From Hallerella porci (GTDB taxonomy: Bacteria > Fibrobacterota > Fibrobacteria > Fibrobacterales > Fibrobacteraceae), in NCBI RefSeq assembly GCF_003148885.1, contig NZ_QGHD01000012.1:1-62675 (forward strand): a DNA stretch of 62,675 bases, given 5' to 3'. The notes beneath the pieces are model-generated. The model made no database searches. It was given only the letters and a program-made list of their open reading frames with translations, and was not told the DNA's origin. A program made the position numbers and the translations under genes. Below are positions 1-62,675 of the stretch, one piece after another (the first letter of the stretch is position 1; each line of letters starts with the position of its first letter).

Positions 1-619
1 GTCACGCTTTCTTAATCAATTCTATTGACTAGAGCATCACTCAAGCACATCTCCAAATCCTTCAATAAGCCAGTCCGAATCTCGTTCGGAGTGTTACTCA
101 ACTTCTCGTTGAGTGGCGCCAATTATAGAAATCTAAATCCGTTTGGCAAGGGCTGTTTTCAATTTTTTTTCCTTTTTACGCTTATTTTTTGCTTGTAACG
201 GCTATTTCCGATGTATTTGCGTGGTGTTTTCCGATTTTTCGCCGGTTGTTCACAAGTTGTACACCTTGCCCATGGCAGAGTTTGAGAACTTAGAGCTTAG
301 AACTTTGATCTTAGAAAATTCTAAGCTCTAAAATCTAAGTTCTAAGATCTTGCATTACCGCGCGAAGCGCTAGTTTCAATGCACTATTAGCCAATGCACA
401 ATTGAGAATTAGGCGCGCCTTTGGTGCGCTTGTTATAAACTGCAGCGAAGCTGCCTAACTTTATAATTGTTAATTGTTAATTATCCATTATAAATTGAAT
501 CCAAGCGGGCTTTCTCTTTTGCGAACGCAAAAGGGAATCTCATTTCTAATTATAAAAGACTTTCTGCGGAATAGTTTTGCGGCTTCGCTGCGGTTTAAAT
601 GCGAAAGTTCAAAACTCTT
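1..619. other. Intergenic region with hairpins and repeats, no supported gene
   Basis: No convincing gene is visible. A 36-codon minus-strand reading frame (12-122, TTG start, no Shine-Dalgarno site) is possible but unsupported. Two adjacent hairpins lie at 75-89 (CCGAA/TTCGG) and 96-114 (ACTCAAC/GTTGAGT). A long palindromic repeat follows at 281-362, then a near-perfect hairpin at 516-533 (CTTTTGCG/CGCAAAAG, two-base loop). The rest is AT-rich with words such as TTGTTAATTGTTAATTA near 467, the same style of low-information spacer seen around 36860-37040 and 38945-38995. Confidence 0.6.
281..362. repeat. Dispersed palindromic repeat, copy 1
   Basis: The sequence contains nested inverted repeats: TTAGAGCTTAGAA (290-302) pairs with TTCTAAGCTCTAA (319-331), GAACTTAGA (285-293) with TCTAAGTTC (334-342), and GATCTTAGA (307-315) could alternatively pair with TCTAAGATC (341-349). 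It ends in TTGCATTACCGCG. A second copy in the same orientation lies at 4778-4845, on the other side of the thiamine operon; this copy has about 14 extra bases in the right arm. No ORF or transposase is associated, so a MITE-like or REP-like element is the best description. Confidence 0.8.
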
Positions 620-1240
620 TTACAACGCGAGAAACGCGGCTTTGAGTTCGCGGGCAGCGGCTTCCGGGTCCGACGATTTCTGAATAGCCGAAACGGCGCA
701 AATGCCTGCGATTCCTGTTCCGCGAAGGACGCCGATGTTCTCCTTGTTGAGGCCGCCGATAGCGTTCACGGGAATGGGAACTGCCTTCACAATTTCTTTG
801 AGCGTTTCGACGCTCGTAAGAATTGTCACCACCTTAGTCGTCGTCGGATAAATTGCCCCCACGCCGAGATAATCCGCACCCTGCTTGTACGCTTCAAGCG
901 CCTGCGGCACCGTCTTTGTGGTTGCGCCCACAATTTTATTCGGACCCATGAGTTTTCTCGCCATCGCGACGGGCATATCGGTTTGCCCTACATGAACGCC
1001 TTCGGCTCCAATGGCAAGCGCAACATCGACACGGTCGTCGATAATCAAAGGCACCTTGTAACGCGCAGTAATCTCGTGCACGTTTGCGGCTAGTTCCAAA
1101 TATTCTCTCGTCGATTTATTCTTTTCGCGGAGCTGGATTATCGTTGCCCCGCCCTTGCACGCGGCTTCTACCGAAGGCAGAAATTTTTCTGCACTCACCG
1201 AAGAACTATCCGTAATAAAGTAAAGAGTCGTGTCTAACAT
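620..1240 (-). CDS. thiE: Thiamine-phosphate synthase
   Basis: Joins the thiazole phosphate and pyrimidine pyrophosphate halves to thiamine monophosphate in the cytoplasm. The 206-residue TIM-barrel carries the family signatures: YFITD at the N-terminus, GGATIIQLREK for pyrophosphate binding, IIDDRVDVALAIGAEGVHVGQ, and GIAGICAVSAI near the C-terminus. An upstream in-frame TTG at 1264 would add eight residues, but the ATG at 1240, preceded by GAGACGAAAA, gives the usual N-terminus. It is the last gene of the thiS-thiF-thiG-thiH-thiE operon, 35 bases after thiH, and is presumably governed by the TPP riboswitch at 4522-4603. Confidence 0.95.
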   Translation of the reverse strand: MLDTTLYFITDSSSVSAEKFLPSVEAACKGGATIIQLREKNKSTREYLELAANVHEITARYKVPLIIDDRVDVALAIGAEGVHVGQTDMPVAMARKLMGPNKIVGATTKTVPQALEAYKQGADYLGVGAIYPTTTKVVTILTSVETLKEIVKAVPIPVNAIGGLNKENIGVLRGTGIAGICAVSAIQKSSDPEAAARELKAAFLAL

Positions 1241-1275
1241 TTTTCGTCTCAAAAAGAATGGCAATTTTTCTCGGT

Positions 1276-2646
1276 TTAAACATACAAGTAATCGTTGAGC
1301 ACGGGCTGTAATCCCTCGCCGCTAATGTCTTTGTACATCGTGTTAAAGCTGCGCGAATCGCTGATTTCAAATTGCTCATCGCCTTCGTTTGCGGTGTCAG
1401 CAGCTTGCGCTTCGGCAGGTGTCGAAGCATTCGCCGAGGAAGAAACTTTGCTCGCGTTTCCCTTTGCCATCGCAGCATTTTCTTCAGCTGTGCGCGGTTT
1501 ACAATCTTCCTCTTTGTATTTGCTTTCGTGATCACCAATTCCGGTAGAAACTCCTGCCGAAATTTTGGTGGCGCAAATTTTTACGATACCGTTGCGGAAT
1601 TCTTTGGTTTCGCGACTCGAAACGGTAATCCCCACAAACGGCATGAAAATTCGGTAAGCGCAAAGCACTTGGCAAAGTTCTTTTTCGTGAACATCGAGCG
1701 GATTAATTTTATCGTTATTCACAATCGGGCGAAGGCGCGGACACGAAAGACTCATTTCGGCGTGCGGATATTTCTTTTGCAAATAATATACGTGCAACGC
1801 ACTCGCGAGAGCATCCTTACGAAAATCCGAGAGGCCGAGCAAAGCCGAGAAACCGCAGCCACGCATGCCGCCCATGAGGGCGCGTTCCTGCGAATCAAAA
1901 CGATACGGATAAATTCGCTTGTGACCGAGCAGGTGAAGTTGTTCGTAGCGGATTTTGTCATAGGTTTCTTGGAAGACGGTCACATAATCCACGCCGCATT
2001 CATGAAGATATTTGTATTCGTCCGTGTTCATCGGGTAAACTTCGACGCCCACCATGCGGAAATATTTATGGGCTAATTTACAAGCTTCTCCGATATATTC
2101 GACGCTGCTTTTCGCGCGGCTTTCACCCGTTAGCAAAAGGATTTCTTCCATGCCGCTATCTGCGATGACTTTCATCTCGTGTTCCACTTGTTCCATCGAA
2201 AGCTGCATCCGCTTGATATGATTGTAACAGTTGAAACCGCAATAGATGCAGTAATTTTCGCAGTAATTCGCAATGTAAATCGGCGTAAAGAAATAGACGC
2301 TGTTGCCAAAATGTTTGCCCGTTTCGATTTTCGCCTTTTGCGCCATTTCTTCGAGGAATGGAGCCGCCGCGGGCGAAAGCAACGCCTTAAAATCTTCGAC
2401 GCTACACGTATTATGTTCTAATGCACGCTTCACATCGGCTGCGGAATATTTTGAATAATCGTAATTATCGACCTGAGCCATCACCCGATTATAAACATCG
2501 GATTTGATGACTTCCATTCCCTTCATGTATTCCATGAAATTTGTTCGTGAACTCGGGTCATTTTCTAGACGGTGTTTGCGTTCGAGTGCCGCTGGGGAAA
2601 GCGTTTCGGAATCAATAAAATAGCGTTCGTCGTGATAATCTTTCAT
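1276..2646 (-). CDS. thiH: 2-iminoacetate synthase (tyrosine lyase)
   Basis: Radical-SAM enzyme that cleaves tyrosine to dehydroglycine, the C2-N unit of the thiazole ring. The CxxxCxxC cluster motif is Cys129-Cys133-Cys136 (CENYCIYC). At 456 residues it is longer than the roughly 370-380 of typical ThiH. The excess is an N-terminal stretch and an Ala/Ser/Glu-rich low-complexity segment at about residues 378-424, inserted just before the conserved C-terminal QFEISDSRSF. It is followed by thiE and preceded by thiG with a 39-base gap. Its presence, rather than a glycine oxidase (ThiO), implies the oxygen-sensitive route typical of anaerobes. Confidence 0.95.
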   Translation of the reverse strand: MKDYHDERYFIDSETLSPAALERKHRLENDPSSRTNFMEYMKGMEVIKSDVYNRVMAQVDNYDYSKYSAADVKRALEHNTCSVEDFKALLSPAAAPFLEEMAQKAKIETGKHFGNSVYFFTPIYIANYCENYCIYCGFNCYNHIKRMQLSMEQVEHEMKVIADSGMEEILLLTGESRAKSSVEYIGEACKLAHKYFRMVGVEVYPMNTDEYKYLHECGVDYVTVFQETYDKIRYEQLHLLGHKRIYPYRFDSQERALMGGMRGCGFSALLGLSDFRKDALASALHVYYLQKKYPHAEMSLSCPRLRPIVNNDKINPLDVHEKELCQVLCAYRIFMPFVGITVSSRETKEFRNGIVKICATKISAGVSTGIGDHESKYKEEDCKPRTAEENAAMAKGNASKVSSSANASTPAEAQAADTANEGDEQFEISDSRSFNTMYKDISGEGLQPVLNDYLYV

Positions 2647-2685
2647 AATGATTTGAATGAATTAAAATTTTTCAGTTTTACGATT

Positions 2686-3471
2686 TTAATCTCTCAAAAA
2701 TCCGGTAAGCGGATCGCTTGCACTCGCACCGCGCACAAGTACGCGGCCAAGGCCTGCTAAGTAAGCTTCTCGGCCCGATTCAATTGCCTTTTTGAAAGCC
2801 GTCGCCATCCGCGTCAAATCGCCCGCGGTCGCAAGCGCTGTATTCGCCATGACCGCAGCCGCACCCATTTCCATCGCGGCGCAAGCTTCGGACGGTTTAC
2901 CGATACCCGCGTCCACGATAATCGGGAGCTCAATTTCGTCGATGAGAATTTGGATAAAATCCTTCGTCGAAAGTCCGCGATTCGAACCGATTGGCGACGC
3001 AAGCGGCATCACCGCAGCCGCTCCGGCGTTCACCAAATCGCGGGCGATGTTCAAATCCGGATACATATACGGCATCACGACAAATCCTTCTTTCGCTAAG
3101 ATCTCGGTCGCTTTTACCGTTTCGTAATTATCGGGAAGCAGATACTTTGTATCGCGCATAATTTCAATTTTCACAAAGTCGCCGCAGCCAAGTTCACGGG
3201 CGAGGCGCGCAATGCGAACGGCTTCGTCGGCGTTGCGAGCGCCCGAAGTATTCGGAAGGAGCGTCGCACTTTTCGGAATGTAATCGAGAATATTTTCGTG
3301 TTCCTTGGTATTTGCGCGGCGAACGGCGCAAGTGATGATTTCAGCGCCAGCGTACTGCACCGCAGCTTCAATGAGCTTGAGCGAATACTTGCCCGAGCCC
3401 AAAATAAAGCGGGAATGAAGTTCGTGTCCGCCGATAAAAAGCGGGTCGTTTTTCAAGTTTTCATTTTCCAT
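2686..3471 (-). CDS. thiG: Thiazole synthase
   Basis: Condenses 1-deoxyxylulose 5-phosphate, dehydroglycine and sulfur from ThiS thiocarboxylate into thiazole phosphate. The 261-residue TIM-barrel shows the family blocks [29 protein letters not shown] and DFVKIEI, where Lys101 is the expected Schiff-base lysine, followed by the phosphate-binding [11 protein letters not shown] and [10 protein letters not shown]. Sits between thiF and thiH in the operon. The 94-base gap to thiF contains a dispersed repeat of the TCAGGATGACA class. Activity depends on a working ThiS, which is questionable here. Confidence 0.97.
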
Positions 3472-3495
3472 TTTTAATGTCCTTTTTTATTAAAT

Positions 3496-3618
3496 GCTAG
3501 ATCCTACCCCAAAGGGCTTAATTCAACTAAGGAACTAAAGTTCCAAGTTTCATATATCGCTACGCTCAGGATGACACGTTGAGCTGTCTAGACGACTCCT
3601 TGAGCTGTCTGGATGACA
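3496..3618. repeat. TGCTAGATCC...TCAGGATGACA dispersed repeat running into thiF
   Basis: A TGCTAGATCC-type start (about 3497) is followed by CTACGCTCAGGATGACA (to 3576) and then by an exact 21-base-period duplication, TTGAGCTGTCT at 3579 and again at 3600, closing with a second GGATGACA (3611-3618). The same TGCTAGATCC ... TCAGGATGACA arrangement is present at 4883-4926. The 21-base units are inside the thiF reading frame and code for a duplicated heptad. Confidence 0.6.
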
Positions 3619-4312
3619 TCATAGGGCCACTCGACAGCGTTTCTGTTTCAAATCCACAAATGATTCGGATGGTGGTGATCGCCTGATGCGCTGCGCAAAG
3701 CATGACTCGCGGGGCAATGAGTCCAATGCCTGCATTTACATCGCTTTTTCCGTCTCCGCATAAAAAAAATTTTTTTGAAATGCGTCGCGTCGTAATTTCA
3801 TTTGCTTCGCCAAAGCCCGCCATTCCAGAAGCTGCCACCAAAAACTGTTGCTTGTCCAAATTTCCTTGACTGGCAAGTTCTGCGTTGCGCTCGAGGATTG
3901 CGTTCACAAGCATTGCTTTGGCTTCGGGATTATCAAAAGCTTCGCAGACAACATTTGCCTGCCCGATGAGCGTTTCCACATTTTCGGGAATCATCCGTTC
4001 CGTATGCGATTCAATTTCTAAGTAAGGCGCAATTTCTTTTAAGTTTTCGGCAAGGGCAATCGACTTTTCCTCGCCGACTTGAGAAACTTTATATTGTTGG
4101 CGGTGCAAATTCGTCACATCGACCGTATCGAAATCGATGAGAATCAATTTGCCCACTCCCGCTCGTGCAAGAGAAATCGCAATGTTCGAACCAAGCCCGC
4201 CGAGCCCGCAAACGGCGACCGTCGCCGCTTGAAGTTTCGCCACGTTTTCTTTCCCTTGCCGCTCGACAAGAGCTGCAAGCATCTGTTCTCGCGAGATTTT
4301 ACAAGAAGACAT
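3566..4312 (-). CDS. thiF: ThiS adenylyltransferase (ThiF family)
   Basis: Activates the C-terminal glycine of ThiS by adenylation for sulfur loading. The Rossmann signature GLGGLGSNIA starts at Gly36, followed by LIDFDTVDVTNLHRQQY, which is typical of the E1-like/MoeB/ThiF superfamily. The 248-residue protein belongs to the short ThiF type (CGDGKSDVNAGIGLIAPRV block) without the zinc-binding cysteine pairs of E. coli ThiF. The ATG overlaps the thiS stop as TAATG, so translation is probably coupled. The last roughly 16 residues (SSRQLKE then SSRQLNV) come from the flanking dispersed repeat and look like a recent C-terminal extension. Confidence 0.93.
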   Translation of the reverse strand: MSSCKISREQMLAALVERQGKENVAKLQAATVAVCGLGGLGSNIAISLARAGVGKLILIDFDTVDVTNLHRQQYKVSQVGEEKSIALAENLKEIAPYLEIESHTERMIPENVETLIGQANVVCEAFDNPEAKAMLVNAILERNAELASQGNLDKQQFLVAASGMAGFGEANEITTRRISKKFFLCGDGKSDVNAGIGLIAPRVMLCAAHQAITTIRIICGFETETLSSGPMMSSRQLKESSRQLNVSS

Positions 4313-4521
4313 TAGCCGCCTCCCATAAAGCTCACAATTTCAAGATTATCCCCATCCGAAAGAAGCGTTTCCGCGTATTTTTATTTTGGTACGATTTCGT
4401 AATTGCGTTCGACAGCAATCCGTTTGCAATCGTAATCCGTAGTCTTCAGATATTCTGCGACGGACTTGCCTGCAAAAGACTTTCCGTCGGCTTCAATATC
4501 AACACCATTTACCTTTATCAC
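4312..4521 (-). pseudogene. thiS: Sulfur carrier protein ThiS, interrupted by in-frame TAA
   Basis: ThiS carries sulfur as a C-terminal thiocarboxylate to thiazole synthase. The GTG start at 4521 has GGAGG four bases upstream and opens VIKVNGVDIEADGKS. After IVPK a TAA occurs at 4381-4383. The same frame then continues as KYAETLLSDGDNLEIV and ends SFMGGG, the canonical ThiS tail with the essential Gly-Gly, stopping at 4312-4314 as TAATG with thiF. In E. coli ThiS the corresponding place reads IVPREQWA, so the stop sits where Glu is expected and a single GAA-to-TAA change explains it. As written only a 46-residue truncated protein would be made, without the thiocarboxylate tail. A base-call error, a true nonsense mutation and stop readthrough are all possible. 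Confidence 0.85.
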
Positions 4522-4603
4522 GTTACCTCCGTTGGCATTATCCAAATCAGGTTCGGTCGAAGTTTTCAACTTCCTCTCAGCCGGTTACACCAGCTCCCGT
4601 GTG
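4522..4603 (-). promoter_or_regulatory. TPP riboswitch (THI element)
   Basis: Read on the minus strand, the leader contains the conserved TPP aptamer pieces in order: ACGGGAGCTGG, GGCTGAGAGG, a small perfect hairpin GAAGTT-GAA-AACTTC, GAACCTGA, and GGATAATGCCAACGGAGG. The final GGAGG is also the thiS Shine-Dalgarno site, four bases before the GTG start, so control of translation initiation is the simplest reading; I see no terminator hairpin with a T-run between aptamer and gene. It marks the start of the thiSFGHE operon and shows that the operon is under thiamine pyrophosphate feedback. Confidence 0.95.
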
Positions 4604-4777
4604 AAATAAATTTAGAAAATTAGAAATGAGGGGTGAGTGCGCACGGCTTCGCCTTCGGCGAGTTAGGAATGTTAAGGCGACTTCGCTGCGGCAAGGCTTT
4701 TAACATGTCAAATTCGTTCTTGCAACGCTGCGGGAAGGCTTTTTAAATGAGAAATGTAGATGATGGCGCGCCGGGGT

Positions 4778-4845
4778 TTTGAGAACTTAGAGCTGAGAGC
4801 TTTGATCTTAGAAAACTCTAAGCTCTAAGATCTTGCATTACCGCG
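4778..4845. repeat. Dispersed palindromic repeat, copy 2
   Basis: Direct-orientation copy of the element at 281-362. It shares TTTGAGAACTTAGAGCT, TTTGATCTTAGAAAA and GATCTTGCATTACCGCG, with scattered substitutions and a deletion of about 14 bases in the right arm. The two copies bracket the whole thiamine operon at a distance of about 4.5 kb. Confidence 0.8.
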
Positions 4846-4882
4846 GGAACTCATTTTTAAAACTTTTTGGCTTAATGTGAAC

Positions 4883-4976
4883 TGCTAGATCCGTTCACTT
4901 CACCTTCGGCTCCGTTCAGGATGACACGGCGGTTGTGCCTACGGCTTCACTCAGAATGACTTAGAGTTTGTCATCC
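4883..4976. repeat. TCAGGATGACA-type inverted repeat element
   Basis: Begins with TGCTAGATCC, continues through CTTCGGCTCCGTTCAGGATGACA (GGATGACA at 4919-4926) and CTTCACTCAGAATGAC, and ends in the inverse TGTCATCC (4969-4976), giving an imperfect inverted-repeat unit. It shares its opening and core with the element at 3496-3576. Confidence 0.6.
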
Positions 4977-5104
4977 CTTCGCAATGCCCTGCGTGTATAG
5001 AAGTAAAACCATATTTTTAGGCTACTTGAGCAAAAATCCAGTCGCCCAAATAAACGGAGCTGATACAACAGAAGAAATTGAATGGAGAAAGGAATGATGC
5101 TTTA

Positions 5105-7294
5105 TCAATTCTGAATGGATTTCACTTCCACTTTCGCGATGTATTTTCCTTTTGCCATTTCTCCGATTTTCATATCTAAATTCGTAATTCCTGCGTGGAC
5201 ATTGCCCGTAAATTTTTTCACGATGCGACCTTGCAAATCGAGCACATAGACTTTGGCAAAGCCTGCGCGCGGGCTAAATAATTCGCCAGTTCTTAAATTG
5301 AATTGCGCTTGATTTTCAAAATGTAAATTGCGCACAAAAATTCCTGTCGTCGTATCCACTTCAGTCGTATCAATCGTTGCGGTATCAATAATCGCTGTAT
5401 CGATTTTAGATGAATCGTTCACCACTAAAATGGCTTCACGGCTGATGTTTTCTATCGCTCCGACCGTTTTCACTTTATAGGTAAAAGTTCCCGCTTGCGT
5501 TGGCGTTCCCGAAATGTAAATTTTCGATTCGCTCACTTTGGTAAGCGTATCAATGCCCGCGGGCATTCCCGAAATTTTTACGCCCGAGCATCCGCTAAAT
5601 GCATACGCAAAAGGCACAATCGATTCGCCCAAAGTAATCGTTTGATATTGCGAGCCTGCGCCATTTTTCACAATCGACGCTTGAACATTTGAGCTCGACG
5701 AAGTCGGCGCCGCTGACGATGAACTTTTTGCCGTTGAACTTGACGAAACCGGCGTAATATTCGAAGGTTCGACTAAGACTTCGATGCGTCCCGTATAATC
5801 CGAGCCGTCGTTTCCTTTGACGTTATACTTAAACGAAGCGAGTCCTGTAAAATTTGCCGCCGGTTTGAATTTTGCAACGCTTCCATTTTCTAATGTCACA
5901 GTTCCACTCTTCGCATCGCTCACTTGATAAGTCGGCGCTGCATCTTGGAATCCTTTTGTGATTTTTTTCAAATCAAATTTCACTTCGGAATTTTGAAGCA
6001 CGCGCGTGTGCATGGCGCCAAGCCAGTTGATATATTTTTCAATTCTTAAATAGCCGTCCGATTCTTTTGTCGTCGCATCATCTTTGTTTGCATTATACCC
6101 CATCGCTTTTTCAAAATAATCAGGAATGCCATCTTTATCGGAATCGGTTTCTGCTTTTCCCGTAATCACTTCTCCCCAACCGTTATTCGTTTTGATTCCC
6201 ATTGCAGAAACGCTTTTAACAAGAGCGCCCGCTTTCCCTAATGTGCTCGCTTGATACCAAATTAACGAATCGATATCGTCGTAAGGAAGCACGCCGCTTT
6301 GCGAATTCACATAGCGCCACGCCGTTTGCGCATTTAAAATCGGACAATTTTTCGTCACATCGCTCCAAGGTTCATTTAAGAGATTTCCGACTCCTTGATA
6401 CCACGAAACTTTTGTGCCCGAGCCGTTTAATTTTCCGTCGCGGTTGTTGTCGACCATGTTTCCGCTTTCGTAAATGCTCTGATTTTTATCGACTTGAAAC
6501 CAAGTGTTTGAACCTTTCGGACCGTAGACAAAATAATTGTTGATAATATCGTGTTTGAATTTTGTGCTCGTGTGCGTCGTGTAGCCCGCTTCGTAATTGT
6601 AATGCACGTTGTTCACAAAAATATCGTTGATTTTATCGAGCGGATTTCGGTTGTGCGTATTGATGAAAGCGTTATAATACCACGCCCAAGTGCCATCGAC
6701 CGATTCGATATGCGCGCCGAATTGCTGACCGATTGGATTTGCAATTAAAGAATTTTGAACCGTGATTCCTGTGATTCTGTAATTGGCGTTATCCGATGAA
6801 CCGCCGAAATTATTCCACGGCGCAAGTTCTACGGAACAGTGATCGATGATTACATTTTTAGAATCGTAAAGATTCAACGCATCATCTTTTGTGGACGCTG
6901 TATTTTCTCCGGGGCGAATGCGCAAATAACGAATGATAATGTTGGATTGTTTTCCCGTTGAAAGTTTTCCGCCGTGAATCGCAATGCCTTCGCCCGGAGC
7001 GGTTTGTCCCGCAATGGTGATATTGCTTTTAATGGAAACCGCCGTTTTCAAATTGATAATTCCCGAGACATCAAAGACGACGATGCGATTACTTTGCGAA
7101 ACCGCATCGCGAAAAGAGCCCGCGCCCGAATCATTTAAATTGGTCACATGATAAACTTTTCCATTGCGTCCTCCGGTAACATTTGCACCAAAGCCCAACG
7201 CCTCGGGAAAAGCGAGCGGTTCTGCGCCCGCATTCGTCAAGCCCAAAATGGAAAAACAAAGTACAGCCGATAAATTTTTCAAACAAAAACGCAT
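5105..7294 (-). CDS. Secreted pectate lyase-like protein with Ser-rich linker and C-terminal sorting-like domain
   Basis: Likely cleaves pectate outside the cell. A signal peptide (about residues 1-24) is followed by a right-handed beta-helix of polysaccharide lyase family 1 type: FPEALGFGANVTGGRNGKV, SFRDAVSQSNRIVVFDVSG, ITIAGQTAPGEGI and DDALNLYDSKNVIIDHCS. A calcium-loop-like DSDKDGIPDYFE follows, then an Ig-like stretch, a Ser/Ala linker, a second Ig-like putative domain, and a C-terminal module (VYVLDLQGRIVKKF ... GKYIAKVEV) resembling the sorting domains common in Fibrobacter and Bacteroidota secreted proteins. ATG 7294 is preferred over TTG 7300 because AAGGA lies six bases before it. 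The lyase family is confident; the exact substrate is inferred. Confidence 0.85.
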   Translation of the reverse strand: MRFCLKNLSAVLCFSILGLTNAGAEPLAFPEALGFGANVTGGRNGKVYHVTNLNDSGAGSFRDAVSQSNRIVVFDVSGIINLKTAVSIKSNITIAGQTAPGEGIAIHGGKLSTGKQSNIIIRYLRIRPGENTASTKDDALNLYDSKNVIIDHCSVELAPWNNFGGSSDNANYRITGITVQNSLIANPIGQQFGAHIESVDGTWAWYYNAFINTHNRNPLDKINDIFVNNVHYNYEAGYTTHTSTKFKHDIINNYFVYGPKGSNTWFQVDKNQSIYESGNMVDNNRDGKLNGSGTKVSWYQGVGNLLNEPWSDVTKNCPILNAQTAWRYVNSQSGVLPYDDIDSLIWYQASTLGKAGALVKSVSAMGIKTNNGWGEVITGKAETDSDKDGIPDYFEKAMGYNANKDDATTKESDGYLRIEKYINWLGAMHTRVLQNSEVKFDLKKITKGFQDAAPTYQVSDAKSGTVTLENGSVAKFKPAANFTGLASFKYNVKGNDGSDYTGRIEVLVEPSNITPVSSSSTAKSSSSAAPTSSSSNVQASIVKNGAGSQYQTITLGESIVPFAYAFSGCSGVKISGMPAGIDTLTKVSESKIYISGTPTQAGTFTYKVKTVGAIENISREAILVVNDSSKIDTAIIDTATIDTTEVDTTTGIFVRNLHFENQAQFNLRTGELFSPRAGFAKVYVLDLQGRIVKKFTGNVHAGITNLDMKIGEMAKGKYIAKVEVKSIQN

Positions 7295-7402
7295 AACCAA
7301 TCCTTTTTGGAATAAATCTACTTTGCGTTTTTTCTTTTGACGAGAGCTGTTCGAGGAAAGAGTTGTCTATAGACTACGCGACACTTTGTGCCATTTCCAA
7401 TT

Positions 7403-8116
7403 TTAAATTTTATCCATTTTCCGAATTTCGCCGGGGCGCAAATCGCCCAAAGTCCAATTTCCAATGCGAACGCGGATAAGGCGCAAAACTTCGATTTCAA
7501 ATGTTTGCAAGATGCGACGAATTTCGCGATTTTTTCCTTCGTGTAAAATGACTGCAATCCAACAATTTTTTTCTCCGCGTCGTAAAATGCGAACTTTTTC
7601 CATGCGCATTTTTTCGGGAGAATTTCCAAAAATTCGCGGTGGCACAAGAACGCCTTTTTGCATTTGCGTCAATTCTTCTTCGGTCGGCTCACGAGAAATG
7701 CAAACGTGATATTCTTTTTCGAAATGCGTTTCGGGCGCAAGAATTTTGTCGGCGAATGCGGTATCGTTTGTAAAAAGCAGCAAGCCTTCGCTCGCTTTGT
7801 CCAATCGTCCAATCGGAAAAACATGCTGCTGCATTTTTCCTTCGAGTAAATCCATCACCGTTTTGCGGCCTTTTTCATCGGACGCCGTCGTCACAATTCC
7901 TCGCGGTTTATTCATCGCAAAATAAACGAATGCCGTTTCTAAAACGAGTTTTCCATCGACTGCGATTTTTGCATTTTTTGCGGTCGGCGTTTCGGGATTC
8001 CTAACAATTTTTCCGTTGAGTGAAACGCGACCATTTCGCACAAGTGCTTCGGCTTGCGAGCGGGAACAATATCCGCGTTTATTTAAAACGCGTGCGATGC
8101 CAAAAAATTTTTCCAT
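7403..8116 (-). CDS. S4-domain pseudouridine synthase, RsuA/RluB/RluF family
   Basis: Isomerises a specific uridine of rRNA to pseudouridine. The 237-residue protein has an N-terminal S4 RNA-binding domain (about 4-60: ARVLNKRGYCSRSQAEALVRNGRVSLNGK) and a catalytic domain with the signature GRLDKASEGLLLFTND, whose Asp is the nucleophile, plus GKNREIRRI near the C-terminus. Family membership is clear, but I cannot tell which rRNA position it modifies. Expressed alone, divergent from the rhodanese gene that starts at 8255. Confidence 0.9.
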   Translation of the reverse strand: MEKFFGIARVLNKRGYCSRSQAEALVRNGRVSLNGKIVRNPETPTAKNAKIAVDGKLVLETAFVYFAMNKPRGIVTTASDEKGRKTVMDLLEGKMQQHVFPIGRLDKASEGLLLFTNDTAFADKILAPETHFEKEYHVCISREPTEEELTQMQKGVLVPPRIFGNSPEKMRMEKVRILRRGEKNCWIAVILHEGKNREIRRILQTFEIEVLRLIRVRIGNWTLGDLRPGEIRKMDKI

Positions 8117-8254
8117 TTGAATTCCGTTTTTAATTTAGACAATTCTTTGCGAACAAATGAAAATGTTCCTAAAATTCATTCTCTTTTGAAATGCATTTTT
8201 CCAATTCGATTTTTCTTTTTTAAAATTGAAGAGAACTTAAAAATTGGAGATCCG

Positions 8255-8626
8255 ATGAAAAAAATTCTTCTCGCATTACTCGCTCTTTTCTGCGTTAACG
8301 CTTTTGCTGCGTCACCCGCTTACGAAACCATTTCGTGGGATAAAGCAATCGAAATGAAAAAGAAAAATAAAACCGCATTATTTGTAGATGTGCGGACACC
8401 GGGCGAAGTTTCGCAAGGAACTGTTGCGGGTTCGATTAACATTCCTCTTCAACAAATTCAAGAACGCTTCGGCGAACTTCCCAAAGATAAAATCCTTCTC
8501 GTTTTTTGCCGCAGCGGAAAACGCAGCCAAGCGGCTTCGGAATTTTTAACGGCGCAAGGTTACACGAAAATTTATAATGTCGACGGCGGATTTTTAGCAG
8601 CGCCGCCAGCGGCTGCATTTAAGTAA
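8255..8626 (+). CDS. Periplasmic rhodanese-domain protein
   Basis: Single rhodanese domain exported by a signal peptide (MKKILLALLALFCVNAFA, cleavage after Ala18 or so). Active-site loop CRSGKRS carries the sulfur-accepting Cys, followed by AASEFLTAQGYTKIYNVDGG; the VDVRTPGE block is also typical. At 123 residues it matches PspE-type single-domain sulfurtransferases. The ATG at 8255 is chosen because GGAGA precedes it by four bases; the longer frame from 8117 has no such site. The last 55 bases overlap lpxK on the opposite strand. Confidence 0.9.
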   Translation: MKKILLALLALFCVNAFAASPAYETISWDKAIEMKKKNKTALFVDVRTPGEVSQGTVAGSINIPLQQIQERFGELPKDKILLVFCRSGKRSQAASEFLTAQGYTKIYNVDGGFLAAPPAAAFK

Positions 8627-9495
8627 GAAAAAATTTTTGTTCCGATTTTCACCCGTTCTTCTGCGATGTAGAGGAGCGGGCTTTTTTGTATTTCGGGGCG
8701 CAAGCGCACAAAATCTTTTTCGGTGATGACGATGATTTGCCCGCGAGAAATTTCTTGTAAAATGTTCGCTTCGTAATTTTTCGCATGATCGGGAAGAAAA
8801 CGAAAATGCGAAACGCGAGCTCCAAAATTTTTAACATCGCGCACAAAACGTTCGGGATTTCCAATTCCCACAACGACAGCACATTCCGCATTTTGCGGCA
8901 AACTTTCGCCCTTTGCGTTCTGAATTTTTTCGATGAAAAATTGCACGCATTCGTCTTCGGTAATTTTTGATTTTTCTGCGGCAGAAATTTTTTCAGAACA
9001 AATAATTTGCTTCGTCAATTTTCCTAGCGGATGATCTTTTTCAAGGCTCACGCATTTGCCCGCGGGAATTAAATCGCTGATTTTTTTGGCGCATTCATTC
9101 CAGCGTAAAATGAAAATATTTGCGCCGACAAATCGCGAATCTTCTAAACCGCCGTCCGAAAGAATGACGTCGAATTTTCCGTCGATTTTTTGGGCGACTG
9201 CATAACGGTTCTGCGTTTTGAAAAGAGAAACTGCGGGAACTTTTTTTGCGATGAGCTTGCATTCGTCCCAAGCGGCGCTGTGGCAAAGAATTGCCACGCG
9301 GAGTCCCTCCGCGGAAAAACGCTTCGCAAGTTCAATGGTAAGTGGCGTTTTTCCAGCGCCGCCCGCAAGAAATGACCCGAGAATTATCACGGGACTTTTC
9401 AGCGCTTCTTTCGGGCGGTAAATCGTTTTGCGCAAAAGCAGATAGCCTGTGCGATATAAACACGCAAACGCAAATTTTAACGGGAAAAATTTCAC
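8572..9495 (-). CDS. lpxK: Tetraacyldisaccharide 4'-kinase (lipid A synthesis)
   Basis: Phosphorylates the lipid A disaccharide at the cytoplasmic face of the inner membrane. The N-terminal hydrophobic stretch (residues 1-25), the P-loop GSFLAGGAGKTPLTIELA near residue 40, and the family motif ILSDGGLED, followed by ITEKDFVRL in the C-terminal half, identify it. Its 307 residues fit the family. It shows that this organism makes lipid A and hence a Gram-negative outer membrane. Convergent with the rhodanese gene: both reading frames run into each other for 55 bases. Confidence 0.92.
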   Translation of the reverse strand: MKFFPLKFAFACLYRTGYLLLRKTIYRPKEALKSPVIILGSFLAGGAGKTPLTIELAKRFSAEGLRVAILCHSAAWDECKLIAKKVPAVSLFKTQNRYAVAQKIDGKFDVILSDGGLEDSRFVGANIFILRWNECAKKISDLIPAGKCVSLEKDHPLGKLTKQIICSEKISAAEKSKITEDECVQFFIEKIQNAKGESLPQNAECAVVVGIGNPERFVRDVKNFGARVSHFRFLPDHAKNYEANILQEISRGQIIVITEKDFVRLRPEIQKSPLLYIAEERVKIGTKIFSYLNAAAGGAAKNPPSTL

Positions 9496-9611
9496 CGCAT
9501 TAAATTAGAAATTCCATTTTTTGGATTCTTAAAACGAAAATGGAAAATCAAAAAATTTTCTGGACCTTTCTTTTTTTACTTTTTAATCAAAACTTTTTCA
9601 AAGGTAAAACT

Positions 9612-10796
9612 ATGCGCATTCTCGTGTTAAACTGCGGAAGTTCTTCCGTCAAATTTGCCGTCATTGATACGGAAAAGAAAGAATCTCTTTCGAATGGTCT
9701 TGTTGAAAATATCGGTGTCAACGGACACTTTAAAGCAAAAGGCCCCGAAGGCAAAGCGGAATTTCATTTCGATTGCCCGACTCACAAAGAAGCTGTGATC
9801 GAAGTGCAAAAATTTCTCACTTCGCAGAAACTCATCAACACCATCGAAGCGGTCGGTCACCGCGTCGTTCATGGCGGAAAATACATTAAGTCGGAACCGG
9901 TGACGCAAGAACTCATCGATTACATCCGCAGCATTATTTTGTTTGCGCCGCAACACGAAGGCGCTCACGCGACAGGAATGGAAGTCGCCAAAGAAATTTT
10001 CCCGACTCTTCCGCAGCTCGCTGTTTTCGATACCGCATTCCATCAGACGATGCCGCGCAAAGCTTTCCTCTACGGCATTCCGTATTCCTATTACGAGAAA
10101 TATCAAATTCGCCGTTACGGATTCCACGGAACTTCGCACCGTTATGTCAGCGCCGAAGCCGCTCGCATTTTAGGAAAGAAGCCCGAAGAATTGAATTTGA
10201 TTACTGCGCATCTCGGCAACGGAAGTTCTTGTGCCGCAATTCATGCGGGCAAATGCGTTGACACGACGATGGGATTTACTCCGCTCGATGGCCTTGTCAT
10301 GGGAACTCGTTCGGGTTCTGTTGATCCGGCGATTCTTTTCTTCTTGAACAAAAAACTCGGATTTGATATCGATCGTTTGAATCAACTCGTGAACAAAGAA
10401 AGCGGACTTCTCGGACTTTCGGGATTAAGCAATGATATGCGCACGATTACGCAGAAAGCTGCCGAAGGTCATCAAGGCGCACAAATTGCACTTGAAGTTT
10501 TCTGCTATAAACTCGCCCGCGAAATCGGCGGTCTCACGATGGCGCTTCCGCGTTTAGACGCTCTCGTCTTTACCGGTGGCATCGGCGAAAACAGCCGCGT
10601 TGTCCGCGAAATCACTCTTGAAAATTTGGCCATTTTAGGATTCAAGATGGACGCAAAGCGCAACGAAGATAACGGCGAAAATTCAAATCACATTATCACC
10701 GTCGAAGGTTCAAAGCCGCTCGCGATGGTAGTTCCGACCAATGAAGAATTGCTGATTGCTCTCGATACCGCAGAATATGCGAAGAGCGTGAAGTAG
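9612..10796 (+). CDS. ackA: Acetate kinase
   Basis: Converts acetyl phosphate and ADP to acetate and ATP, the energy-yielding end of acetate fermentation. The 394-residue ASKHA-fold protein shows all family blocks: ILVLNCGSSSVKFAV at the start, GHRVVHGG, FDTAFHQTMP, GFHGTSHRYV, HLGNGSS and MGTRSGSVDPA, then FTGGIGENS. ATG 9612 fits an AAAGG seven bases upstream; the longer frame from 9540 adds an unusual N-terminus. No pta gene adjoins; the only phosphotransacetylase-like domain in the window is fused to malic enzyme. Its stop abuts the truA stop on the other strand with no gap. Confidence 0.97.
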   Translation: MRILVLNCGSSSVKFAVIDTEKKESLSNGLVENIGVNGHFKAKGPEGKAEFHFDCPTHKEAVIEVQKFLTSQKLINTIEAVGHRVVHGGKYIKSEPVTQELIDYIRSIILFAPQHEGAHATGMEVAKEIFPTLPQLAVFDTAFHQTMPRKAFLYGIPYSYYEKYQIRRYGFHGTSHRYVSAEAARILGKKPEELNLITAHLGNGSSCAAIHAGKCVDTTMGFTPLDGLVMGTRSGSVDPAILFFLNKKLGFDIDRLNQLVNKESGLLGLSGLSNDMRTITQKAAEGHQGAQIALEVFCYKLAREIGGLTMALPRLDALVFTGGIGENSRVVREITLENLAILGFKMDAKRNEDNGENSNHIITVEGSKPLAMVVPTNEELLIALDTAEYAKSVK

Positions 10797-11540
10797 TTAA
10801 TACAAAACGTCTTCGAGAACTAAACCTTGGGGCGGCGCCATTGTGCGTTCGCCCTTAAATTTATCGGCGAAAATTTCGTTCACCGTTCCCGCGGGATAAC
10901 GCTTGCGCCCGACATCAAAAAGCGTCCCGACCATAGCGCGGACTTGTCGATGCAAAAAACGATTTCCTTGAATGTGCCATTCCGAAATGTAATCGTTGAC
11001 TTTTTTGAGTTCAAATCGGGTGAGATTGCAAACTGTACTTTTCCCATCATTTCGCGGAATGCAAAATCGGATAAAATCGTGTTCGCCTAAAAAAGATTTT
11101 GCTTCGCGTTCCATCAGCTCATAATCGACAGGCAAATGCCCGATTTCCCAACCAAAATCGCGGAGAAGAGCAACGGGTCTTGTGAAAAGAGTGTAAACGT
11201 AATAGCGCGAAACAGCGTCATAACGCGAATGAAAATCGGGAGCGCAAATTTCTAATTCGCGAATTTTTACGGTGCGTTTTCCGAGTCCGTTGATCGAGCG
11301 CATCAATTTTTGACAATCGATTTCGCCATCGTAATCGAAGTGCACCATTTGTCCGCGGGCGTGAACGCCTGTGTCTGTGCGTCCCGCGGCGACTAAATCA
11401 ATTGGAGTCCGCAAAGCGATGCGGAACGCTTCTTCTAACGCCGACTGAACGGTTACAAATTTTGTTTTGCCGTGTTCGTTTTGTTCTTGCCAGCCAAAGT
11501 ATGCGCTGCCTAAATATTCGCAGCGAAAGCGGTAACGCAT
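10797..11540 (-). CDS. truA: tRNA pseudouridine(38-40) synthase
   Basis: Modifies uridines 38-40 in the anticodon arm of tRNAs. The 247 residues are the usual length. The catalytic block AAGRTDTGVHARGQMVHFDY with nucleophilic Asp is present, and the N-terminal RCEYLGSAYFGWQ and the C-terminal GNRFLHRQVRAMVGTL are typical. The start ATG at 11540 lies one base after the stop of the upstream gene (TAAAATG), with GGAG inside that gene's final codons, so the two are translationally coupled. Confidence 0.96.
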   Translation of the reverse strand: MRYRFRCEYLGSAYFGWQEQNEHGKTKFVTVQSALEEAFRIALRTPIDLVAAGRTDTGVHARGQMVHFDYDGEIDCQKLMRSINGLGKRTVKIRELEICAPDFHSRYDAVSRYYVYTLFTRPVALLRDFGWEIGHLPVDYELMEREAKSFLGEHDFIRFCIPRNDGKSTVCNLTRFELKKVNDYISEWHIQGNRFLHRQVRAMVGTLFDVGRKRYPAGTVNEIFADKFKGERTMAPPQGLVLEDVLY

Positions 11541-11541
11541 T

Positions 11542-12504
11542 TTATTCTCCGGTTTCGCGTTTAATGCGAATCACCGTTTCCACTTGTTCTTCGGAAAGCT
11601 GCGTTCTCCGCGCAATTTCGGACGGCGTAAGTCCGCGGCGATTTAACTGCAAAACTTTTTCTTTGTCTTGGCGTTCGCGGTCAAAGCGCGTCATTTCGAG
11701 CGGATTCGGTTTCGGAACCGCAGTCGTATAAATCGTATTGTGACTTTGCGCTTTATACTTAATCGTTTTATCCGGATCGCGGTGAACGCCTTTCGGGACA
11801 GTGAGTCCGGTTAATGTATCCGAAAGAGATTGGAATGCTTTTGTAATGCGTTCTTTTGCCGTGGGACGAAGCACGGGGCGTTCAATTTCGCCTTTCGCAT
11901 TTTCAAATTCGACATCGTCCGCGGGGACTGTCGCATCTTTTGCTTCTTGCTGCGAATTGGCATTTCCCGATTCCGGATTCGTAACATCATCGATAATCGA
12001 ACGGCGATGGACTCTTGTGCGATCGACGAATGTCGGATCATCGAGGCCGCCTTTCGGCGTTTTGAAACGATTTTCTTCGCGGATTTTTTCGAGCTGACGC
12101 GTTATCGCTTCTTGACGATTTCTTAAGAAGAGGAAAACGCCGCCGAGAATGACGATGAGTAAAATGAGTCCGCCGATGATAAACAAAAAGGCATTCGAAC
12201 TAGAATTTTCTTTTTCGCTTTTTGCATTTTCGGTGACCTCACTTTTGGTTGCCTTTCCTTCGGGTTCTAAATTGCGCATCGCAATTAAAACTCCCCACAA
12301 AGAATCTCGCGTTTTAATCGCAATTTCTTTTGCCGCAGGATCTTCGGCGGCAGCAAATACAGCCATATCGGCTTCGTCAATTTCTTCACGAATGGCTAAG
12401 TAGCGTCCTCCATCCAGCTTAGGCTCAAACGGATCCGCTTTTAAAAAAGCGAAAAGCGCAATAGCAAGCACCAAAAGGACTGCGGGAACGATAAACTTTT
12501 TCAT
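11542..12504 (-). CDS. Unrecognised membrane protein with C-terminal helix-turn-helix
   Basis: I do not recognise the family. From the ATG at 12504 (320 residues) it has an N-terminal membrane segment or uncleaved signal (about 1-20), an acidic presumably periplasmic stretch of about 80 residues, and a second strongly hydrophobic segment (NAFLFIIGGLILLIVILGGV). A long charged cytoplasmic region follows. The last roughly 45 residues (LQLNRRGLTPSEIARRTQLS, then EEQVETVIRIKRETGE) look like a helix-turn-helix of the sigma-like or DUF6115-like type. A membrane-tethered DNA-binding protein is possible but the role is unknown. Coupled to truA one base downstream. Confidence 0.75.
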   Translation of the reverse strand: MKKFIVPAVLLVLAIALFAFLKADPFEPKLDGGRYLAIREEIDEADMAVFAAAEDPAAKEIAIKTRDSLWGVLIAMRNLEPEGKATKSEVTENAKSEKENSSSNAFLFIIGGLILLIVILGGVFLFLRNRQEAITRQLEKIREENRFKTPKGGLDDPTFVDRTRVHRRSIIDDVTNPESGNANSQQEAKDATVPADDVEFENAKGEIERPVLRPTAKERITKAFQSLSDTLTGLTVPKGVHRDPDKTIKYKAQSHNTIYTTAVPKPNPLEMTRFDRERQDKEKVLQLNRRGLTPSEIARRTQLSEEQVETVIRIKRETGE

Positions 12505-12543
12505 AACGGGAAATTTACAAAAATTTCGGCGATTTTTCACGCA

Positions 12544-12569
12544 AAAAGCCCGGCGTTAGCCGGGCTTTT
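12544..12569 (-). terminator. Rho-independent terminator of carA
   Basis: Perfect hairpin AAAAGCCCGGC with loop TAAC and GCCGGGCTTTT on the minus strand, followed by further T, 17 bases past the carA stop. It separates the carBA unit from the next gene. Confidence 0.9.
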
Positions 12570-12585
12570 GAATTGACTTTTCCGA

Positions 12586-13737
12586 TTATTTTCCAGTGAC
12601 CAGTTTGCGGCAATCTTCGAAGAATGGGTTCGAATCATGCGGACCTGGAGCAGCTTCGGGGTGGAATTGCACTGCGATCATCGGGAATTTTTTCGAGCGG
12701 AATCCTTCGATGGATTGATCGTTCAAATTGATATGCGTCACTTCCAAAGATTCGGGGTCAATGGAATTTTCCAAGACGGCGAAGTTATGGTTTTGCGACG
12801 TTACCATCACACGACCTGTATCCATAAATTTCACCGGATGGTTTCCGCCGTGGTGACCGAATTTAAGACGACCGGTTTGCGCACCGTTTGCAAGTCCTAA
12901 AATCTGATGGCCCAAGCAAATTCCCATCACCGGAACTTTTCCAAGGATTGCTTTTGCATTCTTCACCGCATCCTTGACGCCCGCAGGATCGCCCGGCCCA
13001 TTGGAGAAGAAAACTGCATCCGGTTTCATCGCAAGCACTTCTTCGGCGGGAGTGTAAGCCGGCACAACGGTGACTTTAAAACCTTGCATCCGCAAGTTGC
13101 GCAAAATATTCCGCTTGATGCCGAAATCGTAAGCGACGAGTTTCAAATCAGCCGGCGGAAGTTCTTTCGGCATGCCGAAATCATTTACAAAACTGTCCGA
13201 GAATTCGTACTTCGTTTTGCAAGTGACCGTTTCGACCATATCGATTCCATCCAAGCCCGCCCAAGCTTTTGCTTTGGCGACGCCTTCTTCGGCAGAGACG
13301 CTTCCCGATGTGCAAATGAAACCTTTGAGAGTTCCTTTTTCACGGAGAAGAAGTGTGAGCGCACGCGTATCAATTCCAGCGAGAGCCGGGATGCCGTAGC
13401 GTTTCAAAGCATCCGTTAAAGATTCTTCGGAACGCCAGTTCGAATCCGCGTTAATTTGCTGCACGAGAAGTCCCGCCGCTTGGAATTTTTCGCTTTCCAT
13501 GTCGGCTTGGTTAATGCCGACGTTTCCGATTTCTGTTTCGGTGAGAGTCACAAACTGGCCCGCGTAAGAAGGATCCGAAAGGATTTCTTCGTAGCCCGAA
13601 AGCGATGTGTTGAACACAACTTCACCAAAGGAATCGACAGGAGCGCCCATCGAGTAACCGTAAAAGACGCTACCGTCTGCGAGAGCGAGGAATGCCTTGC
13701 GTTCGCGCTGAATTTTCCATTTTTCTTGTAATGTCAT
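12586..13737 (-). CDS. carA: Carbamoyl-phosphate synthase small (glutaminase) subunit
   Basis: Hydrolyses glutamine and passes ammonia to CarB for carbamoyl phosphate, used for pyrimidines and arginine. The 383-residue protein has the CarA N-terminal domain (ALADGSVFYGYSMGAP, FNTSLSGYEEILSDPSYAGQ) and a class I glutamine amidotransferase domain with the nucleophile elbow GICLGHQILGLA and the catalytic His-Glu in VQFHPEAAPGP. It lies 15 bases after carB, so the order is carB-carA, the reverse of the usual carA-carB. A strong terminator follows. Confidence 0.97.
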   Translation of the reverse strand: MTLQEKWKIQRERKAFLALADGSVFYGYSMGAPVDSFGEVVFNTSLSGYEEILSDPSYAGQFVTLTETEIGNVGINQADMESEKFQAAGLLVQQINADSNWRSEESLTDALKRYGIPALAGIDTRALTLLLREKGTLKGFICTSGSVSAEEGVAKAKAWAGLDGIDMVETVTCKTKYEFSDSFVNDFGMPKELPPADLKLVAYDFGIKRNILRNLRMQGFKVTVVPAYTPAEEVLAMKPDAVFFSNGPGDPAGVKDAVKNAKAILGKVPVMGICLGHQILGLANGAQTGRLKFGHHGGNHPVKFMDTGRVMVTSQNHNFAVLENSIDPESLEVTHINLNDQSIEGFRSKKFPMIAVQFHPEAAPGPHDSNPFFEDCRKLVTGK

Positions 13738-13752
13738 TTTGTGCGGTCCTTC

Positions 13753-16700
13753 TTAAACGTTTACCTTCGGAGCGTGACGTTGATATTCTTGGATGGAGCA
13801 AACTTCCACGCCAAATTTTCCGTCGCCCGATTCACCCTTCATATCTTCCAAGCCTTCGACTGTTGCGCGAAGCGCGTCGATGGTCGTCGTGATTGGAATG
13901 CCGCGGAGAATGCAAGTGGAGCGAATTTTCGCTTCGTCCTTGGCGGCTTTTGCGCCCGGCGTCGGCGTGTTCACAATCCATGCGAGATCTTTTTCGTCAA
14001 TCAAATCCAAAACATTCGGGCGACCATCCGAGATGCGGAAAACGCCGTGAGTTTTGATGCCATGATTGCGGAGAACTGTACTTGTTCCGCGGGTGGAGTA
14101 AATTTCGAAGCCGAGTTTCACAAGGCGCTGAGCATAAGGAACGACCGTTTCTTGGTCTGCATCCTTGACGCTGAGGAAAATATTTCCCTTCATCGGCACA
14201 TAGTTGCCTGCACCCACTTGGCTCTTAATGTAAGCCATCGAATGTCTGTAATCGAGGCCCATGACTTCGCCAGTCGATTTCATTTCCGGAGAAAGAATCA
14301 CATCGACACCCGGGAAGCGGGCGAACGGGAACACGGCTTCTTTCACCGCATAATATTTCGGCGTAAAGAGTTTCGTATAACCGAGATCTTTGAGCTTCTT
14401 CCCTGCCATCACGAGAGCGGCAAGTTTTGCAAACGGAATGCCCGTCGCCTTCGAAACAAACGGAACTGTGCGCGATGCGCGCGGGTTCACTTCGATCACG
14501 TAAATATCATCGCCGTGCACAGCAAATTGCACATTCATCAAACCGACAACATGCAATTCTCGTGCAAAGTCAATGGCGAGTTTACGCAGACGCGCTTGAA
14601 TTTCTTTGGAGAATGTCGGAGGCGGAATCGTGCAAGCCGAGTCGCCAGAGTGAATGCCCGCAAGTTCGATGTGTTCCATGATGCCGCAAATTTCTGCGGT
14701 TTCACCATCGGAAATGCAGTCCACATCGCATTCGGTCGCTTGTTCCAAGAAATGGTCCACGAGAATTGGACGATCCGGAGAAACTTCCAACGCTTCTTCT
14801 TCCATGTATTTGCGAAGAGCGGCTTCGTCGTGAACGATGCACATGGCGCGTCCACCCAAAACGAAACTCGGACGAGCGAGAACAGGGAAACCGATTTTAT
14901 GCGCAATGGCGACGGCTTCGTCAGCGGTTTGCGCCATTCCCGAAGGCGGCTGCAAAACCTGCAATTTGTTCACGATGTCGCCAAAGAGTTTGCGGTCTTC
15001 GGCAGCGTCGATCATCGCGGGCGACGTACCGATAATGTGCACGCCGTTTTCTTCCAACTGATTCGCAAGATTTAACGGAGTTTGTCCGCCGAATTGAACG
15101 ATTGCGCCATCGCATTTTTCGTGGCGGTAAACATTCAAAACATCTTCGAGAGTGAGCGGTTCAAAATACAACTTATCCGAAGTATCGTAGTCCGTTGAAA
15201 CCGTTTCGGGGTTCGAGTTCACCATCACCGTTTCAAAGCCCGCTTTGCGCAAAGCGAAGGAAGCGTGAACGCAGCAATAGTCAAATTCGATACCTTGACC
15301 GATACGGTTCGGGCCACCGCCGAGAATCATAATTTTCTTTTTGCCCGACGGCTTTTCATCGGGGCGAAGACCTGTGCCATCGCCGAGTTGTCCTGCGGTC
15401 GGATTTTCGAAATGATTGTCGTCGAAGCGGTAAGTCGAATAGAGATACGGCGTATAAGATTGGAATTCGGCTGCGCAAGTATCGACTTGGGCAAAGCTCG
15501 GCACAACGCCGATTTTTTCGCGGGCTTCGCGGACTTGAATTTCTTTCGATTTCAAAATCCATGCGATTTGACGATCCGAGAATCCGAGATCTTTTGCTTG
15601 GCGGAAAAGCGCTTTATCTTTGGCGAGATTTTCAAGTGTTTTTGCAGCGCGAATTTCGTCTTCGAAGAGAGCGATTTCTTGCAATTCGCGAAGGAACCAT
15701 TTGTCAATTTTGCAAATGTCGTGAATTTTATCCACGCTCCAACCGCGGCGGAAACCTGCCCGCACAAAGAAAATGCGTTCTGCAGAAGGACGCGCAATTT
15801 CTGCGGCTAATTCTTCGTCCGAAACGGATTCGTAACGCGCATCTTTACCGTCTGCGCCGTAGCCTGCGTGACCCGTTTCAAGAGAACGCATCGCTTTTTG
15901 GAAGGACTGTTTGAAAGTGCGGCCAATCGCCATCACTTCGCCGACAGACTTCATCTGCGTTCCGAGTTTTGTATCGGCGCCGTTGAATTTTTCAAATGCG
16001 AAACGCGGCACTTTGGTAACGATGTAGTCGATCGAAGGTTCGAAGCAAGCAGGCGTTACCTTGGTGATGTCGTTCAAAATTTCGTCGAGAGTATAACCCA
16101 CGGCGAGCTTGGCAGCAAACTTGGCAATCGGGAAGCCCGTCGCCTTCGAAGCCAAAGCCGAAGAACGCGAAACGCGCGGATTCATTTCGATAACGACGAT
16201 GCGACCATTCTTCGGATTGAGCGCAAATTGCACATTCGATCCACCGGTGTCAATGCCGATTTCACGCATCACCGCAATCGCTGCGTCACGCAACTTTTGA
16301 TATTCGCGGTCTGTCAATGTTAACGCCGGAGCAATCGTAATCGAGTCGCCCGTGTGAACGCCCATCGGATCTAAGTTTTCGATGGAGCAAACGATCACGC
16401 AGTTATCTTTGTGGTCGCGCATGACTTCGAGTTCGAATTCTTTCCAGCCTTCAATCGATTCTTCGATAAGGACTTCCGAAGTCGGACTATAATAAAGTCC
16501 GCGTTGCACAATCGTTTCAAATTCTTCTTGATTGTGAGCGATACCGCCACCGGTTCCGCCGAGTGTAAAACCCGGACGAATAACAACCGGCCAGACGCCG
16601 AGTTTTTCGCGGGCAGCAATTGCTTGTTCCAATGTGTTTGCCGAAATGCTCTGCGGCATATCGAGACCGATGCGTTCCATCGCTTCTTTGAAAAGTTCGC

Positions 16701-17085
16701 GGTCTTCGGCTTTGTTAATCACATCCGGACGAGCACCGATCATCTCGACATTGTAGCGCGAAAGGACGCCTTTCTTGTGAAGCTTCATCGCGAGGTTGAG
16801 CGCAGTCTGTCCACCGAGAGTCGGAAGCAGCGCATCCGGACGTTCACGGCGAATAATTTCCGTGAGCGCTTGTGCGGTTAAAGGTTCAATGTATGTGCGG
16901 TCTGCAAAATCCGGATCCGTCATAATCGTTGCCGGGTTTGAGTTGACGAGCACGACCTCGTAGCCTTCGGCCTTAAGCGACTTACAAGCTTGAACGCCTG
17001 AATAGTCAAATTCGCAAGCCTGACCGATAACAATCGGACCGGAGCCGATGAGCATTATCTTTTTGATGTCTTCACGTTTTGGCAT
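13753..17085 (-). CDS. carB: Carbamoyl-phosphate synthase large subunit
   Basis: Makes carbamoyl phosphate from bicarbonate, ammonia and two ATP. The 1110-residue protein has the duplicated ATP-grasp architecture: the first half begins [23 protein letters not shown] and the second [23 protein letters not shown]. Each half has a GGQTxLNLA block ([20 protein letters not shown]). A C-terminal MGS-like allosteric domain (from about residue 960: [23 protein letters not shown]) completes it. AAGGT precedes the start. First gene of the carB-carA pair. Confidence 0.98.
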
Positions 17086-17354
17086 AGTACCTTCGATTGA
17101 GCTAAATCGGCGTAATTTTAGAAATATCTAGCGCCAAAAAAAAGGGAAAATTTTATTTTTTTTCAAAGAAAAAGAAAGGACCAAAAGTCCTCGTGGAAAT
17201 TGTTTTTTCATCGGAAAATTTTGAAGCGAAACAAGACAAATTTGTAAAAATATTTTCGTTTCGCAAATTTCTATTTCCTGATTTCTGACTTCTAATTTCA
17301 GCATTCTATTTTCCCAAACATCTTCGCTTCTTAATTTATTTGTAAATTGAGAGC

Positions 17355-18665
17355 ATGAATTGGAAATTCTATATCATTTGGCTGATTACGTTTCTCGCCG
17401 GCGTGATTTTCGTCTATGTTCTTCCAGACGAGTCGCTTTCTCCATCTCTGCGCTACATTTTCCTCGGCGTATGGGGCTCTGTTCTCGGAGCGCTTTTCAA
17501 TGTCATCACATCACGGATGCAGCAAAACAAAAATGAATCCGAAGATTTTGACGCCGCAGTCGCCAATAAACCGGCAACGCAGTTGATTCCCATCGTCGAT
17601 GGCAAAGAAGCGCCCGAAGCGGAACCGACTATGCAAGAATCTCTTCCGCCAAAAATTATCGCACCCGAATTTCCCGATGCCGAATGGATTGATTTTACTC
17701 AAGAAATTTTGAAGAATCATCCGTTCCCAAAAGTGGTGAAAAAATTAAGCGCTATTCTTCCGCGAATTTTCAAAAATGCATCCGGCGTTCTTTATATGTA
17801 TGACAGCGCATCGGAAACGGATTTGGCGCAAATTTTTGCATTCGGTCCGCATGAAATTAGCGACACGAAAATTTCTCAGTCAGCGTGCGCTTGTTTTGAT
17901 AACGCAAAAATTGTCGTCGCCGATTACTCGAATAAAAATCAAGGCAAAGGTTGCACGCACTTGCACGCGCGTCCCATCGGATATTCTTTCTGCGCGCCCA
18001 TCGAAGGATTAGAAGAACGCTTTGGACTTCTCACGATTCAAGTCGATGAATTGCCGCAGGGCGAAACCGTTGATTCGTGGAAGACAAAAGTTTCGATGAT
18101 TGCAACGACTTTCGGACTTTTCGTTGCGAATCAAAATTTGCAGCATCGATTCCAATCGCAAAGTTTGCGCGACCAATTAACCGATCTCGTCAACAAGCGT
18201 TATATGGAAGATGCATTAAAACGCGCTGTCAGCGAAGCGCGTCGCCACGGCACTCCGATCGGAATGATTATGCTTCATCCCGATAATTTTGAAGAATATC
18301 AAAATACCAAAGCGAAACATGTTGCAGATCAACTTCTTTGGGAACTTGCGCAAAGACTTCCGCGTTACATTCGCGCCGAAGATATTCCTTGCCGTTTTAA
18401 CGAAGATACTCTCTGCATTATTCTCCCCGGAGCTGATAAACATTGCACGCAAACGCGCGCCGAAAAAATCCGCTACGAAATTGAGAATTTGCTCATTTCT
18501 TACGGCGATGAAACGTTGCGGACAACTCTCAGCATCGGCATTTCGACATTCCCCGAAAACGCAAACGATGCAGCAAGTCTTATCGTTTCTGCAGAACAAG
18601 CGATGCACGAATCCGAAGCGCTCGGAAAAAATCGCGTCAGCTGTTCGCATTCTACCGCAAAATAA
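17355..18665 (+). CDS. Membrane-anchored GAF-like and degenerate GGDEF domain protein
   Basis: Two N-terminal membrane segments (about 3-23 and 33-52), a linker, a GAF-like sensor region (about 120-260), and a C-terminal GGDEF-fold domain from about 272 (DQLTDLVNKRYMEDAL, later TTLSIGISTFPE). The catalytic GGDEF is replaced by Asn349-Glu-Asp-Thr-Leu353, so diguanylate cyclase activity is unlikely. The inhibitory-site motif RxxD, five residues upstream, is intact (Arg340-Ala-Glu-Asp343), so binding of cyclic di-GMP as a receptor is plausible. ATG 17355 has GAGAG just upstream. It stands alone, divergent from carB, and ends in a good terminator. Confidence 0.85.
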   Translation: MNWKFYIIWLITFLAGVIFVYVLPDESLSPSLRYIFLGVWGSVLGALFNVITSRMQQNKNESEDFDAAVANKPATQLIPIVDGKEAPEAEPTMQESLPPKIIAPEFPDAEWIDFTQEILKNHPFPKVVKKLSAILPRIFKNASGVLYMYDSASETDLAQIFAFGPHEISDTKISQSACACFDNAKIVVADYSNKNQGKGCTHLHARPIGYSFCAPIEGLEERFGLLTIQVDELPQGETVDSWKTKVSMIATTFGLFVANQNLQHRFQSQSLRDQLTDLVNKRYMEDALKRAVSEARRHGTPIGMIMLHPDNFEEYQNTKAKHVADQLLWELAQRLPRYIRAEDIPCRFNEDTLCIILPGADKHCTQTRAEKIRYEIENLLISYGDETLRTTLSIGISTFPENANDAASLIVSAEQAMHESEALGKNRVSCSHSTAK

Positions 18666-18673
18666 TTTCACAA

Positions 18674-18703
18674 AAAATCGCACGCCAAATGGCGTGCGAT
18701 TTT
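18674..18703 (+). terminator. Rho-independent terminator after the GGDEF gene
   Basis: Perfect 13-base-pair stem AAAATCGCACGCC / GGCGTGCGATTTT with loop AAAT, followed by CATTTTT, nine bases after the stop. Confidence 0.9.
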
Positions 18704-18718
18704 CATTTTTAAAAAAGC

Positions 18719-18746
18719 AAAAAGCCGTTCGATAGAACGGCTTTTT
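18719..18746 (-). terminator. Terminator of the malic enzyme gene
   Basis: Perfect stem AAAAAGCCGTTC / GAACGGCTTTTT with loop of four bases, eight bases past the maeB stop on the minus strand. The symmetric A and T runs let it act on both strands. Confidence 0.88.
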
Positions 18747-18754
18747 GTATTGCA

Positions 18755-21049
18755 TTACTTCGCAGCGTCTTTCTTTTCTTGAACGATGGCGTCGATGACA
18801 GCGGCAACGGTCAAGTTAAAGATATCGTGCACAGAAGCGTCTGCATCGGTGAAATGCACCGGCTTCTTTAAGCCCATTTGAACAGGTCCGATCGATTCGC
18901 CGACGCCCATTTCGAGAAGCATTTTGCAGGTAATGTTCGCCGAAGAGAGGCATGGGAAAATGAGAGTGTTGACTTCTTTTCCCTTGAGCGTGTTGAACGG
19001 ATACTTCGCATCGCGCAGTTCCTTGTTGAGCGCAACCGACGCTTGCATTTCGCCATCAACATCATAATCCGGATACTGTTCGTGAAGAATTTTCACCGCA
19101 TCGCGGACAGAGTTCGCAGAACCGTTCTGCATTTTTTCATCAGCGCCGAAGTTTTCGTAACTGAGCATCGCCATCACCGGTTCATGCGCAAAGAATTTCA
19201 CTGCGTCATGAGTCAGCTTGGTAATATCGACGAGGGTTTCGGTATCCGGGTCGCGGTTCACCAAAGTATCTGCCAAGAAGAATGTTCCCTTCTTCGTACT
19301 CAAAATGTGAAGCGCTCCGAAATGCTTGTAATCATCGCGGATTCCGATGAGTTCCTTCGCAAGTTCAATCGTCGTCGAATAGCGAGAATTCGAGCCCGAA
19401 ATTAAAGCGTCTGCATCGCCGACCTTGACCATCATCATGCCGAAATGGTTGCGTTCAAACATATCGTCGCGCGCCTTTTCGGTGGTGACGCCGTTGCGGC
19501 CATTTTCTGCTGCATAAATTTTGGCGAATTTAAGACGGCGATCTGCTTCAGCAACTGCACGCGGATTCACAATTTCAATTCCCGAAATATCGAGCTGTTC
19601 ACTCGTTGCATTTTCTTGAATGCGTTCCGGATTTCCGAGAAGAATTGGAATAGCAATTCCTTCGGCCTTCGCTTGAATGGCTGCGCGAATCATGTTCACG
19701 CTTGCGCCTTCGGCAAAGACTACGCGCTTCGGATTGCTGCGCGCCATATTTTCAAATCCGCGGATAAGCTTGTTATCGTAGCCCATCATATCGCGGAGGC
19801 TATCTGCATAAGCATCCCAATCGGTAATCGTCTTGCGGGCAACGCCACTTTCAATAGCAGCCTTTGCCACAGCAATCGAAACATCGGTCAAAAGACGCGG
19901 ATCCATCGGCTTCGGGATAATGTAATTGCGGCCGTAAGAGAAACGTTCCGAGTTATAAGCGATATTCACCACTTCTGGAACCGGCTTGCGAGCGAGATCC
20001 GCAATCGCACGCACTGCTGCGTGCTTCATGTGTTCGTTAATTGCGCTGGCGCGAACGTCCAAAGCACCGCGAAAAATATACGGGAAACCGATGACATTAT
20101 TCACTTGGTTCGGATAATCGCTGCGGCCCGTAGCAAAGATAATGTCTTCGCGAGAGCTCATCGCCACTTCATACGAAACTTCCGGGACCGGATTTGCAAG
20201 GGCAAAGACAATCGGATTTTTCGCCATCGACTGAATCATTTCTTTCGTGAGAATGTTCGGCTTCGAAAGTCCGAGGAACACATCGGCGCCCTTCATCGCT
20301 TCGGCAAGAGTCGTCACATCCGTGCGATCCGTAGCGAAGAATTCTTTCTGCGGAGTCAAATTCTTACGGGCTTTGCTAATCACGCCCTTGCTGTCCACCA
20401 TGATGACATTTTCTTTCTTCACGCCGAGAGAAAGATAAAGCGAAGTGCAAGCGATTGCTGCAGCGCCTGCGCCGTTCACAACCAACTTCACCTTGTCAAT
20501 TTGCTTGCCCGCAATATCAAGTGCGTTCACAAGAGCTGCGCTACTGATAATTGCCGTTCCGTGTTGGTCATCGTGCATCACCGGAATATCGAGAGCTGCC
20601 TTCAAACCTTCTTCGATTTCAAAGCATTCTGGAGCCTTGATATCTTCCAAGTTGATGCCACCGAAAGTCGGCGCGATGCCTTTCACAATTTCGATAAATT
20701 TCTTCGGATCTTTTTCGTTGACTTCGATGTCAAAAACATCAACGCCCGCGTAAATCTTAAAGAGAAGACCCTTTCCTTCCATCACCGGTTTACCGGCAAC
20801 TGCACCAATATCTCCGAGTCCGAGAACTGCAGTACCATTTGAAATCACAGCGACGAGATTTCCCTTTGTCGTGTAATCGTAGGCTTTATTATTATCCTTT
20901 TCAATTTCGAGGCAAGGGACAGCGACACCCGGCGTATAAGCGAGGCCGAGATCTGTCTGCGTACTGTGCGGCTTTGTCGGAACGACTTCGATCTTTCCGG
21001 GTTTGCCGTTGGCATGGTAGGCGAGAGCGTCTTCATTAAGATTGGCCAT
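18755..21049 (-). CDS. maeB: NADP-dependent malic enzyme fused to phosphotransacetylase-like domain
   Basis: Oxidatively decarboxylates malate to pyruvate. The N-terminal malic domain (about 1-430) shows [43 protein letters not shown] and the nucleotide-binding [12 protein letters not shown]. The C-terminal region (about 435-764) is phosphate acetyl/butyryltransferase-like ([28 protein letters not shown]), as in MaeB, where it is usually regulatory and not catalytic. ATG 21049 has AAGGA upstream; the frame from 21100 is longer without support. In a succinate-forming fermenter it would link the C4 pool to pyruvate; that is inference. Confidence 0.95.
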
Positions 21050-21242
21050 GATAAATCCTTTTTTGTTTCCAGCGAAAAATGCTCTTTTTGAGCTATGCAA
21101 ATATAGAAATAATTCCTAGCAAAAAAGAATTCTTTCATTTGAAATTCCCGCTGCGGTTTCAATTCATTTATCTGAATTATCTTTCATAAAATTTTTCCTC
21201 TTTCCATTTTTACGGCGACAAAATTTGACAGCGTTTAAAATG

Positions 21243-21273
21243 AAAAAGCTTCCCCAAAATGGAGAAGCTTTTT
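21243..21273 (-). terminator. Terminator of the pyridoxal kinase gene
   Basis: Stem AAAAAGCTTC / GAAGCTTTTT around a CCCCAAAATGGA centre, about 21 bases past the stop on the minus strand. Confidence 0.85.
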
Positions 21274-21294
21274 GTTGCTATGAAAAAGAACTCT

Positions 21295-22134
21295 TTACTT
21301 GTTCAGTTGTTTTACCAAATCCGGCAATGCGGTTTCAAATTTAACGCCGTACCAATGCGATTTATCGCCGATTGTATTTTCGATGCATTGGAGAGTATAA
21401 TTCGCCGCGATTTTTGCCGATTCAAACGGAGAATTTCCGCGGAGAAGTGCGCCGACAAATGCCGAAGCGTAAACGTCACCCGTGCCGTGGCAACCGCCCG
21501 CAATTTTCCGATGCGGATAATACGAAATTTTTCCGTTTTCGTAAACCGAAACGCCGGTCGTTTCTGCGGTGTAACCGATGCCGGTTAAGACGACCGCTTT
21601 TGCGCCTAGCTTAATCAAATCTTCGGAAAGTTTTTTTACGTAGGCTTCGTCGTAAGTTTCACGATAATCGTTTCCCGTAAGCATCGCGGCTTCGGTAATA
21701 TTCGGAAGAACAAAATCTGCGTCCGAAATAAGAGGCTTCATCGCTTCAACAAATGCTGCGTCAAAACCCGGATAAAGTTTTCCGTTATCAGCCATCGCCG
21801 GGTCTACGACATTCACGCTAGAATCTTTACGCACCGAATGCAAAATATTGCGCACATATTCAATTTGCTTTGCGCTTCCCAAATAGCCCGTGTAGAATGC
21901 ATCAAATGTAATGCCTTCTTTTTTCCAATGTTCCAAAATTTTTGGCAAATCATCGGTGAGATCGCGGAAAGTGTAACCTGTAAATCCACCCGTATGCGTC
22001 GAAAGCACTGCCGAAGGAAGCACTGCAGTTTCTAAGCCGCAAGCCGAAATAATCGGAAGCGCAACGGTCAAAGAACATTGTCCAATGCAGGACACATCTT
22101 GAATGGTCAAAACGCGTTTATAATCGTAAGCCAT
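21295..22134 (-). CDS. Pyridoxal/pyridoxamine kinase
   Basis: Ribokinase-superfamily enzyme that phosphorylates B6 vitamers for PLP salvage. The 279 residues fit PdxK/PdxY: RVLTIQDVSCIGQCSLTVALPIISACG, STHTGGFTGYTF, FYTGYLGSAKQ, VVDPAMADNGKLYPGF, VLPNITEAAMLTG, and the anion-hole block GGCHGTGDVYASAFVGALL. ATG 22134 has GGAGAG six bases upstream. The sequence style resembles the pyridoxamine kinases of Clostridia and Bacteroidota. It precedes a terminator and follows metY, whose product needs PLP, though the terminator at 22204-22227 makes them separate units. Confidence 0.9.
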   Translation of the reverse strand: MAYDYKRVLTIQDVSCIGQCSLTVALPIISACGLETAVLPSAVLSTHTGGFTGYTFRDLTDDLPKILEHWKKEGITFDAFYTGYLGSAKQIEYVRNILHSVRKDSSVNVVDPAMADNGKLYPGFDAAFVEAMKPLISDADFVLPNITEAAMLTGNDYRETYDEAYVKKLSEDLIKLGAKAVVLTGIGYTAETTGVSVYENGKISYYPHRKIAGGCHGTGDVYASAFVGALLRGNSPFESAKIAANYTLQCIENTIGDKSHWYGVKFETALPDLVKQLNK

Positions 22135-22203
22135 AAAACTCTCCGTTTTTTTTTGCAAACACAATTTAGAAAACAAATTCTTTTTTTTGGTTCCGTTTTA
22201 AAA

Positions 22204-22227
22204 AATGCGGCGCACAAGCACCGCATT
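22204..22227 (-). terminator. Terminator of metY
   Basis: Minus-strand stem AATGCGGTGC / GCGCCGCATT (one G-T wobble) with a four-base loop followed by a T-run, 22 bases after the metY stop. Confidence 0.8.
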
Positions 22228-22248
22228 CTTCACCTTGGAAAAAACTCC

Positions 22249-23544
22249 TTAAACTTTGTCAAATGCTTGACTCAAATCTTCCACGATATCGTCGATATTT
22301 TCCGTTCCAATCGAAAGGCGAATCGTGCTCTGCGAAATATTTTGTTCCGCAAGTTCTGCGTCGTTCAATTCGGAATGCGTCGTCGAAGCCGGATGAATAA
22401 CGAGGCTTTTTACGTCGGCGACATTGGCGAGCAAACTGAAAATCTGCAAGCTATCGATGAATTTCCAAGCAGCTTCTTTTCCGCCTTTGATTTCAAAAGT
22501 GAAAATGGAAGCACCGCCCTTCGGGAAATATTTCACAAAGTTTTTGTGATCCGGATGCGAAGGCAAACTCGGATGGCTCACCGAAGCAACCTTCGGATGC
22601 TTCGAAAGGAATTCGACGACTTTCTTCGTATTTTCAACGTGCCGTTCAATGCGAAGCGAAAGAGTTTCGGTTCCTTGAATGAGCGCCCAAGCGGCAAACG
22701 GAGAAATCGTTGCGCCCTGATCGCGGAGAAGAATTGCGCGGATATACGTCACGTAAGCTGCGCCCGGAACCGCATCCGCAAAGCTCACACCGTGATAGCT
22801 TTCATTCGGATTTGCAATCGTCGGGAATTTTCCTGATTTCCAATTTGTCTTTCCAGATTCAATGATGACGCCGCCGAGAGTTGTGCCGTGACCGCCGATA
22901 AATTTCGTCGCCGAGTGCACTACGACATCTGCGCCGTGTTCTAGCGGGCGGAAAAGATACGGCGTTCCAAACGTATTATCCACAATCACCGCGAGACCGT
23001 ATTTGTGCCCGAGTTCAATCAAAGCGTCAATATCCGAAACGTCGGCATTCGGATTTCCGAGAGTTTCCAAATAAAGAATTTTTGTGTTCGGTTTAATAGC
23101 GCCTTCGACTTCATTCAAATCATGCGTGTTGACAAAAGTCGTTTCAACACCAAACGGTTTGAGCGTATGCTTCAACAAATTATAAGTGCCGCCGTAAATC
23201 GTTTTCTGCGCTACCACATGATCGCCAGCTTGTGCAAGAGCTTCAATTGCATAAGTAATCGCAGCAGCTCCGCTCGCGACAGCAAGTGCCGCAGAACCAC
23301 CTTCGAGCGCCGCAATTCTCTGTTCAAAAACTCCTTGCGTCGAATTCGTCAAACGACCGTAAATATTTCCCGCATCGCGTAAACCAAAACGATCTGCAGC
23401 GTGCTTAGAATTGTGGAAAACGTAAGAAGTCGTCGCATAAATAGGAACAGCGCGGCTATCCGTTGTCGGATCTGCGACTTCTTGGCCCACATGAAGTTGG
23501 AGAGTTTCAAAACGGTACTTCTTATTCGGATTCTGATTCGTCAT
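22249..23544 (-). CDS. metY: O-acetylhomoserine sulfhydrylase
   Basis: PLP enzyme that makes homocysteine directly from O-acetylhomoserine and sulfide. The 431-residue protein shows the Cys/Met metabolism family blocks ETLQLHVGQEVADPTTDSRAVPIY, YGRLTNSTQ, ALEGGSAALAVASGAAA, YLETLGNPNADV, VVDNTFGTPYLFRPLEHGAD and the PLP lysine in HSATKFIGGHG. The length (about 430) and the RAVPIYATTSY start point to MetY and not to cystathionine enzymes. It stands alone with a terminator after it and a structured leader of about 200 bases before it. Confidence 0.95.
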   Translation of the reverse strand: MTNQNPNKKYRFETLQLHVGQEVADPTTDSRAVPIYATTSYVFHNSKHAADRFGLRDAGNIYGRLTNSTQGVFEQRIAALEGGSAALAVASGAAAITYAIEALAQAGDHVVAQKTIYGGTYNLLKHTLKPFGVETTFVNTHDLNEVEGAIKPNTKILYLETLGNPNADVSDIDALIELGHKYGLAVIVDNTFGTPYLFRPLEHGADVVVHSATKFIGGHGTTLGGVIIESGKTNWKSGKFPTIANPNESYHGVSFADAVPGAAYVTYIRAILLRDQGATISPFAAWALIQGTETLSLRIERHVENTKKVVEFLSKHPKVASVSHPSLPSHPDHKNFVKYFPKGGASIFTFEIKGGKEAAWKFIDSLQIFSLLANVADVKSLVIHPASTTHSELNDAELAEQNISQSTIRLSIGTENIDDIVEDLSQAFDKV

Positions 23545-23740
23545 AGTATTAAACCTCTTTGGGAATGATCCCGGTTTGCGGAAATTTCCGCGGAAAATTT
23601 TTTTGCTAGATTCAAAGCTCCAGCGCGCTTTTGCGAATTGCGGTTAGGCTCGCGAGCCTTTAGGATTGCACATTCGATCTTTCATCTTCGTAATCCTCCG
23701 AGCGATTTCCTTTCGGTTTCGCTCTGTTGTTTACGCGATA
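23545..23740 (-). promoter_or_regulatory. Structured metY leader, possible cis-regulatory RNA
   Basis: On the minus strand the leader can form three successive hairpins: AGCGA/TCGCT enclosing CC-GAAA-GG (23701-23723), AGGATT/AATCCT (about 23667-23697), and the palindrome GGCTCGCGAGCC (23647-23658). It then has an AT/GC palindrome around 23581-23602 (AATTTCCGCGGAAATT-like). The second hairpin holds the GGAGG of a 13-codon upstream frame. I do not find the core signatures of SAM-I or other SAM riboswitches. Structure is seen; regulation by methionine or sulfur supply is inferred from the gene. Confidence 0.45.
23644..23685 (-). CDS. Candidate leader peptide of metY, 13 residues
   Basis: ATG at 23685, nine bases after a perfect GGAGG, encodes MKDRMCNPKGSRA and stops at 23644. 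The peptide contains Met and Cys side by side, as expected for a translation-sensed leader in sulfur amino acid control. The reading frame runs through the AGGATT/AATCCT and GGCTCGCGAGCC hairpins, so a translating ribosome would disrupt both. It may instead be chance: the frame is short. Confidence 0.35.
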   Translation of the reverse strand: MKDRMCNPKGSRA

Positions 23741-23903
23741 TAAATTAGAATCGATTTTCGTTATTGTCTAATACTATCTTTTGATTCCTAGTTATAAAAA
23801 AAAGCTATATCCATCAAAAATGGAAAATTCAGAATTAGTCAATTTGCGCCACGAATTCAAGACTAGACCTTTTTAAATTTCTAATTTTAAAGCCGAGGTT
23901 TTT

Positions 23904-24593
23904 GTGAAAAAGTTTTTCCCAATTTTGATTTTATTTTTAGCGACGGCTGCTTTTGCGGGCGATTCGACTTCGGTTTATACAAAAATTACCGATTGGTACA
24001 GCAACAATTTGAATTACGGAACGGTCACGCTTTTGATGACGGTGGAAAGTTCTTTCATTCCGTTTCCTTCCGAAGTTGTGGTGCCGCCTGCCGCATACAA
24101 AGCGCTGCAACCGAATTCTGGTTTGAACATCGTCTTAGTCGTTTTATTTGCTACTCTCGGCGCAGTTCTCGGAGCGCTCATCAATTTTTATTTAGCGAAA
24201 TTTCTCGGCCGTCCGATCATTTATAAATTTGCGGATTCGCGTCTCGGGCAAATGTGTTTGCTCGATTCAAAAAAAGTGGATCAAGCGGAAACGTTCTTCC
24301 GTAAACACGGTGCAGTTTCTACTTTCGTCGGGCGTTTTATTCCAGCGATTCGACAACTTATTTCAATTCCCGCGGGCATTGCCGAGATGAAATTAAAAAC
24401 GTTCGTCACCTTTACCGCTCTCGGCGCACTCATTTGGAATATCGTCTTAGCGCTTCTCGGCGTCTTTGCGCACGGACAAAGCGATCTCATTCAGAAATAC
24501 AATTCCGAACTTTCAATGGGCGTGCTCGGAATCGTCGTTCTCTTCGTCGGCTACATTATTTTCCGCGGCATTAAACATAAAAAAGCGAAATAA
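23904..24593 (+). CDS. DedA family membrane protein
   Basis: Inner-membrane protein of the DedA/VTT family, implicated in lipid carrier (undecaprenyl phosphate or phospholipid) flipping. The 229 residues start with a signal-like hydrophobic segment; family motifs are ESSFIPFPSEVVVPPAAY, the GALINFYLAKFLGRP block, and GRFIPAIRQLISIPAGIAEM with its conserved Arg. Several further hydrophobic helices end in a Lys-rich tail. GTG start at 23904 with GAGG five bases upstream. A terminator overlaps its stop codon. Confidence 0.9.
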   Translation: MKKFFPILILFLATAAFAGDSTSVYTKITDWYSNNLNYGTVTLLMTVESSFIPFPSEVVVPPAAYKALQPNSGLNIVLVVLFATLGAVLGALINFYLAKFLGRPIIYKFADSRLGQMCLLDSKKVDQAETFFRKHGAVSTFVGRFIPAIRQLISIPAGIAEMKLKTFVTFTALGALIWNIVLALLGVFAHGQSDLIQKYNSELSMGVLGIVVLFVGYIIFRGIKHKKAK

Positions 24594-24607
24594 ATTTTTC
24601 GCTTTTT
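24580..24607. terminator. Bidirectional terminator between dedA and the methyltransferase gene
   Basis: Stem AAAAAGCGAAA / TTTCGCTTTTT with a six-base loop that contains the dedA TAA. The T-runs are on both strands, so it ends dedA (plus) and the minus-strand operon whose last stop is at 24612. Confidence 0.85.
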
Positions 24608-24611
24608 CTAT

Positions 24612-25784
24612 TTACGAATTGACGAGAAGCACCATCGTTTCTAAATGCGGTGTTCCCGGAAATAAATCTAACGGGAGAATTTTTTCAACGCGGTAATGCG
24701 CCAAACGCCATTGATTCAGCGAGCGCGGAATTTCATCGGTTCCGCAGAAAATATGCAGAACGCGTTCGGGTTTCCGTTTTGCTAACGCCGCAATCACTCC
24801 TGGTTCGACGCCTTTCCGCGGCGGATCCAAAAGAATCACTTCGAGATCACGCGCTTTGGGAATGTTTTTTTCCACAAAGTTAGCATCGATTCGTCCCGCG
24901 ACAAAACGCGCATTTTGCTTTTTCAAAAAGCGTGCGCTGTTCTTTGCAAATTCAATTGACGGACCTTCCCATTCTACGCCAAAAGTGGATTTTGCATTTG
25001 AGCCCATTCCAAAAGTAAAGAGCCCATAACCGCAATAAAGATCGAGCATTTCCGTTTCGGAATTCGGCTGCAAAAGTTCCGCAGCATTTTTGAGCAAATT
25101 CGGAATTTGCGATTCATTGATTTGGCTAAAACCGGTGACGGGATATTTCAAACGACAAGAGCCGATGTCTAATGTCAAATCCCGCGGGCCAAAAAGAGTT
25201 TTAAATGCCAACGCATCGGCAGGGCGCACCGCTTCCAAATAATAATCCGAACGTGTCGGGTCAAAATAAACATGCGCCGAAAAGACACCGAGATTTGCAG
25301 CGTTTAAATGTTCGCCCATCAGTTTGAGTTTGCGCACGACAAACGCATTCATTTCGGAAACGTTAAAAATCACAGAACGCCGTTTATAATTGCCGCGGAT
25401 AATGACCCAATTCATCGCTTCGGCGAGCGTCTTAAATGCGGGCTTTTTCAAATAGCCTTCGATGAATTTGTAAATCGCTAAATGTTCCGCGGGCTCTAAC
25501 GGTTCTGCATATTCTGAACTTTCATCGTCTTCGCCAAAGCTCAAATAAAATTCGCCGTCATCAAAAATGGCGCGGCGTTTCGTCGTCGTACGATATCCGC
25601 GCGGAAGCGGACTTGCGACAATTTCTTCGGGCTCTTGCAAACCATTTTCTTTGCAGAAATGCGCAAACGCTTTTTGCTTTACGACAAGTTCATCTTTGTA
25701 ATCGAGAAGGGAAAGCGAAAGAAGCGGCAAACTGGAAAATTCTTTTGGCATCGCTTCGCGAAGCGCTTTGGCAAATAAAATCAT
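24612..25784 (-). CDS. TrmA/RlmCD-family RNA m5U methyltransferase
   Basis: SAM-dependent uracil-C5 methyltransferase of the COG2265 family acting on tRNA or rRNA. SAM-binding LDLYCGYGLFTFGMG, LDPPRKGVEPGVIAAL and the catalytic-cysteine block HIFCGTDEIPRSL (usual form SCNPxTLxRD) are seen in the C-terminal half. The N-terminal part lacks an obvious TRAM domain and the four-cysteine iron-sulfur motif of RlmD. The target base cannot be assigned. Last gene of the 10-gene minus-strand run; it overlaps the upstream lipoprotein gene by four bases. Confidence 0.85.
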   Translation of the reverse strand: MILFAKALREAMPKEFSSLPLLSLSLLDYKDELVVKQKAFAHFCKENGLQEPEEIVASPLPRGYRTTTKRRAIFDDGEFYLSFGEDDESSEYAEPLEPAEHLAIYKFIEGYLKKPAFKTLAEAMNWVIIRGNYKRRSVIFNVSEMNAFVVRKLKLMGEHLNAANLGVFSAHVYFDPTRSDYYLEAVRPADALAFKTLFGPRDLTLDIGSCRLKYPVTGFSQINESQIPNLLKNAAELLQPNSETEMLDLYCGYGLFTFGMGSNAKSTFGVEWEGPSIEFAKNSARFLKKQNARFVAGRIDANFVEKNIPKARDLEVILLDPPRKGVEPGVIAALAKRKPERVLHIFCGTDEIPRSLNQWRLAHYRVEKILPLDLFPGTPHLETMVLLVNS

Positions 25785-26248
25785 TTTGAAACCTTTTTAA
25801 GAATGCGCAAAAGACGATAAGGCATTTCCGAATCATCTAAATACGGTTTTCCTTCAACGTTCAAATAAACGATTGAAGTGCCGCCGTCTTTTTGAAAACT
25901 GAAGAATCGTTTTCCATCATCAAATCGCACCAAAATAAATTCTGCGCTATCTTTAAATGTCGCTGTATTTTTTAGCGTGTCCATTTTTTCGTTTCCGTAA
26001 ACGAGGACTTCTTCAATTTGCGCACGACCGAGACTGTCTAAATTCATTTTTACGCGGCGCATATCACATTCGTCGCAAGGTAATGCACCAACATAAGTGC
26101 CGAAGCTTCCTTCGGGAACAGCAATCGGCGCAAGCTTCGGAAGAGCCTTCAAATCTTCTTCAATTTTTTTTGATTTGACTTCTTCTTCATTTTGTCCGCA
26201 GCCAAAAATGCAAAATAAAATTACAAACAAACTCACTAACCGTTTCAT
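25781..26248 (-). CDS. NlpE-like lipoprotein
   Basis: Lipoprotein signal MKRLVSLFVILFCIFGC with Cys17 as lipidation site. After a charged linker comes GSFGTYVGALPCDECDMRRVKM, a match to the NlpE N-terminal domain motif (YxGxLPCxDC) including the CxxC pair. In E. coli NlpE this domain senses lipoprotein or surface stress for the Cpx system; no such partner is nearby and that role is not shown here. 155 residues. Its start abuts the stop of the upstream gene without a gap. Confidence 0.8.
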   Translation of the reverse strand: MKRLVSLFVILFCIFGCGQNEEEVKSKKIEEDLKALPKLAPIAVPEGSFGTYVGALPCDECDMRRVKMNLDSLGRAQIEEVLVYGNEKMDTLKNTATFKDSAEFILVRFDDGKRFFSFQKDGGTSIVYLNVEGKPYLDDSEMPYRLLRILKKVSK

Positions 26249-27037
26249 TTATTCTCCCGTGCGAATGACGCGGAATCCCGTCGTCATCGAAGTGTAATCT
26301 GGCAATTTCTTTTCCTCATTTTTTAATGCTAAATCTTTTGCGACCGAAGTCCAATCACCGCCGCAAAGCGCTGTGTCCGCAGTCCATTCAGAAACATTTC
26401 CCGAGACATCGTAAATGCCCCAAGCATTCGGCTGTTTCTGCGCCACTTTTTGATAGCTGTCTGTCAAGCGATTATACTGCGCATAATTTTTTGCAGGACT
26501 TGTTCCCCAATAATAATTCCCCGTAGAACCGGCGCGCGCTGCGTATTCCCATTCTTCGCGACTCGGTAAACGCACTGCCGAAACAAAAGCGTCTGTGCGG
26601 AATCCGCCGAGTTTATTTCCGGCGCCACGCGAAGTGTAAGAATAAGCGGTATCGAGCCCGAGCACTTTGGAAAGTTCATTGGCAAAAAGAATCGCATCGT
26701 ACCAAGAAACATTAGAAACGGGGAAAGAATCGCCGACGGCTTTCGCCATTTGCGGAGGAAGTTCTCCCATGAGTTTTTGATAATCGGACTGCATCACTTC
26801 GGTTTGCGATGTACGGAAATTTCCTGTTTTAATCCAAGAAATCGACAAAGAAATTCCGCTCGAAGAACTTTTGCTTTCCGAAGAAATCGCTGCAGACGAC
26901 GAAGAAACTTTCGCTTTCGACGAAGACGATTTATCCCATTTCGGATCTTCGTAACTTCCCGTTTCGCCATTCGTCGGCGAAGAACAGCCGACAAAAAGAA
27001 CGGCAACAGCACAGAAAATTTTCATCCAATTTTTCAA
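26249..27037 (-). CDS. Lipoprotein with formylglycine-generating-enzyme-like (SUMF1) domain
   Basis: Lipoprotein signal with Cys18 (VLFVGCSS), a Ser-rich linker (about 30-65) of the Fibrobacter type, then a SUMF1/FGE-sulfatase fold: TSQTEVMQSDYQKLM, FPVSNVSWYDAILFANELSK, VRLPSREEWEYAARAGSTG, NAWGIYDVSGNVSEWTAD, and TGFRVIRTGE at the end. Most bacterial members of this fold are not sulfatase activators, and Fibrobacter has many of them. Function unknown. It overlaps the M6-like gene by four bases. Confidence 0.85.
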   Translation of the reverse strand: MKNWMKIFCAVAVLFVGCSSPTNGETGSYEDPKWDKSSSSKAKVSSSSAAISSESKSSSSGISLSISWIKTGNFRTSQTEVMQSDYQKLMGELPPQMAKAVGDSFPVSNVSWYDAILFANELSKVLGLDTAYSYTSRGAGNKLGGFRTDAFVSAVRLPSREEWEYAARAGSTGNYYWGTSPAKNYAQYNRLTDSYQKVAQKQPNAWGIYDVSGNVSEWTADTALCGGDWTSVAKDLALKNEEKKLPDYTSMTTGFRVIRTGE

Positions 27038-30000
27038 CGCACAACTCCTACGCGATAGAATTTTTCTTTCTTTTTGCCCGATGTAAATTTCACTTTTAAG
27101 CGCACCGTATAAACGTCGCTGCCCAAATGCGAAATGTCCATTTGATCAATTTGATTAGAGCCTTGTTTTGCTTCGCCCGTTTTTTTCGTATAAACTAAGC
27201 GTCCCGAAATATCATAAAATTCTATCGTCGCCGATTTCGCATCCATGCCCAATGTAAAGCGCGCATTGGCGATTCCGCCGCGGACCGGATTCGGATAGAT
27301 GAAAAATTCATCAATCGTCGCAACCGCTTTCGCTTTCGTCGGTTCTTTCAATTTCGAAGCGTCAAAGAAATTCGTCCGTTCATTATTTGCGCCCGGAATG
27401 CTCCACGCTTTCGCATCACTTCCCGCAGAATTTTTTGCTTTTGCCAAATTATATCCCGAGACCGAAGCGCGTTGGAATGCGTAAATTTGCGGGCCCGAAA
27501 CCGAATCCAAAGTTTTCGCGACAAAGAACGACATCGGATAAACCGTTTCGCCGTATTCAAAATTTCCTGCAGAAATTGGGAAACCGTCCGTCACCGCTTT
27601 GCCTTTCGAATTAAACGCATGCAAAATGCCGCCGTTCGTTCCGACCAAAATTTCGGGGAGACTATCGCCCGTGACATCGACGATTAACGGATCCGAATAG
27701 AATTGCGATTCGGGAATATTCTTCGTGACTTTCACCGGGAAACCCGAAATGACAACGCCGGATTGATCCACCGCATAAACCAAATTATATCCGAGGAAAA
27801 CCGCATTCGGATAACCGTCGCCGTTGACATCTCCAATTGCAATCGGAGAAATTTCTGCATCCAATTCGACACTTCCATCATTGCCGCGTTTGAAATTTCG
27901 CGGAGCAAAAACAACCGTCGCCGAATCGTTCGCGCGAACCATTGTCGCGTAACCGTGACTGCCTAAAATGAACATTTCATTTTTTCCATCGCGGTCAAAG
28001 TCCGAGCACGCAATGTGGAAACTTTGCTTGTCCACGCTGACTAAATTTTTGTTTTGCATTTTTGGCGAAGGCAATTTTTGGATGCGTCCTTCTGCCGCTT
28101 TATAAAGTGCAAGTTCTGCACCTTTTCCGACGAGCGCGATATTTTCCGATTCTCCATCGGGGCAAAGCGCCATATCTTGTGGCGCAAAATTTTCGGGCAA
28201 ATTAAATTCTTCGCGTTTCGATAAATTCGAAGTTTTATAGCGATACAATTTTTCGTTATCCGCAACAAAGACAAATCCATTTTGAATCATCGGACCGATT
28301 TGCGGTTTTGCAATTGACACTTCTTCGCGGTCAAATTGAATTTGATCAATCGCCGACGAAAGAACTGTGCGCACGAGTTTATTTTTGTGCAAACTGAAAA
28401 TGGAATCATTCGAAGACGCAAAGCCGATGAGTTTTCCTGCCGATTTTCCTAAACGATAGAGCGGAATTTTTTCCACAGAATCGGCATTCGAAATAACCGA
28501 TTTTAAAATTGTCGTATCGCTTTCGAGAATTGAATTTCCCGATGCGGTCATCGCTTGTAACGTTCCATCTTCTGCGGCAAAGACAAGCAATTTTTCGCCT
28601 TCGCCAACCGACATACCTTCGGGATAATTCACCGCCAATGCGCCGCGAACTGCGGAATTCAAGCCCACATTCTTCGGGAATTGCGAGCCCGAAATGAGCG
28701 CATTTTTCGCCCACGAAATCGTCACCGGAATGGAAGACGCGACAAAGTTCACCACGCTATCGCCGACAAAAGCGTTTGCATTTTTTTCACTGTGGAAATT
28801 TTTTGCTTTCTTTGCCGAAACCGTAATGCCCGTGTAGCCGCCTTGCGTCGTCTTCGTGTTGCCATAACCTGCGGGCTTAATGGACCACACCGTATCCTTC
28901 GGCGAATTTTTTCCTTTGCGCACATGCGGAATCAAATCCGAGCCAGAGCCGTAATCATAAGTATCTTGGCCGAGCGCATTTTTAAACGTTTTCCCGATGG
29001 ATAAAATGCCATCGGCTTCGGCGAGCATAATTCCAAATTGATGATCGCGAACTGTATCGCCGCCCCAGAAATTTGTCACGCCAAACGGAAGCGCTTCGCG
29101 CAGATACCAATCGTTGATTTTCCAAACCGCAATTCCGCTCGAAGGAAGTCCCGCATCAAAAGAAGAAACGTCGACGATGACGCCGCTCAATTTCTTTTTG
29201 TTTTTTACGCACTTGCCATTTGCATCGCAGATGCTATCTTCGAACGCGGTATAAAGACTGTCAATCGGATAAACTTTCGTCACAATTTCATAATCGGTTT
29301 CCGCTGCGACATCCGAAGCGGGCACATACGAAACCGCAATTTTTGCCGAGTCGCCCGCAGAACGTTCACGATTTTCAATCAGCAAATATTCATTCGATGT
29401 CAGCGGGACTTTGACTATTTCAATTCCTTTGCCCGAACCTGCTGCTGCAATTTCTTTGGAAATCATTCCCGATGCCGGCGGTGAAACCGTTTGCACTTTT
29501 GCCCAACCCATATACGAGCGCACCCACGCAGAAGGAAGCACTGGGAAAAATCCATTGCCCGCATTATACCCTGCGAAATCCATCACATCAAAATATCCGA
29601 TGCGCGAAATTCCTTTCACCACATCATAAGTATTCGGCATGCCGAGTTCGCGTCCAATTTGATTGATCAAAATGCCGTTAATGCCCCAGTTGAGTCCATC
29701 TTGCGATGCCGTTTCACTCGTCACCATTACCGTTTTGAGAGTGTCCAAAGTCGAGCCTGGAATAATCATTCCGCGAGTATCTTTTTTGCAATGGCGAGAA
29801 GTGTCTGCGGTATCCAAATAACTCCAATAATCTTGCACCACATAAACATCCATAAAATCGCCCGGCGTATCGGCGTTATTCGTTCCCATGCTTCCGCCAT
29901 CGACAAGGCGACTTGCGCCCGCATGAATAATCATATAAGCGCGCTTTTTATTTTTCGTTTTCGGCTGCGGCACTTTGAACGGATTATCTAAAGTATCTTT

Positions 30001-30450
30001 CGATTCATTTGCCTTCATCACAGCATCCCAAATAAAATTCATATAATCGCGACTGCGAGCTTCATCAAATTCTGCGGTTTTTTCGCCTTTCTTCTTGGCT
30101 GTGCGATTGTAATCGATGATGTAATGATCGACGGTATAAGGTTCTCCGCTCGGAAAGATGCGTGCAGTAATAACCAAGTTTCCGTTGCTCACCGACTTGT
30201 AATAATTTTTCGCAAATTCAAAATGCTTTTGCCAATAAGCAGCACTTGCGCGGTGACCGCTCGGATCCAAACTGTAATTCGCATTGGAAGTGTCGCTGTC
30301 CGAATCAAATCGACCCGTTCCCGTCGTGAGAGAATTATCGGGAGATTCTTGTTTAAATTGCACGCGGAGCGCAAAAATTTCAAGAGTGTCAACCGCAAAG
30401 GAAGACGCAAAAAGCCCGAGCAGAGCTAGTAAAAAAAGACACTTCTTCAT
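27034..30450 (-). CDS. Large secreted M6-like protein with degenerate metal site
   Basis: 1138 residues from ATG 30450, with a signal peptide (MKKCLFLLALLGLFASSFA). The N-terminal region resembles immune inhibitor A/M6 metalloproteases: SAAYWQKHFEFAKNYYKSVSNG and IGYFDVMDFAGYN. The zinc motif HExxHxLG is replaced by Asn263-Gln-Ile-Gly-Arg267-Glu-Leu-Gly, followed by MPNTYD, so it should be inactive. The second half has FG-GAP/VCBS-like repeats (GDVNGDGYPNAVFLG, DVTGDSLPEILVG), and the end has a sorting-like module (FIYPNPVRGGIANARF, FYDISGRLVY). No clear Shine-Dalgarno site precedes 30450. Likely a surface or periplasmic binding protein. Confidence 0.8.
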   Translation of the reverse strand: MKKCLFLLALLGLFASSFAVDTLEIFALRVQFKQESPDNSLTTGTGRFDSDSDTSNANYSLDPSGHRASAAYWQKHFEFAKNYYKSVSNGNLVITARIFPSGEPYTVDHYIIDYNRTAKKKGEKTAEFDEARSRDYMNFIWDAVMKANESKDTLDNPFKVPQPKTKNKKRAYMIIHAGASRLVDGGSMGTNNADTPGDFMDVYVVQDYWSYLDTADTSRHCKKDTRGMIIPGSTLDTLKTVMVTSETASQDGLNWGINGILINQIGRELGMPNTYDVVKGISRIGYFDVMDFAGYNAGNGFFPVLPSAWVRSYMGWAKVQTVSPPASGMISKEIAAAGSGKGIEIVKVPLTSNEYLLIENRERSAGDSAKIAVSYVPASDVAAETDYEIVTKVYPIDSLYTAFEDSICDANGKCVKNKKKLSGVIVDVSSFDAGLPSSGIAVWKINDWYLREALPFGVTNFWGGDTVRDHQFGIMLAEADGILSIGKTFKNALGQDTYDYGSGSDLIPHVRKGKNSPKDTVWSIKPAGYGNTKTTQGGYTGITVSAKKAKNFHSEKNANAFVGDSVVNFVASSIPVTISWAKNALISGSQFPKNVGLNSAVRGALAVNYPEGMSVGEGEKLLVFAAEDGTLQAMTASGNSILESDTTILKSVISNADSVEKIPLYRLGKSAGKLIGFASSNDSIFSLHKNKLVRTVLSSAIDQIQFDREEVSIAKPQIGPMIQNGFVFVADNEKLYRYKTSNLSKREEFNLPENFAPQDMALCPDGESENIALVGKGAELALYKAAEGRIQKLPSPKMQNKNLVSVDKQSFHIACSDFDRDGKNEMFILGSHGYATMVRANDSATVVFAPRNFKRGNDGSVELDAEISPIAIGDVNGDGYPNAVFLGYNLVYAVDQSGVVISGFPVKVTKNIPESQFYSDPLIVDVTGDSLPEILVGTNGGILHAFNSKGKAVTDGFPISAGNFEYGETVYPMSFFVAKTLDSVSGPQIYAFQRASVSGYNLAKAKNSAGSDAKAWSIPGANNERTNFFDASKLKEPTKAKAVATIDEFFIYPNPVRGGIANARFTLGMDAKSATIEFYDISGRLVYTKKTGEAKQGSNQIDQMDISHLGSDVYTVRLKVKFTSGKKKEKFYRVGVVR

Positions 30451-30500
30451 AGGAATAAAATTACAAAATCCAAGCGCACAAACAGGCGCAACTTCTGCAG

Positions 30501-31232
30501 CTAATAGCGAATTTTTTCGTAGGAATCCGGAATCGGCAAACGCCATGTTGCATCGCCCCATTCCGCATCGGTATTCACCCGTTTAATTTTTACGGTCAAC
30601 ACATTTTTCCCATCGCGATATGCGCGCGTTACCGCCGGAGCTATGCGGTCATTAAATTCTGCGTAATCTTCAAAGGTGAGAGTTTCTTTTCCTTCGACAA
30701 TTTTCGTCACACGCCCGTCAGCGTTGCGCTCTGCCCGAAACGGAATGCCGAGTGAATTTTTCCCGACGATAATTTTTACGCCCGCAGAATCTCGCGTCGA
30801 ATCGACCACTGCATTTTGCGGAAAAGTTTCGCCCCAAAAAAGTGCAGCAATCCGATGCATATCAAAAAGCGGAATTCCTGCAAAGCCGCCGACAAATTGA
30901 CCCATTCCCGTCGCATACGATTTCTGCTGAGAAAGCAAAAGCGTCCACTTGGCATCCGTCCACAAAACCGATGCAATTCCAATTCCCATCGGCCCCGAAA
31001 ATTCTAAACGATAACGTTTATACGGCACCGCAAAAAGTACCGCAGACAATGTGTGCGAACCGTTCACCGAATCATCGACATCGATTGAAAATTTGACTTT
31101 TAAACTATCGGGCGGAAGAATTTCCGAAGCGGTCGCCGGCCCTTTGGCTAAACGCGGACCGCATCCGAGTAAACAAAAAATGGTCGCAAAAAATAGCCCG
31201 AGAAAAATTTTTTCCATTCGGAATTTTCGCAT
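30501..31232 (-). CDS. LolB-like outer-membrane lipoprotein
   Basis: Lipoprotein signal ending in LLGC (Cys24 in the 243-residue frame). The body is beta-rich with alternating hydrophobics (LKVKFSIDVDDSVNG, KRYRLEFSGPMGIGIASVLW) and resembles the LolB/DUF4292 fold that receives lipoproteins or lipids at the outer membrane; the match is by pattern only. The start at 31232 is kept because AGGA lies eight bases before it; ATG 31217 lacks one. It follows a TPR lipoprotein in the same operon, a common pairing for outer-membrane maintenance genes. Confidence 0.6.
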   Translation of the reverse strand: MRKFRMEKIFLGLFFATIFCLLGCGPRLAKGPATASEILPPDSLKVKFSIDVDDSVNGSHTLSAVLFAVPYKRYRLEFSGPMGIGIASVLWTDAKWTLLLSQQKSYATGMGQFVGGFAGIPLFDMHRIAALFWGETFPQNAVVDSTRDSAGVKIIVGKNSLGIPFRAERNADGRVTKIVEGKETLTFEDYAEFNDRIAPAVTRAYRDGKNVLTVKIKRVNTDAEWGDATWRLPIPDSYEKIRY

Positions 31233-31247
31233 TTCTCGGTTCCTAAA

Positions 31248-33179
31248 TTATTCTTCTTTCTTTTTTAAAATTTCAATTCGGGATTTCGCATTTTCATTTT
31301 GCGGATCGATGGTGAGCACTTTTTCGTAATATTCAACCGCTCGTTTTTTGAGCGCAAGCGCTTCACAAATTGCTGCCATGTGCGAAAAAATGGACGGATC
31401 GTGCATCATTTCATCGGACAAAGAATCTTTTTCCGCTTCGATGCCTTCCATAATTTTCAAAGCTTCTTCAAATTTTCCAACGCGGTAAAGTGCCCACGCT
31501 TTAGAATCGCGATACGCAATATTTTTCGGATCTTGCTGAATCGCATCGTCGATGAGTTTACTGCCCCATTTGACTTCTTCCGCATTTCGATTCAAATCGA
31601 CGAGCGTATATCCCAAATGATTTTTGGCGACGACATCCATCGGGTACAAAGAAAAAATCCGTTTGAAAACGACTATCGCCGAATCGACCATGCCGAACAT
31701 CAACAAATTTGAGCCGTAAGCAAACAGTAAATTTTGCGAGTCGCCGCCGATATTTCCCGCTTTGACATATTGATCTGTCGCTTGTTTCCGCAAAGTCATC
31801 GCGCTATCTTTGCGCGCTTGTGTCGTCGGAGCGCGTTCTAAATCTTCTGCATTCATCTGCAACAAAGTGCCGTATTCGTAATACAATTTCGCTTTGTCCA
31901 TCGCTATTTCAAGATCGAGTTTGCGCATTTCTTCGAGCTTTCCGTCCGTCATCAGTTGCGTCCGAATCGTATCGTATTTTTCATTCGGAAGAAGCGCTTT
32001 ATCTAAAATCGCATACGCTTTGGCGTAATTTTTATCGGCAGAATAACGCACTAAAAGTTTGTTGCGATAAGCCATCGGCGCTTTTTCATACGCCTTTTCC
32101 AAATACGTTAACGACTGCGCCGAATCGCCGGATTCTAATGCGTACGCGCTCAGCATTCCAAACGAAATGGCAGCATAAGTTTCCATTCCCGAAAGGCGCT
32201 GCCAATGAATAATCGCTTGTTCTTTTTTTCCGAGTTTCGTTTCAAAAAGAGAAAGATCGAGCAACACATCACCGCGTTCGGGATTTCGCTTATAAATTTC
32301 GCGAAGAGTGTCTAGCGCAACCGAATCTTGTTTTAATCCCGAATAAACCGCCATCACAAATCGCACCGAAAGAGAATCGTCGGCGTAAGCCGAGTCCGCG
32401 CGAAATTCTTCCACCGATTTCAGCGCGTCTTCAAAATGTTTCATCGCAAGAAGCAGACGAATGCGATTTTCTAAAAAGCTGCGGTCGCCGCGGGCTTCGT
32501 AAACTTCACCAAAAAGATCTGCGAGAGCCGAATCTTTTTTCGCAGTTGCGAGCAAAGAAATTTGCCTTTCCAAAATCGATTGCGGATAACCGATTTGCGG
32601 AAGAAGAATTCCGTAAATGCGAGAAAGTTCATCGTAATCCCGCGTAATTTCGAGAAGCAGAGCATATTCATACGCAGCGTGTAAATTCTGATCGCTTGCG
32701 TCCACCGCTTTTTTGTAATAGACAACAGCGCTATCCAAATTGGATTGTTCCCCATAAATGCGTCCGAGAAGCGCATACTGCGTGCTCGTTTTTTTTCCTT
32801 TTAAATTTTTCGCTTTTTCAGCAAGCTGAGCGGCTTCTGCCGTGGCGCCGCGTTCTTCCATCAATTCCAAAACCGAAAATGCGAGGAAGCGATTTTCGGG
32901 ATCCGCCGCATATGCGTGCTGCATAAATTGTTCGGCGATAGCATTTTCCCCTTGCGCTTGGAGTGCGATTGCCCGCAAAAAAGAACCGTGCGCAATTTCT
33001 AAGCGCAAAAGTTCTGCGCTATCCAATTTCACGGGATAACGCGGCTGCGCATAAACTTTCTTCGGAGCTGCAGCCGTTTTCGTTGGCGCATCCACAGTCG
33101 GTTCCGCTTTTCGTGAACCGCTACAAGCGACGAATGCAAAAACGCAAACTGCAAAAAGGGAAATCCACAAGCGGCGCAT
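31248..33179 (-). CDS. TPR-repeat lipoprotein
   Basis: Lipoprotein signal MRRLWISLFAVCVFAFVAC and about 640 residues, mostly helical tetratricopeptide-like pairs. Clear ones include AIAEQFMQHAYAADPENRFL, NLDSAVVYYKKAVDASDQNL, DSAIVVFKRIFSLYPMDVVA, and RAVEYYEKVLTIDPQNENA at the C-terminus. Likely a periplasm-facing scaffold for protein-protein contacts at the envelope. ATG 33179 has GAGGGTGG upstream. Partner unknown; the adjacent LolB-like gene, 15 bases downstream, is a candidate. Confidence 0.85.
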   Translation of the reverse strand: MRRLWISLFAVCVFAFVACSGSRKAEPTVDAPTKTAAAPKKVYAQPRYPVKLDSAELLRLEIAHGSFLRAIALQAQGENAIAEQFMQHAYAADPENRFLAFSVLELMEERGATAEAAQLAEKAKNLKGKKTSTQYALLGRIYGEQSNLDSAVVYYKKAVDASDQNLHAAYEYALLLEITRDYDELSRIYGILLPQIGYPQSILERQISLLATAKKDSALADLFGEVYEARGDRSFLENRIRLLLAMKHFEDALKSVEEFRADSAYADDSLSVRFVMAVYSGLKQDSVALDTLREIYKRNPERGDVLLDLSLFETKLGKKEQAIIHWQRLSGMETYAAISFGMLSAYALESGDSAQSLTYLEKAYEKAPMAYRNKLLVRYSADKNYAKAYAILDKALLPNEKYDTIRTQLMTDGKLEEMRKLDLEIAMDKAKLYYEYGTLLQMNAEDLERAPTTQARKDSAMTLRKQATDQYVKAGNIGGDSQNLLFAYGSNLLMFGMVDSAIVVFKRIFSLYPMDVVAKNHLGYTLVDLNRNAEEVKWGSKLIDDAIQQDPKNIAYRDSKAWALYRVGKFEEALKIMEGIEAEKDSLSDEMMHDPSIFSHMAAICEALALKKRAVEYYEKVLTIDPQNENAKSRIEILKKKEE

Positions 33180-33190
33180 TTCCACCCTCT

Positions 33191-33955
33191 TTATTCTGAG
33201 ATGACCAAATTCACACGAGCGCCCGCAGCGATGAGCGATCCGGCTTCGGGCTTTTGACTAAGCACAAGTCCCGCAGAGCCTTCTTTTTTACGCTCCGTTT
33301 TTCCGACGATAAATCCCGCAGTCCGCAAATTTGAAATTGCAATGGCGGTGCGTTCCCCGACGACATTGGGCACTTCGGTTTTAGCGCCTTTTGCGCCCGA
33401 CGAAATGAAGACGTCAACGGTATCGCCTTTGTGTGCGAGAGAACCTTCCGACGGGTAAGTGCGCACGACTTTACCTTTCGAAATATTGACATGCGGAGTT
33501 TTAAAAGTCAACCCGACGACAAGTCCCGCTTTTTGAATTTCTTCAACCGCTTCTTCATCGGTTTTATCCAACAAATCTGGCACCGTAATCTGATTCAATC
33601 CTTCGGAAAGTGTCAAATGAATGGTGCGTCCTGGCTTTGACTTTTGTCCTTCGGGCGGATTTTGTCGCATCACTAAATCCACATCATAAACTTTGCTGTA
33701 TTCGCGCATTTTCGCAAAGGCAACATGAAAGCCTGCGCCTTCTGCTTTTTGAATTGCCGCAGAACTATCGAGTCCTTCAAGTTTTGGTACCGTCAATTCT
33801 TGCACATGTTCTCGGGCGACGATTGGCATCGCAATTTTATCAAAGCAAATCGCAAAAAAGACGAGCAGAACAGCGAGCAAAAGAAGCGCATACACCCAAG
33901 GCTTCGTTCTGAGAATCCGATGAATGAAATTTTCTTTGCGCGGTTGTTCTGCCAT
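33191..33955 (-). CDS. Membrane-anchored PASTA-repeat protein without kinase domain
   Basis: A short cytoplasmic N-terminus, one membrane helix (WVYALLLLAVLLVFFAICF) and three PASTA domains (beginning ELTVPKLEGLDSSAAI, QITVPDLLDKTDEEAV and KTEVPNVVGERTAIAI). PASTA domains bind peptidoglycan stem peptides or beta-lactams in Ser/Thr kinases and class B/A PBPs. Here no kinase or transpeptidase domain is attached. 255 residues from ATG 33955 (AGG six bases upstream). It sits between a Crp-family regulator and the TPR lipoprotein; a sensor or scaffold of the cell wall is inferred. Confidence 0.88.
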   Translation of the reverse strand: MAEQPRKENFIHRILRTKPWVYALLLLAVLLVFFAICFDKIAMPIVAREHVQELTVPKLEGLDSSAAIQKAEGAGFHVAFAKMREYSKVYDVDLVMRQNPPEGQKSKPGRTIHLTLSEGLNQITVPDLLDKTDEEAVEEIQKAGLVVGLTFKTPHVNISKGKVVRTYPSEGSLAHKGDTVDVFISSGAKGAKTEVPNVVGERTAIAISNLRTAGFIVGKTERKKEGSAGLVLSQKPEAGSLIAAGARVNLVISE

Positions 33956-33964
33956 ATTCATCCT

Positions 33965-34678
33965 TTAATCTTTGGAATTTGCTTCGTGCAATTTGCTTTC
34001 TTCGGTAATCACCAAATCTTTGCCCATAAGCGAAATTGTGCCGCTGCTCGAAAGCGCCGAAAAAACGCGGCTCACCGTTTCGCGGGTCGTTCCCGACATT
34101 TCGGCAAATTGCTGCTGCGTTGGGCGATTGCGAATGACGGTAACCATTTCTCCGTTGCGTCCGTGAATGCGAACTCCGCGATCTTCGATAAGGCTCAGAA
34201 TCGTTCCGGCGACGCGACCGAAGACCGACATCGTTGCAAGCGATCCGATTTGACGGTTGGCGTTACGCAGACGACGACTCATCTGCACCAAAAGTCCTGT
34301 AGCAAGTTCCGGCGTTGTTTTGAGCAATTCCAAGAAATGCTCTTGACGAATGATGAGCACTTTCGTCGGTTGCACCGCTTTGACCGAAGCCGAACGCGGT
34401 TCTCCATCGATAAGCGACATTTCGCCAAAAGAATCTCCTCGAGAAAGAAGCGAAAGAATCGTTTCCTTCCCATCGGTTCCGGTGACGTAAACTTTGACTT
34501 CGCCTTCGGCGATGAGGAAAAGCGCCCGGGTGGAATCATCCTTTTCCAAGATGATTGTTTCATCCCGCGCGTAATCGTTCGCGATAACGAGAGTCGCTAG
34601 TTGCGCCAACTGCTCTTCGGTCAATTCCGAAAAAAGATCAACACCTTTCAGAAGTTCGACGATATTTTTTTCCGCCAT
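33965..34678 (-). CDS. Crp/Fnr-family transcriptional regulator
   Basis: An N-terminal cyclic-nucleotide-binding fold (about 1-120) with the phosphate-binding cassette GDSFGEMSLIDGEPRSASV. The conserved Glu and Arg-Ser match cAMP-binding members, so a cyclic nucleotide ligand is plausible. A C-terminal winged helix follows (PTQQQFAEMSGTTRETVSRV) with the usual recognition helix. No Cys cluster of the Fnr type is seen. 237 residues. Thirteen bases downstream of purA and nine bases before the PASTA gene. Target genes unknown. Confidence 0.92.
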   Translation of the reverse strand: MAEKNIVELLKGVDLFSELTEEQLAQLATLVIANDYARDETIILEKDDSTRALFLIAEGEVKVYVTGTDGKETILSLLSRGDSFGEMSLIDGEPRSASVKAVQPTKVLIIRQEHFLELLKTTPELATGLLVQMSRRLRNANRQIGSLATMSVFGRVAGTILSLIEDRGVRIHGRNGEMVTVIRNRPTQQQFAEMSGTTRETVSRVFSALSSSGTISLMGKDLVITEESKLHEANSKD

Positions 34679-34691
34679 AGAGCCCTCTTTT

Positions 34692-35987
<1,296 letters not shown>

Positions 35988-36062
35988 TCAGAAAAAGAAA
36001 ACACGAAAGGTCAGAGCAAGGGTTTGTCCTTGCCCCTTTTTCGTTAGAAAAATAAAAAAGTT

Positions 36063-36797
36063 TTAATGCGATGACGCTGCGCCGTAGTCCCGCATTCCAA
36101 ATAATGCAGTTCCAACGCGAATCATCGTCGCGCCTTCTTCGATCGCGACTTCTAAATCTCCCGTCATTCCCATGGAAAGCTGGTCAAAGGAAGCAAAAAC
36201 GCCGCCGTGCGCCAAAAATTTCTGTTGCAAATGACGCAAAAAAGCAAAGCATTCCCGAGAATCTTCGGCGACTCCCGTATTTTTGCCAATCGTCATGAGC
36301 CCGCGGAATCGCAAATGCGGACAAGGAACATGATTTTCCAGAGAAAGCAAAAACGGTTCCGCTTCACGGATATCCAAACCGCTCTTGGTCGCCTCTTCGC
36401 CGGCGTTCACCTGAAAGAGGATATCCAATGTCTTATCCGCTTCTGCGCAAATTTTTTCGAGTTTTTCCACCGCTTCCATGCTGGCGATAGAATGGATGCA
36501 ATCGGCAACGAACGCCGCTTTTTTCAATTTGTTGCTCTGCACGGGCCCAATGATGTGACAGCGGATACCCGGGCGTTTGACAGAGAACTTTTCAACAGCT
36601 TCCTGAACGCGGTTTTCGCCAAAATCCGTTGCACCGAGCGCAAGCGCATTTTCGACGGCGCTCATCGGGTGGAATTTCGAAACCCAGACGAGTTTCACGT
36701 CTTCGCTGGGCCGGTTACTTTGTGCGCAAGCATTCGCCATGCGCGCTTCCAATTTTTCATGAGCCGTACGCATTTCGTCCAAAGAAAATTCAGCCAT
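36063..36797 (-). CDS. yggS: PLP homeostasis protein, YggS/PROSC family
   Basis: Alanine-racemase-fold PLP-binding protein that controls free PLP and amino acid balance. The PLP lysine is in VKLVWVSKFHP, followed by FGENRVQEAVEKF, CHIIGPVQSNKLKKA (usual W-H-x-I-G-x-L-Q form), LFQVNAGEEATKSGL and LSMGMTGDLEVAIEEGATMIRVGTALFG. 244 residues. First gene of the long minus-strand run. Confidence 0.94.
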   Translation of the reverse strand: MAEFSLDEMRTAHEKLEARMANACAQSNRPSEDVKLVWVSKFHPMSAVENALALGATDFGENRVQEAVEKFSVKRPGIRCHIIGPVQSNKLKKAAFVADCIHSIASMEAVEKLEKICAEADKTLDILFQVNAGEEATKSGLDIREAEPFLLSLENHVPCPHLRFRGLMTIGKNTGVAEDSRECFAFLRHLQQKFLAHGGVFASFDQLSMGMTGDLEVAIEEGATMIRVGTALFGMRDYGAASSH

Positions 36798-37234
36798 TTT
36801 TTGCCTCTAGATTTTTGAATCCTCACCGCAGAAAATAGAAACCTTTTCCGCGTCATGGCAAGGTGAACTCAGTTATCAGTTCTTAGTCCTTAGTTCTCTG
36901 TTCCGACTCCTAACCGCTAACTTGTTTCAGGGATACTTCAATTATGGAATCGGAAATTCCAAGTTTCAGGAATCCTTGTCGGATGCAGCCGTTTCTCCTA
37001 TGAACTCTAACAACTAATAACTGACAACTAATCACTACCCCCTGACCATGGTTCGACTAGTTCGACAAGCTCACTAACCGACGGTCCCTGAGTTTATCGA
37101 AGGGCACCAACCAAGCAAATCGGACGGGATTTTGCACATAAGTTCGTTTTTTGGGGAAAATTGCAAATTGTAACAAAAAAAAACAGATTGTCGTTATATT
37201 TTACACAATTCAAAACAACTTCAAAGGAGAGAAT
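36798..37234. other. Intergenic spacer with low-information words and a dispersed inverted repeat
   Basis: No gene is visible. It contains clusters of closely related words, such as GTTATCAGTTCTTAGTCCTTAG near 36870 and CTAACAACTAATAACTGAC near 37008, then the inverted repeat at 37061-37101. The last 90 bases are AT-rich and probably hold the promoter of the plus-strand lipoprotein gene; I could not place -35 and -10 boxes with standard spacing. Confidence 0.6.
37061..37101. repeat. TTCGACAAGCTCA ... TGAGTTTATCGAA inverted repeat
   Basis: The left arm TTCGACAAGCTCA (37061-37073) pairs with the right arm TGAGTTTATCGAA (37089-37101), with two mismatches that are tolerable as G-U pairs in RNA. 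It is flanked by GGTCCCTGAG and GAAGGGCACC. This is the form of a dispersed intergenic repeat found in many bacterial genomes. Confidence 0.7.
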
Positions 37235-38833
37235 ATGAAAATCTTCACCTGGAAAAAAGCCGCCGCGGGCGCCGCTCTTTTGAGCCTTTTCGCCTGCGGA
37301 GACGACAGCAGCTCCAGCAGCAAGACCCCGGACATCTTCAGCACGAAGGACGACCTGCCCGAGTGCACCGAGAAAATCGCCGGCGACACCCTCTACGTGG
37401 AAAGCGATTCCGCGGACTACTTTTGCGATGACGGCGAATGGGTAATCGTCGGCGACACGACGGCGACGGACACCACTGCAACAGACTCGCTTTCCAGCTC
37501 TTCCATTGCGGATTCCCTTTTGAGTAGCTCCAGCGTTGAAGTAAGCAGCAGTTCTGCAAACCCCAGAGAGGTCGTCGGGGCATGCCCCGACACCATCACA
37601 GGAAATTCGATTTACGTTGACGGCGATTCACTGGTTTTGGAAAGCTATGAACAATTCGACTATTCGGCATATATCGGCAACGCCATCCTATTGGATCCAA
37701 ACTATCTATCCTTTTTGGGGGAGCTTTCTATGACAAATACCATACTAGGCAATACCACATTGCTTTGCTCCGTAGAAACGGAGGATTCGCTGATGTGCCC
37801 CATGGCAAGAAAAGGCGGACATTTTTCTGCAAACTTCGACTCCGCCAAGGCCTATGGTCCATGGTTGAACCTGCGCCTAAAGATGCTGAACACCTCGGAA
37901 AACAAAAAGGAAATTTTACTTTACGCAGAAAGCAGGGAGCTTTGCGCGATGGGCTCTGTGAATCTGTATGGCTGTCTGGGAAAAAACGGCAACGATGTGA
38001 ATGCTGTCTTAGAATATGCCCAAGCCACAGACGAGTTACGGCTGGATTTTGGCTTTAACGGAGCCGCCAAATACAGTACGGATTCGGCGGCAGCCCTTAA
38101 AATCACTCTGGCCAATATAGAATCCGCCATTAGCGACGGCGATTTCACCAAGGTAGCCGCACTGACCGGGCTCAAGGCCTCGGATCCCTATATGGATTTA
38201 CTTAAAATCGCTTCTGTAGATAGCTATGTCAATAGCGATCGCAGTTTCGGCGCCAGATTTACCGTCTCGGGTTATTCGAACCGCTCCATGATGGAATCCC
38301 TCATCTCTTCCGACTGCAAGGATATCGACAATCACTGGATTACCAAAATCCCGCTGGACCTTTCGGCGGTCAGCAGCTCGAGCGCCAAATCTTCGAGCAG
38401 CAGCGCGCAGTCCTCGTCCTCTGTTTCCAGTTCCAGCGTCGCTTCGAGCAGCTCTGCGGAGTCCAGCTCTTCGGCGGAATCCTCCAGCAGCGAGTCTTCA
38501 AGCTCTTCCGTGCCGACTGTTTTCAACGACGAGAACCTGGACTTTTTGGCGAGCCATGCCACCTTTACGGAAGACGCTGACGTTTCTAACACCGACTCCA
38601 CCGTGTGGACAGCAAACACGAAATTCTCATCAAGCGATACGAAAGGCATAACGCTTTTTTCAAAATCCTTATCTAACGCATTGCAAAATAAAGGCTATGA
38701 ACAGTTAACTACTACTAATTACGCTCTGGTAAAAGACAGTTTCTCTTATCTTGTAACAATTACGGCAACCCCCTTGACAACCACCACCATGATCGTCAAG
38801 ATTACCGCCACAAAAAAAGAAAGCGAGTTGTAA
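37235..38833 (+). CDS. Serine-rich Fibrobacter-type lipoprotein of unknown function
   Basis: Lipobox LLSLFAC at Cys21, then GDDSSSSS. The remainder alternates structured parts (a Cys-containing N-terminal segment LPECTEKIAGDTLYVESD; a central domain with several Cys pairs; a C-terminal domain starting TVFNDENLDFLASHA) with poly-Ser linkers (about 115-135 and 385-425) typical of Fibrobacter surface proteins. 532 residues. ATG 37235 has AGGAGA four bases upstream. Codons favour C/G third positions (GCC, GAC, AGC, TTC) more than the neighbouring accessory genes, which prefer A/T; recent transfer or a high-expression bias are both possible. Function unknown. Confidence 0.85.
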   Translation: MKIFTWKKAAAGAALLSLFACGDDSSSSSKTPDIFSTKDDLPECTEKIAGDTLYVESDSADYFCDDGEWVIVGDTTATDTTATDSLSSSSIADSLLSSSSVEVSSSSANPREVVGACPDTITGNSIYVDGDSLVLESYEQFDYSAYIGNAILLDPNYLSFLGELSMTNTILGNTTLLCSVETEDSLMCPMARKGGHFSANFDSAKAYGPWLNLRLKMLNTSENKKEILLYAESRELCAMGSVNLYGCLGKNGNDVNAVLEYAQATDELRLDFGFNGAAKYSTDSAAALKITLANIESAISDGDFTKVAALTGLKASDPYMDLLKIASVDSYVNSDRSFGARFTVSGYSNRSMMESLISSDCKDIDNHWITKIPLDLSAVSSSSAKSSSSSAQSSSSVSSSSVASSSSAESSSSAESSSSESSSSSVPTVFNDENLDFLASHATFTEDADVSNTDSTVWTANTKFSSSDTKGITLFSKSLSNALQNKGYEQLTTTNYALVKDSFSYLVTITATPLTTTTMIVKITATKKESEL

Positions 38834-38854
38834 CGGAATTTCCCTCGAAATTTC

Positions 38855-38887
38855 AAAAGCTGCCCGAATTTTCGGGCGGCTTTTTTT
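38855..38887 (+). terminator. Terminator after the serine-rich lipoprotein gene
   Basis: Stem AAAAGC-GCCCGAA / TTCGGGC-GCTTTT with one T/G mismatch, followed by seven T. The A-run on its left also makes it usable for lon on the minus strand. Confidence 0.85.
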
Positions 38888-39014
38888 CGTCAAAGATCGC
38901 CGCGTCGGGTGCTTTGCGTCCTCCTCGCGATGACGACGAAGAGTGTTCAATTATTAGTTATCAGTTCTAACTCCCAACTCTTAACTCCCAAGCGTCCCGA
39001 AATCGGCGTTGCCG

Positions 39015-41411
39015 CTAATCCTTTTTCGCTTTCGCCGCCGTCTTCTTTTTCGCCTGCGGGAAAAGAATCGCAATCAATTCGTCGATGTGTTCTTTCGTGT
39101 GGATTTTCAATCCTTTCTTTGCCGGTGCAGGCAATTCGACCACATCTTTCTCGTTCTGCGTGGGAAGATAGAGCGTTTTGACGCCCGCATCCAGAGCGGC
39201 GAGTGCTTTTTCGTTCAGCCCGCCAATCGGCAGCAAATCGCCCGAAAGACTGACTTCACCGGTAAAGGCGATGTCCGGCGAAACCGGAGTCCGGGTAAAC
39301 GCCGAAAGAAGCGAGAGCGTGAGAGCAATTCCCGCCGACGGGCCGTCCTTGGGAACAGCGCCTTCGGGAACGTGAATGTGAATATCCGTTTTGCGGACTA
39401 TCGCCGGATCCACGCCGAATCGCTGCAATCTTTCGCGGACAAGGCTGAGCGCAATTTGCGCCGATTCTTTCATCACATCGCCGAGTTTTCCGGTGAGCAG
39501 CAAATGCCCGCGTCCCGAAAGCAGCTTGGTTTCAATCAAAAGGATTTCGCCGCCGACAGAAGTCCACGCCAATCCCGTGATGACACCGCAATGTCCCGGT
39601 TTCGGCAAGCGGTTTCCCATAAAGCGAGGAACGCCCAGATATTTTTCGACGAGCTTCGGCGTCAATTTCAACTTGCCCGATTTTCCCATCAAGGTTTCTT
39701 TGACCCTTTTGCGGACAATCGTTTCGATTTGACGTTCGAGTTCGCGGACGCCCGCTTCGCGGGTATATTCTTTCAAAATCGTCTGAATCGATTCGTCGTT
39801 AAAAACAATTGTTTCGGAATCGGTAACGCCGCAATTTTTTAACACGCGCGGGACCAAATAATCTTTCGCAATCGAGAGTTTTTCATGCGGATAATAGCCG
39901 GGGAGACGCACCACTTCCATGCGGTCTTCGAGAGCAGCGGGAATTGTTTCTTCGGAATTTGCCGTCGCGATAAACAGCACTTTCGAGAAATCAAATCCCA
40001 CTTCCATAAAGTGATCCGTAAAATCAGAATTGAGTTCCGGATCCAAAATTTCGAGCATCGCACTCGCCGGATCGCCGCGGTAATCATTTCCCATTTTATC
40101 GATTTCATCTAAGAGAATCACGGGATTCATGCATTTCGCATGACGCAGCGCTTGAATAAAACGTCCGGGCATTGAACCGATATAAGTCCGACGATGACCG
40201 CGAATTTCCGCTTCATCGCGCACGCCGCCGAGAGTCACGCGGGCGTAATTTCGTCCGAGAGATTCTGCGATCGAACGCACAAGAGTCGTCTTGCCAACTC
40301 CCGGAGGACCGACTAAACAAATAATCGGCGCTTTATTTTCGGCATTCGTCTGCTTTAAAACGGCGATGTATTCCAAAATGCGATCTTTGACTTTGTCCAA
40401 GCCAAAATGATCCGCATCCAATTTCTTTTTGACTTTTTTCAAGTCAAGTGCCGTATCCGTGTAAACGCCGAAAGGCATCGCCAAAAACCAGTCGATGAAA
40501 TTTCGCGAAACCGCATATTCGGGACTCGCCGGCTGCATTAAACGCATCCGACCAAATTCTTCGTCGAGTTTTTCTTGAATCGCTTTCGAGAAATGCTTCG
40601 CTTTGACTTTCTGAACGAGCTTTTCCACTTCATCGGTATCGCCGTCCGAAAGTTCATTTTGCAGCATCCGAATTTGTTCACCGATGAACCAATCCTTTTG
40701 ATTCTGCTGCATTTTTTGTTGCACATCATCGCGGACGTGTTCAACAACGCCTTCAACGTCGAGCGCCGCTTGCAAATAAGCATTCACCCGTTTGCAAAAT
40801 TCGTCTAACGATTTTTCTTCTAAAACTTGCTGCTTTTGTTGCGCCGAGACGCGGATGTACGGCAACATCGCAAGATACTTAGAGAACACATCTTTTTTCG
40901 ATTCAATTTCGCTCAAAATTTCTACTGAAATATTTTGCGCATTGACATATTGTTCAAAAAGATGAACGCCTTCTGTGGAAACCAATTTCAACAGAGAACG
41001 ATCCACCGAATCATACGAGCGCAGCAAAATTTTTGCCGACAAATAATTTTGATCTTTTAAAAGTTCCGTATTGATTAAATCGACGATGACAACGCCTTCG
41101 ACAAGAACGCGCCAACATCCATTCGGCATCGGCATCACCGATTGCACATGAGCGAGCACGCCGACTTTCGGCAAATCTTCCGGTTCCACCGATTCTTTAT
41201 CCGGATCCTTCTGCAAAGCGAGTAAAAGCAAATCGTGATAAAGATGCGAAGCTTTGAGCGCATTTTGCGAAGCTTCTCTTCCCACGAGAATGCGAGTAGA
41301 AGATCCCGGAGTGACAAGCGCATCGCGCAATGCCAGCAGCGGAAAATCGTGACTCAAATCTAATGCAATTGTTTCCAGTAAATTTTCAGTTTCAGAATTT
41401 GATTTTTTCAA
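39015..41411 (-). CDS. lon: Lon ATP-dependent protease
   Basis: Degrades misfolded and regulatory proteins in the cytosol. 798 residues: an N-terminal LON substrate domain (about 20-215), a coiled coil, an AAA+ module (Walker A GPPGVGKTT, Walker B ILLDEIDKM, sensor ATANSEETIPAALEDRMEVV), and a C-terminal serine-lysine protease domain with catalytic Ser in PKDGPSAGIAL and Lys in GGLNEKALAA. Ends in a Lys/Ala-rich tail. Last gene of tig-clpP-clpX-lon, 24 bases after clpX. Confidence 0.98.
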   Translation of the reverse strand: MKKSNSETENLLETIALDLSHDFPLLALRDALVTPGSSTRILVGREASQNALKASHLYHDLLLLALQKDPDKESVEPEDLPKVGVLAHVQSVMPMPNGCWRVLVEGVVIVDLINTELLKDQNYLSAKILLRSYDSVDRSLLKLVSTEGVHLFEQYVNAQNISVEILSEIESKKDVFSKYLAMLPYIRVSAQQKQQVLEEKSLDEFCKRVNAYLQAALDVEGVVEHVRDDVQQKMQQNQKDWFIGEQIRMLQNELSDGDTDEVEKLVQKVKAKHFSKAIQEKLDEEFGRMRLMQPASPEYAVSRNFIDWFLAMPFGVYTDTALDLKKVKKKLDADHFGLDKVKDRILEYIAVLKQTNAENKAPIICLVGPPGVGKTTLVRSIAESLGRNYARVTLGGVRDEAEIRGHRRTYIGSMPGRFIQALRHAKCMNPVILLDEIDKMGNDYRGDPASAMLEILDPELNSDFTDHFMEVGFDFSKVLFIATANSEETIPAALEDRMEVVRLPGYYPHEKLSIAKDYLVPRVLKNCGVTDSETIVFNDESIQTILKEYTREAGVRELERQIETIVRKRVKETLMGKSGKLKLTPKLVEKYLGVPRFMGNRLPKPGHCGVITGLAWTSVGGEILLIETKLLSGRGHLLLTGKLGDVMKESAQIALSLVRERLQRFGVDPAIVRKTDIHIHVPEGAVPKDGPSAGIALTLSLLSAFTRTPVSPDIAFTGEVSLSGDLLPIGGLNEKALAALDAGVKTLYLPTQNEKDVVELPAPAKKGLKIHTKEHIDELIAILFPQAKKKTAAKAKKD

Positions 41412-41435
41412 ACTGTTTTCCCTTCCCCAGGCGAT

Positions 41436-42689
41436 TTATTTCTTATCGCCCTGAGACAGCGCTTTTTTCACCAAATCAGCATCGACTACAAGCTTTTTCG
41501 TCTTGGATCCCGGCAATTCATACATCGCCTTTTGAAGGGTGCGTTCGACCACAGAACGGAGCCCGCGAGCGCCGGTTTTGCGTTCCATTGTAAACGAAAC
41601 AATTTCTGCAATTCCATCATCGGTAAAGGACAAATCGATATCGTCCATTTTGAAAAGCTTCGTGTACTGTTTGGTAATTGCGTTTTTCGGTTCTGTTAAA
41701 ATGCGTTTCAGCGCATCGGCGTCTAATTCTTCGAGAGATACGACAATCGGCAAACGCCCGACCAATTCGGGAATTAAACCGAAATGAATCAAATCGTCCG
41801 GTTCCAAAAGTTTAAACAAACTCGAAAGCGAGTTATCCTTTTCCGAACGGATGTCTGCGCCAAAGCCCATGCCGCCTTGATTCACGCGATGTGCAATAAT
41901 TTTATCCAATGTTTCAAATGCACCGCCGCAAATAAAAAGAATATTCCGCGTGTTGATTTGAACTAAACTTTGTTCAGGATGTTTGCGTCCACCTTTGGGC
42001 GGAACTTGCGCAGTCGTCCCTTCCAAAATTTTAAGAAGACCTTGTTGCACGCCTTCACCCGAAACATCACGTGTGATCGAAGGATTGGCAGTTTTACGGG
42101 CAATTTTATCAATTTCATCGATAAAGATAATGCCGCGTTCTGCACGCGCAACGTCATAATCAGCAGCCTGTAAAAGGCGCACTAAAATATTTTCAACATC
42201 TTCGCCCACATAACCGGCTTCGGTAAGCACAGTCGCATCGGCGATAGAAAATGGCACATTCAAAAAGCGAGCGAGGGTCTGCGCCAAAAGAGTCTTTCCA
42301 CTTCCGGTCGGTCCGACCAAAAGCAAATTTGACTTTTCGACTTCGACGTCATCTTTTTCTTTGCCCGCATTGGCGTCTTTATAACGAAGACGCTTATAAT
42401 GATTGTAAACGGCAACGGACAATGCGATTTTTGCATCGTCTTGTCCGATGACGAAATCGTCCAAATGCGCCTTTAACTCTTTCGGAGTCGGAAGCGGTGT
42501 ATTGTCCGCTTCGACTGTTGTCTTCGAAGCTTCTTTTGCCAAATCATCGAGCAAAAGATTATAGCAAGCCGTAACGCAGTCATTGCAAATGTGGACATTT
42601 GCGCCCGAAATCATTTTGGCAACGCGTTCTGCCGGCTTTCCGCAAAAACTACAGGTGATTTGGGTATGATTCCTTCCGTTCTTATACAT
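41436..42689 (-). CDS. clpX: ClpX unfoldase subunit
   Basis: AAA+ unfoldase that feeds tagged substrates to ClpP. 417 residues: an N-terminal C4 zinc-binding domain (CSFCGKP ... CNDCVTAC), Walker [16 protein letters not shown], Walker [10 protein letters not shown], an IGF-type loop region, and arginine-finger and sensor-2 blocks ([17 protein letters not shown]). Eleven bases after clpP, so co-translated. Confidence 0.98.
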
Positions 42690-42700
42690 GGAAACAGCCC

Positions 42701-43303
42701 TTAAGCTTTAATGTCCGGAACAGCCTTGTGCGGCTTGAAAATTTCGTCGATAACGCCGAATTCCAAAGCTTCTTCTGCAGTGAGGAAAAAGTCGCGTTCT
42801 GTTTTTTCGCGAACTTCTTCAATCGAACGACCAGAATGCTCTGCGATAATTTTCGTGAGCATTTCACGTGTGCGCACAAGTTCTTTGGCGTGCACTTGAA
42901 TATCTGTCGATTGTCCAGTCACTGCTCCCGACGGCTGATGCAACATAATGCGAGAATGCGGAAGCGCATAGCGTTTTCCTTTCGTTCCAGCAGCGAGAAG
43001 AATCGCCGCCATCGAAATGCTATCGCCAACGCAAATCGTCGCCACATTCGGACGAATGTGCTGCATCGTGTCGTAGATGGCAAGACCCGCCGAGACATAA
43101 CCGCCCGGGCTGTTGATGTATAATGTAATGTCCTTCTCGGGATTCTCATATTCCAAGAAGATCATTTGAGCCATGACGTTATTCGCCACTTCATCGTTAA
43201 TCGGCGTTCCCAAGAAAATGATACGTTCTTTGAGAAGACGAGAATAGATGTCGTAAGCGCGTTCACCGTGGCCGGTGTTTTCAATGATAGTTGGAATGAC
43301 CAT
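42701..43303 (-). CDS. clpP: ClpP protease subunit
   Basis: Forms the double-ring serine peptidase that works with ClpX. The 200-residue sequence from ATG 43303 (GGGAGA upstream) begins MVIPTIIE and has catalytic Ser97 in [10 protein letters not shown], His122 in IMLHQP and the Asp block [19 protein letters not shown]. The oxyanion-loop context GDSISMA differs from the more common GQAASMG but keeps the Ser-Met. Upstream residues in the longer frame are non-homologous, so the shorter start is correct. 19 bases after tig. Confidence 0.96.
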
Positions 43304-43322
43304 GAGTTCTCCCGAAAAAAAC

Positions 43323-44579
43323 TTACTTGGATTCTTCTGCTGCCGGCTTGATTCCGACGATAAAGTCAGAAGCTTGTTCGACTCGAAGTTCGTCGCGCAA
43401 AGAATTGATACGGCCCGACTGGCGGAGGTGGTCTTTGAGAGTCTTCGCATCTACGCCATACATCGCAGCCATACCTTCGATGCGTTCGTCCACCAAAGCC
43501 TGCGACGGTTTGAGTTTTTCCTTATTCGCAACGAATTCCAAGATGAAATGCTTCTTGATTTCGCGAATTGCTTCCGGTTCCAAAGACTTCAACTGCTCTT
43601 CGGTCGGTTCCACTTCTTCGTTCGAGCCCGAATTGCGCTGGAGAGTATACTTGATGAGATCAACAACGCGGGAATGTGCGACGTCAAACGGATTCGTTTC
43701 GATCAATTTATCAATCGCTTCGTTCACCGCTTTCGCCTTTGCAGCGCCCTTCTTGTTGTTCAAAATGCTCTGTTGGAGATTATCCTTCAAATCGGCTTCA
43801 TCTTTCACGCCGAGTTTTTTGAAGAATTCTTCGTCCAATTTCGGAGCGCGGATTTCGCGGACATCGGTCACTTCGACCTTAAAGTCTGCGGTCTTGCCGC
43901 GGTATTGTTCGTCCTTGTGATCTGCCGGGTAAATAAAATGAATGTCTTTCTTGTCGCCCTTCTTCGCACCGGTGAGGCCTTCGTCAAATCCCGGAGAAGC
44001 CGATTCGCCGAGAAGAGAACGGAATTCGCGGTCTTCCGGAATTTCCTTGTTTTCGCCGTCGATTTTCACTTCGATGTAATTGCCGACAACCACGTCGCCC
44101 TTCTTCGCTTCGCGGTCAACGGATTCTGCTGTCGAATACATTTGAAGAACGCGGTCATATTCCGCCTTCACTTCATCTTCGTCGATGACCACATCCGGAA
44201 CGGTAATGCCCAAGTTGTCATAACCCTTGATGTCGATCACCGGATCCACTTCCACGACTGCGGTGAAAGTAATGTCTGCGGTCTTGTCGTCTTTGAAATT
44301 TTCAACCTTGACGCGAGAAACCGGAATAATGTTTGCCGCTTTGAGTTCTTCGCTCAAAGTAGAATTCATCACTTCTTCAATCGCCTCTGCACGAATCGAA
44401 TCGCCAAAGCGAGATTCAATCACGTGGCGAGGAACTGCACCTGCGCGGAATCCCTTCAACTGAATTTCCTTGCGGTATTCGGTCACCTTCTTTTCGAACG
44501 GCTTCTTCAAAGCGTCCTGCGGAATGGCGATGTCAATGTTACGAACCGTAGAGCTGATCTCTTTAATCGTTGCGGACAT
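43323..44579 (-). CDS. tig: Trigger factor chaperone
   Basis: Ribosome-associated peptidyl-prolyl isomerase and chaperone for nascent chains. 418 residues: the N-terminal ribosome-binding domain with its [17 protein letters not shown] signature near residue 45, a central FKBP-type domain (about 150-240), and a helical C-terminal chaperone domain. First protein gene of the tig-clpP-clpX-lon operon; 28 bases downstream of a tRNA-Leu gene on the same strand, so the two are probably co-transcribed. Confidence 0.96.
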
Positions 44580-44607
44580 AGTGTCTCCATGAATAAAACA
44601 TTAAGGA

Positions 44608-44688
44608 TGCGAGGGGTGGGACTTGAACCCACACACTGGAAGTACCAGATCCTAAGTCTGGCGCGTCTACCAATTCCGCCACTCTCGC
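44608..44688 (-). tRNA. tRNA-Leu, anticodon TAG
   Basis: On the minus strand it folds as a class II tRNA: acceptor arm GCGAGAG pairing with CCCTCGC (one A-C mismatch at pair 6), D-arm GTGGCGGAATTGGTAGACGC, anticodon arm CCAGA-CTTAGGA-TCTGG giving anticodon TAG (codon CUA), a variable arm and T-arm GTGGG-TTCAAGT-CCCAC. The 3' CCA is not encoded. It lies directly before tig, a placement common in many bacteria. Confidence 0.95.
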
Positions 44689-44752
44689 GTATTCGGATGC
44701 CAAAAATACAAAAAATCATTCTTTTTGAAAATGAAACAGCTATTTTAATGGC

Positions 44753-45997
44753 GTGTTAAACGCATTCCGAACCATTCGCATTGGAGTTTTCATCTCGGCA
44801 GTCAACCTTCTCATTCAAGGGGTTGCGTTTCTTGTCGGGAATTTTATCGCAAAAAATCTCGGCAATGTTTCTTTTGCTTACTTTGGCATTCTCCAAAGCG
44901 ATTACACCATTTTTACCGCCCTCGCTGACTTTGGCACGGCCACACTTCTTCTCGCATTCTTCGGGAAAAAGGCTTCTAACGGAAGGCTTCTTTTTGCCTC
45001 TTTTCAGCTCCGCTATGTTCTCACATTCGCCTCCATGATTTTGATGATGCTTTTCGCATTATTCTTCCGCAGAAATCATCCCGCTTTCCGCGGCGAATTC
45101 ATTATGGCATTCGGACTTTTATTTCAGCACGCTTTTTTTGATTGGTATTTTGTATGCGGAAAATTTTGGAAAAAATTGCTCGCCGCAAAAATTTTGCACA
45201 CGATTTCTTATTCCGCAGTTATGGCGCTTTCGCTTTTTTATTTTCGCATTCAAAGCGTCGAAGGCATTGCGCTTTCAATGGTCATCGCCGCTCTTCCCGC
45301 TTGGAGTTTCGGCGCAACAGCAGCGCTTCGCCCGCGCGTTTTTCATTTCACCCGCCGCAGTTTTCTCTTCATCCGTTTAATGCTTTCCAAAGCTTTTCCT
45401 TTTGCGCTTTCGAGTCTCGCCAGTTTTTTGTATTTGCCTCTTGGACTTTATGCGATGGATTTTTTTGCGCCCAGAGAACTTCTCGGCGCCTATAATTATG
45501 CGCACAAACTAATCATTTTAGCGAGCGGAATGATGGTGAATTTCATTTCATCTTCTCTCGTTACCAAGCACGAATCAAACGACCAAAACTTGCACATTAA
45601 AGACATTTTCATTTTCACTTTATTCATCGCAATTTGCACTTCGCCATTTTGGATTTTTCCCAAATTCTGTTTGCGTTGGCTTTTCTTCGCCGCTCCCATT
45701 CGAAACGATGAAGTTGCGCTCACATTCGCCGCATTCACCATTTCCGTTCTCGCATTTTCCCTCGTTCTGCAAGCGCTGCGCATGAGTTTTGTTGCAACGA
45801 TGCTCAAAGAAAAACGCTTGTGGACATACGTCACATTCATTTTTATCGGCGGACTTTTAAACGCTTTCGCCGTTTTCGTACTCCCGCATTTCGGAGTTTC
45901 TCCCGAAAAAATTCCGCTTTTAACTTTAACCGGCGATGTTTCGCTCAGCGCAATTCTCTTCTTGTATTTCGCTTTTCACAAGCGCCTTCGGATGTAA
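44753..45997 (+). CDS. Wzx-type polysaccharide flippase
   Basis: Polytopic inner-membrane protein of the MOP/PST family that flips lipid-linked oligosaccharides. 414 residues with about 12 hydrophobic segments; the N-terminus RIGVFISAVNLLIQGVAFLVGNFIA and FGTATLLLAFFGKK resemble Wzx/RfbX. GTG start without a clear Shine-Dalgarno site. It runs opposite to the rest of the polysaccharide genes and its last 72 bases overlap the convergent polymerase gene. Assigned by topology and neighbours. Confidence 0.75.
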   Translation: MLNAFRTIRIGVFISAVNLLIQGVAFLVGNFIAKNLGNVSFAYFGILQSDYTIFTALADFGTATLLLAFFGKKASNGRLLFASFQLRYVLTFASMILMMLFALFFRRNHPAFRGEFIMAFGLLFQHAFFDWYFVCGKFWKKLLAAKILHTISYSAVMALSLFYFRIQSVEGIALSMVIAALPAWSFGATAALRPRVFHFTRRSFLFIRLMLSKAFPFALSSLASFLYLPLGLYAMDFFAPRELLGAYNYAHKLIILASGMMVNFISSSLVTKHESNDQNLHIKDIFIFTLFIAICTSPFWIFPKFCLRWLFFAAPIRNDEVALTFAAFTISVLAFSLVLQALRMSFVATMLKEKRLWTYVTFIFIGGLLNAFAVFVLPHFGVSPEKIPLLTLTGDVSLSAILFLYFAFHKRLRM

Positions 45998-47239
45998 TGA
46001 ACAAATGGTTGAAATCATCCAAATGATAACGCCCCACGCCCAAAAAATTCCTTGTTTATAACCAGCCAAGAAAAACCAAAAGCCGACGAAATAAATGAAG
46101 AAAACATAAAACATTACGAGCCGCGGCGTCTTTCTTCTTTTGACGCGATCAAATAAAATTGACATTCCGAGCCCGACTAAAAACGGCACCAAAAAACATC
46201 CGGGAAGTCCAAAGTCCTTGTAAATTTCCCACAGATAACCCGTCGTATTTAAGCCCGGAATTTTTTGCACACTTTCGTTGTAAATTCCATCCCAACCGAA
46301 ACTCGTTTTTAAAGCGCCCGGCGCACGGAAATATTCAAACATTCCCGAGAAAAAATCAATGCCGTATGTAAACGGATGAATTTCTCGATCCGTCGGAGAA
46401 TTGATTGCGTAATCTAAATTCCAATAATTGTTGGCGACATATTTATAAGGCATCGTCATCGCCGCTTCCATCGTCATCGACTTCACCGAAGATTCGCCAT
46501 ATTGCGAACGCGCGGACGCCACAAAAATGAATCCGACAATTCCTGCAATCAAAAGCGCTGTGATAAGTAAAACCGAAATGCGTTTGCACAAAAAATTGAA
46601 AAGAATTACCGCAAAGCCCAAGCACATAAATAAAGTCGTCCGGCTAGGATAAGCGCACACACTCAACACCGAAATAAAAAGAGTTATCGGCAAAGAAATT
46701 CGGCGAATCCAACGCACCGGATTTAACGACTTAAAGGACGCCACCCCAAAAAGCATTACCACGAGCGGAGCACTTGAAAAGAATTGCGCATAAAATCCGT
46801 AATCCACTTTACGCGATGCAAAATATCCCGCATTTCCCGTAAATAAAATCAAATTTCCCGCCACTTGAATAATCCCAAAAATTCCCACAAAATACAGCGC
46901 TAAAATGAAACACGAAAGAATAAAATGCAACTTCCAATTATACGCAAAATTTTCAGTCGGCTGCGTTTTGCAAGGCGAATGATTCCATTGAAAAAGTAAA
47001 CACCCCGACGCAAAAGAAAATAAAGCGCCACCCCAAACAAACCATGTTTTTGCATGAAACGGCGTCATCGCATGATCTAATCGCAAATACGCAAAAGCGA
47101 GAGTCAAACATTGAAAGAAAATGTAAACCGTCGCCGGCGAAAAAAAGTCTAACTTTTTTTTCCACACATAAAATAACAGCCCCGCCACAATGAAAAGCAA
47201 GACTGTCGTTTCGGGATATTCGCAGACTTGTGCGAACAT
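45926..47239 (-). CDS. Wzy-type oligosaccharide repeat-unit polymerase
   Basis: 437 residues, about 11 membrane segments, and a large periplasmic loop near residues 250-340 (PSRTTLFMCLG before it and SARSQYGESSV at its start) in the pattern of O-antigen/capsule polymerases, which vary strongly in sequence. Its ATG overlaps the wzz stop as TAATG, so it is coupled to the chain-length regulator. The 3' end overlaps the flippase gene on the other strand by 72 bases. Assigned from topology plus context. Confidence 0.75.
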   Translation of the reverse strand: MFAQVCEYPETTVLLFIVAGLLFYVWKKKLDFFSPATVYIFFQCLTLAFAYLRLDHAMTPFHAKTWFVWGGALFSFASGCLLFQWNHSPCKTQPTENFAYNWKLHFILSCFILALYFVGIFGIIQVAGNLILFTGNAGYFASRKVDYGFYAQFFSSAPLVVMLFGVASFKSLNPVRWIRRISLPITLFISVLSVCAYPSRTTLFMCLGFAVILFNFLCKRISVLLITALLIAGIVGFIFVASARSQYGESSVKSMTMEAAMTMPYKYVANNYWNLDYAINSPTDREIHPFTYGIDFFSGMFEYFRAPGALKTSFGWDGIYNESVQKIPGLNTTGYLWEIYKDFGLPGCFLVPFLVGLGMSILFDRVKRRKTPRLVMFYVFFIYFVGFWFFLAGYKQGIFWAWGVIIWMISTICSLHPKALVKSEIQEENCAERNIAG

Positions 47240-48456
47240 TAGGCGTTGCGTTTCCTTCTAAAAAATCCGGTAAACGTGCTCCATTCTTTTTCCAAATTTG
47301 AGCCCGTTCCTTTCTGCGATTTCACAAGTTCAATGAAATTGCTGAGAAGAGTTGCGAATAACATGCAAACCATTACCGTGAACATGAGCGAAACACCGCG
47401 CAACGGCGAAACTTTTTTGTCATTCGGCCAAGGAGCTTCAAGCACGTGCAAGTTCGTGAGCTTTTTCGCTTCTTCAAGTTGCATCTGTTCGCTCTGCTGA
47501 CGGAGCAGCTTGTACAGAGCGGCCTGCACCTTGATTTCTTCCTGCTTACGCATATATTCCGCGCCAAGCTGCGGACTTTTCTTCAAAGTGATTAAGCCCA
47601 TCGACTGTTGCTTGCCGTTGAGAGTCTGATTGATTGCCGTATTCAGCGAGCTGTAGCGTTTGGAAAGTTCGCTGTAACGCTTGGAATCCGTTCCGCGAAG
47701 CTGGCTTTCGTAATTCATTTCCACGGCGACACTCTGACGTTCCGTCTGAAGCGAACTCAAATATTTAATCGTCGCTTCCATTTGAATTCCCGGTTCGTAG
47801 AAATTATTTTCCGTTTGGAATTTTACAAAATCATCTTTCAACGAATCCAAAGTTTTCAAGCAAAGCGCCATACGCTTATCAAAATATTCTCGGCTTTGAC
47901 GAGCTTGTTTCGTTTTAAATGCATTAAACATCGAGTCTGCTTTTTCGAGCATAAACGTCGCCATTTCCGATGCTACACGATAATCTTCATCTTCAATCGC
48001 AACCTCTAACATATTTTCGTCCGTCAAAGACAGCTTAAAATTTTTGCGGAATAATTTTAACAAGTCCGCGCGGAAATTTCCTTTAAACTCATAACGCTTC
48101 GCCAAATCAAAATGATCGATGACCATATCTTGCAATTCTTTGGAATCGAAAATCGTCCAAATCGCATCCGCATCCGCCGAGCCCGAAGTAAATCCGAGAA
48201 GCGACGCATACGAAGAAAATTCTCCACCGAGCATTCCCGAAAGCGCACTCATTCCCGACGATTCCGCAGGCGGAGTCACCACAGCCTTGGCCGCATAAGT
48301 CGGCTTAATCACCCACATCACCAAAACGAAAACAATTAAAGTCGGAATAAAAACCATCGCACAACACAATTTGAAATGCTTCAAATCGTTATTGAGAATC
48401 CGCAAAAAAGTTTCAACTAAGCCAGGAGCTTCTGGAATATTATTTGTAGTTGACAT
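47239..48456 (-). CDS. Wzz/GNVR-type chain-length regulator
   Basis: Polysaccharide co-polymerase that sets chain length. 405 residues: a membrane helix (about 30-52), a periplasmic domain with a long coiled coil (about 150-330), and a C-terminal helix (MFTVMVCMLFATLLSNF) preceded by a Pro-containing APWPNDKKVSPLRG block typical of the family. No tyrosine-kinase domain is attached. ATG 48456 overlaps the end of the upstream export gene by 17 bases; Shine-Dalgarno not obvious. Confidence 0.88.
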   Translation of the reverse strand: MSTTNNIPEAPGLVETFLRILNNDLKHFKLCCAMVFIPTLIVFVLVMWVIKPTYAAKAVVTPPAESSGMSALSGMLGGEFSSYASLLGFTSGSADADAIWTIFDSKELQDMVIDHFDLAKRYEFKGNFRADLLKLFRKNFKLSLTDENMLEVAIEDEDYRVASEMATFMLEKADSMFNAFKTKQARQSREYFDKRMALCLKTLDSLKDDFVKFQTENNFYEPGIQMEATIKYLSSLQTERQSVAVEMNYESQLRGTDSKRYSELSKRYSSLNTAINQTLNGKQQSMGLITLKKSPQLGAEYMRKQEEIKVQAALYKLLRQQSEQMQLEEAKKLTNLHVLEAPWPNDKKVSPLRGVSLMFTVMVCMLFATLLSNFIELVKSQKGTGSNLEKEWSTFTGFFRRKRNA

Positions 48457-49624
48457 AGATGATAAACGCCGACGAAACAACGGTTAAAAGAGATGCGACG
48501 AACAAAGTAAAATCTTTGAATCGTTCATAAGTGCTCTTCGGAATTTCAATGTAATCTCCCGGAAGAATCGGATCCCGAGTGGCATTCACATAAATCGTTT
48601 CTCGGTCGCCGCGAATCACTTTCACTTGGTCAAAGGAACCTGTTGTCGTTAGCACACCAGCTGCCGAAATATAATCGAGCGCATGCCATGACGGATCATA
48701 TTGCTGTCTTCCAACTCCCGCGACTGCCCCGCCGACATAAACGAGCAAAGGCTTCATCGTATATTCAATTTCTGCACCTAAAGGCGGCACCACTTTATCC
48801 GCAAGACTAACCGGAATCGACTCCGAAGAATTATCCTTTTTCCGAATCGTAACTGATTGATAGCCTAAATTAGGAATCCGATTTCCGCCAGCTCTTTCGA
48901 AATAATCCGAAACCGTTTTTCCTTCGACATACGAAACCGCCGAGCGATAATTCGGCAAAATAATCGTAATCGCATTGTTCATATCGGCGAACGGCACAAA
49001 AATCTGATCGCCCGGTTCCATAATAATGTCACTTGCAAAATCGCCTTCATTATAAATCTTAAAGCAATTCACATGAATCGTATCATTTCCACGAATTATG
49101 CGCACATCATCATCGCGACCTTGCGGTAAAATATCTCCCACTAATTTCAAAAGCCGAGTCAAACGAGTCTGCGGTTCAACAAAAACCTGCCCCACATGCG
49201 GCACCGCTCCCATCACATTTACAATCATCTTTTTCATTTGCGCGAGCTGCACAAAACAATACTTCGGATCGTAACGCTTTGCAACCGCTTTTAAAATTTC
49301 TTCGCGCGCTTGCGCAATCGTTTTTCCTGCGACATTGACAATTCCGCATTCTTCAATAATAATGCTTCCATCCGGATAAACCTTCGCCGAAAGGTATGAA
49401 TTTTCAAGCATAATATCCAGATAATCGCCCGGTCCCAAAAGATAATTCGAATCGACAACGCCTTCGCTATAACTCGGCTGCATTGTCACAGAATTCCGCT
49501 GAAACGCAGGATTCGTCGTCTGTAATCCCGTCATCGCCGGATAGGCGCCGCCCATTTCTTCCGAAGCCAAAATCGTCGGCACGCAGAGAAAAAGACTCAG
49601 CATCAAAATTTTCAAAAAATGCAT
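48440..49624 (-). CDS. Polysaccharide export protein (Wza/OPX-like)
   Basis: Periplasmic or outer-membrane exporter of the Poly_export/SLBB family. After an N-terminal signal segment (MHFLKILMLSLFLCVPTILA), a Poly_export domain begins NYLLGPGDYLDIML and is followed by SLBB-like blocks (VNVMGAVPHVGQVFVEP, LVYVGGAVAGVGRQQYDP and the second EPGDQIFVPF/ILPGDYIEIP pair). 394 residues, ending in a hydrophobic helix. No standard lipobox, so lipidation is uncertain. First gene of the wza-wzz-wzy unit. Confidence 0.85.
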   Translation of the reverse strand: MHFLKILMLSLFLCVPTILASEEMGGAYPAMTGLQTTNPAFQRNSVTMQPSYSEGVVDSNYLLGPGDYLDIMLENSYLSAKVYPDGSIIIEECGIVNVAGKTIAQAREEILKAVAKRYDPKYCFVQLAQMKKMIVNVMGAVPHVGQVFVEPQTRLTRLLKLVGDILPQGRDDDVRIIRGNDTIHVNCFKIYNEGDFASDIIMEPGDQIFVPFADMNNAITIILPNYRSAVSYVEGKTVSDYFERAGGNRIPNLGYQSVTIRKKDNSSESIPVSLADKVVPPLGAEIEYTMKPLLVYVGGAVAGVGRQQYDPSWHALDYISAAGVLTTTGSFDQVKVIRGDRETIYVNATRDPILPGDYIEIPKSTYERFKDFTLFVASLLTVVSSAFIIYVNYK

Positions 49625-49664
49625 AATTTATCCAAACAAAAATCTGCTAGTTGGTATAAAATAG

Positions 49665-49695
49665 AAAAAACCCAGCTGGGAAAGCTGGGCTTTTT
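49665..49695 (-). terminator. Rho-independent terminator of the ribosomal protein operon
   Basis: Minus-strand stem AGCCCAGCT / AGCTGGGTT-like with flanking A and T runs (CCCAGCT at 49671-49677 pairs with AGCTGGG at 49683-49689), 17 bases past the rplQ stop. It closes the S10-spc-alpha supercluster. Confidence 0.88.
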
Positions 49696-49711
49696 CTAGA
49701 ATCTTAGCAGA

Positions 49712-50191
49712 TTACTTTTCCGCTTCCTTAGAAGCACCCTTGACCATGTCAACAGGCTTCGTATCAGCAGCCGGAGCTTCTGCCTTCGGAGCTTCCTTAG
49801 CCTTGATTTCGTCTTCAACGAGAGAGATCAAAGCCATTTCAGCTGCGTCGCCAGGACGGTTCGGGCCGAGTTTCAGCACGCGGGTGTAACCACCGTTGCG
49901 GCTCTTGTAACGCGGACCAATCACGTCGAAAAGTCCCTGCAAAACCTTCGGATCACGAACGATTCGTGCAGCTTCGCGGCGAGCAGAAAGGTCACCCTTC
50001 TTCGCATAAGTCACCAAGCGATCCACAACGCTACGAACAAGGCGAGCCTTGAGGAGAGTCGTACGCACAGAGCGGTTGATCTGTTCCTCTTCCAGGCCTT
50101 TTCCGAGGATGGAAGTCGCGAGGCTACGGAGAATGGCACGCTTATGCTGCGCATTCGCACCGAGTTTTTTGTTTTTTACACCGTGTCTCAT
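49712..50191 (-). CDS. rplQ: Ribosomal protein L17
   Basis: Large-subunit protein. MRHGVKNKKLGANAQHKRAI, the conserved RDPKVLQGLFDVIGPRY block and GGYTRVLKLGPNRPGDAA are typical. At 159 residues it carries a C-terminal Ala/Lys/Glu/Pro-rich tail of about 35 residues beyond the usual end, resembling tails on L17 in some other phyla. Last gene of the alpha operon, five bases after rpoA. Confidence 0.97.
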   Translation of the reverse strand: MRHGVKNKKLGANAQHKRAILRSLATSILGKGLEEEQINRSVRTTLLKARLVRSVVDRLVTYAKKGDLSARREAARIVRDPKVLQGLFDVIGPRYKSRNGGYTRVLKLGPNRPGDAAEMALISLVEDEIKAKEAPKAEAPAADTKPVDMVKGASKEAEK

Positions 50192-50196
50192 TTTTC

Positions 50197-51171
50197 TTAA
50201 TCCTTCAAGTATTCATCGACGTTCATGCCAAAAGTAAGGCCCATCGACGTCAATACCTCGTTAAGTTCAACCAAGGACTTCCGACCGAAGTTCTTGTATT
50301 TCAGCATATCCGCTTCCTTGTTGCGAACAAGTTCTGCAATCGTATGAATATTCGCCATACGGAGGCAGTTGCTGGAACGAACGGAAAGTTCGAGTTCGTC
50401 CACACGCATACGGAGACGGGAGGCAATACGCTGACGTTCTTCGTCTTGCACCATTTCTTCCGGAGATTCGAGATCTCCTTCGAAGTTGATGAAAGCTTCC
50501 AAATGATCCACCAAAAGCTTTGCCGAATAAGCAAGAGCATCTTCAGGATCAATAGAACCATCAGTCGTAATTTCCAATTCTAGACGGTTGTAGTCCGTTT
50601 TTTGACCCACACGAGTATCGCTCACGTGCATCGCAACTTTCAACACCGGGTTGAAGTTTGCGTCCATGGCAATTTCACCGATCGGGGCATTCGGATCCTT
50701 CAATTCGTCCGCAACCACATAACCGCGTCCGGAAGATACCTTGAGCTCCATGCTCAAAGAAGCATCTCCACCAAGCGTTGCGATATGAACGTCCGGGGTA
50801 AGGATCACCACGTTGGGATTCTCCTCGATGTTCGCAGCAGTGATTTCACCATTGCCAGACATATCCAAGCGGAGCGTTTCGTCGTGGTCGGAGAGCAACT
50901 TTACACGGATGCTCTTCAAGTTCAGGATGATATCGGTGACATCTTCCTTCACTCCCGGAATCGAAGAGAATTCCTTTTCGACTCCAGCGATTTTTACAGA
51001 GACGATCGCAGCACCTTGCAGCGAGGAAAGCAGCGTACGGCGCAGAGCATTACCGATAGTAATACCCCATCCGCGTTCCAGGGCTTCTACGACAAACTTT
51101 GCGTAGCGTCCATCTTCGCCGGTTTCCACTTTCTGGAAACTGCGCGGCATTTGGAGAGATTTCCACATCAT
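50197..51171 (-). CDS. rpoA: RNA polymerase alpha subunit
   Basis: Assembles the core RNA polymerase. 324 residues: the N-terminal dimerisation domain (FVVEALERGWGITIGNALRRTLLSSLQGAA) and the C-terminal UP-element/activator-binding domain (NIHTIAELVRNKEADMLKYK, NFGRKSLVELNEVL). Follows rpsK directly; the usual rpsD between them is absent. ATGATG at the start allows either of two initiation codons. Confidence 0.98.
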   Translation of the reverse strand: MMWKSLQMPRSFQKVETGEDGRYAKFVVEALERGWGITIGNALRRTLLSSLQGAAIVSVKIAGVEKEFSSIPGVKEDVTDIILNLKSIRVKLLSDHDETLRLDMSGNGEITAANIEENPNVVILTPDVHIATLGGDASLSMELKVSSGRGYVVADELKDPNAPIGEIAMDANFNPVLKVAMHVSDTRVGQKTDYNRLELEITTDGSIDPEDALAYSAKLLVDHLEAFINFEGDLESPEEMVQDEERQRIASRLRMRVDELELSVRSSNCLRMANIHTIAELVRNKEADMLKYKNFGRKSLVELNEVLTSMGLTFGMNVDEYLKD

Positions 51172-51192
51172 TGGCGTTTTCCCCTGTTGAGA

Positions 51193-51630
51193 TTAAACTC
51201 TTCTCTTCTTCTTAGGACGGCATCCGTTGTGCGGAACACCAGTCACATCGCGAATCGTCAGCACTTCGATGCCAGCGTTCTTGATAGCGCGAACAGCGGA
51301 TTCACGTCCACCACCAGCGCCCTTCACGCGCACATCGACCTTGCGAATGCCGAGATCGTAAGCCTTGCGGGCTGCGGCTTCGGCGGCAAGCTGAGCTGCG
51401 AACGGAGTGCTCTTGCGAGAGCCCTTAAAACCGGAGTTTCCTGGAGAGCCCCAAGCAACAACGTTACCATGAGCATCAGTGAACGACACGATTGTATTGT
51501 TGAAAGATGCGTTTACGCAGGCAATGCCCTGCACATCAACACGCTTCTTACCTTTCTTGACCTTTTCCTCAGCGGGAGCAGCAGCTTCTGCAGCGGCCGG
51601 GACGGTTTCTTTAACTTCTTCGTCTGCCAC
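51193..51630 (-). CDS. rpsK: Ribosomal protein S11
   Basis: Small-subunit platform protein. The core contains [39 protein letters not shown] and [18 protein letters not shown]. About 25 extra N-terminal residues (Ala/Glu/Lys-rich, [17 protein letters not shown]) make it 145 residues long. Twelve bases after rpsM. Confidence 0.97.
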
Positions 51631-51641
51631 GGATCGTCTCC

Positions 51642-52010
51642 TTACTTCTTCTTGTTAGCAACGGTCTTCTTCGGACCCTTGCGAGTGCGAGCGTTCGTAC
51701 GGGTGCGTTGACCACGAACCGGCAACTTTTTCAAGTGGCGGGAACCGCGATAGCATCCGATATCTTGAAGACGCTTGATGTTCAAGGTTGTTTCTGCACG
51801 AAGTTGACCTTCCACAGAATATTCGTCTTCAAGAACGTGACGAATTTTACCTTGTTCTTCTTCAGTCAAGTCATCGCACTTCTTCTTTAGATCAATGCCC
51901 AACTGAGCGCAGATCTTACGAGAGGTGAAAAGACCGACTCCGTAGATAGCCGTCAGACCGTATTCAACAGTCTTGTTTTTCGGCAAATCGACACCAGCAA
52001 TACGTGCCAT
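51642..52010 (-). CDS. rpsM: Ribosomal protein S13
   Basis: Small-subunit head protein, 122 residues. [36 protein letters not shown] and the basic tail [20 protein letters not shown] are diagnostic. Its Shine-Dalgarno AGGAG overlaps the rpmJ stop (TTAGGAG), so the two are coupled. Confidence 0.98.
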
Positions 52011-52018
52011 AAAATCTC

Positions 52019-52135
52019 CTAACCCTGTCTCTGCTTGTGACGGGGGTTCTTAGAACAGATGACGCGAAGAATGCCCTTACGACGGACAATCTTGCAGTTT
52101 TCACATCTAGGTTTGATGGAGGCTTTGATTTTCAT
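52019..52135 (-). CDS. rpmJ: Ribosomal protein L36, zinc form
   Basis: 38 residues, beginning [14 protein letters not shown] and ending [10 protein letters not shown]. The zinc ligands of the C+ form are present: Cys11, Cys14, Cys27 and His32. Lies between infA and rpsM. The protein matches family length. Confidence 0.97.
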
Positions 52136-52156
52136 AGGTTCTAACCTTTTTCCCTA

Positions 52157-52375
52157 TTACTTGTAACGGTAGGTGATTCTTCCCCGCGTTAAATCGTACG
52201 GGGAAATTTCGACCAACACTTTGTCATCCGGCAAGATGCGGATAAAATGCCGGCGCATTTTTCCAGAAACATGGGCGAGAATCTCGTGACCATTTTCAAG
52301 GCCGACGCGGAAGAACGCGTTCGGAAGTGCTTCCAGCACAACGCCTTCTACTTGAATGCCTTCTTCTTTAGCCAC
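52157..52375 (-). CDS. infA: Translation initiation factor IF-1
   Basis: 72-residue OB-fold protein that binds the ribosomal A site during initiation: [40 protein letters not shown], and [12 protein letters not shown] at the end. Start is GTG at 52375, overlapping the secY stop as TAGTG. In many bacteria adk and map lie between secY and infA; here they do not. Confidence 0.97.
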
Positions 52376-53736
52376 TAGGACGCCATCCTGCCGCGAATGC
52401 GGCCGTGTTTGAGGAAACCTGCGTAGTTGTTAGTATGGAGGTGGGCTTCGAGTTGACGAAGTGTATCCAGCGCCACACCGACCACGATTAAGACCGAGGT
52501 TCCCCCAATATAGAAAGACATATTCAAAGCGTCTTTCAAATGGAGCGGACCAACGCTAATTACAGCCAGGAAAATGGATCCCGGAAGTGAAATGCGAGTC
52601 AAAATGTGATCAATATACTCAGCGGTCTTTTTGCCCGGACGAATTCCAGGAATAAAACCACCCGACTTCTTGAGGTTATCCGCAATGTCTGTAGGATTGT
52701 ATTGGATAGCCGTGTAGAAGTAAGTAAAAAAGATAATCAGCGCTGCGAAAATCACGCTATAAGTGATATGTCCCGGAACGAACGCACTCGCAAAAGATTG
52801 CGCCCAGCTCACATTAGGCATCCACGAAGCGATAATCGCGGGCACGAACATGATGGAAGAAGCAAAGATCACAGGAATCACGCCAGCGGTATTCACCTTA
52901 AAAGGCAAATAACTAGCCTGACCACCCATAACTTGGCGTCCAACCACCCTGCGCGGACTCTGAAGCGGAATACGACGAGTAGCTTGTTCTACGAAAACGA
53001 TGAAACCGATGATAGCAACAACGATCGCCAAGATGAAAATCTCAATAGCGAGCGGCTGAATGCCTTCGGTAAACATTTCGAATTCGCGAATGAATGCTCT
53101 CGGAAGTCCGCCTACAATACCGGCGAAGATTATCAGGGAGATTCCGTTACCAACACCCTTTGCAGTGATTCTCTCACCGAGATACATTACAAAGATAGTT
53201 CCCGTGGTGAAGGTAAGCGTAGCAAGTAACCGGAATCCGACATTCCCAAGCCCGGACTGAAAACCGTCCGTAAGCACAGAAATACCTGTACCGGTCGCGG
53301 TGGAAACTTTCAAGCTCGAAAGCCAAACGGCCACACCCCAGCCCTGAAGAGCGCCGAGGAGCACCGTGAAGTAACGCGTGTACTGATTCAGTTTTGCGCG
53401 TCCTTCTTGGCCTTCTTTTTGAAGCATTTGAATCGCAGGGATCACGGAACCCATCAACTGGATGATAATGCTTGCGCTAATGTACGGCATAATGCCCAAG
53501 GCAAAAACCGTCGCTTTCGCAAAAGCACCGCCAGTAAAGGAGTCATACAATCCGAACATATTGTTGCTGTTGCGGAAGTATTCAGCGAGTACTGTAGCGT
53601 CGACACCCGGAATGGTGATATGCGAACCGATGCGATAAACGATAAGAATCCCCAAGGTAAAGAGAATTCTTTTCCTTAGGTCTTCCATCTTGAAGGCGTT
53701 GACGAAACCGTCAATAGCTTTCTTCAGAGCTTCCAT
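52375..53736 (-). CDS. secY: Protein translocase subunit SecY
   Basis: Central channel of the Sec translocon, 10 membrane helices, 453 residues. Signature blocks: the first helix region [50 protein letters not shown] and the RRIPLQ cytoplasmic loop. Follows rplO by two bases in the spc operon. Confidence 0.98.
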
Positions 53737-53738
53737 TA

Positions 53739-54182
53739 TTAGACGATCTCTACTTTGCCGCCAGCAGCTTCAACAGCCGCCTTGGCCTTTTCGCTGATCG
53801 CGTTAACTTTGAGAGTAACTGCCTTAGAAATCGTGCCGTAGCCAAGAACCTTAATCGGCTGCTTGACGCTGCGAACGAGGCCCTGATCAAAAAGAACCTT
53901 AGCGTCGAATTCAACAACGCCAGACTTTTCGATAGCCTTGAGATTCACGATTTGAGTATCGCGCGGGAACTGGGTCTTAAAACCGCGCTTCGGAATGCGA
54001 CGATGCATCGGCATCTGACCGCCTTCAAAAGCTACGCGTCCGGCCTTAGCACTCTTACGAGCACCAGCACCTTTCTGACCACGACCGCCAGTCGTGCCCC
54101 AGCCGGAGCCCGGACCGCGACCAATGCGCTTACGACCTTTCGTAAGAGCACTCTTGGCAGGATTGATACTATTGAGTTCCAT
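53739..54182 (-). CDS. rplO: Ribosomal protein L15
   Basis: 147 residues. KRIGRGPGSGWGTTGGRGQKG and FEGGQMPMHRRIPKRGF are the usual RNA-binding N-terminal blocks. Lies two bases after rpmD. Confidence 0.97.
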   Translation of the reverse strand: MELNSINPAKSALTKGRKRIGRGPGSGWGTTGGRGQKGAGARKSAKAGRVAFEGGQMPMHRRIPKRGFKTQFPRDTQIVNLKAIEKSGVVEFDAKVLFDQGLVRSVKQPIKVLGYGTISKAVTLKVNAISEKAKAAVEAAGGKVEIV

Positions 54183-54184
54183 GA

Positions 54185-54364
54185 TTAAATCTCCTCGACC
54201 TTGACCATGTGACGGACAACGTTGATGATGCCCTGAATCGCCGGCGTCAATGTCAGTTCGTTAGAGGTTCCGATTCCATGAAGACCGAGAGCAGCAATGT
54301 TAGCTCTGTGCTTCGGGAGGGAGTGGATGAGTCCCTTAACTTGGGTAATTCTCACTTTTTTCAT
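54185..54364 (-). CDS. rpmD: Ribosomal protein L30
   Basis: 59 residues from ATG 54364: it begins MKKVRITQVKGLIHSLPKHR, then ANIAALGLHGIGTSNELTLT, ending RHMVKVEEI. The TQVKGLIHSLPKHR motif is typical. Located between rpsE and rplO, the standard spc position. Confidence 0.96.
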   Translation of the reverse strand: MKKVRITQVKGLIHSLPKHRANIAALGLHGIGTSNELTLTPAIQGIINVVRHMVKVEEI

Positions 54365-54372
54365 TTGAGACC

Positions 54373-54855
54373 TCAGGCGTTCTGACCGCGCAATACAGCG
54401 TAGTCATTTTTGTTCTTCTGAGTCGTGAGACCTTCGATGCAAGCTTGCACCACGGTGCTCGGATTGGAAGAACCATAGATCTTGGTAAGAATGTTGTGGA
54501 CGCCAGCGAGTTCCAAAACTGCACGAGCAGCAGCACCAGCGATAACGCCAGTACCAGGAGCAGCCGGAATCAAGCGGATGCGAGTTGCACCGTACTTGAT
54601 TTCAACATCGTGCGGAATGGTTCCGTCTTGAACGTTCACTTCGATAAGGTTGCGCTGAGCCGCTTCGGTACCCTTACGGATAGCTTCGGAAACTTCCTTA
54701 GCCTTGCCGAGGCCAACACCAATCTTGCCTTTCTTGTTGCCAACGACAACAAGAGCACTGAAGGACATGCGACGGCCGCCCTTCACAGTCTTGGCGCAGC
54801 GATTGATGTGCACAACTCTGTCTTCAAATTCAGAAACTTGAGCTTCGCGTTCCAA
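54373..54855 (-). CDS. rpsE: Ribosomal protein S5
   Basis: Small-subunit protein of decoding fidelity. The core shows VVHINRCAKTVKGGRRMSFS and ALVVVGNKKGKIGVGLGKA and GTGVIAGAAARAVLELAG. The likely start is TTG at 54855, five bases after GAGGT that overlaps the rplR stop (TAAGAGGT); a longer frame to 54936 would run 70 bases into rplR and lacks support. 160 residues. Confidence 0.93.
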   Translation of the reverse strand: MEREAQVSEFEDRVVHINRCAKTVKGGRRMSFSALVVVGNKKGKIGVGLGKAKEVSEAIRKGTEAAQRNLIEVNVQDGTIPHDVEIKYGATRIRLIPAAPGTGVIAGAAARAVLELAGVHNILTKIYGSSNPSTVVQACIEGLTTQKNKNDYAVLRGQNA

Positions 54856-54865
54856 AGTGTACCTC

Positions 54866-55237
54866 TTAGAATTGGAGTCCGCCTTCACGAGCTCCCTCAG
54901 CGAGAGCCTGAACGCGACCGTGATAAATGTAACCACCGCGATCGAAGACTACGGCAGAAATGCCCTTGGCCTTCGCAGCGTCGGCAATGAGATTTCCGAG
55001 TTTCTTGCTCTGTTCGGTCTTAGTGAGTTCACCAAACTTTGCTTGGAAATCCTTGGAAGAAGTCGAAACTTGCACCAAGGACTTGTTAGAAACATCGTCA
55101 ATGATCTGAGCGATCATATTAGAGAGCGTACGACGAACTGCGAGACGCGGACGTTCAGCGGTACCGTTGACGGTCTTGCGAACACGTGCATGACGCGCAA
55201 TTCTGGACTCAAGTCTTTTCTTTGCAATAACAGCCAT
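54866..55237 (-). CDS. rplR: Ribosomal protein L18
   Basis: Binds 5S rRNA. 123 residues: [26 protein letters not shown] and the C-terminal [26 protein letters not shown] are typical. Its stop is embedded in the Shine-Dalgarno region of rpsE. Confidence 0.97.
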
Positions 55238-55246
55238 AACGTTACC

Positions 55247-55786
55247 TTATTTACCTGTCTTCTTGCCTTGCTTGCGGCGGATGATTTCACCAGCGTACTT
55301 AACGCCCTTGCCCTTATACGGTTCAGGACGACGGTACTTGCGAATTTCTGCTGCAGCTTGACCGACTTTCTGCTTATCGATGCCCTTAATGGAAATCTTC
55401 AGCGGATCGACAGCCTTCAGTTCAACGCCTTCCGGTGCCTTGTAGATGACCGGGTGAGAGAATCCGAGCACGAGGTTCAGATCCTTGCCCTTTTGTTCCA
55501 CACGGTAGCCAACGCCGACGATTTCGAGATTCTTTTCAAAACCCTTCGAAACACCTTCGACCATATTAGCAACGAGAGCACGAGTTGTGCCGTGGATCGA
55601 GCGAGAGAACTTCAAATCATCCGGACGTTCGAACGAAAGTTGATTGCCGTCCAGCTTGATCTTGATGAGGTCGTGAACCTTGGTAGAAAGCTTGCCGAGC
55701 TTGCCTTCGACCTGAATGTTCTGACCATCCACTGCGACTTTCACATCAGCAGGGATATGAATGATAGCTTTTCCGATACGAGACAT
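55247..55786 (-). CDS. rplF: Ribosomal protein L6
   Basis: 179 residues starting MSRIGKAIIHIPADVKV, with the C-terminal signature RRPEPYKGKGVKYAGEII. ATG 55786 has GAGGT five bases upstream; the longer frame overlaps rpsH and is not used. Confidence 0.96.
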   Translation of the reverse strand: MSRIGKAIIHIPADVKVAVDGQNIQVEGKLGKLSTKVHDLIKIKLDGNQLSFERPDDLKFSRSIHGTTRALVANMVEGVSKGFEKNLEIVGVGYRVEQKGKDLNLVLGFSHPVIYKAPEGVELKAVDPLKISIKGIDKQKVGQAAAEIRKYRRPEPYKGKGVKYAGEIIRRKQGKKTGK

Positions 55787-55793
55787 CTTTACC

Positions 55794-56186
55794 TCACCAG
55801 ACCTTTGCGATGACTTCGCCACCCACATTTTCCTTGCGGGCTTCGTGGTCGGTCATCACACCTTTGGAAGTGGAGATAATAGCATAGCCGAGACCGTTAC
55901 GAACGCGCGGAAGCTTCGCTACATCGCTGTACATACGAAGACCCGAGCGGCTAACTCGCTGGATGCCTTGGATAGCCGGAACGCCGTTAGTGTAGCGGAG
56001 AAGGATTTTGAGAATTCCTTGCTTGCCATCTTCAACGACGACGAACTTTTTAATAAAACCTTTTTCCTGCAGCACGCGAGCGATTTCACGCTTTTCGTTG
56101 CTAGCTGGAATGTCCACCACAGGCGCTTTTGCCGAAACGGCATTGCGGATGCGGGTGAGCATATCGGCGATAGTATCTGTTGCCAT
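55794..56186 (-). CDS. rpsH: Ribosomal protein S8
   Basis: 130 residues starting MATDTIADMLTRIRNAVSAK, ending ISTSKGVMTDHEARKENVGGEVIAKVW. Central small-subunit protein that binds 16S helix 21. ATG 56186 matches the family start and length. Confidence 0.97.
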   Translation of the reverse strand: MATDTIADMLTRIRNAVSAKAPVVDIPASNEKREIARVLQEKGFIKKFVVVEDGKQGILKILLRYTNGVPAIQGIQRVSRSGLRMYSDVAKLPRVRNGLGYAIISTSKGVMTDHEARKENVGGEVIAKVW

Positions 56187-56199
56187 TTTTAAATGCTCC

Positions 56200-56385
56200 T
56201 TACCAGGAAGATTTGGTGATGCCCGGGATTTCACCGGCGAGTGCCATTTCGCGGAAGCAAATACGGCACAAACCGAAGCGACGCATATAAGCGTGCGGTC
56301 TACCGCAACGCTTGCAGCGATGATAACCACGAACGGTGTATTTCGGGGTGCGCTTGCACTTTTCGATCATTCTTCTGCTTGCCAT
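56200..56385 (-). CDS. rpsN: Ribosomal protein S14, zinc-binding short form
   Basis: 61-residue type Z S14. Two CxxC pairs ([20 protein letters not shown]) form the zinc site. The short form is the only S14 in this window. Confidence 0.97.
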
Positions 56386-56393
56386 GGTATACC

Positions 56394-56936
56394 TTACTTC
56401 CTGAAGGGGAGACCAAGACCTTCGAGCAGAGCACGTCCTTCTTCATCCGTAGTAGCGGAAGTGACAAAGGAAATGTCCATACCGAGAGTCTGAGAGATTT
56501 TATCGATGTCGATTTCCACAAAGATCGACTGTTCCTTGATGCCGAGCGTATAGTTGCCGCTGCCATCAAAACCGCGACGCGGGAGACCACGGAAGTCACG
56601 CACACGCGGAAGGGAAATGTTGATAAAGCGATAGAGGAAATCCCACATATTTTCGCCGTGGAGGGTCACCTTAGCACCAATTCCAAGACCTTCGCGGAGC
56701 TTAAAGTTGGAAATTGCTTTGCGAGCCTTCGTCACCACCGGCTTCTGACCAGTGATTGCAGCGAGAGTATCAGTTGCTTCGTCCAAAACCTTACGGTTGG
56801 AAGCAGCTTCGCCAACACCCATATTGATAACGATTTTCTGCAGACGCGGAATCTGCATCACGTTCTTGTAACCGAACTTTTCCTTGAGAGCCGGAACTAC
56901 GGTCTTTTCATAAACATCTTTCTTCATTGTGCTCAT
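56394..56936 (-). CDS. rplE: Ribosomal protein L5
   Basis: 180 residues. [20 protein letters not shown] and [28 protein letters not shown] are diagnostic. Contacts 5S rRNA and the P-site tRNA. Confidence 0.97.
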
Positions 56937-56946
56937 AGTTACGACC

Positions 56947-57252
56947 TCACAGAGCCTTTCCGGACTTGACGCTCACGCGAACGCTCTTCTTGCCGGCTTC
57001 ACGGACGCGACGAGTACGAACAGGGGTGGAACCTTCGAGAAGCATCACGTTGGAGATGTCAATCGGGAGTTCCTTTTCAACGATACCACCAGCCTGATTG
57101 GTGCGGCTCGGCTTTTCATGACGTTTGTGAACGTTCACGCCAGCAACAATCACGCGACCCGCTTTCGGATCAACGCTCAGCACGGCACCGGTCTTGCCCT
57201 TGTGGGCACCGGAGATAACCTTAACGTTATCGTTCTTCTTGATGTTTGACAT
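56947..57252 (-). CDS. rplX: Ribosomal protein L24
   Basis: 101 residues. The KOW motif [20 protein letters not shown] and [12 protein letters not shown] are characteristic. ATG overlaps the rplN stop as TAATG. Confidence 0.97.
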
Positions 57253-57620
57253 TAGAGCACCTCGGGTGCGAGAGAGATGATCTTTGTGAAATTATGGTCG
57301 CGAAGTTCGCGCGCCACAGGTCCAAAGATACGGGTTCCACGGGGTTCGCCATCTTTCGTGATGAGGACGACTGCGTTGTCGGAGAAGCGGATAAATGTTC
57401 CGTCCTTACGACCGATTTCCTTACGAGTGCGGACCACGACAGCATCTGCGACAGAGCCTTTCTTCACCTTGCTCTGGGGGATAGCGTCTTTGACCGCTAC
57501 CTTGATGACATCGCCGATGCTAGCATAGCGCCGGTTAGATCCACCCAAAACTCGGATGCAGGCGACTTCCTTCGCACCGCTGTTATCGGCCACGACCAGT
57601 CTTGTTTCTTCTTGAATCAT
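57252..57620 (-). CDS. rplN: Ribosomal protein L14
   Basis: 122 residues beginning [19 protein letters not shown], ending [23 protein letters not shown]. Standard length and sequence; coupled to rplX through an overlapping stop/start. Confidence 0.98.
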
Positions 57621-57644
57621 AGTTTTCGCCTTACTCCAGAAGGA

Positions 57645-57899
57645 TTACTTCTTCTTTGCCACAATCCGAACCAAGCGCCAACGCTTTGTTGCGGAAAGGG
57701 GACGGGTTTCCATAATTTCCACAGTATCGCCAACTTCAGCTTCATTCTTTTCATCATGAGCTTTGAACTTAGCTGTGGATTTCATGATCTTGTTGTAAAT
57801 CGGGTGACGCTTGCGGTCTTCAACCACAACCGTAATCGTCTTGTCCATAGCGCTAGACGAAACGATACCCTGTCTCACTTTGCGAGAGTTTCTATCCAT
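57645..57899 (-). CDS. rpsQ: Ribosomal protein S17
   Basis: 84 residues. [20 protein letters not shown] and [20 protein letters not shown] are typical. Binds 16S rRNA near helix 7 and helix 11. Confidence 0.97.
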
Positions 57900-57916
57900 T
57901 TTCTGCTCCTGCCGGC

Positions 57917-58111
57917 TTAGGCCTTGGCCCTTTCGGTAAGAATTGTCTTGACTCGTGCGATGTCCTTGCGGATCGAGCGAGCTGCGACGGGCTTTTCTTC
58001 GCTGTTTCCGGTTTTTGCAGAGAACCGGTTGTTGAACAAATCCAAGTTGAGCTGCGAGAGCTTTTCTTGGAGCTGTTCAGTGCTCAATTCTTTCAGTTCG
58101 CGTGCTTTCAT
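57917..58111 (-). CDS. rpmC: Ribosomal protein L29
   Basis: 64 residues: [20 protein letters not shown] and the C-terminal [21 protein letters not shown] overlaps the rplP stop as TAATG. Sits at the exit of the nascent-chain tunnel beside L23. Confidence 0.96.
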
Positions 58112-58524
58112 TAGATTTCCGAAGCCTCCACGATTTTAACTTTAATCGGCAGCTTCTGAGATGCTTCACGAAGCGCTTTAATGGCGAGATCGCGTTCCAC
58201 ACCGTCCATTTCGAACATGATGCGACCCGGAAGAACCACTGCTGCCCAGAATTCAACTGCGCCCTTACCTTTACCCATACGAGCTTCGGCTGGGTGACGA
58301 GTAACCGGCTTGTTCGGGAAAATGCGGATCCAAATGTGACCGCCGCGCTTGATGGTACGTGTCATTGCGATACGAGCAGCTTCAATCTGACGTGCTGTGA
58401 TCCAGCACTTTTCGAGAGCCTGCAAACCGTATTCGCCGAAAGCGATGGTATCACCGCTAGTCGCACGTCCTTTCATGCGACGCTTCTGTTCTTTGCGGAA
58501 CTTTGTTCTTTTAGGACTCAGCAT
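58111..58524 (-). CDS. rplP: Ribosomal protein L16
   Basis: 137 residues. [22 protein letters not shown] and [24 protein letters not shown] are diagnostic. Contacts the A-site tRNA elbow. Confidence 0.98.
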
Positions 58525-58526
58525 AA

Positions 58527-59192
58527 TTACTTCTCTCTCTTAGGTTCAGACGACAAGACGTCCTTGCCAATCTTTTCGCCGTGCATGATCCAGACCTTGA
58601 TACCGACAGCACCGTAAACGGTCTTGGCAGTAGCAGTGGCATAATCAATATCAGCACGAAGGGTGTGCAGAGGAACGCGACCTTCTGCATACTTTTCAAC
58701 GCGAGCAATTTCAGCACCGCCGAGACGGCCACCGCATTGAATCTTCACGCCTTCGATGCCCATACGCATTGCGCTCTGCATCGCACGCTTCATCGCACGA
58801 CGGAAGGAAACACGCTTTTCAAGTTGACGAGCAATGTTTTCTGCAACGAGTTTTGCATCAGCTTCCGGACGCTTGATTTCGTGGACGCTAATATAGATTT
58901 CTTTTCCGGTGAGATATTGGAGTTCGCTCTTCAAACGTTCCAATTCTTCGCCTTTTTTGCCGATCACGACGCCCGGACGAGCGGTGAAGAGGTTCACATT
59001 CACCTTTTTCGGTGTACGTTCGATGCCAACCTTAGCAAGGGAAGCATGTTCGAAACGCTTCATCAAATAACGGCGAAGAACGATATCTTCATAGAGGAAG
59101 TCGGCGAACTTTTCGTCTTTGGCATACCACTTGGACTGCCAGTCATCAATGACGCCGAGACGAAGACCATACGGATGAGTTTTCTGACCCAT
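58527..59192 (-). CDS. rpsC: Ribosomal protein S3
   Basis: 221 residues. An N-terminal KH domain ([21 protein letters not shown]) and the C-terminal domain [24 protein letters not shown]. Part of the mRNA entry channel. Confidence 0.98.
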
Positions 59193-59195
59193 AGT

Positions 59196-59552
59196 TTACT
59201 CCTTATCAGCGTTGTCAGACACAACGACGGTCAAGTGAGACAACGGTTTTGCGAGACGGTCTGCGCTTCCATGAGAACGCGGACGCATACGCTTCATGAT
59301 TGTAGCACCATCAGCTGCAATCGCTTCGATTTTGAGTTCTTCCGTTGCAACGGCACCCGGAGCTTTCTGCTTAAAGTTTGCAACTGCAGACTTCAAAGCA
59401 TTTTCAACAATGGGAGCGCCCTTCTTCTTATTGTGAAGAATAGAGAGCATAGCGAAAGCCTGATCAACAGACTTGCCGCGCACCAGATCCGCCACCAAGC
59501 GGAGCTTGCGAACACCGTAACGGATATTCTTTACTTTTGCTGTAGCTTTCAT
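59196..59552 (-). CDS. rplV: Ribosomal protein L22
   Basis: 118 residues with the tunnel-lining hairpin region (RMRPRSHGSADRLAKPLSHLTVVV) and the RKLRLVADLVRGKSVDQAF block. ATG overlaps the rpsS stop as TAATG. Confidence 0.97.
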   Translation of the reverse strand: MKATAKVKNIRYGVRKLRLVADLVRGKSVDQAFAMLSILHNKKKGAPIVENALKSAVANFKQKAPGAVATEELKIEAIAADGATIMKRMRPRSHGSADRLAKPLSHLTVVVSDNADKE

Positions 59553-59833
59553 TACTTGGATCCTCCTGCGGCTTCAGCCTTACGGTGACCGCGGAAGAGG
59601 CGGGTGGGAGAAAATTCACCGAGTTTGTGACCAACCATGTTTTCAGAAACATAGACCGGAACGAACTGCTTGCCGTTGTACACAGCAAAAGTCAAACCGA
59701 CCATGTCAGGAATAATGGTGGAACGACGGGACCAGGTCTTGATGGGCTGCTTCTTGTCGGAGCTGGCCATAGCCTTGGTTTTGACCAAAACGTGGGAATC
59801 CACGAAAGCACCTTTCTTAAGGGATCTCGACAT
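59552..59833 (-). CDS. rpsS: Ribosomal protein S19
   Basis: 93 residues: [39 protein letters not shown] and [16 protein letters not shown]. Standard form. Confidence 0.98.
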
Positions 59834-59836
59834 AGC

Positions 59837-60670
59837 TTATGCCCTCTTCTTCTGGCGACGACGCACGATATAGTGGTCAGTACGCTTGTTGTTACGAGTT
59901 TTCTTACCCTTGGAGTTCTTGCCCCACGGAGAGCAGGGGTGACGACCACCAGAGGTTCGACCTTCACCACCACCAAGCGGGTGGTCAACTGGGTTCATGA
60001 CAACGCCACGAACAGACGGACGGATACCGAGCCAGCGGGAACGACCTGCAGAGCCCGAAGATTCGTTCATATGGTCAATGTTCGAAACTTGACCAACGGT
60101 TGCAAGAGCATCTTCCGGAATCAAACGGATTTCACCGCTCGGGAGACGCACCTGGCAAAGCTTGCCGTCTTTTGCGATTAATTCCGCACCAGCACCGGCA
60201 GAACGAGCAATCTGAGCGCCCTTGCCCGGGATGATTTCGATGTTGTGAATCATCGAGTTCAGCGGGATTTCCTTGAGAGGAAGAGCATTGCCAAGACGAT
60301 ATTCAGCACCGACACCGGAGTTGAGAACATCGCCGACCTTGATGCCAGCCGGAGCAATGATGTATTGACGCTTGCCATCAACATACTTCACAAGTGCGAT
60401 GTATGCAGAACGGTTCGGATCGTATTCAACCGTTTCAACTGTGCAAGCGATACCTGCGCGATTACGCTTGAAGTCGATCAAACGATAAGACTTCTTATGT
60501 CCACCACCGCGGCGACGAGAAGTAATTTCACCCACGTTGCTACGGCCAGAGCTACGCTTTTTACCGACGGTAAGAGGCTTGTACGGCTTGTCAGCGGTAA
60601 TTTCCTTCTTATCGTTCAACTGCTTGTAACGCAGTGTCGGGGTAAGCGGTCTATAAGTTTTCAGACCCAT
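59837..60670 (-). CDS. rplB: Ribosomal protein L2
   Basis: 277 residues. [22 protein letters not shown] and the C-terminal catalytic-site neighbourhood [21 protein letters not shown] are diagnostic. Needed for subunit joining and the peptidyl transferase centre. Confidence 0.98.
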
Positions 60671-60672
60671 TG

Positions 60673-60975
60673 TTAGACTCCTTCAAATTCGGCAATTTTG
60701 TTGCCGGCCTGCAATGTGATGTAAGCCTTTTTCCAGTTGGACTTTTTGCCTACAGCAGTGCGTACACGTTTCATCTTGCCACGGTTGATCAAAGTGTTCA
60801 CCGAATCCACTTTCACGTTGAAACGAGATTCGATGGCGCTCTTGATTTCTTGCTTTGTAGCAGAAAGACCGACCTTGAAAACATACTGACGAACACCAGT
60901 GCGCGGATTAATCATCATCTTTGCAGTGCTTTCAGTGATGTGCGGTTCTTTCAGAATTTCGTGGAGTTCTTTCAT
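60673..60975 (-). CDS. rplW: Ribosomal protein L23
   Basis: 100 residues. [26 protein letters not shown] and [19 protein letters not shown] are typical. Trigger factor docks on L23. Overlaps the rplD end by four bases. Confidence 0.97.
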
Positions 60976-61595
60976 CTGGAACCTCCAGTGAGTTCACCCA
61001 GAGCGTCCTGGGAAATCGCGATATTGTTTGCGCGAACGAGATCATAAGTGTTCACGTCTTGAACACGAGCAGTACGAACCCAAGGAACGTTTTCTGTCGA
61101 AAGACGGAGATTCTTATCGTTTGCACCGACGAGGAAGAGCGCATTGCGCTGTTCGAGACCCGCCTTGTTCACCACAGAAAGGAAATCCTTGGTTTTCGGA
61201 GCGTCGAAAGAAAGACTTTCGAACACGAAGACCTTGCCTTCCTGAGCCTTATCGGAAAGGGCAGAATGGAAAGCGATACGCTTCACCTTCTTGTTCACCT
61301 TTTCGAAGTAGTCGTGGGACTTCGGACCATGAGCCTTGTTACCACGAACCCACACAGCAGAGGTGTTCTGACCAGCACGAGCGCGACCAGTACCCTTTTG
61401 CTTCCAAGGCTTCGTCGTACCACCGCTGACCTGAGAACGAGTCTTGGTCTGAGCTGTGCCTTGACGGAGGTTGTTGAGAATTGCCTTGATGTGCAAATAG
61501 ATGCAAACCTTATTCACTTCTGTGTCAAACACAGCAGGAAGGTCAATTTCATTTTTGAATTCGCCGCTAGCGGCGTAGAGCTTAGCCTTTGCCAT
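60972..61595 (-). CDS. rplD: Ribosomal protein L4
   Basis: 207 residues. TAQTKTRSQVSGGTTKPWKQKGTGRARAG is the tunnel-extension loop block, and VRTARVQDVNTYDLVRANNI ends the fold. In many bacteria L4 also represses the S10 operon, but no leader was examined because the operon continues beyond the window. Confidence 0.97.
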   Translation of the reverse strand: MAKAKLYAASGEFKNEIDLPAVFDTEVNKVCIYLHIKAILNNLRQGTAQTKTRSQVSGGTTKPWKQKGTGRARAGQNTSAVWVRGNKAHGPKSHDYFEKVNKKVKRIAFHSALSDKAQEGKVFVFESLSFDAPKTKDFLSVVNKAGLEQRNALFLVGANDKNLRLSTENVPWVRTARVQDVNTYDLVRANNIAISQDALGELTGGSR

Positions 61596-62212
61596 TAGCC
61601 TTTCCTCACCACGATGACTCCGTTCTTCGGGCCCGGAACAGCGCCGCGAACAAAGATCAAATTGCGATCACTATCAACCTTAATCACCTGGAGGTGCTTG
61701 ACTGTGACCTTCTTGTTACCATATTGACCAGCCATACGCTTACCCGGGAAAACACGACCCGGATAAGAGTGAGCAGAAAGACCACCCGGTTCACGGATGT
61801 TGTGAGTACCGTGACCACGAGGACCCGTGTGGAAACCGTGACGCTTCACAGTACCAGAGAAACCATGCCCCTTCGAGATACCCGAAACGTCAACAGTCTT
61901 CACTTCTGCGAAATCAGCAGCGCCGAATTCCTTGCCGATCGGCCATTCTTCGAGGTTTTCCACGTCAAATTCAGCGAGATAACCGCGAACATCGAGGTTA
62001 GCCTTCTTGAAGTGACCAATGGTTGCCTTATCTGCGCGAGATTCCTTGACGAGACCAAAACCGACCTGAATTGCGGTATAGCCGTCTTTTTCTTCAGTCT
62101 TGTGGCAAACGACCACGCACGGACCAGCTTCGAGAACCGTTACCGGAACGCATTCTCCGTTATCCGTGAATACTTGGGTCATTCCCAGCTTCTTTGCAAG
62201 AATACCGTTCAT
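61595..62212 (-). CDS. rplC: Ribosomal protein L3
   Basis: 205 residues from ATG 62212 ([25 protein letters not shown] eight bases upstream). Signature [25 protein letters not shown]. The longer frame to 62242 overlaps rpsJ and is rejected. Confidence 0.96.
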
Positions 62213-62216
62213 TGTA

Positions 62217-62525
62217 TTACACCTTAATTTCGACTTCGACACCTGCTGGCAATTCCAACTTCATCAAGGAATCTACCGTCTGCGGAGTAGCGTCCAGAAT
62301 GTCAATCAAGCGTTTGTGGGTACGAGACTCGAACTGTTCACGAGACGTTTTGTTAACGTGAGGAGAACGGAGAACCGTGTACTTTTGAATTTTGGTCGGG
62401 AGAGGGATTGGACCCGCGATGCGGGCTCCCGTGTTCTTTGCCGTATTTACGATGTCCTGAGCAGAACGATCAATCATACGATGATCGAACGACTTCAAGG
62501 AAATACGAATGCGTTCACCAGCCAT
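62217..62525 (-). CDS. rpsJ: Ribosomal protein S10
   Basis: 102 residues: [44 protein letters not shown] and [23 protein letters not shown]. First gene of the S10 operon here, nine bases after tuf, so tuf and S10 genes are co-directional. Confidence 0.98.
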
Positions 62526-62534
62526 TGTTATTCC

Positions 62535-62675
62535 TTACTTGATGATTTCAGTTACAGAGCCAGCGCCGACCGTACGGCCACCTTCGCGGATTGCGAAGCG
62601 GAGCTGCTGTTCCATAGCAACCGGAGCAATGAGTTCGACGTCGATAGTCACGGTGTCACCCGGAGTCACCATTTC
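62535..62675 (-). CDS. tuf: Elongation factor Tu, C-terminal end (partial)
   Basis: Only the last 46 codons are inside the window. They read [20 protein letters not shown] and continue with [22 protein letters not shown] and a TAA at 62535-62537; this is the invariant domain III end of EF-Tu. The 5' part lies outside. Its position directly upstream of rpsJ matches the tuf-S10 linkage of many bacteria. Confidence 0.97.

Follow-up and report, generated by a model that had tools for sequence, protein, structure and literature searches.

A premature stop codon in thiS of Hallerella porci suggests the replacement of thiazole synthesis by thiazole salvage

In Hallerella porci, thiS is probably a young unitary pseudogene created by a nonsense mutation. 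The thiazole branch of thiamine synthesis (thiSFGH) is likewise probably being lost, as the cell can salvage thiazole. Within the window, i.e. the whole stretch of 62,675 nucleotides that was analysed, thiS is located on the minus strand (4312-4521). It extends from a GTG at 4521, where relatives have ATG, to an ancestral stop TAA at 4314-4312 that overlaps the ATG of thiF as TAATG. An in-frame TAA at 4381-4383 interrupts the frame (window 4315-4521) after 46 of its 69 codons; the minus strand reads ...GTA CCA AAA TAA AAA TAC GCG... at this site, with the stop at 4383-4381. Standard translation ends with ...IVPK and thus loses the last 23 residues together with the Gly-Gly end, the GGG lying 3' of the TAA. 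Translated past the stop, the frame is VIKVNG...IVPK*KYAETLLSDGDNLEIVSFMGGG, includes YAETLLSDGDNLEIVSFMGGG after residue 47 and comprises 22 more ThiS codons up to a terminal Gly-Gly-Gly. When it was read through with an X at the stop, the NCBIfam ThiS equivalog TIGR01683 matched with 66.6 bits against a cut-off of 37.45, and PF02597 scored 51.2 bits (cut-off 22.5). Sequence and profile scores therefore agree with the first-pass annotation, which had described a stop ahead of the C-terminal half, a normal ThiS tail behind it and the TAATG junction with thiF.

A whole-genome Pfam search for ThiS matched this single place only and flagged it with '1 TAA' inside. The comparison with related genomes revealed no internal stop in any of 80 other ThiS-family matches from 60 genomes, which rules out a chance ThiS match, and none of the aligned relatives carries a stop at the codon 4381-4383. 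Thus, the gene is the sole copy in the genome and its disabling mutation is absent from the orthologues, as expected of a unitary pseudogene. ThiS is adenylated and thiolated at its Gly-Gly tail. This tail is conserved in solved ThiS structures, for example 1tyg and 2k5p, and falls within the lost C-terminal part. Without its C-terminal strands and the Gly-Gly on which ThiF acts, a truncated ThiS would deliver no sulfur to ThiG, and no thiazole phosphate would be formed de novo. ThiM would phosphorylate hydroxyethylthiazole from the surroundings, and ThiE or ThiN would join the thiazole phosphate to the pyrimidine provided by ThiC and ThiD. Since this salvage route bypasses ThiS, the loss of thiS would be nearly neutral wherever thiazole is supplied.

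ThiM, the hydroxyethylthiazole kinase, makes thiazole synthesis dispensable given available thiazole, and an intact gene for it is present on another contig of this genome, termed G000 here (G000:C7:105003-105737). Its product passed PF02110 and scored 294.2 bits with TIGR00694 (cut-off 256.4) and 336.7 bits with NF006830 (cut-off 180). ThiC, ThiD, a second ThiE and a riboswitch-led AIRS-ThiN fusion were also identified elsewhere in the genome by Pfam searches. Loss of thiazole synthesis had been one of several options offered by the first-pass annotation, and the salvage enzyme found outside the window supplies the reason for it. The fusion, in which an AIR-synthase/ThiL-like part is joined to ThiN (525-527 aa), is followed by the second ThiE and stands under a TPP riboswitch (L168:6821-8404, L170:7105-8682); within the genus, this locus occurs only in the present genome and in G005. 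No TPP riboswitch was detected upstream of thiC in this genome (L169:4245-5834, G000:C1), whereas all five congeners have a weak TPP match near this gene.

Full-length ThiM is encoded in eight of 61 related genomes. The seven other carriers are all devoid of a full-length ThiG, and the present genome alone among the 61 possesses both proteins, with its thiS broken. The exclusion of ThiM and ThiG was significant with this genome left out (Fisher test, p = 2e-6) and when limited to genomes at least 90% complete (p = 3e-6), the remaining ThiM carriers representing five genus-level lineages, so that the counts are not all phylogenetically independent. A ThiS-family match is absent from six of the seven other carriers. 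The seventh is G056, a distant relative without full ThiG, whose ThiS-like gene (L227:3095-3307) adjoins a MoeB/ThiF-type gene, therefore suggesting a use other than thiamine. A weak ThiM match in G020 was not counted, its protein being NAD(P)HX-dehydratase-like as judged by eye from the sequence. The absence of ThiG is not tied to ThiM alone: five ThiM-less genomes, three of them just 71-78% complete, have no full ThiG either. The near-perfect exclusion across the phylum provides a testable rule to predict thiazole cross-feeding among gut Fibrobacterota.

Within the genus, ThiM is restricted to this genome and G005, and the four other congeners harbour an intact thiS and no ThiM. Both genomes were placed as sisters in an RpoB tree with modest support (84/86), making G005 the probable sister species. 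Both possess ThiM as well as the riboswitch-led ThiN fusion with the second ThiE. In G005, however, the loss is complete, with thiS and thiG gone and ThiM under a TPP riboswitch, whereas thiF, thiG and thiH remain here; a later deletion of the interrupted operon, as in G005, would be the expected outcome. The two ThiM proteins are only 49% identical. The G005 protein clusters with its counterparts in G008 and G022, and the closest relative of the protein described here is that of the distant phylum member G056 (66.5%). ThiM therefore probably came in twice, with separate origins in the two genomes.

The thi operon is headed by a TPP riboswitch on the minus strand (4506-4609; RF00059, 56.1 bits against a gathering threshold of 54.3), the 3' end of which gives the GGAGG ahead of the thiS start. 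On the same strand, thiF (3566-4312; TIGR02354, 269.6 bits), thiG (2686-3471; PF05690, 332 bits), thiH (1276-2646; TIGR02351, 499.9 bits) and the thiE of the operon (620-1264; TIGR00693, 220.8 bits) are open frames, each above its Pfam cut-off, and thiG and thiH are conserved. All of these elements had been considered intact at first pass, which holds true for the riboswitch, thiG, thiH and thiE, but not for thiF. Its tail past about residue 222 is unlike that of relatives, and while thiF and thiG overlap or nearly do so in four same-genus genomes, a spacer with REP-like sequence is found here instead. This segment, comprising the thiF 3' end and the spacer (3471-3640, minus strand), carries the REP-like sequence GTCATCCTGAGCGTAGCG ... 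AGGATCTAGC and contains AGACAGCTCAA repeated twice. Related GTCATCC...GGATC sequences are also present at about 4890-4970 of the window; a longer form of the pattern recurs at four further sites of the genome and is absent from five congeners. ThiH owes its length of 456 aa to a stretch rich in Ala and Ser within the BATS region; homologues from the same genus measure 444-446 aa, so that the stretch is common to them but variable.

Among sites invariant in eight relatives, five of 46 were changed in thiS in comparison to 12 of 675 in thiG, thiH and thiE together (p = 0.003), a post hoc comparison which left out the thiS start codon and in which the thiS excess amounts to five residues. On account of these five changes, the constraint on thiS may have been relaxed either prior to the stop or after it arose. 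A recent loss of the thiazole branch has good support, but the "very recent" of the initial proposal holds only in part. Given the excess of change in thiS, its GTG start and the altered 3' end of thiF, where spacer has taken the place of the tail and of the overlap with thiG, the operon is, as far as its sequence tells, beginning to erode at the 5' end. Its genes thiG, thiH and thiE still appear to be under constraint.

The TAA probably replaces an alanine or else a serine codon. Among 98 aligned ThiS sequences, which exclude the one studied here and count a few loci twice, the position is occupied by Ala in 62, by Ser in 27 and by Glu in a single case, and all eight close relatives, including those of the same genus, have Ala (GCN). 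The first-pass annotation had derived the stop from a glutamate codon by one G-to-T change; this is at odds with the relatives, and the residue taken from E. coli led the one-base argument astray. While TCA (three of the aligned sequences) or GAA (one) would be converted to TAA by one change, GCA requires two. The stop is spanned by a perfect tandem hexamer, AAAATA-AAAATA (4376-4387, minus strand), and an ancestral AAAAGC-AAAATA would differ from it in just the two bases concerned. A single event of templated slippage, i.e. copying between near-repeats, could thus have made both changes.

The same codons bear on the possibility that the TAA is a base or assembly error and that the true codon is sense, leaving thiS intact. 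One assembly of the species underlies the call, the site lies in an A+T-rich stretch (AAAATAAAAATA), the frame past the stop is unbroken, and thiG, thiH and thiE are conserved, all of which would fit such an error. However, a single miscall would need TCA or GAA as the true codon, two bases separate TAA from the alanine codons of the close relatives, and it would be left to coincidence that the stop occurs in the very genome that alone combines ThiM with ThiG. We therefore regard an error, which had also been considered at first pass, as possible but unlikely, and a single G-to-T miscall of Glu as a poor fit to the relatives.

Enough full-length ThiS might also be made if the TAA were read through, whether by leakiness or in a programmed manner. 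Little ThiS may suffice since the carrier is recycled, and the preserved open frame with its Gly-Gly tail, together with the retention of thiF, thiG, thiH and the riboswitch, would be in line with this. In contrast, none of the 44 tRNAs detected has a UUA, CUA or UCA anticodon (for UAA, UAG and UGA), TAA terminates 22 of 32 long open frames in the window, with TAAA as the commonest context (9/32), no relative has the stop, and thiS shows excess change. Readthrough, a further option of the first-pass annotation, thus gained no positive support and appears quite improbable. A related and slightly less probable scenario is low-level passage across the stop, by readthrough or by a bypass between the AAA codons on either side of it; the recycled carrier ThiS would then be made in barely sufficient amounts, and the stop would throttle thiazole synthesis in a mainly salvaging species. 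Least probable of all is the substitution of ThiS by another ThiS/MoaD-like carrier, as had also been suggested: exchange among GG-tailed carriers is conceivable and several relatives have two or three ThiS-family genes, but no second PF02597 match was obtained up to E = 10 in this genome (2.85 Mb, 99.99% complete).

Taken as a young pseudogene, thiS represents an ordinary case of gene loss seen at a halfway stage. Events of this kind are already known, and the intermediate is a good example. The vitamin pathway seemingly stands between making and salvaging, as ThiM has arrived, the operon is still present and, within it, thiS as the smallest gene is the only one disrupted. In annotation, profile searches that translate across stops would count this genome among the thiazole makers, probably wrongly.

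The literature on the vitamin needs of Fibrobacter held nothing decisive. For gut bacteria, a hydroxyethylthiazole-auxotroph variant termed 'Az' has been described, which combines ThiC, ThiD, ThiE and ThiM, also with ThiL/ThiN, in the absence of thiazole synthesis (PMC6593275, Table 1). Genes for ThiC, ThiD, ThiE, ThiM and the ThiN domain are all present here, and ThiS-dependent thiazole synthesis is predicted to be off. In contrast to that variant, the thiazole synthesis genes are not absent: thiF, thiG and thiH are kept and open, only thiS is broken, and the pathway is interrupted by one codon only. The genome thus lies outside the Az definition so far, yet, going by its gene content, it probably behaves like a hydroxyethylthiazole auxotroph. 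Vitamin genes of host-associated bacteria that have become unitary nonsense pseudogenes share with thiS the single premature stop, the sole copy and the intact neighbours; what distinguishes the present case from such pseudogenes in general is that a specific bypass enzyme, ThiM, has been identified.
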